Of a stretch of DNA of 64,000 nucleotides, positions 1 through 64,000 are shown piece after piece. The stretch comes from Polytrichum commune (taxonomy: Eukaryota > Streptophyta > Polytrichopsida > Polytrichales > Polytrichaceae). The notes beneath the pieces were generated by a model. That model made no database searches. It had not been told where the DNA came from and saw only the letters and a program-made list of their open reading frames with translations. The stretch is from the NCBI GenBank assembly GCA_950295325.1, contig OX485804.1, forward strand, positions 29,638,001 to 29,702,000, written 5' to 3'. Position numbers and translations under genes: made by a program. The first letter of the stretch is position 1. The number at the start of each line of letters is the position of its first letter.

Positions 1-99
1 GTCCTAGTAGCTCCAAAACATGTTCTGGTGACGCTAACCCCTTCCGGTGTTACATATAGTTGCCAACTTGACATAACAGTGTTAGTAAGCCTTATGAGC

Positions 100-550
100 T
101 ACTTCCCTTTCTACTTAGACTCAAGGAACAAATCTCCGGGATTCGGGGTCCTCATTTCTAGGAATGAATGCCGAGCAGAAGATTCAGGTGACAAGCTTTT
201 TATTCTACTCACCCCATAACAAACCTATCTATCTGAATACATTAAACCTTCACACATTCTCAGGGTTGAGGCTTAAAATTGTAAAATATTCTCCATGCCT
301 TCATCAGCGTGGCTTTGGTTCCCAATCCAATGAACACTCTTACGAAGCTTGCATAATTATTGGAGACCTCATTCTTAGGAATGAATGTAGAGCACAATCA
401 AGTGACAAGCCTCTCTCTTACCTCAACCCATTACAACCTATCTTAGTACACCTACTCGGATTGAGGCTTAAAAATTGCAAATATTCTTGATGCTTGCATC
501 AGAGTGCCTTTGATTCCCAATCCCATGAACACCCTTATGAAGCTCAATAA
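100..550. repeat. Degenerate two-copy tandem repeat, about 195-217 bp
   Basis: Two diverged copies lie head to tail. The phrase around 151-180 (CTCATTTCTAGGAATGAATG) recurs at 368-397, and the phrase around 302-330 (ending TTCCCAATCC) recurs at 497-525. The spacing of 217 versus 195 shows indels between copies. No stable coding frame spans the unit, so short ORFs inside it are not called. Function unknown. Confidence 0.6.
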
Positions 551-693
551 TGATGGAGTGATAGGGTCATTACCAAGATCACCGTATGCAAAAAATTGTG
601 ATTACCTTTGGTGGATCGAGTATCAACCACCTGCTGTGATGATTCAGGTTCCCGCGAGAGAAAAAATCGAGAGGCAACAAGAGTCAAAAAGTG

Positions 694-714
694 GTGGATC
701 ACCCGGTGATCCAC
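694..714. other. Perfect 10-bp inverted repeat (palindrome) with 1-nt centre
   Basis: GTGGATCACC at 694-703 is followed by one C and then its exact reverse complement, GGTGATCCAC, at 705-714. The function is unknown and chance is possible; it stands alone in non-coding DNA. Confidence 0.5.
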
Positions 715-894
715 TGTGACGACGCCCATTGTGACAAGGATGACTGCATGGGATGTCAACCGGAGCCACGCAAGAAGTGCCGAGTGCCGAGGACGAAGAA
801 GAAGAAGAGGCGGAGGAGACGAAGGCGGCGGAAGGCGCCGTGTGGAGTAGTGTGCACACCATGCAAAGAACAGAAATGCCCTGGCCGATGCGTT

Positions 895-1645
895 GTTCGT
901 ATCCCGCTCAAGGCCCGCTTGTCGGGCTGCACCTTCCGCGACTATCTGTTTCTCACCTTCCCAGGCTACCGCAGTTTAGAAGGTGTGCTCATTCTTTACC
1001 TATCATCATCCGTGCTTTTCCCATACAAACTCCCAAGGTATATGTGTGGCCCTATTATGGGCACTTCCAACTCCACATACAAATTTGGCCGTTGGAGCAG
1101 ATCATGAATTATCTTATCTAGGTAGCAATCGCGATGAATCATGAAGATCGTTATTCTTGAGTTTTAGAATTACAGCTTGATCAAAGTGGATTTATTTGTT
1201 TTTAAGTGATTGCACAATTCCTTTCAATCTTGTTAACATTTGAACCTAGAATGGTGTCTATATTTGGGGCACATTTCTTGCGTCCTGTCCAAAGCCCACT
1301 TGTCATGCTGCGTGTTTTGCAATTATTTGTTTCTAACCTTCCCACGCTACTGCAATTTAGAAAGTGTGCTCATTCTTTTCCCTCCAAGGTCTCCATGCAA
1401 ACTCCCAACCTCACAGACAACTTTGGCCATTGGATCAGATCAGAAATTGCCTCTAGTTAGTGGTTGCGATGAATCATGCAAATTGTCATTGGGAATTTCA
1501 GTATCACAGTTGAGATGCACAAGTTATAGGAGGTCAAAGTGAGGATCCTCTCTCTTTGAGTGATTGCACAGGTCCTCCCAATCGTTTTAACATTTGAACT
1601 TAGGGTGGTATCTATATTTGGGGCACATAGTTCAATCCCGTCAGC
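895..1645. repeat. Degenerate tandem repeat, period about 354-381 bp
   Basis: The block with TGTGCTCATTCTTT near 984 recurs near 1365 (offset 381). The block GTGATTGCAC followed later by CTATATTTGGGGCACAT recurs at 1206 and 1560 (offset 354). The copies have diverged substantially and share no common open frame, so this looks like an old non-coding duplication. An Arg/Lys-rich ORF just upstream (691-1107) is explained by an AAG/AGG-rich simple tract. Confidence 0.55.
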
Positions 1646-3071
1646 ATACCTTATTATCACCCCAATATCCCTATGCTATGTGACTGATATTAGTGGGATT
1701 TGCAGTGGGGAACGATGTTGGCCTTTCCTGCAAATTTTGTCAGGGCCTTTTTACTGGCTCACATGGTACGGACAACAAATGTAAGCACAACACAAACTGT
1801 GACTTATGCAATTCGCCAGTGCTCTACAATGCAAGTACTTATTGTAATGTTATGATGTAGGTGGTAAGCTGGACGAATATATCAAGACAGTTGGGAAGTG
1901 GGAGGGCGTGTTGTTTTTGTACCTCGGAGCTGTCCACTTTTTGAAAAATTTGGCCACAGAGTCAAATATGATGCCTCCATGACCAAAGAGTGTAAATCAC
2001 ATTGTCAATCTTGAGATGAAGTTCCTGTTCCCTTTACAGTTGCTACCAACCAATCTGACTGCAGTGACTATTTTACGTGCCATCGCAAGCTCCATCAGTT
2101 CATCAGTTTACAACGTGCAGTGCACAGAACATAAAAAGAGACTGCACTTTATCTCCAAAGTGCTTGACATGCTTGAGGCTAGCATTCCTTTTTGATAATT
2201 CCATTGTGCTCTCAGGTCAATTTAGACAACACAGTGCTATAGATGGCATGAGTTGATTTGTAGAAATCACAGCATATAAACACTGCATTTCCTAGCAGGT
2301 CCACAATGAAAGAGGTGAAAGCAGCAGCTGCTCACAATAAATGCATCATCCTGATTTGAAGCAGAGTTGAGGGTCAATGCAACTATTGATCCTGTGACTT
2401 CCAAATATAACTTTCTACATCCTTCAAAGGACTACATACAGAGGAGTTTCAGAAGTTTTACTTGTGATATGTAAAATGTAAAGAAATAGCATCAATAACC
2501 TGGACAAATCTCCATTAGTGTGTGGTTTTACAGTAATTGTGCAATCATGGGTGCTACTGTAGCACAATCCCTCTGCAAGATTCGTTCATTAGGCCAAAAC
2601 TTATTCTTGTAATGATTTGGGGTCAGCAGTGGAGAGATGGGGTAGTGATTGTGTGAAACAAATAAGCAATCAAATCACTTTCATATATAGACGAAAGAGA
2701 TTTGATCAAAATAAATCACTTTCACATTCACATTCAGTCCAGACCATAACGATCACATTCACACCAGACCATAATTCTCAAGGGTTTACAGAAAATAATG
2801 AGTCATGGCCTCCATTCCATTGATTGCCTACAATCTTGCACTAGTTTTAAATACTGAAAAAGGTAGCATGCATGTTTTCTATGCGAAAGCAAGTGCATCT
2901 ATCACCCCTCTATCTCTACCCACATCAGTTGGCTCAATGAGAAAAATACATTCCGAGGCATTTATGAATTTTTTGCCAGTGTCATTTACAGGAACTTCCA
3001 TCTTAAGTTAAGAAACCAAGAGTAAGAGCACTTTGAAAAAAACCATCAGAAAGGGTTGGTGGAAGTCTTCC
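1646..3071. other. Gene-free stretch; contains one copy of a dispersed sequence at 1861-1965
   Basis: No convincing coding region is seen. The right end probably includes the 3'UTR of the minus-strand SAP gene that stops at 3072. Bases 1861-1965 (GTGGTAAGCTGGACGAATAT and onward) match, in opposite orientation and with an insertion, the segment near 31264-31350. Confidence 0.4.
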
Positions 3072-6000
3072 TTATCGCTTATTCATCAGGCGTGCAATCA
3101 ACTCGTCCTGCAAAATAAGCACTTCTGTATCAAACCAACGCAAATTTTCTGTACAGCAAAAATTTACAAGAGACAGACCACAACGGTAGTGAAGAATGTA
3201 AGAGAACCTCACAGTGAAGATCCCAGTTGACAGCCACTTCTCTCAATAGAAAAGAGAACTGAGAAGAGCCATAGAGCACTCATATGTTTGATGACTGATT
3301 GAGCAAGGTAACAAGCCAGCAGCAACCCGCAAATACTATCATGAGGAGTGCATAATGTTTGACTTCAGGCACAAATACAGGAGAACGACCCAAAATATGA
3401 TGTTTGATCCTTCCAAACAGGGCTATGGAAATGCTAGACAAGGCTCTTTTGCTCTAACTTCCATGTTCAATTGTTCCCCACATGATGAGGACTTATTCTT
3501 TATATGTCATTCATTTTGGATACTGTGTACACAAATGAGTTATAATTACTTAATGTCTGATTTGTAATTGAAATGATGCAAATTACATTTTTAGATCCAG
3601 ATCTTCACAATAGGCCTAAACTATTCTGAGGAAGAATGTGGTACAAGTGAATTACGTATACTGATTCCTGAAAGCGCAATTCAATCTGCATACAAGCTAT
3701 GTCTAGAGTTGAAATCATATCTACAGTATATTCAAAAGTCCATAAATCTTAGAGCTCGTAGGGGCAATAAAAAAGACTAGATTTTGGAAATATTCAAAAC
3801 CTTCAAGCGGAGTAGATTGTAAGCTTTTAAGAGCATCATTGCACTCCAGGTTAGGCACAACAGGGACTGAAATCGCTTCAAGGTAAAATCAAATTTGACC
3901 AGCAGGACCCATTAAGTGCAAATGTACCTTGATGCCTTTCAGTGGGAGACCTTTCTCCTTAAGCATTGTCTTAAGCTTCGGCACAGTGAGAGTTTGCAAG
4001 TCCTTCTCAACAAGTCGGCTTGATCCACCTTCTGCAACACAGGTTAACTTCCACTGTTAGTAAGCTCAGCTATGCTGCATGATTTTCATGTTTTCAATTC
4101 AAGTACAGTTCAATAGGTTCGAAAGTATGTCAGAACCCATACCTGGTGTACTGCCACTCCCAGTATTTACCCTCTTCGAAACCTGCTTCTCTTCAGCTTG
4201 CTTTTCTGCAGGCCTGGCCCACACAAACATGTTTTTCAGGAGTCTGGCACTATGCATACTTGCAAACAGATGCTTCATTGTCCTGTCAATCAATATTGCC
4301 TACGTCTCTTCTTTCAGATGGCCAAACGCTTTGTGAAAGTCATTGATTAAATGTCCATTAATTGCACAGTTGACAGCCATTAGTTCCATAAATCTACACC
4401 TGTATACAAAGAGTTCCTAGTACATAACCGGTTACACTTACTTTGGAACTTATGATGTTTCAAACCCGTATACAACTGTTGCATCCATTACCCAATCACA
4501 AATCTCAAATAGTTCCACAAAAGACCCTAGTCTAGTCTGAACAACCACAAGATTTAAATTAAGAAGCAAAAGAAACAATATACCTCTTGCCCTTGCCTTC
4601 TTCAACTGTGGAGACCTTCCCTTTGCTTTCTTTGCTAGCCTTCTGCTCCGTTTTCCCCTTCTTCTTACCCAAAGTCAAAGCACGGATGAGAATGTTTGTG
4701 GAATCTGTCTTTATCAACTGTTCCTCTAACAACCCCCAACAAGATACTGTCAGTTTCTCAGTGTGACAAAATATCCTATGTCAGCACTCCGCCCAAATAC
4801 TAGTCTAGAAATTGGTTCGGGAGAATACAACTCACCTGGGGGTGCGGTGTCATGTTGACAAATATATACCTTCAACCCTCCCTGCCAAACAACAATTTAT
4901 ATCAAGTCAGCATAATGACCACATCAAGGATGACCCACAACTCTAATAAAAGCATGCTTGAACTTCATGCACATATCTTCAGAGGTGAAATTAAGATACC
5001 TACAGACATTTTATTTTATTATTTTTGAAGTGAACATCTACCCGCAGTCCAGAACATTGGCCTCTTCTGTCATCTGAATCTCAAATAAAAATACTGTCAA
5101 AGACTGACGTCCCTGCCTAGTCAATCTGAATGTGCATCACTCTGTAAGGGTCGAGATGCAAGCATATAGAATGCAAAGATTTAACGATTGCAAAAAGCGG
5201 TTGGCATAAGTAAGTGTCAATATGTGTGCTGTTTAAGCTGGGCAACTGCCAGTACAAAATATTTGAATGGAATTCCACAGCAGAAAAGCTGTTAGTAAAG
5301 AAATTTGGTCGTAGCATTTGGTCACAGAGAGACTGTCCAATCAGATCCTCAGGATGCCTAAACAAGCCTTTGAGCTGAAGCTACAAACATTAAACCGAGA
5401 TCTGTAGCTTCTCTACTCAGAAGAGACATATATTTAAATAAGTGGAGTGCGATTCGCACGGTTGTCCTTAAGATTCCTAGAGAATCCAAATACAGCAACC
5501 TCAAGAAGGGGTTTCTCGCACTCCTTCAACCTCAAGTCGCCCATCTGCTCGCAAAAGGAGCCAAGGACATAATACACACGCCTCACCTCTCAGAATATTG
5601 GACGAATGAGGTAGGTGATTCTATTTGTAAATGTCTTCCATGTAAATGCCTTATCTATATGTGTTAACAACTGGACATGGCTTCAACTTAGCTAAGAAAA
5701 TCAGTAAATCGCCCTTGTCAGCCTCACGTATCATAGGTAACTGTGTATGAATTGAGGAAGAACAGGAGGACCCCGTTGTAAACAGAGAGGAGACATTTCC
5801 TCGTGATTGCTACAGTGGGTTATCTTCCATTCAGCAACCTGAAGCCCGTGGTCAGTTTTCCCAGTTCTATGCGCAAGTGAATTGCTTCCCACAATTGAAT
5901 GCATGTCCCCTTAAATGGACACCATAGATATGCTCGACATTTCCGATGCAATCGTCACGAACTTCCAAAGTGAATCCCTCTGTAATTCCCAGTCTTCAAT

Positions 6001-6684
6001 CCATGTAACCTGATCCAACTGTTTCTCACAAGTAGATATAAAGGTGCACTATCCGCAGCCAATTCATACTCGGGAACGGTGAACTGATCTGAAGACAGAG
6101 TTCATTCAGCCCGATCATCCTCGGTCGATACAACAGGGTGGCTCCCCCAGGGTTATTATCGATAAAAAGCTATTGATTCCACCAACAAACAGTGTTGAAA
6201 GAGCCAAAAAAAGTCCTAAACCTAAACGAAATACTGCTTCCCCATGTTCTGAGTAAGAGACACTACTACATCACTCCGAAGAGTTAAAAAAACGCGTTCC
6301 CTAATCTTGGAGACCTACACGAGTGCGGTATTCATATGCAATTGACCAATCCAAAGCAAAACCGAGTTCGAAATACAGAGGAACACTCCTGTTGCAAGTA
6401 TCCCACTTCTTTCCGCCTCAGAGTATCCAATATTTTCAAAAGAAAACCAGTTCGCATACGGTAGACTCCCGCAAGTGGTATGCATTCGTGCCACTGTCCT
6501 CCCATCTAATCACCAATTACAAATGCACAACCAGCACACATGCTATTTGCAAACGCGGCATCCACCCATCCCACCCAAGAGCCAGCAAACCCCAGAGAGG
6601 CGAGCCACGTACGGACACAGACGACGGTTGCGAAAAGCAACCCCTAGACGGCAGGTTCTGCAAAAACTGCGCCGCTCCCGCCAT
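3072..6684 (-). CDS. Small plant SAP-domain protein (156 aa, six exons)
   Basis: Coding exons (minus): 6613-6684, 4836-4881, 4584-4725, 4143-4213, 3928-4031, 3072-3107. All joins are GT-AG and keep phase, giving 156 codons plus stop. The N-terminus has an LPSRG motif (residues 11-15). Exon 2 begins [16 protein letters not shown] and is followed by [15 protein letters not shown], a block I associate with an uncharacterised plant family. The middle is Lys/Glu-rich. Residues about 117-156 form a SAP motif ([19 protein letters not shown], then DELIARL), a helix-turn-helix-like nucleic-acid-binding fold usually found in chromatin or RNA-processing proteins. The start at 6684 was chosen because it opens directly into the LPSRG block; an in-frame ATG lies 14 codons upstream. 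The first intron is about 1.7 kb. A nuclear location and nucleic-acid binding are inferred from the domain; the specific role is unknown. Confidence 0.85.
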
Positions 6685-7035
6685 CGCCAAACCCCCTACC
6701 ACACACCGCACTCCGCAATGTTCCACTGTTCCTTTTCAATTCTCCGCCTCCCCTGTTCCTCCCGCTTTCCAATTCGGCAGCTCCCTCCTAACCCTAACCA
6801 GGGGCCTCGAATGCTCTCCGTCCACTGTACCTCACCTGACCTCTCACATCAGCAGCGGCAGCTCCTCCTCCTCCTCCTCCGTAGTCCGAGGTTGGGAAGG
6901 CGCATCATCATCAACATCATCCCGCCCTACAGCCTGGGAGCAGCAGCAGCGATGGGCGATGCATGATGGATGCCACGGCGGAAGGAAGGAATGCGAGACG
7001 AGTGTCGCCCTAGCTGTTGCAGCATTCGCCTGCCC

Positions 7036-7070
<35 letters not shown>

Positions 7071-7310
7071 GAGCTGGGGCGGGGTGGAGTAAGTTTAAGC
7101 GAGTTCAGTCGTAGTCCTTTCTTCGTCTCCTTCTTACCTAACTCTTTCCCTCCTCTTCCACCACCCCGGCCCTGTGGTGGGCCCCGCGGGCCTCAACCGC
7201 CTGGACTGACACGTGGACGGGCGAACGGATGGCTCCATACTGTTGATGATGGATTCACACGTGGACGGACGGACGGACGGACGGCTCCATACTGGTGATG
7301 ATGGATTGGC
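6685..7310 (-). promoter_or_regulatory. 5'UTR/promoter region of the SAP gene with GA tract, telo-box-like and duplicated G-box
   Basis: This is a GC-richer island in AT-rich surroundings, directly upstream of the SAP start codon. It holds a telo-box-like CCTAACCCTAACC near 6786, a GGA/TCC trinucleotide tract near 6870, and a GA dinucleotide run at about 7039-7069. An imperfect tandem duplication at 7209-7256 and 7257-7307 puts a CACGTG G-box core at 7210-7215 and again at 7258-7263. The transcription start cannot be placed exactly. Confidence 0.5.
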
Positions 7311-7909
7311 ATTGAACCAAAAATGAATATAAATATAAAAACAAAAACACTGACAATAATGTGGCAATGTGATAAACTCTACCACACAGGTTTTCGGATC
7401 TATGGCTATTGCATTATTTTTATTTGTTAGAGGGGAAAAAAAAGCATCTATAACATTTGAGTAGAATGGAATCATTTGAATGTAGTCTAATGCATGTTTA
7501 TTTACCTTGCCTATACATATTTAACTGCAAAAAAGTGAATTTGTTGATTAATATATATAGAGAGAGAAAAAGAGAGATTTTTTATAAATGATTATATGTC
7601 CAATTACATTAAACATAGTGAAAGCATTGTAGATTATACACAAATAATGCAACTAGGTATTTCATCAAAGTCTTCAGAAATATATCATAAATAAGAGCTT
7701 TCATAAACCCAAAGTCTTGATTTCCGAAATGTACAAAACATTGGAGTTTAACAACTTCAAGCTAACCAACGTACAAAAACATTGTTGCTAAGGGTGGGTG
7801 GTTTCACTTAACTACTAATCTACTTGTAAGTTCAAAATTCTAACCCAACCTATCTACACCTATGAGCTTATGTACCAATCTTGATATGATGTGGTATACA
7901 CTTGTATGA
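7311..7909. other. AT-rich intergenic stretch
   Basis: No gene is recognised. It contains short GA and TA runs near 7550-7580 and presumably the 3' flank of the CNOT9-like gene. No poly(A) remnant of a retrocopy is visible immediately after the stop at 7910. Confidence 0.4.
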
Positions 7910-8764
7910 CTACAAAGTTTGGAACGTCGGCACAACAACCTTTCTTACTTCTTCTAGCACGTGTTGAGTGTTCACGTCGCCATGACGATGAACTTCAAAG
8001 GCAAGTTTGTTGAGGACATTTGAGTGCCAAAATCGCAAAGTTTCACGAGCTTTGGTATCGTTACAAAGGCCGACATAGCAACGGAGAATATAGTTGAGGA
8101 GTTGTGGATCAAATGGTTTGGTTGCGTGCTCCACAAGCATCAAATGCAAGATGTTGGCAATCACTTCTGGATTTGCATCATGAAATTCTTCATTTGATTC
8201 TGCACAAATGTATGCTAAACCCACGTTACTTACAATGATCTTCATCAACACGTAAGTGGCCAGTCGCTTCGAAAGCATACCGCCAATTGTCATAATTCTT
8301 AGACAAGGAGGGATGATATCCATGTGATTGGCATGCATGCCCACAAGAAACTTGACTCCTTCCACATTGTTTCCATGCACCAGGGCTTTTAAAACTCCGA
8401 GGCTCGAAAGTCGAAGGTACTCGAATGGTGGTGTCTTGTTTCTTGTATTGAGAAATGGGCACAAATAGTAAGGCATTTGTGCACGTAAGAAAAAAACTCG
8501 AGTGTATGGACATGAAACCACGCATTGGAACAAATTCAAAACGTTGCAAACTTGAGTCGAGGCATACAAGGTGAGCGTGGGTGGAGATAACATGCCATAA
8601 ATCGATTGAATTTTGGTGATGAGAGTTGTTATAGTGGTTGGTGAACGCCATAGATGAAGAGCTATTTTTTGATAATCATCTTTTTTTTTGAAAAGCTCTC
8701 GGGCAGCATTATCGCATTTCTCCGGTAGGATGAGCTCTGAAACCAAGTGTTCAACAGTCGACAT
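7910..8764 (-). CDS. CNOT9/RCD1 (CAF40)-like protein, intronless, 284 aa
   Basis: An uninterrupted 284-codon frame matches the CNOT9/Rcd1 armadillo-repeat family along almost its full length (human CNOT9 is about 300 aa). Recognisable family blocks, in order, are NAARELFKK, LHLWRSPTTITTLI, SPPTLT, TRVFFLRAQMPYYLCPFL, PPFEYLRLSSLGVLKALV, IIPPCLRIM, LSKRLATYVLMKII, GLAYIC, LLNYILRCYVGL and ARETLRFW. CNOT9 is a core CCR4-NOT subunit that links the deadenylase complex to RNA-binding partners. A short insertion lies between the ALV block and IIPP. Plant CNOT9 genes normally have introns, so a single-exon copy suggests retroposition, and the open frame suggests recent origin or selection. A (TA)n run at about 8897-8920 could supply a TATA element. 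No intron-bearing parent lies in this window. Expression is unknown. Confidence 0.85.
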   Translation of the reverse strand: MSTVEHLVSELILPEKCDNAARELFKKKDDYQKIALHLWRSPTTITTLITKIQSIYGMLSPPTLTLYASTQVCNVLNLFQCVVSCPYTRVFFLRAQMPYYLCPFLNTRNKTPPFEYLRLSSLGVLKALVHGNNVEGVKFLVGMHANHMDIIPPCLRIMTIGGMLSKRLATYVLMKIIVSNVGLAYICAESNEEFHDANPEVIANILHLMLVEHATKPFDPQLLNYILRCYVGLCNDTKARETLRFWHSNVLNKLAFEVHRHGDVNTQHVLEEVRKVVVPTFQTL

Positions 8765-9169
8765 TGTTTTCCTACTTGCTCATTCAATACCCCAAATCAA
8801 CCCTTTGTTGTTATAAACCTCATGTAAACTTCACAACAATTTTTTTTATGTAACCCACTTTCTTACTCTTGATGAAAGTTATGAAGTTAAGAGTTATATA
8901 TATATATATATATATATACCCACTTAAAGTTCTCTCCAACTTTTATGTTTTGATTTAAATCCTTATATAAAGACTATTATTATTTTCTTTTTCTTTTTCT
9001 TTTTTATAGTGTGTTTATTTTCATTCACTCGTTTTCCGTTTTTCATGATTATCAAAAATTCAAAGATGAACTGAAGTAGTAAAATTGATAATTCAATACT
9101 TTCACAATTCGAGCTTTTAACAAATGTCATTGATTGTTCTGTCACATGAGGTGACATCGGGGGCTAAGT
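8765..9169. other. Intergenic spacer with (TA)n microsatellite at 8897-8920
   Basis: AT-rich spacer with no gene. It holds a pure TA run followed by a CTTTTT-rich tract near 8990-9005. Confidence 0.5.
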
Positions 9170-10128
9170 CGCGTCAATTTAGGAGTAAATGGACTCCACT
9201 AGGAGTCCATGTGTGTTGGGATGAGTAACGGACTCCATTGGGAGTCCTAGTTAGTTGTTCATCCACTCCATGGATGAACTCCACATAGGATTGGGGTTGT
9301 ATGGAGAGGAAGGCCTCTTGACTTGCCATTGTTGTCAAGTCAAGTATTGTGAGTGTGTTTTGAGAGAGAGAGAGAGCTTGTTGCTGCTTTCTCATGGCTA
9401 TGGTGTAGTAGATTATGAGTAAAGCCTTTGCATTCTTTCTCCACCACTTGCACTCTTGGATTCTCCCTTCGTGGAGTGAGAGATAGCTTGACTCTTGTGT
9501 GTGAATTTTAAAGTTTCTTAAGCTTTGTAAGGAGACATTTTAGTTTCTTAAGCTTGGAGAGAGAAACCCTCATACTTGACAACAATGGCTCAAATTTTTC
9601 ATTTTTTGGTTGTATTTCTGAGCTAGAATGGCCCAGTATTGAGAGCAAATGAGTGATACAAGTGTTTGAAAGCTTAGTTTGTCATTTCTTGCAACCCTCA
9701 AGAAGATTTTGAGAGAAATCTTCCCATTTTTTCTTTTGTTGTCTCTTTGTGTTTTCTTCAAGTGTTGATGGTTGAATCTTGAGATTCCTTTTGGTCTCAA
9801 GATTCTCAAGTCACATCATTCTTGCTTGCAATTTGTAAAAGCAAAGTTTATTTTTTTAAAAAAATTTACAAACAAACACAAACCAAACTTAAAATCCGAA
9901 TTTTTTATAATTCTTTTTTTGAGCTCCGGAGCTCCACGGACACTCTTGGAGCTCTTGGAGCTCCTGGAGCTCCAATTCTGCACCCCGAACGGCGGCAGAT
10001 CCCGGGCCAGGGGCGGGCGGGCGGCGCCAGCCGGGCCCCGCGGCGAGGTGGCAGCGGGCCGGGCCGGGGGCGGGCGGGCGACAACCTGGCCGAGGTGGCG
10101 GGTGGCGCCAGCCTGGCCCCCCCTTTAA

Positions 10129-10345
10129 GGTAAGTTAGTTACCTATGCTAACTAACTAGTTACTCCTTTCTAACCAGTTAATTAGTTAGTTACCTAAGTT
10201 AGTTAATTAAGTTAGTTAGTTAATTTAGTTAACTTAGTTAACTTAGTTAATTTAGTTAGTTAATTTAGTTAATTTAGTTAATTAGTTAAAGTTAATTAAG
10301 TTAGGTGGAGTTAAATTAAATTAATTAAGTTAATTAAGTTAATTA
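10129..10345. repeat. GTTA/TTAA low-complexity tract
   Basis: The tract is built almost entirely from GTTA, TTAG and TTAA units with irregular phase. It is non-coding and lies immediately 3' of the GC-rich block. Confidence 0.75.
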
Positions 10346-10488
10346 ATTTTTTTGTTTTTGTTTTTGTTTTGTTTAATTGAAACAATTATTTATTTATTAT
10401 TTATATTATTTATATTATTTTATTTTCACATTTTTACTTTCACCTTTCAAACTTGGCATCCAATTCTCACAAACTTTGAGGCTCAAAT

Positions 10489-10780
10489 TTGGGGGCATAC
10501 TAGCTCCGATTGGAGTGAAATTTGAGCCTATCTTGTGTGAAATTTGCCAAGGAATCCAATGGTGTAATTGGATTGTTGATTGGAATTCAAAATCATTGCT
10601 GAAATTATTAATTTCAACGCTGATTTTTGTTTTTGGGAGCAAATTAACTCCAAACGGAGTGAAATTGGAGCCTAATTTGTGTGAAATCTTCCTAGGAGTC
10701 CATTGGTGCACTTAGTTTGTTGATTGGAGTCCATAATCACCTTGGAAATGAGCCTTTTCAAACGCTGATTTTCCATTTTA
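10489..10780 (+). repeat. Two-copy tandem repeat, about 145 bp
   Basis: Both copies share GGAGTGAAAT followed by GAGCCTA, TTGTGTGAAAT, GG(A/G)(A/G)TCCA, TTGTTGATTGGA and AACGCTGATTTT. The copies start near 10490 and 10635. It lies in the leader of the gypsy element, just before the CACTA insertion site. Confidence 0.65.
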
Positions 10781-11199
10781 ATTACCAACACTACTAGAAA
10801 ATCATGACCAAATCAACAAAAAATCAACAGATCTTTGTCGATCCGGGCAATGCAATGACCGATTTCACTGATTTTTGAATTTTTGTAAAAATCAACAGTT
10901 TACTGCCTACATTTTTGTTGATTAGAATAGTACAATGACCAAATCAACAAAATTTTAGTAAATGTGGAATCTTTTTTGGAATATTCTAGGATCTATTGGA
11001 ATATTGTAAAATCTTTTTAATTTTTTGCAATTTATGGACTTGTAAGTGTATGGGTATGGAAATAATTACGAATTCAAAGGTGTGTAAATATTATAAATAT
11101 TATATTAGTTGATAATTAATATTATATATATATGTATATATATATTAATATATTAAGATATATATGTATATGAATTAATATTAATATGTATAATATGTA

Positions 11200-11575
11200 T
11201 ATATATAATATATGTAACATATATGTAACATATATGTAACATATATGTATATAATATATGTAACATATATGTAACATATATGTATATAATATATGTAACA
11301 TATATGTATACAATATATGTAACATGTATGTATATAATATATAATATATAAATATGTATACATTTACAGTAAATATATACAGTATATAATTACTGTAATT
11401 ATATACAGTATATATTTACTGTAATTATATACAGTAAATATTTACTGTAAGTATATACTGTATATATACTGTAATTATATATTGTAATTATATATTGTAT
11501 ATATTTACTGTAATTATATACTGTAATTATATACTGTAATTATATACTGTATATATTTACTGTAAATATATACAT
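11200..11575. repeat. AT minisatellites inside the CACTA element
   Basis: At 11200-11345 the sequence is an array of ATATGTAAC-type units. At 11360-11575 it is an array of TACTGTAATTATA and TACAGTAAATA-type units. Apparent Tyr/Ile-rich ORFs here are products of the repeat. Confidence 0.75.
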
Positions 11576-11644
11576 CAAGTAGGTAGTAAAGAGAAAATAG
11601 TGGCCTTATTCTAGAAAGGTTTAAAACACTCCATTTATATCATG

Positions 11645-11850
11645 TGTGATGTGATGACCTAGTGGTTAAGGCACATGTATGGGTGTCACCAGGTGCAAGG
11701 TTTGATTCCCGTGGCCGACATGTTCGGCCTTGGGCTTGCCACCTATGTGAGTGGTAGGTAGTCTATACTTGTAGGTGAGGTATAGGTTGAGGGTTACTTG
11801 GGAGGAGTTAGGAATTGCATATATGACATTTATTCATTTTTAAAATTTTA
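11645..11850 (+). mobile_element. tRNA-derived SINE-like sequence nested in the CACTA element
   Basis: A box A-like TAGTGGTTAAGG at 11660-11671 is followed at tRNA-like spacing by a box B-like GGTTTGATTCC at 11699-11709. An unrelated body and an A/T-rich tail follow. The cloverleaf is not complete enough for a functional tRNA gene. The 3' limit is uncertain. Confidence 0.55.
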
Positions 11851-12165
11851 ATGTTATATATATATATATATATAATAAGTTTTTTTTAAAAATATTTTTG
11901 TGACCATATCAACAGAAAAAATCAACATAATTGTGTTACATCATGTCCAGGTCAACGCGTCCTAAGTAACAACCGCGACCAACGCCTTTCTGTTGATCCG
12001 GACGCAGAATTTTCTACTAGTGCAATCTCAAACCTTTGCACAATTTTGGAATTCTGGGGGCATAAACACTTGGCATTTGGCAAGGGATTGCCATTTAGAT
12101 AGCCCGCAACAGGTGCAGGTTGCCATTACCTTGTAGATAGTTGCAGGTATTCAAGTGATTATTTT

Positions 12166-14484
12166 ATGGTGCAAACTAGGAGCCGATATTATCGATCTCC
12201 ATCACCAGATTACTTGGAGGACGTGCATACCACAAATCTTGAGCCAGAGGTAGATACCAACGAGGCTTTTGAGCCTATTTCGGCGTTGGACACTACTAGT
12301 AGGCTTCGGATTTGGAGTGTCGGCACGTTCGACGAAATGGAGGACGATCGCCACAATTCAATGCGTGATCGGTTTTCAGGTCGAGCTGGGGGCATTTCCT
12401 TGCCCGATTGGAAACTCCGGTTTCGTACCTGGATTAAGGAGAAACGCCAAAGGTCTTCCAATTTCAATGATTGGTATGCCTTTGAACTTCTGCCTCAACA
12501 TTTGGAGTATGAGGCACTTCAAACTTATGAACGCTGGACAGAGGGTCATCAGCGACAACTTCGGGAGGTGGAGCAGTATTGGGAGGCTCGGGTTGAGCTC
12601 ATTTCAGGCCTTAAGGATGGGGCGGTTGCTACCTTAGCACCACCCACCTTAAAGGAGGAGGAATCGCCGGCGGAGTCTAAGGACACGGAACTGGCACTTG
12701 GGCCAATGGTGGCTAGTAGTAGCACGACAACCCTTTCACGGGTGGCACGTGCTACACAGGCAGCATTGACGGCTGTTGGTCCACCACCTCCGTTTAATCC
12801 CCTTACTGAATTTGTCGCACATTTGGAAGTAGAGTATGGTGGGTTCCGGCGAGACCAGATGCAGCGCATCCAGGATTTCCGCCAAGAGAAGGATGATACT
12901 CCACGGACCATGTATACGCGACTCGCGCGATTTGCTGTGGAGTCGGGAGGTGTTTTTGCTGAGAGTCAGCTTGTTAAAATCTTTTTGTCTAAGATTGACA
13001 AGCGGCTACTTGAGTTGGCATCACCTCGGATTATCCTCGACTACGAGGGCCGAGCTACGCTTGCACAAGCGTTTGCCGTAGTTGAGAGATGTGATCGGGC
13101 CCTTTGCCAACATGATGCCACGGATATGGTATCTTGGATGACAGAGAGTCCGAAACCAAGAAGAATTGTCACAGCTACTAGTAGTTTAGCTGAGACTCAA
13201 CCCGTCAAGGAGCAAAAGATTTTGCATTGTTGGGGTTGTGGAGAAGCTGGTCATTCGAAGAATGATCCCAATTGTCCTAAGAAGAAGAAAACTCAGCCTT
13301 TGGGAAAATTAAAACAAAAGATGGAACCAGTAAAGGCAGGGGACAATTCTAAGAAGAGACAATTGAAATGTAACCATTGTGGTGGCACTAATCACGATGT
13401 GGATCATTGTTTCCAACTTCATCATGAGATGCGGCCTGCCAGTTATATCATTGGAAAGTCTCCAAGGGAGCAGAGTCTTGAGGCTAAGGTGGCAGAGCTT
13501 GAGCAAAAGCTCAAATCTTCTACATCTTTTGCTCAAATTTCTGAGCCGCATGTGGGTGGTGGCACCTCGGGTTCGGACATGTATATGTTTGGAGCAGCTG
13601 GAGAGGTGGTGGCGGCGGCTTCTACTCGCTCACAAACATTGGCAGATGCGGTGGCTTCCACGAGTGGTGGTAGCAATGAGGTGCTACATCCTCGCCATGC
13701 CGGACCAGCTGATCAAATTGGTCAAGCACGTTTACCTCTTTCATTTGGATTGGTAGACACCACTGTTGTTGGGGCTAAAAACCTTGTACCTTTGAGAGAT
13801 GGGGATTCCATCTCGAAGGATGTTACGCAGGCATTGGTATATAAAATTCTCCATATACCAATTTTCTCGGGTTCGGAGTTTATGGCTTCGGATTTCAAGC
13901 CTGCTGCAGTTTTTCATTTAGCTGGGAGAGTGTTAGAAGGTAAGGCGGATTTGCCATCCCTTCAAGTATCCCAAGCTGTGGTTGACGTACATGTGGCTGA
14001 GGAGGTGGAGGACTTAGCCAATTTGCAAGCGAGTCTTGCGGATGCGGCGATCATTGCTTTTGGTAAGCAAACTGATATTCCTCCAGCGTCAATTTCAGCA
14101 GTGGATACGTCATTTTCGAATTATGCGTCGGGAGCGGCATATCTTGCAGACATTTCTGCAGGGCCTGCTCGCGAACGGCATAATTTGCAACCTGGAATTG
14201 TACGGCTGATGAACGACAAATCTTTGTTTGTCATTTCACGCACGGATATGCCCACTATCCGTGCTACACCACTGAGAGTTATGATGGATTCTGGTGCTCA
14301 ACCGGTTATGATTGGCAAAGGACTTGCTGACAGTCTTGGATTGACGCCAGTAAGCTTGGATCCTTGTCCATTCACTATTGTGACTTCAGTAGGGGGCACT
14401 GAACGTGCAACCGGTTACACCAAAACACCTCTACGTTTGATTTTTCATTTGGGGCAGGGCCTACTTACACTCATTTGTCAATGA
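12166..14484 (+). CDS. gag-pro: gag-protease of the gypsy element (772-codon frame)
   Basis: This open frame begins MVQTRSRYYRSPSPDYLEDV. The first 330 or so residues resemble a gypsy gag/capsid. A knuckle-like CWGCGEAGH...C segment lies at 13228-13275 and a canonical CX2CX4HX4C knuckle (CNHCGGTNHDVDHC) at 13369-13410. A short predicted coiled coil (EAKVAELEQKLKSS) follows. The protease signature is MMDSGAQPVMIGKGLADSLG, with DSGA at 14287-14298, the single Asp expected of a homodimeric retropepsin. The frame ends at 14484 only because of a shift near 14455-14475; protease-like sequence continues in the neighbouring frame. Gag would package element RNA and the protease would cut the polyprotein. 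Confidence 0.85.
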   Translation: MVQTRSRYYRSPSPDYLEDVHTTNLEPEVDTNEAFEPISALDTTSRLRIWSVGTFDEMEDDRHNSMRDRFSGRAGGISLPDWKLRFRTWIKEKRQRSSNFNDWYAFELLPQHLEYEALQTYERWTEGHQRQLREVEQYWEARVELISGLKDGAVATLAPPTLKEEESPAESKDTELALGPMVASSSTTTLSRVARATQAALTAVGPPPPFNPLTEFVAHLEVEYGGFRRDQMQRIQDFRQEKDDTPRTMYTRLARFAVESGGVFAESQLVKIFLSKIDKRLLELASPRIILDYEGRATLAQAFAVVERCDRALCQHDATDMVSWMTESPKPRRIVTATSSLAETQPVKEQKILHCWGCGEAGHSKNDPNCPKKKKTQPLGKLKQKMEPVKAGDNSKKRQLKCNHCGGTNHDVDHCFQLHHEMRPASYIIGKSPREQSLEAKVAELEQKLKSSTSFAQISEPHVGGGTSGSDMYMFGAAGEVVAAASTRSQTLADAVASTSGGSNEVLHPRHAGPADQIGQARLPLSFGLVDTTVVGAKNLVPLRDGDSISKDVTQALVYKILHIPIFSGSEFMASDFKPAAVFHLAGRVLEGKADLPSLQVSQAVVDVHVAEEVEDLANLQASLADAAIIAFGKQTDIPPASISAVDTSFSNYASGAAYLADISAGPARERHNLQPGIVRLMNDKSLFVISRTDMPTIRATPLRVMMDSGAQPVMIGKGLADSLGLTPVSLDPCPFTIVTSVGGTERATGYTKTPLRLIFHLGQGLLTLICQ

Positions 14485-14980
14485 AGTGTGTTGTCACTAA
14501 TGCTACCAACTATGGTATACTTGTTGGTCAGCAAGCTCTTTACCCACTTGGTTTTGGTTTGGATAATTGGACGGAAGAGGCATGGATTAGACCGGGATGG
14601 TCCACTGGAGATGGCAAGAAGGTATTTATTCCCGTCACATTTACAGCCACTGCTATGACTATGGTTGCGGAGGCAATGTTTGGTTGCAGCGGTTCAGTTG
14701 CAGATTTGCCTTGTGCTCCAGTTTTATTGGAGGAAACAATGGACTACACTTGTAATGCGGTAGAACAACAATTTTTACCATCTTTTCAAATTCATGCTCG
14801 ACATTTCAAGGATCCACCTCCACCATGGCGAACTCCTAAGGAGTTATCCGACCATTGTCAACACATTGTAGCGGATTTGGAGCTTGGAGAAGCACCTCCA
14901 TCTTCATCCTCATTTTCTTTTGCTCAACCCATTCGTTGGCAACCATCACCTCAAGGTATTGTCCTTGTGGAGATCTTTGG
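14462..14980 (+). pseudogene. Displaced-frame linker between protease and methyltransferase
   Basis: Between the protease and the methyltransferase the coding signal jumps to another frame (open 14475-15161). Protein-like sequence includes YGILVGQQALYPLGFGLD, as expected downstream of a gypsy retropepsin, then a low-complexity Ser stretch and the start of methyltransferase motif I (VLVEIFGG at about 14961-14984). The signal returns to the original frame within about 14976-14985. The simplest reading is a one-base loss near 14460 and a one-base gain near 14980. Confidence 0.7.
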
Positions 14981-16242
14981 CGGCAGTGTTGGAAGCTGGA
15001 ATTACAGTTTGGCGATATATTCATGTGGACAATGGATATGCAGCCAACAGAGCCGTCCGACACCACATCCAACAATTGTTGTTGAGATACCCCGCACAAT
15101 TGTCAGCCTCTGCCATTCATGGATGTTGTGGTCAACTTCCTCAAGATGTCACTATGATTAGTGATGAGGATTTGAGAAGGTTGGGCCACGTGGATTTGAT
15201 TATTGCAGGATGGCCTTGTCAAGGCCATTCGCGGGCAGGAACTGGCCATGGATTGGATTATCCTAGGTCTAGTTTGTTTGCGGATTTGATGCGATTGACG
15301 CAATGGTGGTTTACCCACCAATCAATTCCGCCAGGGTACATTTTCGAAAATGTACCATTATTGGGTGATACCCGGCACAAAGTGGTGAAGGATGGTGAGT
15401 ACATTAACCAAATTCTGGGTACTCCAACATTTATGGATGATGCATCTTTGGGATCCTTTGCTCATCGGCCTCGTTGGTTTTGGACCAACTTAGTATCACC
15501 TCGGGTGCTTTCAGCGGCGATTGCCCGCATTCTCCGCCTTATGGATCGCAAGGTCGATGACATTTTAGATGATCATCGTGTTTCCTTGGCAGTTACCAAA
15601 GATGACACCTTGCCATTTGCATTAATTAACAAGGTGGGAATTCCGAGAGGTGCACTACCTACTTTTGTGACATATCCACAGTCTTTTGCATTTCGATCTT
15701 GTGAACCTGGCATGGTTTGGGATTCAAAATCCCAAACTTATGAGGAGCCTACGGCAGATGAGCGGGAACGCGCCATGGATTTTCTTACAGGTACCATGGC
15801 TGCTCACGGGCTTCAGGAAGGTCAGAGACATTTCCTATTGGGACAAGCTATGGATCTTCATAGCATTGTGTGGATAATTGGAATTTGTCTTGCTGCTCAA
15901 CAACGTATGGATGACCAATTGCTTACTCTGAGGGCAGAGAACAATGGTCAGGGGCCAATGGAGCCGCAATCCAAAGATCACATTGAGGTCAATGACACCG
16001 ATGGATTATTTCGTTTGAAACTTCATGTTGCGGAAGAGCTTCGAGCCCAACGTATTTTTTCGGCTTTGGTCCAAGAGTTTGGGAAGTTGGAGGCCCATAA
16101 AATGTTTCCACTTCTATTTCTTGGTGATACTTCATATATGGGTAGTTATTTAGCTACACAAACTGATTGTAGTGGAGAGGATACGCATTTGGATTCAAGT
16201 GCAGATGATGGGGGCAAAGGTGTTGCCCTCTCCACGGACTAG
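14955..16242 (+). pseudogene. C5-cytosine DNA methyltransferase domain captured in the gypsy polyprotein
   Basis: Motif order matches the DCM/Dnmt family. Motif I is VLVEIFGG (split by the frameshift). Motif IV is LIIAGWPCQGHSRAG, with catalytic Cys in PCQ at 15214-15222. Motif VI is FENVPLLGD, with ENV at 15346-15354. A motif VIII-like HRPRWFWTNL lies at 15463-15492, and a motif X-like HFLLGQAMDLHSIVWII starts near 15826. The FW(T/G)N variant recalls Dnmt3/DRM enzymes more than Dnmt1 (inference). Such enzymes transfer methyl from S-adenosylmethionine to cytosine C5. The sequence between motifs I and X is intact. It is broken only by the frameshift at motif I and the TAG at 16240-16242 before RT. 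Position inside a retroelement polyprotein implies element-borne activity rather than a host gene. Confidence 0.85.
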
Positions 16243-17283
16243 CAATCACAGGCTGTGCTGGCACCAAGTGGCAATCCTTCTATGAAGAAGGAAACCACGG
16301 AGTTTGACGATTGGCCAATTGAAGTGAGGCCAAAGCTTACTGGTGCCGAAGCACGAAAGGTACGTGCATTTATTCGCTCTTACCGTAATTGTTTTGCCTT
16401 TAGTCTTCATGATCTTGAAGGATATAAAGGTAAACCTGTTCGTATTCAACTCGAGGACGACCACCCTATTTTCAGACGGCCGTACAGACTTAGTACATCT
16501 GAAAGGTTGGGTGTTCAAACTCGATGTCAAGAATTATTGGCAGCGGAATTGATTGAACTCTCCAATGGAGAGTATGCTTGTGCCACGGTTATGCCATCAA
16601 AGAAGGATATCTTTGGCAACTGGACGGAAAAACGGATGTATGGTGATTATCGTCCAGTCAACCGCAAGACCAAGTCGGATCGATATCCAATGCCGATGCC
16701 GGAGGAGTTGTTTGATGCACTGGAATTTTCTAGAATCTTCAGCATTCTAGATTTGAGGTCTGGTTATCACCAATTACCTTTGTTGTTGGGTGATTGGGTG
16801 AAGACCGCATTTTGGGGAATTGATAAAGATGGCAAGGATCAACTTTATCATTGGAAATTTCTGCCATTTGGTCTCAAGAATGCACCAGCTAAATTTCAAC
16901 GGGTGATGGACCAATTATTGGCTGGTTTGCCGTTTGCTAGATGTTACATTGATGATGTTATCATCTTTAGTAATAGTCCACAGGATCATGTGAGACATTT
17001 GCAAGCGGTATTTAAACGACTTCAACGATGGGGACTCCGTTTACATCATGGAAAATGTAAGTTTTTCCATGATCAATTGCCCTATTTAGGCCACATGATT
17101 GTTCATGGCGGTCTTGGTGTGCAACAAGCGATGGTGGATGTTTTGCACAAAATTCCCGCACCTAGTGATGTACCACGGCTTCGTGCATTTTTAGGATTGG
17201 CAAATTATCATAGGAGATTTGTCAAAAACTTTAGTTTGATTGCCAAACCTCTTACCATTCTTACGGGGAAAAACCAACCATGA
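16243..17283 (+). pseudogene. pol (RT): Reverse transcriptase domain of the gypsy element
   Basis: The frame continues from the methyltransferase after the TAG at 16240. RT landmarks are MYGDYRPVNRKTKSDRYPMP, ILDLRSGYHQLPL, FLPFGLKNAPAKFQRVMD, the catalytic YIDD at 16945-16956 followed by VIIFS, then YLGHMIVHGG and LRAFLGLANYHRRFVKNFS. All are typical of Ty3/gypsy RT and intact. The frame closes with TGA at 17281-17283, at the RT-RNase H junction, where related elements read through. Confidence 0.9.
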
Positions 17284-17925
17284 ATTTGGAGTCGGGAACA
17301 ACAACAGGCATTTGATACATTGAAGCAGAAGCTCGGTTCAACGCCAGTGCTTCGACGCCCGGATGTGTCCAAAGTTTTTCAATTGCACACGGATTGGAGT
17401 GCAGTGGGATTGGGAGCGGTATTGACACAGAAAGATGAAGAGGGAAAGGAATATGTGGTGGTTTATACATCTAGAAGCAATAATAGTACTGAATCTAATT
17501 ATTCTTCTTATGAAGGCGAGGCCTTGGCAGCCGTTTGGGCCATTGCACATTTTCGACCTTATTTGTATGGGCAGAAGTTTACTTTGGTGACTGATCATCG
17601 GCCTTTAAAATGGCTTATGGAATCAGATAAGCTCACCGGAAAACTTGCTAGGTGGGCATTGTTACTTCAGGAATATGATTTTGAAGTTGTTCACCGAGCA
17701 TGAATTGCCAACTTGGATGCAGACGGATTGTCTCGCAATCCAAGTCCTTCAAATGAGGATTTAACTGAAGCCAGGTGACATGGAGATTGTGATCGTGAGG
17801 CAGTACCGGGTTGGCATGCTGCCACGTATCTCACAATGATGTCGGGATTGCCTGCTGAAATCCTTGTGGAAGAGCAAGATGAGGAGGTTGATAAATCTCT
17901 CGTTGTTAGTGATGTGTGGGAAGAC
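17284..17925 (+). pseudogene. pol (RH): RNase H domain and linker of the gypsy element
   Basis: It shows the gypsy RNase H signatures QQQAFDTLKQKL, LHTDWSAVGLGAVLTQ, YVVVYTSRSNN, YEGEALAAVWAIAHFRPYL, FTLVTDHRPLKWLM and the terminal N(L/A)DADGLSR. In-frame TGAs interrupt at 17701 (inside the HRxGxxNxxAD-type motif) and at 17776. The domain removes the RNA strand during reverse transcription. Confidence 0.85.
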
Positions 17926-17928
17926 TAG

Positions 17929-18900
17929 GCGGTCTTGCACAAACTTCAACAAGGGATATTTCCACTTGGACTATCTTCTATGGAGCGAGATAGAGTTAGT
18001 CACCGGATAACAAGGTTTCGTTGGGCAAACGGCTTGTTATTTCATGTGTGGCCGAACGGAACGAGGCGCATCGTTCCAAGGCCAGATCAAATAGCTTCTT
18101 TGGTGCGGCAAGTGCACGAGGAGCTTGGACATTTTGGAGTGCGAAAGACACACTCTATGTTGCGCAACCAATATTGGTGGACTGGTATGTACCAACAGGT
18201 TGCCACTTATGTTTCTCGGTATGAAGTATGTGACCGGGTCAGGTCAAGTTTTAATACTTTGTCACCTCAAGTTCAGTCTTTACCTATTATTGGCTTGGGA
18301 TATCGTTGGTCTTTGGATTTTGCCGGACCGCTTACTATCACTCCACGTGGTTCCAAGTATGTGCTTGTGATGGTGGAGCATTTTAGTAAGTGAATTGAAC
18401 TCGTGGCTCTTCCCCAAAATTCCTCAGAATTGGCAGCTATGGCATTTTTTGATCGAGTTTTGGCACGGTTTGGAGCACCTGCAGAGGTGTTGACGGATCA
18501 AGGGAGAGAATTCCTTGGATCTTTCGAGGCTTTGTGTACCAAGGCTTTGATTGATCATCGGACAACTTCCAGAGATCACCCTGAGGCAGATGGCTTAGCT
18601 GAACGAGTTGTTCAGACGGTTAAGCGCGGTTTGCGGAAGTATGGATTGCTTCATGGCAACCATCGCGATTGGGACTTGATGTTATCATGGATAGCAATGG
18701 GTTATCGTTTCAGCAGGCAAGCATCTTTGGCATCCTATAGTCCTTACCAACTCTTGTATGGACGGGAACCAATTTTACCTAGCTCGGTGTGAGAGAAATT
18801 GGCTCCCGTGGTAAACTTGCATGATCCAGATGTTTGGGCTCAATGTCTTCATGACCGAGCAACGTTCTTCCAAAAGGCCATGCATATGGCTATGGAGAAC
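17929..18900 (+). pseudogene. pol (IN): Integrase domain of the gypsy element
   Basis: The zinc-binding region reads HEELGHFGVRKTHSMLR, then YWWTGMYQQV, then YVSRYEVC. The first Cys of the usual CxxC is Tyr here, which would damage the HHCC zinc site. The catalytic core is intact: Asp in WSLDFAGPL, Asp in EVLTDQGREF, Glu in GLAERVVQTVKRGL. TGA at 18391 replaces the Trp of the very common FSKW motif. A further TGA lies at 18790, and a TAG at 17926 starts the domain. Confidence 0.85.
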
Positions 18901-19200
18901 TTCAATATTGCTCAACATCGTGATACATTACGGTATGCCCGGATCCGCAGTGGAGCTTATCGACCTCAGGTTCATAGATTTTCCAAGGGAGATTATGTTT
19001 ACTTGCAACGAGAGGCGCCTACTACATTGGATGTCAAGGCTGGGCGCACGATTTTGCGGGTAAAAGATGTCTTGCCAAGTGGTATATTATTGCTTGAAGG
19101 CAAGGATAGACGGGAATGTCGTGAGCATTCAAAGAATTGTGCTCCATGTCACCTTCCCATCGACGGCTCTGTGCATTCCGAGTTGGCGGTTGTACCACAG

Positions 19201-19386
19201 GGTTTGCCTTGTTATGTTTGTGGAGAGAAGAAAGGAGCTGCAACAATGTTATTATGCGACCAATGTCAACATGGATGGCACATGGCATGTTTGATACCTC
19301 CCCTTTTTACTCTTCCTTCTGGCAATTGGGTTTGTCCTCGTTGTTGGAAAGCCTCTCATTCCGTGGCCGTTAATGGTTATGATTGA
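19201..19386 (+). pseudogene. C-terminal PHD finger of the gypsy polyprotein
   Basis: The polyprotein ends with a C4HC3 zinc finger: CYVC, LLCDQC, HGWHMAC, WVCPRC, spaced as in PHD fingers. Many plant gypsy elements carry a C-terminal chromodomain; here the reader position is taken by a PHD finger instead. PHD fingers usually read histone H3 tails, so a role in insertion-site choice or chromatin contact is plausible but inferred. The frame ends at a normal TGA (19384-19386). Confidence 0.85.
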
Positions 19387-19720
19387 GGATTTTGTGGATG
19401 TTTACCACATGTTTTAGTGGTGAAGTTGTTATTTAGTTGGTTGGAAATTTTATGGGATTGAAAATCACATTGAAAGAGTTATCCAAGAATTCAACATAAA
19501 TGGTTGAAGGCGATTAAGGATGGGGCTCAAATTGCACCCAGCCTATAGTTATTGGATTACTTTCTCAATCATGAGTTTAATTCCTTAGATTACCACTACC
19601 CAATTGAATATGTATAGATGTAGCAACAACTTCATCATGTTCAACAACTCTACCGATGAGTGTGTTTGTTCCTAGCCGATTGGAGGGGCTCCTTATCTGC
19701 TAGTGGGGGCACTTGAAGAG
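19387..19720 (+). other. 3' non-coding tail of the gypsy element with polypurine-like tract
   Basis: This region lies after the last codon. AGTGGGGGCAC near 19701-19711 is a candidate polypurine tract for plus-strand priming. The sequence beyond it has no recognisable partner upstream of gag, so the 3' LTR is absent, truncated or too diverged. Confidence 0.4.
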
Positions 19721-21655
19721 GTGGTTGTTTAGCATTTTAGTTTGCTATTTTATTTTGCTAATTGATGTTGACGCCGACAGTCGATCTGTTGTGTTTAACG
19801 ATCTTAGTTTACACGACAGTTCCATGAATTTCAAGTATTCTATTCTTTACATTTGAAATATTCTTTTAGATTTACAATTCTATTAATGTTGTCCATATTG
19901 ATTGCTACAAATTTGGAAAAAAAATTAAAATTTCATGCCATTTATCAATACATTAATTACCATGAGCCATACTATTATGATTATTTTTTTATTTTTTTAT
20001 AATAATAAATATATGTAGATAATTTTTTATAATTAAGAATCCATAGTAACAATTTCAAATTTATCAAACCCCATCGGTGTGTGATAAGTAACATTGACTA
20101 TCAACCCACACTAACAATACTAATTTGTATAGTGTCTAAATGTAATACCCAAACATAATTAAAAAATTAAAAAAATTATTCTAATTTTTTAATAAAATGA
20201 TTCTAATTTTTAAAGTTTGGCAATTTGGCAGGTAGTTAATGGCTCATTGTCTGGACAATGTTCAAGGAAATTTCTTTTTGAGTAACCGCATAGTCTGTAA
20301 TTGCCATGAATTATGCTTACAATAATCTCAAAGTTGAATTCTCTTAATCAACTTACAATCACCAGGCAATTATGCACAATTATAATCACCACCTTTGTCT
20401 TCAGTGACCCAACAACTTGTCTCAAGTATCACTCACATGAGTTGATGCAACAACAACACCTCAACAAGATAGGCTAGATCATTTATAATATGATTTATGT
20501 TGTTTTGTGTGCTCAAATGGTCTTCATTGGATACAAACTTACTCCGGTGGGATAAAATCTTCTTTCTACCAAGGTAATGTCCTTGGCAACCCATAGCCTA
20601 CCCAAAGTAACTTTGTGCATCATCATTTCTACATGTAGACTCATTGCCTACTGTGGCAAGGTGTACTAAACCTAGTAGCCTATATCCTGGTTGCATTCTT
20701 ACCCTTCGGTCTAAACTCAAGGCAATAGCCACTACTCTCCCACTCAATCTTTCTTTTTGATTATTGCCTCAAATTAACTTGACTATAATCAATATGAATT
20801 TAGCAACTTCTCATTACTTTGCTTATAGCCTCGAAAATTCACTCCCATACCTCAATGCTCAAAGCCTTCCCTTTTACACATAGCACAACTTCACTCAATT
20901 CCAATTGCAGAGTTCAACAATCGACATTCTATGCATCTAGACAATTGCAGAAGTAACACGTTCATTCATTCTCATGTCATAATTCAATCATAAAGTTATG
21001 AAGTCCGAATCACTCGGTCCCATTAAACTATGTCTATCCTCGAGTCTTTGCTTGGGATTAACCCTATCAACTATACCACCGATCTCAATCGTTGAACCAT
21101 GAATCTCCAACTCAAAATAATGTGTTTAAGATGAAAACAAATGGGCAAATTAGACCTTGTGTTGAGTTTAAAATTTAGCCTCTTGCTCTTTAAGGGTTAA
21201 TTACAAATTAAAGTTTTGAATTTGATATAATCTTATTTTAGTATAGTAAATATATTTTTGTTTATATGCAAAGAGGTATTGTTAATTTCAAATTCTATGT
21301 TTATAAAGTAAACAACAAAATTTGATTAATAGATACTACATTGATTTTATTCTAGTAGTTTATAGTTGTTGATCAAACATACAATATTATATAAATTCAT
21401 TAACATTATAGTTTATTGATTCAAAACACATCTTATGTAACAATACAAATAGAAGTAAGTCAACACAAGGGTTAACAACCCTATAGGTCAAATAACGCTA
21501 CGAAGTAAAATTCCAATTTTTTATAATGAAAACGTTAATCCAATACAAAATTCACAAGATCTAAATTTTGGTTGTACATAAATTTAACAAATTTTCATAT
21601 TTCAATATATCATGTATATTTTTTTGAAACTAAAAATAATTAAAATTATTCTCAG
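19721..21655. other. AT-rich intergenic stretch, nothing recognised
   Basis: I see no coding region, RNA gene or clear transposon ends on either strand. Short T-rich and A-rich runs occur near 19980-20010 and 20160-20210. Confidence 0.4.
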
Positions 21656-21661
21656 TATTGG

Positions 21662-22223
21662 CCACGGGTAGGTCACTTAGTGCATTTTAAAAACGACATG
21701 CGGCATAATATAGAGAGGATTAAAATCATTTGAAATAAAAATTATAAAGGAATTCCAAATAGTGAACGGGCCATTAAATGTAGACAATCCCATTTTAAGT
21801 AAGTTAGTGGACATAAAATGTGGGCCATTATTTTTTTGTAAAATTAATATAGGGGCTGAAGATAAGGATCCTAGAAGGTATGTTTAGTATGTTTGCTATG
21901 GTCTCCTATGTGTTTTCTTCATAACTTTGTTTGCAATGATATTATTGTTTGCACCCTTCTTTGTTTATATGGTTTCCCTTAACACTCGTCAATGCGTTAG
22001 GAGGTAGATTAGCTTTTATTACTTAAAAGGAATATAGAGTACAAAAAATTGCAGTGACTTGGACAATATAAGTAATGGAAGGGTGCAAACAAATGGGCCA
22101 TTTTTTAAATTTAAGTAATTATAGGGAGGCTTTAATTCAGCCCTTGAAGGTAAATAGCCCCAAAACAAAAAACCCCCAGCCGCACGTGGTGCACAAAAAT
22201 GCCTTAGAGTGACCTACCCATGG
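21662..22223. mobile_element. MITE-like element, 562 bp, with TIRs and 6-bp target duplication
   Basis: The left end CCACGGGTAGGTCACTTAGT (21662) pairs with the right end read on the other strand, CCATGGGTAGGTCACTCTAA (from 22223). The inverted similarity extends further inward (GCATTTT, ATGCGGC versus GTGCGGC). A direct duplication TATTGG flanks it at 21656-21661 and 22224-22229. It has no coding capacity. The superfamily is unassigned: 6 bp fits neither the 8-9 bp of hAT/Mutator nor the 2-3 bp of mariner/Harbinger. Confidence 0.75.
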
Positions 22224-22229
22224 TATTGG

Positions 22230-25200
22230 CAAAAGAGCTTAAGATATTGAAGGATCCACCTTTGCCTAAACAAAGACATTCATTTATTACATCAATTTTT
22301 GTTGGGTTTTCTTTTACCTTTGTGATACAACACTTGAATGCACAAAGCACCTCCTTGTTATAAGCTTCATGCCATGTCCTATATCAATACATGTTTAAGG
22401 GAGTCCTTCGCTTCAACTTATTTGTACATATTATATCCTTGACATATTACTAGGAATAGTATCATAAATACTTAGAGTGAGCTTGATCTTACAAGGAAAG
22501 GAAGACACTACCGTATTACATATTACGTTAATGTCAAAATATCCTACTAGAGTAGAAGAAAAGGCACTTTTTGCCAAATGAACATAATGAATTTCCAATC
22601 AATGTTGCCACATGATATTTGTACATTGGTTCAAACATACATAAATCCAACATGCAAATTACATCATGGCACTAGTAAAGATGAAATAGAGCGTCCTCGT
22701 GACCCCTTCGAATATAAATTTCTTGTGCCGTCATGGAGTAAAAATTTACTATGAAATTAGACACACTTTTGCTACGATATTGGAGATCTTTTGTGACATG
22801 TCACTTGTGCTAGTAACCTCCTATGCAAGTGAACTTCACCTCTGCATATGATTCAAAAATAACTCAAATTCTTTCATTGTTTACATTTACTACTTCTAGC
22901 AAGAGCATGAAAAAAGTGTGATAGGCTAACCCATACATAATAGTTAAATGGAAACTTGTCGCCTTTCTCCCTAACCCCTTGAAGCCCCTACAATGCATCT
23001 ATCGACACACGATTGCTTCGCCGCTCCTCTACGCTTTGTATTTGCCATCCAATTATAAAATGTCAATAGACTCGTTGGAAAGTCATTAAGCACAAGAAGC
23101 GTAGGTGCCTTGGATTGTCAATCAACTCGTGTTGTTGTTGTCGGTGTTCATGATATGGCTTTGTTGTAGGGCATTGTTTCTTGATTTCCCCTCGAGTTGC
23201 GTTGGTTTTCCCAAGGTGGTTGTGTTTTTCGGTTCCTCTCTGCAACTGAATTTTCAGTTTGTGACAAAAAAGAAAGAAAAAGATATGACTTTGCTGCAAA
23301 TATGACGACACCTCAAAACATATAAATGCTTAACCCTCAAATCAAATCATTGAATGGCTTACCTAGTGGAATTTTGTTACATTCATCATGTCGATATATT
23401 TTTACTTATGCAATGAACTTATGACATTATACACTCACTCGGCATGTCCATTCATAGAATCATACGTTTGCTTGAAATAGACTTCCAATGGAAGTAGCCG
23501 TGGTAGTTTATATAAGACCGGAATTTCATAAGAGTTTCGTTTGTTTACTATTAGAGTTCACACTTCTTTGGCGCCTTGGGGATACAATAGAAACGTTTGT
23601 ACTCCAAATGTAAGTGTTCAAGATTGGCCCCTTTTTTTTTGGATTGATGTCCATTATATCTTGGAGGTAGGTTGGCGAACATAAAACCTTTAGGCATTCT
23701 ACAAACAATTATAAAATGTCTGATGCTACTTCCATGATAATTTGTTGCGCTAGCAAGAGAGAGATGACACCAACGTTAGGGTTGACGTAAGTAAGAGATT
23801 CTTTAGCATTGATAATAACCACAAACTCATTTGTAAACACGATACATGAGCTAAGGATATTTAAGCAAAGAATTGGCTCTTGCGAAACCTATATATATAA
23901 AAAACTAGATGAGTTAAAAGTGCAAGATATTGAAGCAAAATTTCGTCAATGTTGAAGAATTTCTCTATTATCATTGTAGCTCAAATATTTTATGGAGTGG
24001 CAAAGACACAATGCTTAGATTTTGAATAATTAAAACTCTTGCCAAGATATTGTGTTGGTAATTTGACTTTCCAAGTCCTATCCATGTTGTAATTTCAAAG
24101 AGAAATAATCACCTCATATATGTAAAAATTACTTTGTGTTTGATTTATGCATCTTATATTTGGATTCAGAATATTCTCGAGGATATGATGAGGTGTGACT
24201 TGCGGTAATTTGAGGTTTGCACCATGACTTATAATAAACCTTGGAAGTTTGTACATGGACAATTTGCTTTGATGTTTGTGCATGCAACAATTATTATTTG
24301 CTTAGTTCCGTTTATATACAAAGATCAAGATTGTAGACATGCATATTAAGAAGAAGTTGCAAGGAGGTTGCATTAATGTAATTTGTATGCCACTGACAAA
24401 AGTTGTTGGTTGTACATTATGTTTTTGAACCCTTCTCATATTTGCACTCCTTGCCCATTTCGTTACATGATACGCTTTGTTTGCTTGGGTTCATAGTTGT
24501 TTAATGTACCAACTAAACTGTATTCCCATAGATGATTGCACAACTTTTAGCATGAACAAAAACTCCCACATATTATGTCACTTGGGATTGAATATTCACA
24601 ACAAGAAAATCTTGTCCGTTTCAACTATCCATTACAACTTGTTACTTGCAACATTTGACAAAGAATATGTATAATAAACAAATTTGGTTTCCAACGAGAG
24701 ATTTTTTGATGTATTTTTTGGACAATTGTCAACCAATTTTGTTTATTCATATTTCTTTGGGGGGAAGAATTGCAATGAACACAAATGATAACTGAAAAGA
24801 AAAAGGGTGTTTTTTAATGATTTTTTTACTATAGATCTTCCTTCTAACAAGATGAATATGTAGATTTGGTATAATATCACAAGCACTTTTGGTGGTCTAA
24901 AGAAAACCTATCCATGAAACTTTGTTTGCTTCTTTTTGGAGGCTAACAAAAGTTTGAGAGACTATTGAGTTCATTTCTTGGGTTTATGTATTTTTTGGGA
25001 ATAATAGTGCCAAGAGAAGGCATGTGCATATAGGTGGCTCCAAAGTTGAGATTTGCCTACAACAATTTGAGCCTTCAACACTACTTGCATAATTAAAAAT
25101 AATGTTGACAATAAATGAGAAGATTCTTAGTTATATATATAAAAAAATGTCAATGCTTATAGATTAAAGAAATCTTTCAATATTTTTTGATCATACACTC

Positions 25201-25845
25201 AAGTGAAGGCCAGACATGCCCAAAACTAGAGGTTTTCACAAGAATCCGACTCGGACCATATAGGTGAAATTGGATGAAACTTGCGGCCACACTACATTTG
25301 TAAATGAGCCATTGTTTTTGTTAGTTTGGTGACACCCCACCTTAAAGATGAGTACTTTACAAAAAAGATCAAAATATTGATTTTAAGCATCTAAAACATG
25401 ATGTTGTGTTCTTATCGGCTCCCCGAACAATGGGTGATGTTTACCCCCCATCATTTTTCAAGAGTTGACACTCTGGTGGGAAAGCAAACCCCCATACCCA
25501 ACTGCCACTTCAATGAAGAATCAACTTTTTATTTAGCTCCCGGAATGTTATGAAGGCAACATTAGTGGGGGACACCGGCAACTTCACAACATGTGTGGCC
25601 CACCCTTCATAGTGGAAGAATCCACCTTAAATCCCCTCAATCTTCTTAGTTTCCATATGTTTGTGCCTAATCTCTACAAGGTAGCCATGTGTTATTCATA
25701 CACCTTTCTCTCTACACCCACACGAGTTTTGGAGCTCGTATGAATATCTCATTCAATATCAAAGTGAATGTTCTAGTGCTTGTTGAATGGTCATATGGGT
25801 CCCTCAATTATGTTGATTATTGAACCTAAATTGATTTAACATATT
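22230..25845. other. Intergenic stretch, nothing recognised
   Basis: Only short frames without family resemblance are present (for example near 23063-23311). No RNA gene or delimited repeat was found by eye. Confidence 0.4.
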
Positions 25846-25849
25846 TTTA

Positions 25850-26313
25850 GCACGTAGTCCAATATCTTTTAAGCACATGTCTTTTTGGTGTTTGTTCATA
25901 GATCCAGACCTAACCACCTACCACTCAAACATAAGTGTCTAGAGTGTTGTTATGTTAGATTACCACACACCTACCTCAAGTATCACCCCAAATACCTAAC
26001 TTGAGGTAGATGGGTCTTAAGTGGCTTGTTTTCTTAATTGGACGCTTATATATGATTGGTATATGGTTTGGTGAAGATCAAAGACCAAACATCATAGAGA
26101 CACATGTTTTAAAGAGATTGGCATGTGTCTTTAAATATCAACAACTACTCTACAGTCAACAATGAACACAAGTGGGAGAACTTATGTATCCAATTAAGAA
26201 ATCAACAACCATGCACTTCTGATAACCGTAACTAAAGCAGGGAAGGTCCGATTTTCAATCCGGTTCTTGCAAATGTTTCATCATAGATTTGCTATTGCAA
26301 CATGAGGTTTTTA

Positions 26314-26368
<55 letters not shown>

Positions 26369-26430
26369 GTGTAAATTTGGTAGAAGTTGGAGAACATGAA
26401 AAACAAACCGAATAAAACCCACATACCTGA
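25850..26430 (+). mobile_element. MITE family copy 1, with foldback neighbour and (TA)n run
   Basis: Bases 26003-26430 match copies at 37079-37455 and 38987-39337. The body includes CATAGAGACA, GGGAGAACTTATGTAT, AAGAAATCAACAA and ATTTTCAATCCG. The ends are inverted relatives: GAGGTAGATGGGTCTTAA at left, ACCGAATAAAACCCACATAC at right. Bases 25850-25945 repeat part of the body in inverse orientation, so the two can fold back. A TA microsatellite (26324-26365) has expanded inside this copy. No coding capacity. Confidence 0.65.
26324..26365. repeat. (TA)n microsatellite
   Basis: A pure TA run inside MITE copy 1, absent from copies 2 and 3. Confidence 0.9.
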
Positions 26431-26479
26431 CATGATCCCTTGAGATTTAGTTTCTTATGGCTCATGCCTCATTGTGACC

Positions 26480-26850
26480 CGGGCCCGCCATGAGGGTGAA
26501 TCTGGATCCTCCATTTCCTACGGCTAGGATGCTGGCCCCGTCTCTGTTATGGCTTCATTTTTGTAGGAGCCAGGGACTTGGTCGGGGAGGCAGAGAAGAG
26601 AGCTTAGCGATTGCGGAGGGACGTGCACTTCACCCTAATTTCTCCGCCATAGCCACGATCCCATTCACTTCGTAGCCAATTTGCGCATTTCACGAGTCGG
26701 AGGGGCTTATTGGGCCGTGCTTTGGAGCGCAGGACTTTTTTTTGGGGGGTCGGTGGAGGGCACACTACTGTCACGTCGAGCTGAAGCCGAATCGTCAGAT
26801 GTGGGTTTTTTCGCATTGCCTGGCGTGTCGATGGACAGAGGTCCAAATTG
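26480..26850 (+). promoter_or_regulatory. Probable 5'UTR exon/promoter of the 147-aa protein gene
   Basis: This GC-richer block rises sharply from AT-rich flanks and ends in a good donor, TTG followed by GTGAGT at 26851. The next plausible acceptor is TTTATCATGCAG at 27813, opening the exon that holds the start codon at 28007. Short ORFs here (for example 26490-26675) start and stop without family resemblance and are best seen as UTR. The exact start site is unknown. Confidence 0.5.
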
Positions 26851-28006
26851 GTGAGTTTATTCTGAGGTGCTGCTGTTTTTCTTAGGTTAGATCGTGAGGG
26901 AGCTAGAGGTGTGTAGCGGTTGGTTGGTTGCGAAAGCTCAGCAATGTAGGGAGGATATGTGACCGGGTTTTCTTTATTCTGTTTTGTAACGGAATTGGCT
27001 CATTTATTCTTGTAGCCTACGTGATGACCAGTTGCCAGCATTCCGAGCAGGGATGTAAGTTACGGTATATCTCCAAGAACAGCAAGGCCGTTTTAGAAAC
27101 TCTGAGTGTTCACTGCCACCGCGTTTCAGTTCCCTTGCTGTTTTTACCGATCAGAATTTCTCGATTCTTAAAACTCTGCCCTTCAAGCACTAAAATTGAG
27201 TTTGTTCTTGTTCGGACAAGAGCTTCGAACTCGTGTGGAGCAGATTTGTCTTGTCACTGCAAAGTTAGTTTGCAAGGCCTAGGAATTCGAAGCTGTCAAG
27301 CAAAATTGGGGTTAAGAAGCTGAGATGATGTACTGGGAGGAGGGTATGTGCATGCTTAGGTTGGCGAGTCAAAACCAATGGTTTTGGTTTTCTCCTCTTC
27401 GTACCAACATACTTGCCATGCATGTGACCTCGTCCCTTGGGTTTCTTTAGTGCAAAGTAGACGGTGCTGAAACCGTCACTTTAAGCGCTGAGTATATATA
27501 CTATTATTATACATAAAAGACAAATTTTCTTGTTAGCAATTAACAGGGGATTCCAACGCACCAAAGTATGTCTTCTATGAATTCCGTGTGCAATGATATA
27601 AGGGCTCAAAGTTTTATTGGTAAATGATCCAAGACCAACACGGGAGCCTGATGTCAAGGTGCTGGACATTCTCAAAATCAATATGGACTCATTGTGCAAG
27701 ATTTGAGGGTGTTGGTTTTAGCACCATCTACCTTGAGGACTTTAGGTTTTCAGCCTAATCTCCATAGGTATCAGCCCAATTATATCTCCTGATATATATT
27801 TTTTATCATGCAGGTCTCTGGCAAACTTCCTGAATAGTTAGCCACAATGACTTTCATCTGGCATCAGGATCATCTTTTCTGAGATAGAAGGTCGAAGGTG
27901 GTCAGACGCTGGCATTGCAATTTGATGTGGACAAACACCACCGATCAGCCTAAAGGCATTGAGGACTTTGACGTGTGAGAGCGCAAGGAAGAAAAAAACT
28001 GTTGTA

Positions 28007-30147
28007 ATGGAAGAAGAGCAGTTCAATAAACTGTTGGAATTGTTCCCAGTTGTCCGACAACGATCCTACTGTGTATGCATCTCAATCCAGTATGACTTTG
28101 TAATCTGGTGTTTTGGTGTGATACCTTACTAATACTTAATAGTACAGTATTTTCTTTGGCCAGTCAATGCAATTTTGGAGACAGAAGTATCATTGACATG
28201 TTACTGTCCTTAACAACCTTCTATACATCATGCATCATCTGCAAAGCCTTGGAAATGCATGTGGTTCACTAATTTTGCTTAATGACAAAGTTCTTGTCAA
28301 TTGCTGTGGTGATCCATGTTCACTAATATGGGGTGTAATTCTAAGCTACACTCAGATAATAAGCAATTTATCTTATCATTTGTTGCTGACATTAGAGATT
28401 TCTAAGACTTGCCCTTTAAAAGACTTCAGGGTTGACAGCATCTAATCTTGCAGGCAGATGAAGTCAACACTACCAGACGGATTCAAACAGGATTGCATGG
28501 GCTCTCTTCCACCCTCCAATTGGAACAGGTATGCACATAAGTATGTGCTTATGAACCTAATGTTTCCTTCAGACTTCCAAGTTTGTTCCTATCATTGCTG
28601 TCACTTTGGACTTTCTACTGCTTTGGCAGCCCAAATTCTACAGAAATGCTATCAGAAATGTTGATCTGGAACCTGCAGGTAGATACTGGAAGCCCCAGTC
28701 AAGAAACTGAAACAGACAAGGGTACTCCATCTCCACCAACGTCACTTGTTTCTTTGGGTGATGGAGGTACTACTTACATTTCCCCTAAAAATGTTTCATT
28801 TTATGAGAGGCTTGCATACTTCTTTGTTGTCTGGTCTTTTCGTTGCAGAGAGATTGTACCTTTCTCTTGAGTCTAGTGGGGTGTTCTGTTTCAAGTCACA
28901 GTTGTAAGGCCATCAAATGCTCAATTCATATTCACCAAATATATCTCCTGGTGTTGTTGGGGCTGTTATTCCTATGAGATTGGGGGTAGTCCTTTAGCGC
29001 TTGTCTTTCACTTCTGTAGCTTCTCAACTGTGGGTCTTTAAACCAAGTCTGGTCCACACCAATTGGTCGTTGTTTAATATCTGCTGCCTGTGGCAATTTC
29101 TCTGAATGTGTTTGAACATTTTATAATGATTGTTTTCTGGTGTTACCTGCTGTTTTAGCTTCATTCTGGGATCTTTTGAAGATGGCAGCAGAGCAGCAGG
29201 TGTGATTTCTATCTGGTGTTACAGTGTTTGGTAAATGACCTGATTTGCATGCACCACTTGATCTAGGCATATAATTTAATCTTATTATCTGCTCTCATGG
29301 TGGTTGGGCCTGCATATGCATTGGAGGTGTTTGTTTGTGTCTCTAGTAAGGTGTCCTTTGTAAGAGCAACAGAGCTTTGATGAGAATATGAGACTTTGGA
29401 TATTGATGAGAGGTGTGCTAAACGAAGGGGTCACCCTCTGTTGCACAAAGTTGTAGTTGCTAAAATTGTGGGTCAGATTATTGGGGCTATACATGTGCTA
29501 TAGTAGAGTGCACGATGGAATGGTGCTTTGTGTTCACTATACGAAGTTCCCTAGTTTGCCCTTGATACGTGGTCTGGTTGATTTTTATGGTCCTGGAAAG
29601 TTGATAATCTTGGTGTTCTGAAACAGTTGTCATCATGTGAAGCTCAACGGTTTTGTGATACATTCAAATCTTTACATGAAGAGCTTGTAAGTAAAATCTT
29701 AAGCCTAATCCTCTTCTAGTATTTATGAATACCATGTTCTTTATGCACGTTGTAATGTGTTTAGGTAAGCAAACAAGCTGCCAACATGTCCAGTGTTATA
29801 TGGACTTGTTACTCGTTTAACTCCCTTACACATACTGTTGCTTGACATTTTTAGGAACATGAACTATCCAGTGGGTTGAATCATATGGTCCTTCTTGCCA
29901 TTCTACTTATCTCACTATTGCCAAGTTGTCCTTGAATATTCTGCAATGCAATTTGGCTGATATGAAAGTTGGGTGCATCACCAGACATTCTTATGTTTTG
30001 GGTATATGTTTAAGAAAATGTTTTCTCCCATTTTTCTGTTCTGGGTTTCTTATGATTGATTGGCAATGGGAACTGCAGGTGAATAAGGTGTTGTCTTTGG
30101 ATGCCATTGAGCGTATTGCCAAGAAATGGCCTCTGCCAACCAAGTGA
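28007..30147 (+). CDS. Small plant protein of unknown function (147 aa, six coding exons)
   Basis: Coding exons: 28007-28072, 28458-28528, 28630-28766, 29159-29199, 29627-29686, 30079-30147. All introns are GT-AG and the phases agree, giving 147 aa. The N-terminus is MEEEQFNKLLELFPVVRQRS, the middle is a Ser/Pro/Thr-rich linker (SPSQETETDKGTPSPPTS), and the conserved C-terminal half reads SFWDLLKMAAEQQ, then CEAQRFCDTFKSLHEELV, then LSLDAIERIAKK. This pattern matches a small plant family I remember only as uncharacterised; I cannot name it. The C-terminal half looks helical. No signal peptide or membrane segment is seen. At exon 2, acceptor use at 28457 rather than 28453 is forced by phase. 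The leader contains an upstream ATG near 27847, which may dampen translation. 5'UTR sequence probably begins near 26480. Confidence 0.75.
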
Positions 30148-31263
30148 CCTGCCTCTACTATTTGCACTGGTAAAAATGACTACTTGGGCTGAGAGCAAAT
30201 ATGTACAGGTGAATCTCTGCAGCTGACTAGAATTCAGGCATTATGGGGTGCTGGTTACAAAATCCTAGCTTGTAGGGGAGTAGCTTGAAGATATTTGTGT
30301 ACATGGATCCCAAGACAGATTGCATTTCTGGAAGTAGATCCATGCCACTTTTGCTTATTGCCACATGCAGCACCTCTGACACTCTGCTTACTACGTAACC
30401 GCACACTAGCTGATGAGAATCATGATTTCTTCCTCTATTGACTTTATAATAAAATGACTTAATTGTAGACAGTAATATTGTACATGTCAATTTGTCAGCA
30501 CTTTTTTCGAAGTCCACGTTTGTTTCCTTTTGCTTGCTTTAGGTCGAGTATGTAACACTCGTATCTCTTGATTATTATTTTGTTGTTTACTGGTTATAGG
30601 TACCTTTAAGTGTTGTTTGGAAAATGATCATTACAAGGATAGTTTTGCCTACATGTCATGGGGGGTTGTGTCCAGACCTGTAGTTGAGTTTTATCTGCTG
30701 TAATTTGTTTTGATGTCCTTTGGCTATGAAGTTGCAATTGAAGATGATTGAATGGCTTCCTTGGCTTCTTTTTCTTATTCGATGGAACAGGGAATTGTTG
30801 CATGAGAAGGAATTATTGCATACGAGTGTACCTCTCACCGGTCCAACATAAGAACTTGATCCCTAAGTTATAGGTTTGTGGCTCAGTCAACTGGATTTAT
30901 TTGGACGAAACTAATTCAGGGTCTTTGAAACTGATTCCAGTGTCAAATTAACTAACTATTAATCTCCGGGCTGCATTCAATTGCGGGGCTTTTCTGTCGG
31001 ATGAATGAGGTCCGCTTGTATGTGATAATTCCCTCTCTCCAGTTTGATGCAGAAATGGTAAATGTGGTCAAATTGTGTTTTTTAATTACCTCAAAGCCCC
31101 ATTTTCCATACATTATGCACTTTTATTGAGTCATTGCAATCAGGTTTGGTTGGTAGCAACCTGAGTAAGAGTGAGGGAAACAGGAACTTGATCTCAAGAA
31201 CAGAAATTTCAATTTCAAAAATAAAATTTACACTCTTAGGTCATGGAGGTATCGCATTCGACT
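30148..31263 (+). other. 3' flank of the 147-aa gene and intergenic DNA
   Basis: It probably includes the 3'UTR of the upstream gene; the polyadenylation site cannot be placed. No other gene is supported. Confidence 0.35.
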
Positions 31264-31276
31264 CTTTAGCAAGTTT

Positions 31277-31435
31277 TTAAAAGGGTGGACAGCTTGGAAG
31301 TACAAAATCTCCAACTGTCTTGACATATTCATCCAGCTTACCACCCAGTTCATAAATGTTGATGACGAGCATGTGATTGATTGTATAAGGCACAGCCGGC
31401 AGGAGGGAATTATTGCATATGTCCATGGCTTTCAT
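31277..31435 (-). CDS. Short ORF (52 codons) in a dispersed repeat
   Basis: A 52-codon frame starts at 31435 and stops at 31277-31279. Its C-terminal half, ELGGKLDEYVKTVGDFVLPS, looks protein-like. The DNA from about 31264 to 31350 has an inverted relative at 1861-1965. There the frame also reads GGKLDEYIKTVG but then carries an insertion. Either both are fragments of one exon of a repeated gene or pseudogene, or the similarity is a transposon fragment. I do not recognise the family, and coding status is doubtful. Confidence 0.25.
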   Translation of the reverse strand: MKAMDICNNSLLPAVPYTINHMLVINIYELGGKLDEYVKTVGDFVLPSCPPF

Positions 31436-31459
31436 TCAAGCAACACAAGAGTCCTGAAA

Positions 31460-33780
31460 TAGTTTGTAGTCTGGAGGTTTAAACAGTTATGTATAATAAT
31501 AATTTAAATATAATAGTTTCAAATTTATTCATTTAATTTAAAAAAGGTTGCTTTGACATTGGAATTGACTTTAAACACCCCGAATTAGTCTAGTCCAAGT
31601 CATTTGAGATGAATAACCCACAAACATCTAGGGGGTCAAGTTTTTATGCTGGATGGATCATGATTGAGAGGTACCATCCGTATAGCTTCCTTCTTGGTAT
31701 CACAACTTGTGTCATTCTTAATCAACTCACATACTACATGAGCATTAGAAATGGTCTTACTAATCTTGCACGAAACTCATAATATGCAAAACTCCAAGGT
31801 GACAACTATCTTTAGCACCACCACCAGGGGTCAATGTCTTTAGAACTTGGTTTGGAGTTGCTCACACTTATTTAGGAGGCACTATTTTAGGATAGTTTTT
31901 TTGTGTTATAGGCAACCTTAGGAATAATTTGTTGAAATTTTTTCTTCTTCTTAATAGTGAAATTATACATGTAGGGGGTCTACGTAGTGGTCCTTGCTTT
32001 AGACTCATTTAAAAAAAAATTAATTTTAAAACGACATTTGAAAGCATAAACCTTTGGTGATGTAAACACGATTGATATCAATGGATTTTCCTTGTTGCCC
32101 TCTTTCTAAGCATGTTGCTATTCTTTGTGAAAATAACAAATAACCAATTCATTAGAAGCAATTCAAAAAGACTTGTTCGAAATGGAAGAGTTGTCACCCC
32201 ATGTGCAAAGCTCATGCAAAATCCAAAAATACCACGCCAATGTTAGTTATGTGTGATGTAACACCTACATGAGGGTTTTGACCCATAAAAGAATTTACTT
32301 ACGACTCAATCCACCTCCTTCACTTGCCTCTTGGGCAAGAGTTAAATAAAATTTAAAAATTTAAAAAGATTTGCAGCTCATATGAGGTTTTTTTGAAAGG
32401 GAGATTTCTCTACCCATTCAACCGTTACATGTAGGGTCTCTTTACAACATCTAAACATGTGCAGTCATTGTAGGCGGTTGGACGGAATTACCTCCACGTA
32501 AAGGCCCTGTGAGGGTCCATTGGTCCTTTAAGGATTAGTTGTTGAGGTACAAAAGCGGTGATTGCATGGGAGGTCATGTTAGGAGTGTGTATTGTTCCAT
32601 TGGGAAGATATTGGCAACTCATAAATTATTCATAACTTTAATTCAAAGTAACTTTGAGAATAAACAAGTGTGCTTTGTCATCCTAGTAGTTTGATGATCA
32701 AGATATAGTTATATGGCGTAACTCATCTCATTGTGGTATATGCACTAAGATTTTTCAAATATATCTAGTTTTGTGATGTTGTCAACCTGTAAATGTTGCA
32801 AGAGATCGATGTACTATAAAACACAATATTTGTCTTGCATGACTTTTTTCAACTTTCTTCGAGATATTGGATTTCTTTCAAAGCTCAAGTTGGTTTTCTT
32901 TCCAAATGTGTTCAAATTCGGGCTAGGAAAGGTTGTCCAATAAAGTGTCATCTTAGTAGTGAAGTGTAGCCTTTGAATATGGCTATAAAGGATTTGGCTT
33001 TGCCCCATATGATATTACATATTTGTGTATAAATTGAGATGAAATGGAATAACTTGCACTAAACTACATGATGAGGGGTTGTTGTTTGGTAATAAAAGAT
33101 TATATAAATTGGTTGTTAGACAATATTTGGTGAAAACAATGGAAAACATTTTTGGGTATTGCAATTATTTCATTTGCAAGCTTGCTTGGTTTGAATGTTT
33201 TCATGATATGCAATGGTAAAAAATTGGATAAATTGGGGAGGCCAAGGGGGGGGGGGGGTGTTATTGAATGGCTTCCTTTATGGACATCAACCAACACATG
33301 GAGATGTCATCACTAAACTGATGCTAATATTAAATTTTGTGAAGTTCCAAGTTTTTGCAAAGGATCTTCTTTTCCATTTAATGCTTGAGAGGATAACCTT
33401 GTAAAGTCCAATGGCATCTAAATATCCATGGGGGCACATACCTTACCGACAAATAAGGAAGGCCATATATTGTACCTTCACAAAATTTACAATATATTTT
33501 GCAAAAAATAAATTACACACCCTTTGAAATTCACTTTGATTGATTTACTACTAGAGCAATGTTCAAACAATCAATGTGCGTACTAAATAATGATCAAATC
33601 CTTTGAATTACATAAAATCACAACATTCTCTTCCCTTTTGTGTTTACACTCTTATTCTCATCAGTCAATCAAATAAGGTATATTTATTTCTCACATCATT
33701 AATTTACTTTGCCTAGTGGGTGAAGTTTGTTTTGGGTCTCCGCCTGCCATGCAATTATTCCCAATTTCTTATTGACAAAT
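31460..33780. other. Intergenic stretch, nothing recognised
   Basis: No gene is supported. A poly-G run lies near 33246-33258. Short frames show no family features. Confidence 0.35.
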
Positions 33781-33783
33781 GTA

Positions 33784-34990
33784 TTACCACCTATTCTTCT
33801 TGTAATTCAGTTTCCTCCTCCTCGTTGGTACCTCCCTTGTTCGTATATAAAGATAACCCTCCAATTTATAAGTCATTATCGCTGCTATGACCTTCAAATT
33901 ATTTGTGTATATGTAATCAAATACTCCAACCCCAGTGACAAAATTAAAATGATTTGTTGTTCCTTCTGTTTCCATATGTTGGTTAATGATAGTATCATCA
34001 CTATCGGCTTCACTACTTTGTTGTGTTAAAACTTGAACATGCTCTCCTTCCTCATCATTCAAGTACCTCAAGTCTTGTTCAATTGTGGGTTCAGCTTCAA
34101 TGTCCTCTTATCCCCCCCCCCGGAACCCCCCAATTACACGCCTCCCCTTGCCCTCAATGTCCATAACCCAACTCCATATTGGGTTCACTGGGTTCTCAAA
34201 ACAAATACTTATCCTATAAATCTGGGGCTCATCCATGGCTCCTCATTGTCTCGGGGAGGACACTTCGGAAAATTAGTAAACATGGTGCGTTAAAATATAG
34301 GGTGTATTTTATTCATGAGCAATAAAATTTAGAAAAATTTAGATGTAATATAGGATGCTTAAAATTCAAGTAAGGAATAATTAGAGAATATATCAAGAAT
34401 ATACCTGAGAATATTTGAGAATATACCTCAGATATTCCAATTATGTGATAGCCTTATTGAAATACCCCTTTAACGCACGTGTTCACACAAAGTATAGTGA
34501 AGTGTCCCCCCCGAGCTCATTGTGCTTCATGATGGTCTTTATCTTCACAAAGCCACATTCATCTTCCACTTGTGTCACATCATTATGCTCCCCTGTAGTT
34601 TTTTGGTACCAATCACCTTTAAATAATACCACCTTAATATAAAAGTCATATTCTATTTCTACAATCTCTTCCAAAATGCCATAATTCTTGAGCCTTAATT
34701 GCCATGGATTTTTGTCACTTTTGTTGGCAATGCTATCAATGTATGATGCGTTTGATATCCTTTAATTGATGTGATTGGTGCCCATTCATTTGCAATCTTG
34801 ATTCAAAATTGACATCCCTTATGCCAACACGATTTGAAAAAACATTGCACCTAAACGAGGCCCTCTAGAATATTCTCTCTCAGTTTGTGGAACATTCTCC
34901 CCCTCCCCCCAATTTAATGCATCATGTATAGCTTTTAACACCCACTCCTCATAAGTTTGTAGCATTTTTATTTTCCTTTTTTTTGACCTC
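33784..34990 (-). pseudogene. CACTA/En-Spm transposase relic (TNP2-like C-terminal region)
   Basis: On the minus strand, 34483-34674 encodes IVEIEYDFYIKVVLFKGDWY followed by ECGFVKIKT, resembling the DUF4216 domain near the C-terminus of TNP2-type CACTA transposases (typically ...KVVLFKCDW...). Further along the same strand, 33784-34090 gives an acidic tail (DLRYLNDEEGEH, then SSEADSDD). Upstream (to about 34990) are fragments such as VGVRDVNFESRL. The frames are not continuous, and a poly-C run lies near 34110. It is a dead fragment. No CACTA ends were located around it, so it is not shown to be the source of the element at 10789-12022. Confidence 0.5.
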
Positions 34991-34999
34991 CAAGGGCTC

Positions 35000-37076
35000 T
35001 TGCTATTTCATTGTATCTCACCATCCATGTGTACATGGATTGTTTAGTAACACATACGTCTTTACCTAAAACCCAAACCAATGTTCGGGGAGAACCAACG
35101 GTTCTTTACAAATGAACCGATTGGTTTTGGACAAAAAATCGGATATGGAAGAGAGTAGTCGGATGGGCATCCAATCCATCAAGGGAGGGAACCGGATATT
35201 GACGGGTATTCATTTTGAATTGCCGGATAATGTACGGTTTCAATGTGTAAGTCTCTGGATATTAACCGTCCCCCCGAGGGTATCGGCGGATACCGGCCGA
35301 CCACAAAGGGTATGTGCTGGATCCTGGCCGGGTATGTGGAGGGTCATGTCGGACCCCGCTGTATATGGGGAGGGTCATGAGGGAGATAGGGGTCCCCTCC
35401 CCCCGCCATTTCTCCACTCACTTTTCACTCTCCTTCTCCTCCCCTTGGCCCTTCTCCTTCTTTTGGCCCTTCTCCTTTTGGCCCTTGCTTTGGCCCTCCC
35501 CCACTGCCCCAACCTCATATGTGAGCACTTAGGGGCACTTCTGTAGCTCGGCTTCGTCATCTTCGAGAGAAAATTGATGACTTGGCATCAATGCTCTTAA
35601 TCAAAATGAAGGGTTGTGTAGGCTTGAAAATGTAAAGGTGTTGGGTATTAGCTGGAAAGAAACATTAGAGGCGGTGGGCAACATGATCTTTTGGACTAGA
35701 GTCAACTCATGTAGATGTCAAGGCTTAAAAGACATTCTTGAGGTGTTGAGATTATTTAACCTCCTTATATATTTTTAACATTTAAATGGGTGTAAAGGCT
35801 CAAAGGAGATTTAAGGGACGTTGTGGAACTCAACTTCCTTGACCTTCTTGGAATTAATTAGTTGGAATGGCCTAGATACCATACCTGAGGATTAATTTGA
35901 CATCCTAGAACTTGCTTGAGTAACTAGTTGTAAAATGTGGAAGGAGATATTGGAGGTTGGATACCTTGACCTTCTCGTCCCCCCCCCCCTTCCCAATATA
36001 TTGGTATATAGGCTTAAAAGAGAGATTCCATAGGCCTCTTGTAGGTTAATGCATCATGTATGTCCTTTATTATTGGATCCGGAATCTGGTGGATGTAAGG
36101 ATATTGTGGTGGTATTGAACACAATCAAAATTTGATTCAGAAAAATTGCAACATCTTTGAGTTTTATGTAAGTGAAAGTAGATTTGCTTTGCAAGATTTT
36201 TTAAATGCAAATGTGTGTATTGTAGAGGGGGTCAATAAAGGCACTTTGCGTAGCCATATGAAGACAAGTCAGGTTTTACTAAATGGATGTTGATTGTGCA
36301 TTCAATACATACATTCCATGTAACTCTCAAGTCCTTCATGGTCTACCCACAAAACTTTGCAAAGTATTTGCATGTCTCATCTATTCATCAACAAAACAGA
36401 GCAATAAACATTGCCTCACGCCTTCTCACAACTCTCCACTCCATCATTGGAGCTATCTACATGCAAATAATGTTTAAAAGTACAAAAGAACATTCCTTCG
36501 GAGATACTTCCATTCATGCGAGTGCTCTATGCGATCTGGCATCCTCTCATTTAAAGAGAGAAATTTTATATATAGAAAGTAACAGAATTTTAATGGTGAT
36601 AAAATTTGGATAGAAACATAACATTGTAAAGTCTCATGCTCCCCCACCCTATGCATGAGAATGATACAACCAAAGGCTAACAATGAACATGTTGTGATTA
36701 TCCACAAACAACGGCCTAAGTCTTAGTGTTGTGGCAAGGTCCTCATACACCATGACATCTCTTTCATTCGGAAGAGGTGAGGCAACATGAGACTTAGCAA
36801 TGTTATGAAGTTGCCAAAAAGTTTCAGTCATTAGGCAATTGTGAGTGAAAACCTTTAGTCTAATTGTGTGTTGGGCTTGATCTTATTTGTTTTTAGAAAC
36901 CAAGATTTGGTGTAGGTACATATCCAATGTTGCAGTTTCAAAGTGGCTTCATCTAATGTTGCAACATGAGTGGTATCACAAAGTGATATCTATCTATGTA
37001 TCTATCTATATGGGATGTTTTGATCACTACAAAACTTTCATTTTTCTTATGCATGTTAGTTTGTAGTTGTATGCTT
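35000..37076. other. Intergenic stretch with C/T-rich block
   Basis: No gene is supported. A GC-rich, CT-rich low-complexity segment lies at about 35270-35560 and produces spurious Leu/Ala- and Arg-rich ORFs. Poly-C occurs near 35978-35988 and a GATA/TCTA-like run near 36985-37010. Confidence 0.4.
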
Positions 37077-37078
37077 GA

Positions 37079-37455
37079 GGTAAGTGGGTGCATTTGGTTA
37101 TTTTTCTTAATTGGACACTTATATTTAATTGATATGTGGTTAAGAGAGGGTCTAAGAACAAACACCATAGAGACATGTTTGAAAGAGATTGGACTACGTC
37201 TTCAAATATTATTGACTACTCCACACTCAATAATGAACACGATTGGGAGAACTTATGTATTCAATTAAGAAATCAACAAACATGCATTTCTAATAGCCAT
37301 AACGAAAATAAGGATGGTCCAATTTTCAATCCGACTTTTGCGTATGCTTCATTTTAGATTTGCTAATGCAACACATGAAGTGCTGTTGTGTAAATCTCAC
37401 TGGTAGAAGTTGGAGGAGATGAACACTGAACCGAATAACACCCACATATCTTAGG
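37079..37455 (+). mobile_element. MITE family copy 2
   Basis: The left end reads TAAGTGGGTGCATTTGGTTA (37081). The right end, CGAATAACACCCACATATCT, is its imperfect inverse. The body matches copies 1 and 3 (CACCATAGAGACATG, GGGAGAACTTATGTATTCAA, ATTTTCAATCCGACTTTTGC). It is about 375 bp and non-coding. Confidence 0.65.
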
Positions 37456-38986
37456 GTGCGCTTCTTCTCAGAAACATATCGATTGTGGGTTTTGTGCCGA
37501 TAATGGCCTGGTACAGGAAGATAGATTAGGCTTTAAGAATTACTTCCAACAATTTGGTATACTAAGAATCTTAGAACAAAGTAGCATTTGCATGAGCACA
37601 TTAGCGAGTTCAAATTCAAATTCTGAACATAAGCATAGAGCATACAATTTCTGGAACCTAGTAGGTGAACATCTCTCAATTAAATTCATGAAATGTTACT
37701 ATAGATTTTTCAGATAAGTCCATTTCAAACTTGAATAGACATTTCAGATAAGTACATGTGCGTTACAAAGGCTGGGGAAGACTAATCTTTGAATAAGGCA
37801 TGTCTTGTATCTACCTTTACAATCTGAATTCTAATGGTGTCTTTGCGGACCTTTTGTGATAGCAGAATCGACCCTAGACGTAAAGTGAGCCAACGTACAA
37901 AAACGTGGTGCTCATCTCATGACCTTTCTTGGTCAACTTCGTGCAAGAAGACTGCCAGAGAGACTGATATTACCAAGTACAAAAGCATGTCCTGAGGGTG
38001 CTTTCTGGTTAAGCTCATCTCTTTTGAAGCCGAAATTCCATGTGAGATTTGATTGGGTCTCGATCAATGTAAGACTGCCACATTGCAAAATCCAATGGAA
38101 AACTAATTTTATAGTCAAGAGTTGACTGTACGATTGCTGAAGCAAAGAGTCGTGATCTTGAGACCATCGTCTGCGTGTACCGTTCAAAGTAAGTGCAGGT
38201 GGCTCTGTGATTCCTTCTCGTCAGGACAGGGTTGTCCCTATACATAAGTGCCAAGTAATCAAAGATTCATCAACACCTGTTGAAATTCCGCCAACGTTGT
38301 AATGAGTTAAAAACATGCCGAGCTTGCGCTGGGAGGTATACAAATGTAATTAATCTTTAGTTTGATAATAAATCAGATATTCGTATGAGCTCCGAAATTA
38401 TGAGAAAAGTGGCAATGACGTCAAGTACCCATCTCGTACTAATCGTGTGTCATATGTGCCCTGAGAAGTGGGCTAGTCGGAAAAAATAACCATTTAAGAC
38501 CCATATACCTGAGGCTATTATCCTCCAGCTCCCATGCCCTGCCAGCCACTGCAGCACTGACAGACAATCAGCAGAAATAATCATGAACTTCAGACTTGAT
38601 CCCTCACTCGGGAGCTAAGAACTAAGTTTACAAGTTGTGCGGGGTCCCCTTCTCAACTAGTACACGAGTGGCTGTCATCGGAGTCGAATTTATTAGGACA
38701 CAGTTTGTTGTCTCATTCACGAATTCTATTGCGGTATTTCTCCAAGATTCTATCATTCGAGATTTAGAGCGAGGGAGAGGTTGTCAGATTCCTTGCAGCA
38801 TGGTCTCAGACATTGCAGTAGATAAAGCCTCATAGCCTTGAAGCTGACCAGTGTGGGACGAGGGTCGAAAAAGTGCCAAAGATACAGAATTGAAGCAGAC
38901 CGAGTGCTGGGGAGCAATTCAATTGGAAAGTATGTAGCATCATCACATCTTGTTCTCCGCTCAGGTAACTGGCCACACAACTTAAT
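37456..38986. other. Unrecognised DNA between two inverted MITE copies
   Basis: No gene is supported. GACCCATATACCTGAGG near 38499-38515 is a further match to the MITE terminus (compare 26003-26020 inverted). Copies 2 and 3 flank this 1.5 kb in opposite orientation. Confidence 0.4.
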
Positions 38987-39337
38987 TAAGATAAGTGGGT
39001 GTTATTTGGTTCATTTTTCATGTTCAATTCGATTTGTGCAATGAGGCTTGTGTTGCATTAGCAAATCTACAATGAAGCATCAACAAAAATTGGACCTCTT
39101 GTGATTTAGTTATGGTTAGCATGTTTCTTGATTTCTTGAAAACATGAAATCATAGGTCTTCCTATTTGTGTTCCACGATTGAGTGTGGAGTATTTAAAAC
39201 AATTTGAAGATGTAGTCCAATCTCTTTTAAACACATGTCTTTATGATGTTTGTTCTTCGATCCTCTCTGAATCACTCACCCATAAAGTATGAGTGTCTGA
39301 TTAAGAAAAGTAACCGATTAACACCTGCATATCTTAA
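38987..39337 (-). mobile_element. MITE family copy 3, inverted relative to copies 1 and 2
   Basis: It begins AAGATAAGTGGGTGTTATTT and ends AACACCTGCATATCTTAAAG, which are imperfect inverses of each other. Read on the minus strand, the interior matches copy 2 through AAACATCATAAAGACATG and AGAGATTGGACTACATCTTC. Length is about 350 bp. Confidence 0.65.
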
Positions 39338-40526
39338 AGTCTTTGTTTCGACCTGCGAATGTGAGAGTTTAGATAGAGAATATTACGGATCTAATGAATT
39401 GAAAATGAGAGAAATTCTGAGAGTTTTCCAGCCAGGATTTTCCATTTCATCCGTTCTGTGTCATCATGAATTCCATCACACTCATTCGTGTAAGTATATA
39501 TCTATGTCTACATCTCTACATATATATTTAGAAGGTGTAATTGTTTCATGTTTCATGGAACTCAATTAACTAGAGTTCCATACCAGAGATTTATCGTGTG
39601 GACGGAACAAACAGAAACAGTGGAACTAAAGAGAACTATATTAAAACATGGCATGGGGAATACAAAGAACTAATAGAGGAGATCGTCTACAGGTTGCTGG
39701 TGTTGGGTCTTTGCTCAATCTCTTTAGGAACTCATGGAGGGGTGATTCATGGGTAGAACAATAGACATTGACTGCAGGCTCAAGGTAGTGTTGTAATGGG
39801 GCAATTCTTCATCAAAGTAGTCTTTGAGATTTCTTGACGAAGTGATTTCTTGCGCAGCCTAAGATACGGATTGAATTTGTTGTGACGAGAAATTTATATG
39901 CTCATAGTGGGTACCATCCTAGAGAAGAGGACCTGTAGCACTCCATGGAGTGTCTTAGGAGTCCTGTTTCTTTTGGAGTGCTGGATGTCTCTACACACTC
40001 AAAATGTAGTGAAATATTTAGTGACAAAAAATTTATATGGTGATAAAGGAATCCATCTTTTAGTGTTCAATATCTTAGTTGGTTTGTGTAAATCCAAGTA
40101 AATTGAAGCTATGGAGCTTTGTTTTTGAGCAGGAATGTGTGAACATACTGACAAATCAAGTGGCATATGCATCAGTAGAACAACTTCAGATTCTATATAG
40201 GTATAGTTCCAAGATTCTCTCTTGAAGTTTTTGTTGTGCTTGTTCTTTGGTGGGAGTGTGAAGTTGACCATTTGTTGCCAATGTGTTGTTTCTTCTGCAA
40301 TCCGGTAAACTTGCGTAGCGATGATTCTCATGGAAATGTAATTTATTGTCAATTTGTATAAGTGATTCTATGAGTCTAGGTACTGATGAGATTTGATGTT
40401 GTTTTCGCCATCTAAATGCTTATTGTTCTTACATAAATTGCAGTAGTAGAATCCACATTGAGGGAAGTGCCAACTTAATTAGTTGGGAGGTATTCAATTC
40501 CTCTCTTCCTCAACAAGTCGGCAACA

Positions 40527-41828
40527 ATGGCAGGTGGAGCTCCAGTTGGGAACATTTCAGCTACTAATATTCCAACAGGCAGAAAGGCTTTGTACCCACT
40601 CATTCTTGTCACGCTACTTTTCTTCATATGGGGTTTTGCATATGGATTGCTTGATGTTCTGAACAAGCACTTCCAAGACGTCCTCCATTTGAGCAAACTT
40701 CAGAGTACTGGTCTCCAAGTGGCCTACTTTGGTGCATATATCGTCTTTCCTCCAATTGTTGGCCAACCTATTGTACGGAGATTTGGATATAAGGTCTCAA
40801 TCTTAGTTGGTCTTGGACTTTACACTACTGGAGCGTTACTTTTTTGGCCCTGTGCGACTTACGAGAGTTTTCTAGGTTTCGTTGGCGCAACTTTCGTCAT
40901 TGCGTGTGGATTGTCAAGTCTCGAAGTTGCGGCAAATACATATGTTACAGTTTTGGGCAGTCCTACAACATCTTCATTCAGATTGAATTTTTCTCAGTCA
41001 TTTAATGGGTTGGGTAGTTTCGCCGGGCCTTTGATCGCATCCAAGTATTTCTTTTCTTCTGGAAATGAGAATAATCTTTCTTCGGTGAGATTTGTCTACC
41101 TCGGTATAGCTTGTGGAGTTTTCGTCATTGCGATTGGATTTTTCTTCGCCAATCTACCAGAGATTACAGATGACATGATGTCCGAAGAATCGAATGTTCC
41201 CACAAAGCCATTGTTGAGACAAAGACATTTCCTAGGTGGAGTGTTGGCGCAATGGTTGTATGTTGCTTCACAAGTTACAGTAGCTACATTCTTCATCAAC
41301 TTGGTGAATGAGGATGGGGTCAAGAATAGTTCAAAGGCCTCTCAACTACTCTCCTATTCATTGCTCCTCTTCACCGCCGGTCGATTCACCTCAACGTTCT
41401 TGATGAGATTCTTCCAGCCCAGGCACATTATGGGTGTTTTTGCCATTCTTTGTACTCTTCTCTGCGCATTAACTGTTGGGCTTCATGGAGTAGGAGGAGT
41501 AGTATGTGTTATGATGCTTTTTTTCTTTGAGTCATGTCAATATCCGACAATCTTCACACTAGCTCTTCAAGATCTAGGAGGAAATACCAAGAAAGGGGGA
41601 GCTTTTGTTGTGATGGGTGTTGGTGGCGGTGCCATTTTCCCTCCTATTGAAGGAGCGATTGCTGATCGTCACGGTACAAGGATCGGCCAAATCATTCCAA
41701 CGATTGGATACTCATACCTCATCTTCTATGCTTTCTTCCTTGCCAAAGCACCAACTCCAAAGGTCGACATTGAGACCGATCAAAATGGAGGCAAAGTGGA
41801 GAAGGCTAGTCAGGCGGTTGAGCTTTGA
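40527..41828 (+). CDS. FucP-like major facilitator transporter (433 aa, single exon)
   Basis: The intact frame encodes about 12 hydrophobic segments. Segment 1, FFIWGFAYGLLDVLNKHFQ, contains Asp43, and segment 4, GLSSLEVAANTYVTVLG, contains Glu133. These fall where E. coli FucP has Asp46 and Glu135, the proton/sugar-coupling pair. Other family blocks are QVAYFGAYIVFPPIVGQPIV, NFSQSFNGLGSFAGPLI, GGVLAQWLYVASQVTVATFF, and FESCQYPTIFTLALQDLG near the C-terminus. The family carries L-fucose or related sugars with protons; substrate here is inferred only. The start at 40527 gives a short soluble N-terminus before segment 1. A probable 5'UTR intron acceptor (AAATTGCAG) lies near 40443. The lack of coding introns and the likeness to fungal/bacterial FucP proteins rather than common plant sugar carriers suggest horizontal acquisition in the lineage. 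Confidence 0.85.
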   Translation: MAGGAPVGNISATNIPTGRKALYPLILVTLLFFIWGFAYGLLDVLNKHFQDVLHLSKLQSTGLQVAYFGAYIVFPPIVGQPIVRRFGYKVSILVGLGLYTTGALLFWPCATYESFLGFVGATFVIACGLSSLEVAANTYVTVLGSPTTSSFRLNFSQSFNGLGSFAGPLIASKYFFSSGNENNLSSVRFVYLGIACGVFVIAIGFFFANLPEITDDMMSEESNVPTKPLLRQRHFLGGVLAQWLYVASQVTVATFFINLVNEDGVKNSSKASQLLSYSLLLFTAGRFTSTFLMRFFQPRHIMGVFAILCTLLCALTVGLHGVGGVVCVMMLFFFESCQYPTIFTLALQDLGGNTKKGGAFVVMGVGGGAIFPPIEGAIADRHGTRIGQIIPTIGYSYLIFYAFFLAKAPTPKVDIETDQNGGKVEKASQAVEL

Positions 41829-42247
41829 CTTATGCAACTCTGTGAATGGATCCACAGTTGGATTGTACTAAACTATCACAGTCTGGAGTTAGATCAAGCA
41901 ATGACAGCGCACGAGTCGTCGTACAACTTGCCATATCCCAAAATTTATTGGTGAGTATATACATACAATGTCAACCATATGGCAATAATAGGCATGTATT
42001 ATAGGTAGCCATTGTATAAACTATGATTTACAATCATCATTCTAACAATTTCAATCCACCAGAGCAAAAAAATTGTTTCGTTCATTGAATGGAGCGAGCT
42101 TCTTAAGATTGAAGTCTTATGTTGTTTGTATCTTGCTTGATCTTTACACAAATGAAGTAAATGACTACTGTAGTTTACATTATAGCTCCATTTCAAATCT
42201 TTCCAACAAGTTATCATTCATAGATTTTGCTGGTGATCACCCAAAAT

Positions 42248-42381
42248 TCCTCCACATTGTTATGGCCTACACATATGTTTGACTAGCTAGAATTTTGAAG
42301 GTTTAAGACTTCCTCCACATTGCTATGGCCTACACATATGTTTGACTAGCTAGAATTTTGAAGGTTTAAGACTTCCTCCAC
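42248..42381. repeat. 63-bp tandem duplication 3' of the transporter gene
   Basis: A near-identical 63-bp unit occurs at 42248-42310 and 42311-42373, with the start of a third copy at 42374-42381. It begins TCCTCCACATTG and contains CTAGCTAGAATTTTGAAGG. The near-identity indicates a recent duplication. Confidence 0.9.
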
Positions 42382-43036
42382 TAGTATATCAGAAGTTTAT
42401 ATCAGATTCAAGAGGTTTTCTCTCTGCACACAGGACCTAGTAGGGTACATAACAGACTTAAAATTAATGTACTGGTGTGCCCTTGATATCCTTGCCAAAG
42501 AGATCGTACCATTCAGCATGACTTCGCAGTTGGGTGTTTTTTTCCAGCTTTGTTGGCACATCGACCTCCTTGTTAGATTCCTTAACCCCAGCTTAGACAG
42601 GGAGTACTTATTCAGAAGTCTCACAAGTGGATTAAAGACACAGGAATCCTGGAAGAACACATTGTGTTCATCTCTGGTCTCTAGACAGTACATTGGTGCT
42701 TGCATTCTACCCCTAACATTTCTACCCTCCCCCCTCTATCCTCAGACTACTTGCGTGAGTGTTGCAAAACTCTGGTTGTAAGACAGACTGTTCTCACAGT
42801 TCAATAATCTGATGATAGCTCGAGTACAACCTACTAGAGATGTGGAAAGTCATCTTCTTTGTGAAACGTAACTCTTTATTGATGGAATTAGAGGAGTGTG
42901 TTTCACCCCTGCAAATGACAGAAGCGCCCTTTCAAAAATATGGTACAAGCCACGCCCTGGTGAATTCCAGAACAGGGAGGTTACAGCAAGAAGTTTTGTG
43001 GACATTTAATTGCAATGAGCTCCTCTTTGATGCATG

Positions 43037-46000
43037 TCACCATTCCTCAATTCTAGGCTTTGATGTGGCTGTCTGCAAAGGGGCTTCACCATTGCTGTTT
43101 TCAAATTCCACATTCACAGGTTCATCATCCTCGTCCTCATCGTCACTCTCAGCAAAGCCAGCATTCAGGAAGTTGGAAAATTCATCATCATCATCTTCAT
43201 CTTCTTCATCTCCAACTTCAATATCTTCATCAGACCACTCCTCTTCTGTCCAAGCATCAACTATGTTCTGTAGGGCTCCCTCCTCTTCAATTTTATCATT
43301 GTCTCCCTCCTCCCCATTCCCTGTATACTCTATTCCAACAAAAGCACACTCTTCCTTTGTTAGATAGCTGAAGTCCTTTGGATCACGAACTTCCTCCTCT
43401 TTCACTATTGCAGCTCTGACCTCAGCAGAGACCTCTTCCTCTTCCTTGTATGTTGTCGTGTCTGGCCGTTCTTCGCCAGCCGGCCAGCCTCGATAAAAGA
43501 TGAGCTTGCTAGGTTCTGTAGAGACAAGGACGGCCCCGGTAGCCTCCTAGGAAAAACAAAAACCAGCACTCTGAGACGATGACAAATAGATAGATTGTTG
43601 AAAAATAAAATCCTATCATGTTCTTAAGTGTCCCTCTGGCAACAAAAGGATCACCTCACATCCAGGACCTATATGTTTCCAGAGCCTGTGGAAGCCTTTG
43701 AGCATTATTTCCCCTATGTCAAATAGAGGTCACATTTCTTGTTCATTTTTGACGTCCAGAAGCTGATTACATACTGTGAAATTGATAGCTATACCAAACA
43801 TATGAATCAAGGCATCTCAAAGCCATAATGATTTGAGGCATTTCAAAGACATGATGATTTGAGGCCTCTCAAAGGCATGAAGAAATACCTCAATTTGTTG
43901 CACGATTTCTGCTACAGGTGTACCCTCGGCTCGCCCTTTAACACCTACTTTGACAAGAGGATGTCTCTGCAAGTAGTGCCTCATGGCGCTTGCTAATCCA
44001 GCAATCACATTGCTCTTTCCTGTTGAGATCATCATCCTTGCATCAATCCCTTAAAAGAGGCTAAGAACCAAAGTATGATGCGCTGTATTGACAAACTGCA
44101 AAATCAAATTGCAAGGACTACAAACTGGAAAGACCAGGATTACTATTTAATAACCAGCTTCTGGGATTTTAAAATAAAGGCAAGCAACCGTTGCATGAGC
44201 GAGGACAGAAATCCTGCAAAGTGAACTCAGAGACAGCAAAGTAAGAACTCTACTCACCAACATTGAGATGAGCAGGTTTGGTAAGCTTGAGGGCCTGCTT
44301 CCTCAAAACCAATCGTTCTGTTCTTGACAATGGCTCGGCCCTGAAAATAGGGTCTAATTTGAGCCCTCTGTTTCCCGGCATCTCCCGTTCGTCTAGAGCA
44401 TTTTCATTGTCAGCATCAAGAGCTTCATTGTAGTCGGCATCTAACTCATATTCTACATCGTCAAAATCTTCAAGATCTTCAAGATCATATGATGTTCCTG
44501 CTGAAGCTTCTGCACTGCTATCTTCACCCTCAATGCACTCATCATCTTCCTCCATTTTACTCTGCTCAACATAACATATTCAGATATTATAAGCAACACT
44601 ACTGTTGCATAGGAAAACATAGATCTAAACATTTAGGTGTTTTAATGTTGGATTTCAATGAAATAGGAACCATTTACACACAGTACAAGGCAATGTGGAG
44701 GTCAAAGAGTATGTTAACATTCATATAAGCGTTGTAATCATAACATACCAGTCCCGACTGCATCTTCTGCATCTCCTTTTCCAAGTTCAAGATATGCATC
44801 TCAATAGACTGCAAAGGCGGCAACAATGAAACATCAAAAACCACTAAAAACTGCAAATATTTCTTTCCACAAGTTAACCAGCAAGCAATGGTGTAATCAT
44901 CTAAAATAATCATCTTAATCAGGCGGTTAGTTACATACTATGTGCAATATCCAATTGCTTATATATTCATCACATTCATCTCTTCTTTATTGTGATGAGT
45001 CTTGTTTGTTATTCTCTGAACTACATCAGCTATAGAGGGGAGGAGCTTACACATGGCTTGTAAAGATAAATGCCATGGTACATATTCACCTCAAAATAGT
45101 ATTTGATGTGACAACATTAACAACCATGTAATTGCATTGATAGGTCCAGATGAAACAATGAAGACATGACCATTGAAGTGTGAGAATGTACCCTCTTTCG
45201 CTGCATTTCAAGGGATCGTTTAAGGGCTGCTCTCTTTGAAAGCAGATGTCGAGGTCTTAGCTCTGAAGGTCGCTGATAGTTTCTGCCGCGATAGACTATG
45301 ACTGCCTGGCCCTTGGAGGTTCTGACAATTCCGATTAAAATTCCTCCACTCTCATTTTCAAGCATTTTTGCTGTGTCCTCAACTTCAGATAGGGGTCCCT
45401 TGATGAGTATCTTTACAAGTTCCCTGTGCTTCCAGTGCAAATGCATGTTCTCGACAACACCATCAAATACTCCTCTTCTCCCTATACAGAAAGACAAACT
45501 GGATATCAAGTTTCTAAAAATAAGAACTCAGCTACACTCAAGACAGTGTCAGACATGGACTGTTCAAGGTGGACTTTACAAATACATGCGAAGTTTCTAC
45601 ATCTGGTGTTGAACATAGTTACATTACCATGTAAATAAGTACTACTCTCACTAATTCTGTTGCATTACGTAGGCAGTCTCTGATCTGAATGCCTCTGCAG
45701 CAATGACAAAAAGAACCTCAAGCAAAACTATCAGCAAGTTCTAGGCGTTGAACTGGCATCTTATTCCACCAGATGGGGCACCGATCCATATGAGAGAGAA
45801 AGCTCACCTATAAGTAGGTAGGCTTTCATTTTCAAACCCAGCTTTCGAAACATGTACCGTTCCGCTTCTGAAATATGCTCCTTATCTATAGCTTCGTCTA
45901 AAGGGCTCATCAGTGCATTGAGCTTTGATAGCTCCTTCTCTGCCCTTTCCTTTTTCTGAGCAGCCTGAGAAGCAGCATGGAGAGGGATTCTGTCAGTTCA

Positions 46001-49000
46001 AAGTTTGCAAATAACCATCACATCCAAATACACTGAGATAAGTCTGGTAAACTCACAAGATTCAATTTTGCTTCTATCTTCCTGGCAGCTCCAGCTCTAG
46101 CAGCCTTCCGACCGTCAATTCTTCTCACCAGTCGATCCTCACTATTCTGCAAAGTGTCCCAAATGGCTTCTGCTTCCAAAGTTTCAGCTAAAGTCCCCAC
46201 CTTACTGTCATACACAATACGGAGTGAGGATCTTATTATTGACAACTATATACATAGATGACATAAAATGATGTAGCAAGTTTGAATTTCCATGCACTTT
46301 CTTTAGTATCATGAAATCAGTACCATGACACAATAGTTGATTAACAAGCTTGAATAAGACAAGGTAAGAGATGATAGGTACTTCAGGGAACTGACTTTGA
46401 TCTGTTCTCCTTGACATCCTTAAAGAAAGCTCTAAATATAGAAGGGTAGCGAGGAGGGACCGGAACATTGAATTTAGTGTTACTCGAGGTATAGCTTTTG
46501 CAGTCTTTAAACCCATCCAAATTAAATATATATGCATGGACTGCTATGTACCTGGGTTCTGATGGACCATTTGCAAAGTTGATTGCCTTGCTTCTACTAG
46601 AAACTCTAACTTTCTCTTCCTCCACCTGTAGTGCACTAGCCATGCGGTCCCTCTCCTTCAGGGCTTCTTGAACTGCCTTGGGTAGAAAGTCTTTTCCTCG
46701 ATAAAGAACAATGTACTCCCTATCCCTGGCTAGTAGTACTCCACCTGTAAGCCCCTGCAAACAACCATTCCACATAAAAGGTGAGTTTCTTGATCAGCTT
46801 GTGGAGGCTTTAGTACAAGCTTGTAAACAGTGTAACACAGGGTTAGCAACAAGTGCTTGTTACCTTGAGTTCTTCACTCATACGCTCATTATTGGTATTT
46901 TGTACACCCTTCTTTATACCTATCTTGACAATCTCACTAGTCTCCCACAATTTTAAAATGGCAGCAGCAAGCCCAGCCAGTCCCTTGTTCTTCCCTGAAG
47001 CAACAAATTACAGGAGTCAGTATCTGCAACAATGAGGACAACCAATATCACAGAGAAATGAAGAAGCTTGCGAACTCTCTGGTTTTGGCAGGACATTTGA
47101 CCAACACAAGAGACACTGTTCCCGAGCTTAACAATGCAAACCCTGAAGTGCAAATGCTCACTAGAGCTGTGCTACAAAAGACCTCCCTTGGTTGTGATTG
47201 ATGGGATATAAAAAGGTCAACTGGTATCAAGTAGCCATTCAAGTGATAGAAACCACCTCGTGAAGGCAAGTAACTTCAACAAAACATGATGGCAAGAGGA
47301 GATACGTGCCAAGCATGAAATGTGGAGGCATAGGTCGTGCTTGACGCCGCAATTCTGTCATTTCTTCATTACTGAGTTGGGGTTTCACTCCATGGGGTAC
47401 CAGTCTGAATGGTCGCTTGAAACCTGAATTATCTCCAGTAAGTATCAAATCTCCATCAACAGGCACAGGTCTATTCCCAGCCCATTCTGCATACCGTGGT
47501 CCTAATCCAGCCAGGATGCTTTCCGTCATATGAAGCTCTGGATCAACTTCTGCAGTCACTTCCTTCTCTGTGCCTGATGACCAATCATTTAGAGTAGAGC
47601 CATTAGACATATCCTCTTACTAGCAAGAATCACATGAGAATCAGATGTCTCATAGTCAGGTTGAGAAAACAATGCACATTAAATAACACTTAATGTGGGG
47701 TTGAAGTAAAATGTCTGGGCTCACCAGGAACTTCGACTGCTGAATGTTCTGCCAAGTCATCAGCATTACAATCAACCTTATCTTTATCAATTCTGTTTTC
47801 ACTTTCATCTCCTTGTAAACCAAGAGACATTTGCTGATGGCGTTCTGTCTGCTCCTTTTCCATTTTCCGATGCACAGATGGTGGGATGTAATCCTTCCCA
47901 CGATAGACAACGGCTGCAGTTCCTGACCGCCATACGACTAAACCACCTGTTAACAACTGTGCTCCACAAAAGTCAATATGTATTTTCTCCTCTCTTAAGC
48001 ACAATATCCGACTTCATGGTAACTTGAAAGGGTGATGCCAAATTTGAACCACAACAGCTGCTATTCAAGAAACAATGAGAGCAAACATTCTAACCTCAAG
48101 TTCGGTATGAGTTTTTCTCATGTTAAGTGCTGGAGGGCCATCACATTTCACTTTCACAACCTCACAAGTGAGCCATCCACTGTGAATTGCTTCCACTATG
48201 CGAGGAGTGACACCCAATCTTCCAATCTTCAAGCGTTGCCTCACCATCAATCCAATTCCCCGTAACCTCTTAAGTTCATCTTCAGGTAAAGGGAGTTCAG
48301 CCACTGATGGAGGTCTAACCTTCTTCTTCCTCTCTAACTCTTCGCCATCTTCAGCATCAGATCCATCGTCCCCCCAAGACAGAGGCTCGTCTCCTTTATA
48401 TTGCCAATGATCATCTGAAGCATCACCATTGCTCCACCTTTTTTCAAACCGTTGGGGCACTGGCTGGCCATATCTGGAGGTCATCACTTAGTTACACAAC
48501 ATAGGATGGATTGAAATGGGTGGAAAGAGATTGGCGTATTGAAAAAAACTGACCCATCCTCAGAACAAATGGGGTGACAAAAAATAATCGAATATTGTCT
48601 GACGATACAATTCTCTCTCCAAAAGTCTTCATCAGGTGTACATCAGTTCAATTTTGGTCACGTGGAGACACAGACATCATGACAAATTCATTTGCAAGGC
48701 TTGTTCATGTTAGAAATTCTGCACCCTGAATGCAGCTTGAGAAGAATCTACTAGCAAGCTCGATACCAACATTACAGCAATTGAAGTCCTGAACATCAAG
48801 TCATGCCTAACTGATCCTAGCATGGGCGTGGCCAAAGACCCTAATATCAAAACCCTTCATGAGGTGTAAATAAGTTCAATATTAGTCACGTGCAGATGAC
48901 AGACATCATTACCCATTGATTTGCTAGGCTTGTCCATGATTGTATATTCTACCTTGCCCTAAAAATTATCTACTAGCAAGTTCGACAAAAAGATCAAGGA

Positions 49001-50042
49001 AATTGAAGCTCTCAACATCAAGGACTGCCTAACTGATCCTAGCATGCACATGGCTGAAGACCTCTCTCTACCTTGGCAACGTGCGATTCCTCTTAAAATC
49101 CAGCGATTGACCGGGGGCCGAACTGCTCCTCTCAATGCCTCGCAGCTTCTCCACAACTCGAGCCATGGCAGATTCCTTCCGAAGCCCTCGGTTACAATCC
49201 ATTTCATTAACACCCTTGGGTTCGTCGTCCAATACCTCATTCTGTGGAGCTCGATATTCAGTGTCCCGGACATTAGACCTACCTGTCCGGGCCGAACGCT
49301 GCTGCCAAGGCGCACTCTGCAAATTGCGCTTAGAATACGCAGATGATGCTTCTCTAGGCTTGAGGCTTCCCTGACTCTTTCCTGCATAGCTTCCCCCTGC
49401 CCTTCTTCCATTGTCACCCTCCCGCATGCTAGTGGAAGGAGATCGATCATCCCCGTACGAATTGAGCGTGCGTCTCTTGGGGTCCCATGGTACGTCTATG
49501 TTGAACCTCGGTTGCCCTCCGCCATAGGAAGAACCGGGCCTGCTAGTTTGTTGTGGAGCGACTGATCTTGTGTCCAAGGAGTTATCCTTTGAGAATGAGG
49601 AAGAATTTGGAGATGACGAGGAAGATTTATTATTATACCTATCCTGTGGATTCCGGTTAAAGCTGCTGCTTCCCCTGCCCTCTGATTGCGCAGATCTCCA
49701 AGGAAATTCCTGCTTCTGATTGCTCCCTCGCTGCGAGAACTTGAATTTTTCTCTCGGCGTCGGGGTTTGCTTTCTCCATGTCTCACGCCTCGCGGGCGGC
49801 TCTTCTTCATTAACCTCCGGGACGGTTGCAGCAACTGTGATGAGTCCACGCAACTGCGGAAATTGGCAATGCAGTGACGGAATCTCCCTGCTGCGGTGGG
49901 ACACAAACAGCGAAGATATGGAAACACTGCCTACTTGCGAAGAAGAGCTTGAAAGATGTGAGCATCGAGAGTCCCCCACGCGCAGGGGCCCGAGCAAATG
50001 CATAGAAGCCAATGCCATTTCCACCACTTCTCCAACCGCCAA
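43037..50042 (-). CDS. CFM2-like: Four-CRM-domain chloroplast splicing factor, CFM2-like (1273 aa, 13 exons)
   Basis: Exons (minus): 49072-50042, 48095-48473, 47725-47956, 47310-47615, 46864-46994, 46552-46754, 46057-46204, 45808-45964, 45192-45481, 44749-44808, 44258-44561, 43889-44019, 43037-43546. Phases agree throughout (3822 nt). The N-terminus (about 70 aa) is Ser/Arg/Leu-rich, like a plastid transit peptide, followed by a basic disordered region. Four CRM RNA-binding domains follow: about 385-472 ([27 protein letters not shown]), 603-696 ([24 protein letters not shown]), 820-910 ([23 protein letters not shown]) and 1035-1125 ([18 protein letters not shown]). A long acidic tail follows. 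Four CRMs point to CFM2, which promotes group II intron splicing in chloroplasts. The intron after 47310 appears to use a GC donor. The long N- and C-terminal extensions exceed Arabidopsis CFM2 (about 1000 aa). Confidence 0.88.
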
Positions 50043-50236
50043 TTGCTAGCCCCTTTCCTCTGTAGGTTCCACCTTCCGAATGTTACAACACTGGACTAAT
50101 CCCCGCCATAGGCCGTTTCTTACCCAGAGCCCGATGCTCTCTTCCAAGAACCACCACAACAACCGAACCCTAACCTCCTTTGCTCACTCAGCCGGCTATT
50201 TCCAAGCTGCAGGTAAAGAATTCCAGCAAACAAAAC

Positions 50237-50708
50237 CATAAATATTTGCTCATCTCATAAACATTCACCTCCTCGAATAAAAAAATGAAAAGATCACCCC
50301 TCTCATTAACATGGAAATGGTTTATGAGGTGAAGGGCTATCTTACCCCTAGAGCTTCAACAATCACGCACATCCGCACAGCTGTCCACTAAACCATAAAC
50401 CTTAGCTCATCTCTACCTTCAATTCCTCAAACACAAAAATGAAATAATTCTCCTTCGCATCAACATGGGAATTCTAATGTTCTGAAGAGTTATCTTGAAC
50501 CCAGAGCTTCATCACCAATCGCGCACATCCACACAAATTGTCCACTAAACCATAAACCTTAGCTCATTTCTTTACCTTCAACTCCTCGAACACAAAAACG
50601 AATGATTACCCCTCACATTAACATGGAAATTGGTATGTGGTGAAGAGCTATCACGGCCCCAGAGCTTCATCAACAATCATGCACATCCAACACACAAACT
50701 ATCCGCTA
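50237..50708. repeat. Three-copy tandem repeat, 157 bp, in the 5' leader of the CRM gene
   Basis: Each unit starts CATAAA and carries GCTCAT, CTCCTC-type, AACATGG, AGAGCTTCA and GCACATCC landmarks. Units begin at 50237, 50394 and 50551. The copies differ by substitutions and small indels. They lie upstream of the start codon at 50042, probably within a 5'UTR intron: an acceptor-like TTACCTGCAG is read on the minus strand near 50207. Confidence 0.8.
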
Positions 50709-50749
50709 ACTACAAACCTCAACACTCCGGGTTGAGGAAAATGTCTCAT

Positions 50750-51090
50750 AAATCGTACTGTGAGAAGCGAAATTTCGTTCCTGTCTAGTGATCATACCTG
50801 TTTTGGTGAGACGCAGCACCGTCATACAATCCTTGTGCCCATCGGCCGGAAGCGCAGGTTGCCATATCCATCGCCGCTGCTACTGCTTGGCATTCGCAAG
50901 GCTCTCTGTGCCTGGGTGGCGCGGGTCGCCCGGGGACGGGCCGGGTCTACATCCACCGGTCCCATCGTTCGTTGTGGATAGCCCGCGACTTGATGGCAAA
51001 TGTTCGTTCCCGTGTTGACCCCCTCCTTATGTATGTGACACCAAGATTCATTGTAGAAAGAAAAGAAAAGAAAAGAAAAGAAAAACCAAA
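50750..51090 (-). promoter_or_regulatory. Probable promoter/first exon region of the CRM gene
   Basis: A GC-rich island (about 50840-51000) upstream of the CRM gene, followed by an (AAAAG)n run at about 51057-51085. Its position and composition fit a promoter with an untranslated first exon. No exact start site is visible. Confidence 0.35.
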
Positions 51091-51344
51091 ATGGAATAAC
51101 GATCCAATGTGAATTGAGCATGTTGGCTCTACCATGTTCAAGAGTTCCTTCTAGTGCCCGGGAAGTTTTTGGGCATAGTCAGTCAAGATCCTAGTGATTC
51201 TAAATCCAGCCAGTCACATGTTCATATCTTTCAGTTTTTCTTTATTCATTTGAGATCTATTCTATAGATTTCTTTAAAATTATCGGTAATTCTCTTGAAG
51301 TCTCGTTATTTCTCAAACTAAACCAATTCATCTGTAACTAACTA

Positions 51345-51500
51345 ACAACTCTCCCATGACAGTGGTTCCTTGGGTGCGGTGTGGGGTTTACTGCTTCTTT
51401 TGCGGTAGGTGGGCTCTTGTTTAAGAGATTAAATCATTTTAATATCCATTTCTTGTGTTGGGGGGGAGGGAGAAAAAGGGGGAATTTCGAAGCATGAGAA
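51345..51500 (-). mobile_element. Probable SINE fragment (minus strand)
   Basis: Read on the minus strand, GAGCCCACCTACC, then CAGTAAACCCCACACCGCAC parallels the body of the SINE at 53070-53335 (GAGCCCACCCATGAC, AGTAAACCCCACCCTGCACC). A homopolymer stretch of G/C and a GCTTCGAAATTCCCC box B-like string lie in the matching order. No box A is seen, so this copy is partial or diverged. Confidence 0.4.
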
Positions 51501-53069
51501 AAATTTATGAATGACAACATAAGATATTAGAAGACAAAGCAAAGTAGTAGTTGACATGCCCGTTATGGTACAAAAGGGTTTAAGATGCACTCTTTATGTT
51601 TTTAGTCAAAATATTAGAGTATACATGGTCTATAATTAATTTTATATCCTGTAAAATATACCGATCAGAGCATGCATATATGCATATTAGATTACACGAA
51701 GGTTTGAGCACATATATTTTAATCACGGCACATATAGACAATCAAATGAATTTGGAGGCAAGTCGACTTGATTACACAATTATATAATAAATATCTTTCG
51801 AATTAGTAGAAATTTCCTCGATGATGTAAGCTACATTTAACAAGTGTATTTTGACATTATAGAAGCAATCATGGATAACTAATTTACGAATGAATGTTGA
51901 CGGAAACGAATCTTCGAGACAAGTATCCTACACGTGTGAAGGGTGGGAGAGGCTTACACTGAATGACTCGGATATTGATAAAGCCTAGGTCAAGAACGCA
52001 ATTCATCCGTATCCTTTGAAGCAACACCTTAAAATAGAGATTCAACTTCACTATGAACGTTTCTAACTTTCAACTCATGCATTCAGAAAACTTTTACCTT
52101 TGAAGGCTAAATTATTCTCATTCTCGTCTTTGAGGCCTCTCATGTTATTCTTAGCTACTTTCTTAATATTATATGAAGATAATGATTTAGGGTTTCTTCA
52201 GTGATATGTGATTCTTGAGGGGTGGACTTTTCATTGAAAATCTAAATGATGTGTGTGGGTTGTTATGAAATTAAAACCCCTGTGTATAAGAAGTTTATAG
52301 AGATAAAACAAATGAATATGTATCAACGGCATGCTAGAAAAATGACTCATGTATATATATCAAGCTTTTCAATGTAATGTAATAATTGCCTATATGAATA
52401 TGAATCTAACATTAAATAAGTCCTTGATACATATAATATTCACTTCACTTCCCAATAAGAAGTCATTAAACCTTTTTTTTTCATCCATTAGCATGTAACT
52501 CAACAAGTGCATCGAGCAAACAAAGACAAGAGCATAATAACTTAGCCACTATCCAGAGGCAAAACTCAAGGGCACTCGATGAGCCTCTAGTTTGTAAAAA
52601 CCTAGAACCCAAATGCAAACTCAAACATGAATGGACAAGGTTGTCATCGAGGACTATTACCACATGACGACAATGGATGGAAACATGAATTGGATGGAAC
52701 TAACACATGTATATTGTCAAAAAAATTCTAAACCCTAGGCCCCCCTACACATGACATGTGCGTCACTATTAGATCCGAAATTTGTTCCTAATATTAACAA
52801 ATGCTTGCCGGTCGACAAAAAACCCAAGGGACTCTTAAAAATAACCTCCAAGTCCTCACCTATATTTTGCAATGGAACTACAATTGTTGTCAACCACACA
52901 ACACTTTGAAATTAAGTTGTGAAATTTGCACAAGATGTTGTCATGTTGACCAACTTACAATAATTCATGGCGGACGGTAATATCTATTGCCCAATACATA
53001 TCATGAACTACACCAACCACTGATGATGTGCCAATTGCAAACAATTTGTATCCGAGATGACCCTAAACT
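51501..53069. other. Intergenic stretch, nothing recognised
   Basis: AT-rich DNA with only short frames that have no family features. Confidence 0.4.
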
Positions 53070-53335
53070 ACCGTGTGATAGTGGAAAGGTGCCCATTTTT
53101 TAATGAAGTGGGGGGAGGTTCGATTCCCACTGTGAAATCTTCTCTCTACTTGACGGAAAGGGGGGGGGGGAAGTTTAAAAAAAAAGTTACGTAGGTAAGA
53201 AGCCAAGAGCCCACCCATGACAAGGTAGGTAGTAAACCCCACCCTGCACCAAGAAGATTCTTAAGTAGGGTAGGGCCAACAAGCTTGATTCACGTCAAAT
53301 TGCCCGACATTGGTTATTTATTTATTTGTTTATTG
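53070..53335 (+). mobile_element. tRNA-derived SINE
   Basis: Box A-like TAGTGGAAAGG at 53079-53089 and a perfect box B GGTTCGATTCC at 53117-53127 are followed by a G-run, a body (GAGCCCACCCATGACAAGG, AGTAAACCCCACCC) and a TTTA-repeat tail near 53313-53332. No complete tRNA cloverleaf can be folded by eye. It shares body sequence with 51345-51500 and the general plan with the SINE at 11645-11850. Confidence 0.6.
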
Positions 53336-56163
53336 CAAACAATTCAGCACGAAATTGCAAAGTTGAACTTTGAGGTAATTTTAATATAGTGCATGCAATC
53401 CAAACTCTACCTAGGATGATAAACTTGTACACTGTGTAAACCTAGCTTCTGAAAATTCAGGCGGCATTGTTTCAAGAGCCTAAGTACAAATTCTTACATC
53501 ACTTGAAATATTGGCATCATGTCATACTCCTCCAAACTAAAATGTAGAGAACCAAATAGTTGATCTAGGCTTTAACCCTAAAGCCTAGGTTTGGATCATT
53601 GAACATATCGGAATTGCATACTTGTGAAGAATGCAATGCAGAGAAGGTTGCATCATTGATACAAGTACATGTTGGGCCACCCCTTCAATGTTGATTGCAA
53701 CCTCAGTTGTTGAATAAATCGCCAATTTCAAAGCTTGAAAGAGGTTCTTATAGACATTGAGGAAGGGGAGTCCAAAGTGTTCATACAACCACAAAGGTTT
53801 TGCCATGTCCTTGCAACCCACCATGTCGGCAAAATATAGTGAACTGTATCCACAAATTAGAGCCAAGTTCATTTAACCAAAAGTTATAGTAAAATTTGTT
53901 AAAATTAAATACAGTGCCTCACTTGGTTGACCTTATGAATGTGTGAAAAGAGTAATGGTTGAAATATGAACAAGTGATAGACGTACATTTATATCTTTAC
54001 AAAGAAATCTCACTGATTTTTTGGGGGAGGGGGATTAAAGGCCCTTAGGGGCTCTGAGGTTTAGATGTCTTTGCTTTAAAGACTCAAATTATAGCCATGG
54101 CATTCAAAGTTGGCAATTGAAGCAACTCAAATCAAGATTTGTTCACCATTGTGTTGGTTGCAGCTATATGCAAAGTTTTCAATTTCGTCTGGGAGTATAT
54201 TTAGTGAGAATGTGCCTGATTTAATATATAAGGAAGTGTCAAAAAATTTGAGGCATAGTACAGAAATAAGGTACTCATGTCATAGTTCCAAGTGGTTAAA
54301 TGAAGGATTTTGGTTGTGGGTGGATGATTTATTGCCCTGATATCAATATGTTTGGTACATGAATGAACTATACAAGTACATCAGGAGATGGGCTTCAGTT
54401 ATTTGTGAAGTCGGGAAAGAGTTCGAGTGATTTCGATCTGCAAAGTAATTGACACTACCCCTTCATAATCTCACCAAAGACAAGATTCGGTTGCTTGGTT
54501 TTTGTAAAGCTTCTTCAACAACCTTTGCTCAAACCCATGATGCATAAGTAACAATGACTTTGCGTTGGCATCTGTCACATCTGCAAACAACAACTAGACA
54601 CCATTCCCAAATCCCCCCAAAATAGCTTTTCATAGATATCACGACAAAGTTGCATAGATATTCAAATGTCACTTTTTCCACCATTTGTCACAATGCATTC
54701 AAAAACAACATAATCCCACCCTCGAGCTACTGAGGACATATTATGGTTGGAAATGATAGGTGCCGAAAAGCAGTACATGAGGGTAAGGTAGATGGGTCTT
54801 AAATGATTACTTTTTCATGTTCACCATAAAATACAACTCCAAATTGCAAACTCTAAATTTCACATGAGTCGTCACATAAGTAGCCTTCGAGATTGTATTT
54901 CATAACAAACATGAAAAGGTCAACAAAAGTCCCTGTAAATGTACCATTTATCAATACAATGATTTCTATGATGTGGGCTTCCAATAAAAGACTGAGTAAC
55001 AAGATTCCAGAGGACAGGAAAAATCCATTGAACAAAAGCACAGGATATTATTACAAAAATAAGGCATCTAACAAGGAATAAAAAACCAGACCTCTCTGCA
55101 ATAATAATCCTACACAAGGTCATTGCCCTATACCTATTGATAACCACCGACCGATCAACCATACTGGACTGCAATGTTGAACCGAAGCTAACGTTTATTC
55201 CATTAACTCAAAAGAATACATGGGATGCACCTATTTTCAAGAACAGGACATCCCTTTCCAAATATATGGTACTTCATGTTTGAGCACCATGGGTATGCCT
55301 GTGACAATTCCCAACCCTAGATCAGTGTGCTCAAAGGAACTTGATATGATCTGTATCCGAAATCTAGATCTTAAAAAAGATAATAGCAAAATGCAGATGG
55401 TTTCAAGAGAATTATGACAAATATATTCAAGAGAGGAAACATGGGAACAGAAAGTGACATCAGAAGGATAGCAATGTGCATTCTGCCTGATGTTGGCTGT
55501 GAGGATATTGAAAGAGAAGATTTTATCTGTTCTTGAAATTTGAAAACCAATCTTGTAAATGGGATCCTGCATCGCATCCACAGTACAATTTAGTTGCTGA
55601 TTTTCACTATAATTGGTCAATGCATGATGAAGCTGTGTATAAAGAACCCCAGTAAAGCCAAAATAATGCCATTCTCACTGCAGTGGAAGTTATCAAAGGA
55701 TCTTTTCACAATTGTAATGTTTAATTTTTCATATGAAGACCCAGTCAATTTAAATTATAATTTCCAAATTGAAGAGCCCCATCTGAAGTGAAGGACCGAC
55801 ATTCACGATGATCACTCGGCCAACATGAAGAATGCATTCAAGGGAGAGAAACGCACAATCCCTTTCTATATTCAAATGATTGATCCTAAGAGCTCAATTA
55901 TGAGCTAAATTAATATTTGACCATCATGGACAAGACCAGTCTCAATCCAGAAATTTGGTCTTACAAACTCATTCCTGAATGTAGACTGTAATATGATGAG
56001 GCAGAGGAAAAACTCAATGCAATAAAAATTGTGATTACAAGTGATTACTGCTAGAAACAACAGATTTGCATACCAAGGAGATTGCACTAAAATATTGCAT
56101 AGAATCAAAGAATGAGAATGATTTTTTTTCCACTAAGAGATGTGAAAGGAAGAGATAACAGTA
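53336..56163. other. Intergenic stretch and 3' flank of VPS53
   Basis: No gene is supported. GGTAGATGGGTCTTAAATGA near 54788-54807 matches the MITE terminus seen at 26003, but no partner end was found. The right part probably includes the VPS53 3'UTR. Confidence 0.35.
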
Positions 56164-59100
56164 TCAAGCATTGAACAGCTTGCGGAATGTACCCTCTTTT
56201 TTGGCAGCTCCTTCTTTTGCCTGTTCAGCCAATGCAAAGAGACGTTTGAGGCCTGTACTGGAGGCAGCTGCAGCTGCAGCTGCTGACTGGGCCATTGCCC
56301 CCCTGCCCAGGGCACCTACCCGTGACATTACAGCCTCCCTACTTGGCTGTCCAAAAACTAGAGTTGATGCGGGAGGCGTAGATGGCATAGACATTCCTTG
56401 ACTGGGTTGTTGTGGACCAGTTTGAATAGAGGGTAGGCCCTCGGCATTGCGATTGCTGAAACGATCTAGTAACGGTTGTTGATCAATGCGCTTTAGACCC
56501 TGCATTGCAATGGTGGAATTCCAGATGTTAGCAACCAGAAAACATCACATCCAAGAGTTTAAGAGGCAAATTCATTGTTCCCTTTTATCTATGGACCCAC
56601 TGGACAATGATCCAGCCCAAATATGTCTACATTGAATGCCTCCCTTTCTGTTTAGACACTTGTTTTAAGAAACCCAACCTGTTCCGCCTTCATGCAATAC
56701 CAACAGCGATATCTAAGGACAGAAATCTACAACTGTTTGTATGCAATTAATATGCACATGATTGACTAAACCAGTTGGACCAAGCTATGCAAAGTACATG
56801 TACTTTTAAGAAAATTCTGAAATATGCAACCTAATTGCTGGCTGTTCCCACCCTCTCCGCATCAATTGTACAGAGATACTGGACTGGTTAAGAAAGAAAA
56901 CCAGCAGTATTTGCAGGCTTCATAAAGACGGCCACTGATTATTCAAATTCCTATTCACTATGAACAACTGCCTCCAGGGACATTTTGATCACCATCGAAA
57001 TGATTCCAAGAAAATTTTCATTTGACCCCTACTCAACTGAGGACATGAAATGTTTGAAAATTAGAAACAGGTTTGGTATCTTGATGTCATTTCAAACAGA
57101 AACTGGTCGTAATATGTTAACAATTTTTGCACCTTCAGCCACCAATTAGCTGACTTCCAAAAGCACTCAAAAAGATGTCTTGAAGAGAAAACACTTGCTA
57201 ACCTTTAGATCAAGAATCCGTTGGAAATCTGCAGCAGATCCTTCAGGCAATAGGGCTCTATATGTATCAGCTATTGCCTCCATAGGTGACAATATTACCT
57301 AAGGAACAACATCAATTGTTAGTAACTCCCACAGGCATCAACTGAAAGTAAGATATATTTTACTTCCTCAACTGGCGCAACATGACTACCAGAAGTTGAC
57401 CAAAATTGAAATAGAAACCACAAATAGGAAAGTAAATATAAGTCACAAACACCAAAGTAACCCAGGACAACTGGAAGTGTCAAGATAGTATTCCTGACTA
57501 TGCTGTTTATTAGATAGAGTGTGTGGTGTATTAGTTTTCACACAAGTTACTGTTAGTAACTATGAGTCATTACTAATCAGAATTGGGAGAAAAGAGTGTG
57601 GTTGTAAATTTTCATAATCCATATGAAAAAGTATATATACAATTACATAAATCCAGAGATGTGTGAAATTTAAATATAGTATTATAATAGTTGCACCGAA
57701 TCATGAATGATAATTTTACTTTCACCTCACTACATCCTTATGCTTGCAAATACTAGAGACTAACAAGAACATAAACATTGAGAAATAGTGACTTTCTGAG
57801 TGAGTCAGACTATATACAAAAATAGTTGACCCCAGGCATATTATCAGAACTACTCCCTGCATCTCATGTTACACAAAAGTACATATGATTGAAATATGGT
57901 TCCACATCACCCATGTTTAGTTTGTCCAACCTTCAGTAGATGCTCCGCCTTGCTCATTTCCCGCGCCACATACTTGGTATAGGTTGCAGGTGTACTCGTC
58001 TGGGATATCAAGATAAGAATTTTATTATGTCAAGGTTCTTGAATGAGAAGTGACTGTGATATGATCCTAATACATCAACCCAAACAGTTGGTACTCATTC
58101 TACTATGTCATAAATGTGGGCGGTGGGAAATTGTTGCAAAATGAGTGCACTGACACCTTCATCCAGTGGAAACACTGAGAACAAATTATAACCCAAATTT
58201 AGCATCAAAGACCCCAAATTAGTCCATTGGGACCCAGTTGAGATAATTCAACCACAAACCTAGAGTGGGCAGCTATAGGTTTGGATGGATTAGAGGTACG
58301 CTCACATGAAACAATTCCCCTTGGCCATAAATGTGATGGCTTCATATATGTAAGCCATCTAAATCTATGAATAAATGAGTTTGCTATCTATATGCAGAGA
58401 GAAGCCTCACCTGCCCCCCTAATGATGGCACTTCCAGCAAAAGAGTCTTAACAGCATGTGTGTCCAGAAGCATCTGCAAGGTAAGTGATTAAGATAAGGT
58501 CAGTTGGCAGAGCCTGGCACAAACAGTAGTAATTCTAGGAGTCTGCAAAGTCTGTATAGGAAACGAGAGAAATATTTTCATGCAACTGTGGGCTACTTGG
58601 AGCCAAGTATTGCCTTCAGAAGAAATTAGCAAAAGATTGGTAAGCAGGAAATATTAAAAGATGTACTATAATTGACATGATCCCACAACATGAATCCAAC
58701 ACGTTTTCACCTGCTGAGCACCAGTTTCTGAAATACGTTTGCATCTGAAGATACTGTTGTGGAAACGAGGAGCAAATGAGGCTGCAAGCTGCAGAACAAA
58801 TGCAATGTAAGGAAAGATCTTGCTGAAAATTTCAGTTTTCGACTTGATGCATGAGACAACACACAAATTCTTTTGTTATGACAATAAGCACGATGTTGGA
58901 TAAATCACATACCTTGTCCATAAAGTATTGAAAGTAAAGCGGTGATAGAAGTCCTGCTATGACTGGGACACTGCTGGAAAGTATGGCGCTAATGCCATTG
59001 ACATAACTGTACCCAGACATGCAACCTCATGTGAGCAAATCCCACTTCTAACTATAAACTTGTTAGGAAAACATGAACCACATTGTTCCTACATAAGTAG

Positions 59101-62100
59101 GTGTGAATTAGACAACGAAAGTTTCAGACACCAACTACTGTCGTGGATTCCAATATCTGACTAAGCTCTCTGTTGGATCAGTTCAAACCTTCATCGTCCG
59201 AATATAAAAGCATACAAAACTGCTTACTGCTCTGGTATAAGAAGTCAAAAGTTCACACACGAGTACAGTAGTTATCAAATGATCATAGGCAGTAAAACTG
59301 GTCTTGGTTAGAATCACATACTCAGACTGGTCACCTACACCTTCTAGGGTGGCCCATGGAAGACGAGCCATGTTGGCCAGTTCTACTTCAAGTCGTGTCT
59401 CTAAACCAAGTACTAGTGTTGACAACGCCTTTGTGATTACTCCGGAGAATTCATCCTGCACAAATCTGGACGTTAAACCAAGTACAAAAGTAGTAATTTT
59501 TTTAAGAATAGGCTCATTCATAAATGGATAGAAAAAGCTCAAAATGTGGAACAAACTCAATACCTGTTCTTCTGACATGTCTATACTTTCTGAAAAGTGT
59601 GAGTCAATGAGCTTTGCTATATTCTCCCCCATATTTGCAGACTGCAATAAGAACAATTAACCGATCAATATCAGAACAATATCAGTTGGTTTTGCGAAGT
59701 AGGCCTCTACATTCAGTTGGTAACCTTTATGCAATTAACAACCACCTTACCAAATTCCATGAGCCCAAAGATGCAATACTGATGACGTTTGGATCAGAAA
59801 CTGACTTATAATATGTTACACTGAAGCAAGCACAATCTTTAAAAGTACAATGTACAACTATTTAAAATCAACAAAACTGTTCCGGGAAAATGATGTTGGA
59901 CATACTGTCTCATGGCAGTACTCCGCTGTATTAACAATGTAGCATATGACCTTCTCGTCTCTGTCTGATACCTGAAATTTCAAGAAATCAGCCCTCAAAT
60001 CAAATGTCCAGTGTTCTAATATGCCAAGACAGAACCATATTTCATCCTTCATTTGCAATAAACCAAAACTTTCAAAGATAGAAATGGTGTAGGTACCTTC
60101 ACTTGACCCTCAGTCCCTGTTACAAGCCCCGGCTGCCCTCTGGGCAGTCGTGCAATGAGCCTTCCTGCATAAGCTCTTAGCACTCTCTGAAACACCTGGT
60201 TGAGGAATCACAAAACACATGTCAAATTATATTGTGCATGTCGATCCAACAAAGTCAATCTTGTGATCTGGTTAGCATAAATTATTGAATTACACAGCTA
60301 ATAAGTACTGCAAAGCCACAAACTAGAAGTTCTGCTAAAGAAACATATCAGCATTGTAGGTGAACCTCATATAAGAATAGTAAAGAACCTTATATAAGTT
60401 GAAGAGTGTTTGATTACAAGTAAGGGCACTGCAGCGTTTCAAGCTTCTTTTAATGATCAAGAACACCTGTTCAAAATGCATAGCAGTCTGTCAATGCCCA
60501 AAGCACATCCAAGTAAAAGCGAGGACAAATAGCACACAACCTCCCTTCTGCTTGACCCAATGCTTGAGAATGGCTTTAAGTTTCTTGCAACACATATCCC
60601 CTTGGACATGGTGGAAACACAGAGCATTCATGTATAGCAGGAAGTCTATTCAACTCTTAGAAGAAATATTCTGTAATACTAAGAACAAAAGAAAGACAAA
60701 CTCACTTCTGTACCCTTCCTTATTCAGCTTTTAAATATCAGAAACAACAGACCTGCGTGCCACTAGAAAGCAGGTGTGTCTGAGTGCCTTCTTCACATTC
60801 CCAAGTTTCTTCCTGTTGAGGACACAACATTGTTAGAGGAAGGTGCTCTTGTCCATATCCGAGAGAAAAATTGAATGTCTAAGGATTATGCAGGTGATCA
60901 GAAGTCAAGATAAAGCATGAAAAATCTAAGATTTACCAGAAATGAGAGGCAAAGAAAAATCACAATTCCAAAGTATGTACAAGGCAGAAGATATCCAGGG
61001 AAGTAAAACATGCCTGGATAAGCTTGTCCAAAGTCTCCATTAAAGTTTTTTCTTCCAGCTCGACATATATTGACATGTGCGGCTCAAAGCAAGATGAAAT
61101 AGTGCCTCGAAAGTTGAACGCCATTGCAGCCTGCAACAGAGATGATTAGGAAGACAGACAGGTAGGTGCCAACATGTGTTGAATCAAGTAGAAGGATTGG
61201 GCAACACCTGCAGAAGTTACTATTCTAGTCACAGTTTTGGTGTACTGCAACAATTTGGTACATTTCTATAATGAATTTCTGCATTGACATGCGTCAAATT
61301 AATAGAAAGTGAACATGAAATCAAATTTACTAAAAATGATCTAGTAAATATTGAGCTCACCCTTTCATTAGCAGCATCTTGCTTAACCTTCTTCTCTCCA
61401 TCTGTTTCCTGCTATCAAAAAGGATTCATTTAAATTGACGTGTATAACTGGGAATATGATATGATGACCTATATCCACATGAAGAATACAGCAGTTGCTA
61501 CCCAAATCAAGACTTCTCTACCAGCTATTTGAAATAGGCTGATACTGTGGAACCTAGAATGTTACCGTATAATTAGAGAAGGGATTTTGTCCTTTTCTCC
61601 ATCCCTTCTTTTTCCATCCCTTCTTTTTCCATCACTTCCTCACCACTGTCCAATTCTAGCTGAGGCCATATGTGCAAACTTTGTAGATATTGCAGATCAT
61701 TACATGGAAGAGTTGTGCACAAGGGGTGCTTAATTGTAACTACATATTTGATGACCTTCAGGTCTGGAAGTTTAATATATCTTGCATCCATTACAAAACT
61801 TGTCAATATTCACTATTCTCTAGTTAGGCTTCCTAGAATTATCATACTAATAGGCCTTTGACAGCCTTTGAAACTTTCATCAATTTAGTCCCGTTCATTT
61901 TTGTGCCTTTTGTGATTTAAACACTAATGGAGATATTGAGCACATTGTATACAAGTTCTCCATAAGTAGGCAGCCAAGTACAATACACAAACTGATCATA
62001 TTGCCATTAAAAGGCAAGGAAACAGTAACAGGCTAGTACCAATTTCAGCTGCTTCTGATATTTTTTACGAATAGCAGAGGCTGTGAGCTCCCCATCTTTC

Positions 62101-64000
62101 GTGTCAAAACCTTCATCATCACTTTCCTCTTCTTGTTTCTTGGGCCCTTCACCCCCACCAAAACGTTCTGCAAGCTCCTCCTCAAATTCTAAAGTCCGTT
62201 GTAGAGCCTGAAATGATTATATTACACTTACTGAGTGCATGTCATCATACAGTCAAAGGAACTTAGTAAAGCATCATCACACTAATTGGCTTTAAGTGAC
62301 GAACAGTACATTTTTCAGACTTGTCAATAACACACTCTAAACTTCAAACCTCCCTGCATCTCCCATATTTCATTGTGCAAGCATGATTCTCATGTCTGAT
62401 TCTCACTTGAAGAAAAAATTCTTGAGTGCCTCACACCTGTAGCAAAGTGCCTACTTCTGGCTTGGGTTGAGCTGTGTCAAGGATCTCCATCAACTGTGCC
62501 CTGTGAATGTAATCAATTGCCAGGTCACCATAATCCACCACATGTCACCAATCTAGCTCACTTGAGGAGGTCCCTCAAAAGTAACAGAAACACAATTCAC
62601 CAGAGAGGCCCAGAAAATATTGGCTCCACTTGGATATATGAAGGTGACAAATATGAGTGAAATGCTAAACATCTCTTCCCCAATTATCTAGTACAGCTGA
62701 TAAACAGGGACTTATAAATCTTTACACATCCCCTGCTAATTTTGAGCTAGATGGTAACTGGTCAAACATATTACCTTGTGACCTTACAGAACTGCATACA
62801 AAGGGTGTGCGCAACCCGCCAGCTTGGTGGGAAGATAGACCAAACTTCTTCATTGGACCGCAGCTGCCTCTTTATCCATGCATACCTTCTCTCGGCCTTC
62901 TCTAGTTTTGCAACCTCTGTATTCCAACCATGAAATTATATCCTTTGAATTAGACCCCTTTGTAGATACATTATATACAAAGCAGACAGAAATTGGAGTA
63001 AATTGCACAATTCCAGGTCAATATTGCTGTAAGAAGGGTCTAGCAAATCCAGCACAACACACCTATATCAATAATTATGTCACCTCCATAAAGCATGGCA
63101 TTGACCACTATAACTCCTGATGTTATCAAATCCAAACCCCATTCCAGGTCATGGAAGACTACACTTGGCTGACATCTTCACTGTACAACTAGAATAATGA
63201 TGCCTGTGATCCTGACACTCAGATAGTAATGTTCTTTCAAACAAAATCAAGAAGAAAGTAATTTGTCTTATCCTAGGAATTGAGCCTTGACAAGGTATTA
63301 AAAGGGAATTCTACAATGACATACAAATAGTTCCAGGGATTAGACACAATACTAAAGAGGTAGTAGGATTGCAAACAGAATTCAGAATCACACATCCCAG
63401 TAATTCAGAGCAAAGTGAGGCAAATCAGGCATTAAAACAAGAGGATATTAACACATCGATCAGTTAGACATGCATGTGAGGACAAACCTGTTCCTTGAAA
63501 AATTTGTTGATAGGCTGTAAGCTCTTTGCTACAAACATTACGTATGAGTTCTTCTTTGGCTGAAGGATCTAGTGCATCAATAACCAGACAGGCATCTGCT
63601 AGTTGCTGCATCTGCTGACCATCTTCATTGAGACCTGCTGTCCCTAAGCTGAATCATCCCCAAATTCATATCCCAGTAATTAAGTACAATCAAAGATGAG
63701 TCCCTTCCCGATGTTTAAAAATAATACCATTACAAATCAGCCTCATTTCAAAAATCAGTGCCAATGACAAACCCTGTGTAATCGGCAGCACTGGAGGCCA
63801 GTATTCAAGGACATTATAACACTATGTTCAAATTTTATAAGGCATAATAAATAAGACCTAAGAGAAATTTTAAGTCATGAGAAATGAGGTCTACATGCAT
63901 CTGCTTCAATATAAACCCAGCAGGGTTGATGATTAAGGGCTGCAAGAACATCATCATGGTTGACAACTAACCTTGAGAAATCAGAGAAGACATGAGATTT
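56164..64000 (-). CDS. VPS53: VPS53 (GARP/EARP tethering complex subunit), 3' part, 656 codons in window
   Basis: Exons (minus): 63972-64000 (continues off the window), 63488-63648, 62775-62916, 62437-62500, 62040-62207, 61361-61408, 61014-61130, 60753-60812, 60389-60466, 60097-60186, 59906-59971, 59564-59641, 59322-59455, 58913-59006, 58711-58788, 58411-58473, 57931-57999, 57203-57298, 56164-56499. Diagnostic plant VPS53 blocks: DACLVIDALDPS, YAWIKRQL, ALQRTLEFEEELAERFGGG, RSLKRCSALTCNQTLFNLYK, ICYIVNTAEYCHET, DMSEEQ, MLLDTHAVKTLLLEVPSLG, DTYRALLPEG, and the C-terminal FRKLFN. VPS53 tethers endosome-derived vesicles at the trans-Golgi (GARP) and recycling endosomes (EARP); the Arabidopsis orthologue is HIT1. 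Roughly 170 N-terminal residues lie outside. The intron after 61014 uses a GC donor. Intron 59456-59563 is 108 nt and open in frame, so retention would be translatable. A CCATCCCTTCTTTTT minisatellite lies in an intron near 61595-61637. Confidence 0.93.

Follow-up and report, generated by a model that had tools for sequence, protein, structure and literature searches.

What does a retroelement gain from a cytosine DNA methyltransferase of its own? Since cytosine methylation is how plants silence retroelements, one that brings along a de novo-type enzyme of its own turns the usual picture round. Such an element lies in the 64,000-nucleotide stretch of Polytrichum commune DNA analysed here (the window). 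The reading that we favour, with a probability of roughly 0.5, is that a moss-type Ty3/gypsy family carries a DNMT3-type methyltransferase behind Gag and protease and before a predicted leaky UAG, and that this enzyme would most likely methylate the element's own cDNA in or near the particle, so that insertions arrive pre-marked.

A decayed gypsy element and its methyltransferase domain

Positions 9140-19818 of the window form a single decayed Ty3/gypsy-type element on the + strand, in the order gag-protease-methyltransferase followed by reverse transcriptase-RNase H-integrase-PHD finger, between two copies of a 4-bp target duplication (GTTC; 9136..9139 and 19819..19822, no strand assigned). 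The element begins with a terminal repeat A (9140..9579, +), which starts with TGTCAC and is 98% identical to the A of a complete genomic copy. The leader between repeat A and gag (9580-12100) abounds in AT-rich and tandem repeats, and a portion of it is common to other copies (match over 9138-10788, 87%). ORF1 starts at 12166 (start codon placed by eye), and its Gag and protease part runs until the first frameshift-induced stop (12166..14481, +). This part includes Cys/His zinc-knuckle-like motifs at about 13220-13415 (+; recognized by eye, with only a weak PF16278 match) and a retropepsin with the residues DSGAQ at about 14260-14450 (+), for which the PF13650 match is weak (E 0.00064, below the curated cut-off, ending at about 14409). 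The final part of ORF1 (14931..16239, +) consists of the cytosine methyltransferase domain, of predicted DNMT3 type, and a less conserved tail. ORF2 starts immediately behind a TAG and, until its first lesion stop (16243..17283, +), encodes the reverse transcriptase (RVT_1 5.6e-30, from about 16624). It continues with RNase H (17290..17700, +; PF17917 5.9e-39), an integrase interrupted by stops (17929..18789, +) with an H2C2 zinc domain (1.6e-16) and a DDE-type rve core (1.8e-05, below the curated cut-off), and a PHD finger at the integrase C-terminus (19210..19344, +; PF00628 8.1e-11). A G-rich polypurine-tract-like stretch (19702..19711, +) immediately precedes terminal repeat B (19712..19818, +), whose final letters are ACACGACA. 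Scanned against Rfam and for tRNAs, the window gave no matches. A short way to the left of the element lies a segment of an Rcd1/CNOT9-type gene (7913-8776, -; one open frame, PF04078 2.2e-70).

The order protease, reverse transcriptase, RNase H and integrase with an rve core is that expected of Ty3/gypsy (Metaviridae-type) elements. An intact relative, L045 (CADCWO010000201.1), presents the same domain order over two long open frames, with an rve match of 1.2e-13 and a PHD match of 4.3e-10. Its record belongs to a desert-crust metagenome bin labelled cyanobacterial, yet the sequence is that of a moss-type retroelement, and the assembly is circular with identical ends of 127 bases; P0002, a relative named Candidatus Obscuribacterales, looks like a similar misfiling.

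The methyltransferase was recognized by PF00145 (C5 DNA methylase, E 1.3e-10) on the frame 14872-16239. Its position between retropepsin and RVT_1, all on the + strand, agrees with the first-pass annotation, which had described a methyltransferase captured on one strand and in essentially one frame: gag, methyltransferase and reverse transcriptase share one frame, apart from a short stretch between two frameshifts (about 14450 to 14980). The residues PCQ (15214..15222, +; motif IV, Pro-Cys-Gln with the catalytic cysteine), ENV (15346-15354), RPRWFWTN (15466-15489) and LLGQAMDL (15835-15858) were read from the sequence. In the domain and its relatives, the motifs follow the linear order I, IV, VI, VIII, X and match the C5-methylase profile. 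The copy is dead, with two frameshifts in ORF1 and six in-frame stops in ORF2. One of the frameshifts is a short out-of-frame deletion, relative to other copies, through methyltransferase motif I, which is present in the relatives, and the motif I noticed earlier is thus a remnant. The TAG at 16240 does not count among the lesions: the other copies examined have it too.

Copies, relatives and split terminal repeats

The host genome (407.8 Mb, 64 contigs) was searched and the best 93 of 715 candidate places were scored. All 93, the window's own included, have the methyltransferase segment (88-100%), which rules out a chance insertion unique to the window copy. Because scoring was confined to the best candidates, these counts are lower bounds and have little bearing on copies without the domain. 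Open frames were recovered as well: at 15 of the 93 places a frame of 1386 codons is free of stops, and at no fewer than seven of these (matched by hand) an open 1047-codon ORF2 comes directly behind it. When the 20 best reverse transcriptase copies were compared by hand, 19 had a methyltransferase match just upstream and none was listed close by for the twentieth. A second family of this genome, whose reverse transcriptase is closer to that of L045, carries the methyltransferase in all four stretches examined (60-62% identical to L045).

Protein searches returned 42 and 35 relatives, mostly metagenomic. Those bearing names come from Calypogeia fissa, Sphagnum troendelagicum and Marchantia polymorpha (several gene models), together with Closterium, for which the match spans a quarter of the query. 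The land-plant setting suggested earlier is supported by these bryophyte relatives and by a host gene in the window whose best named match is a Ceratodon purpureus protein (81% identity), which together point to a moss as the most likely host. This gene (40479-41825, +) is an intact single ORF for a transporter of FHS/L-fucose-permease type, which matches moss proteins first (Ceratodon, 73-81%) and then mainly fungal named proteins (46-55%); an old transfer from a fungus to a moss is possible. In four distant relatives (P0069-P0072) the methyltransferase stands directly before the integrase-PHD part rather than before the reverse transcriptase, its position behind RNase H being clear for P0069 and P0071; either the domain moved or a second capture took place.

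The ends of the element combine features of two groups of retroelements. TG...CA ends and a short target duplication are present, as in Ty3/gypsy (Metaviridae-type): each of the six copies for which both ends could be placed has a 4-bp duplication (CATC, ACTT, TAGC, GAAG, AACG and, in the window, GTTC); the right end of a seventh copy was not located. Instead of two identical LTRs at the element ends, genomic copies present A1 (about 440 bp, starting with TGTCAC), the coding region, B1 (about 107 bp, with the same end as in the window and a G-rich tract immediately 5' of it), A2 and B2. This A...B-A-B form was seen in four copies; the window copy and one more have A...B alone, without A2-B2, which explains why no ordinary LTRs were found within the window. 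Split direct repeats A1...B1-A2-B2 belong to the definition of DIRS/PAT elements given in PMC4157794. The tyrosine recombinase that is also a DIRS/PAT feature is not among the families listed in the Pfam matches of the window or L045, where rve was found instead. The moss element thus has DIRS-like split repeats, yet a retroviral-type integrase and 4-bp target duplications.

The B1-A2 joint reads CACGACA-GC-TGTCAC in all four copies and in L045 and is palindromic, as expected if two unprocessed ends had been joined. We infer that an integrase acting at the GACA/TGTC joint would convert one-repeat circles into A...B and two-repeat circles into A...B-A-B. The A...B form could also arise from an A...B-A-B copy if its B1 and B2 recombined, so that what is seen in the window fits both routes. 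In three of four copies A1 and A2 show no substitution relative to each other, and in the fourth they show two, which indicates that the family moved recently. A plant iMet primer-binding site was looked for in L045 and not found.

Class and history of the enzyme

A profile built from 15 relatives and compared with the PDB scored 77 bits with DNMT3A, 47 with DRM, 36 with HaeIII, 33 with HhaI and 32 with DNMT2, and neither DNMT1 nor CMT appeared among the 57 matches listed. The AlphaFold2 model of the L045 domain (mean pLDDT 85.5) was used for a Foldseek search, in which the best 50 of 193 hits (E up to 0.001) were all DNMT3A/B/C, the best with an E of 1.1e-17. The C5-methyltransferase fold that had been proposed is recovered in this prediction, with DNMT3A/B closest, and by profile, sequence and modelled fold the predicted enzyme is of the DNMT3 class. 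Its linear motif order sets it apart from the rearranged DRM-type enzymes. Motif IV is PCQ in most rows of the alignment, with ECQ and ECK variants in distant rows; in the window's family, 29 of 30 genomic loci retain PCQ and 28 retain ENV.

These figures bear on the idea that the domain is a particle part for nucleic-acid binding or RNA methylation, DNMT2-like or a chaperone, rather than a DNA methyltransferase. Its location in the Gag-side polyprotein would suit such a role, and some retroelement DNMTs show no DNA activity in yeast (PMC5890265), but the retention of PCQ and ENV and a DNMT3 score far above that of DNMT2 make us consider it quite unlikely.

The moss host DNMT3 genes (PpDNMT3a/b, PMC6453930) have, like the element, a DNMT3-type domain with linear motif order. 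The host's own DNMT3 gene (L102, C7:33955200-33958700), which has PCQ in motif IV, differs by containing introns and gives short matches only to the element's domain. In a 41-row tree, a branch supported at 100/99 separates the 39 element domains from the host DNMT3 and human DNMT3A, which are just two outside rows, both under half filled and long-branched. A search for host DNMT3 through DUF3444 led to an ORF (L079) that looked DnaJ-like, and the stretches upstream of the split matches L096 and L097 had no methyltransferase match. A bacterial or phage origin was also rejected, the DNMT3 score being far above those of the bacterial enzymes and the 44 matching IMG/VR loci covering the core stretch only, at 23-55% identity; a single-sequence scan of IMG/VR gave no relative.

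Between families, the methyltransferase core shows a dN of 0.20-0.28 against a saturated dS; the tail is looser (dN 0.48, dS 1.57) and the reverse transcriptase tighter (dN 0.086, dS 1.56). Comparisons of recent copies with one another give a dN/dS of 0.45-0.49 in the methyltransferase (190 and 55 pairs) versus 0.21 in the reverse transcriptase (55 pairs). The relaxation within young copies is what one would see if the domain were a passenger, a neutral capture without function. This we hold to be very improbable, because the domain is kept across mosses, liverworts and other lineages with invariant catalytic columns, and because core dN is low against saturated dS between families. As to co-inheritance, the protease and methyltransferase trees (21 rows) have 9 of 18 splits in common, including a Marchantia-Sphagnum group and the moss-type group, although the protease tree is weakly supported.

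CpG in the element (0.71) is not depleted relative to its flanks (0.43 and 0.39). Nor do copies with more stops have significantly lower CG or CWG counts (rho -0.34, p 0.064; rho -0.19, p 0.31); the stop count is a rough measure of age that includes frameshifted copies. Methylation-driven decay was dropped for lack of a significant trend with stop count, and past methylation of the copies is thus not visible in their sequences.

A predicted leaky stop and the proposed role of the enzyme

At the end of the methyltransferase, UAG is followed by CAR YYA in all 35 copies examined, from three families. In the window's family, the 30 genomic loci (window included) have TAG followed by CAA TCA (29) or CAA CCA (1), and L045 has TAG CAA TCA. 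The second family has TAG CAA TTA in four of four stretches; these four sites were found by the motif search itself, and the frame ends exactly at the motif in L099-L101, that of L098 being broken just before it. Twenty proteins from other contigs (P0001-P0006, P0013, P0043-P0048, P0050, P0051, P0053-P0057) stop at the aligned place, as judged by eye at the protein level only. In the distant relatives P0063 and P0066, the methyltransferase is continuous with the reverse transcriptase, without a stop. UAG with CAR YYA is described as the type I readthrough signal in PMC11166343, and PMC2754532 reports for tobacco mosaic virus that the hexanucleotide is essential and that about 10% of ribosomes read through. 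The TAG with its next six bases (16240..16248, +) is thus a predicted leaky stop of the kind found in the tobamovirus replicase, and it places the methyltransferase on the Gag side. Soybean SIRE1 (PMC2829016) offers a precedent for stop-codon suppression in a plant retroelement; there suppression serves to express an env-like protein, whereas the stop of the moss element divides methyltransferase from reverse transcriptase.

The TAG might instead be an ordinary stop, with ORF2 expressed through a second start, a subgenomic RNA or splicing. Readthrough is predicted here from the motif, and the hairpin with outer GUGG/CCAC pairs that is predicted some 25-55 bases 3' of the stop in the three families (window 16275-16300, with equivalents in L045 and L101) is significant by shuffling in one of them only (z -1.45, -3.36 and -0.39, the significant family being that of L045). 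We see little likelihood in an ordinary stop all the same, given that CAR YYA follows TAG in three families whose cores differ in about 40% of their amino acids, that its chance is 1 in 512 per site if equal base frequencies are assumed, and that ORF2 begins directly after the TAG in the same frame.

If the stop leaks, the methyltransferase would be produced with Gag, and readthrough would yield Gag-protease-methyltransferase in excess over reverse transcriptase-integrase. On the favoured reading, the protease would then release the methyltransferase, which would be packaged together with the cDNA and would act on it within or just outside the particle. The benefit might be that pre-methylated cDNA is taken for host DNA and survives, or joins silent chromatin, where it does the host little harm; the PHD finger may help in this. 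Such self-methylation has a precedent in PMC5890265, where CG methylation in yeast is reported for DNMT3 domains of DIRS-type elements and self-methylation of cDNA is proposed. It is consistent with the DNMT3 class, the number of copies with open frames, the recent activity, the constraint between families, the leaky-stop motif in 35 of 35 copies and the co-inheritance of protease and methyltransferase. Against it stand the weaker constraint on the methyltransferase than on the reverse transcriptase among recent copies, the CpG content of the element, which gives no support, and the KnitGypsy methyltransferase, which did not methylate in yeast, a result that its authors call inconclusive (same source).

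The enzyme could also act in trans, restraining its own element or aimed at the host: it would silence related copies or disturb host methylation, thereby keeping the load tolerable or opening other sites. Both ideas are raised in PMC5890265, many open-frame copies could supply the enzyme, and two families with the methyltransferase coexist in the host genome. Its fusion behind Gag and protease is, by contrast, the place for a particle component, the only chromatin-reading domain predicted (the PHD finger) lies on the integrase side, and the Klebsormidium methylome is described there as not unusual; we therefore regard action in trans as unlikely. A far-reaching extension of self-methylation seems to us somewhat less doubtful than this: in an old split-repeat gypsy lineage maintained by mosses and liverworts and akin to algal elements, a DNMT3 encoded on the Gag side, before a leaky UAG of the tobamovirus kind, would be loaded into every particle, the cDNA would be methylated before integration and insertions would be born silenced and unnoticed, while the GACA-GC-TGTC joint would be a stored integrase site from which one-repeat circles give A...B and two-repeat circles A...B-A-B.

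The capture of methyltransferases by retroelements of algae, mentioned in the first-pass annotation, is documented in PMC5890265. KnitGypsy-Dnmt3 of Klebsormidium nitens has gypsy domains, an intronless, non-rearranged DNMT3-type domain and DIRS-like direct repeats, with the DNMT in the Pol ORF and under purifying selection. By this published description, rather than by sequence, the moss element shares the combination of gypsy domains, DNMT3 domain and DIRS-like repeats, but its DNMT ends the Gag-protease ORF, before the UAG, instead of lying in the Pol ORF of a charophyte element. SymbioDIRS-Dnmt3 and SymbioLINE-Dnmt of dinoflagellates (same article) are also retroelements with a cytosine methyltransferase, of DNMT3 type in SymbioDIRS; they use a tyrosine recombinase or LINE machinery, unlike the moss element with its rve integrase and target duplications. 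Retrotransposon DNMT3s in streptophytes are mentioned as previously reported in PMC12344493, and according to a 2019 article (PMC6338049) land plants such as tracheophytes lack transposons that encode a methylase. In the literature on bryophytes we found no description of such a case, and subscription papers or supplements may hold more. Methyltransferase capture by a gypsy element is therefore already known in an alga, and what is new here is a variant form, documented in bryophytes.

A moss-type genome thus harbours an abundant and recently active methyltransferase-bearing family, with relatives in liverworts and Sphagnum. The repeat arrangement poses a puzzle, that of a retroviral-type integrase handling DIRS-like ends, and the predicted leaky stop makes a concrete, measurable claim on the amount of enzyme. 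Because mosses are tractable, what a retroelement gains from a methyltransferase of its own is directly testable.
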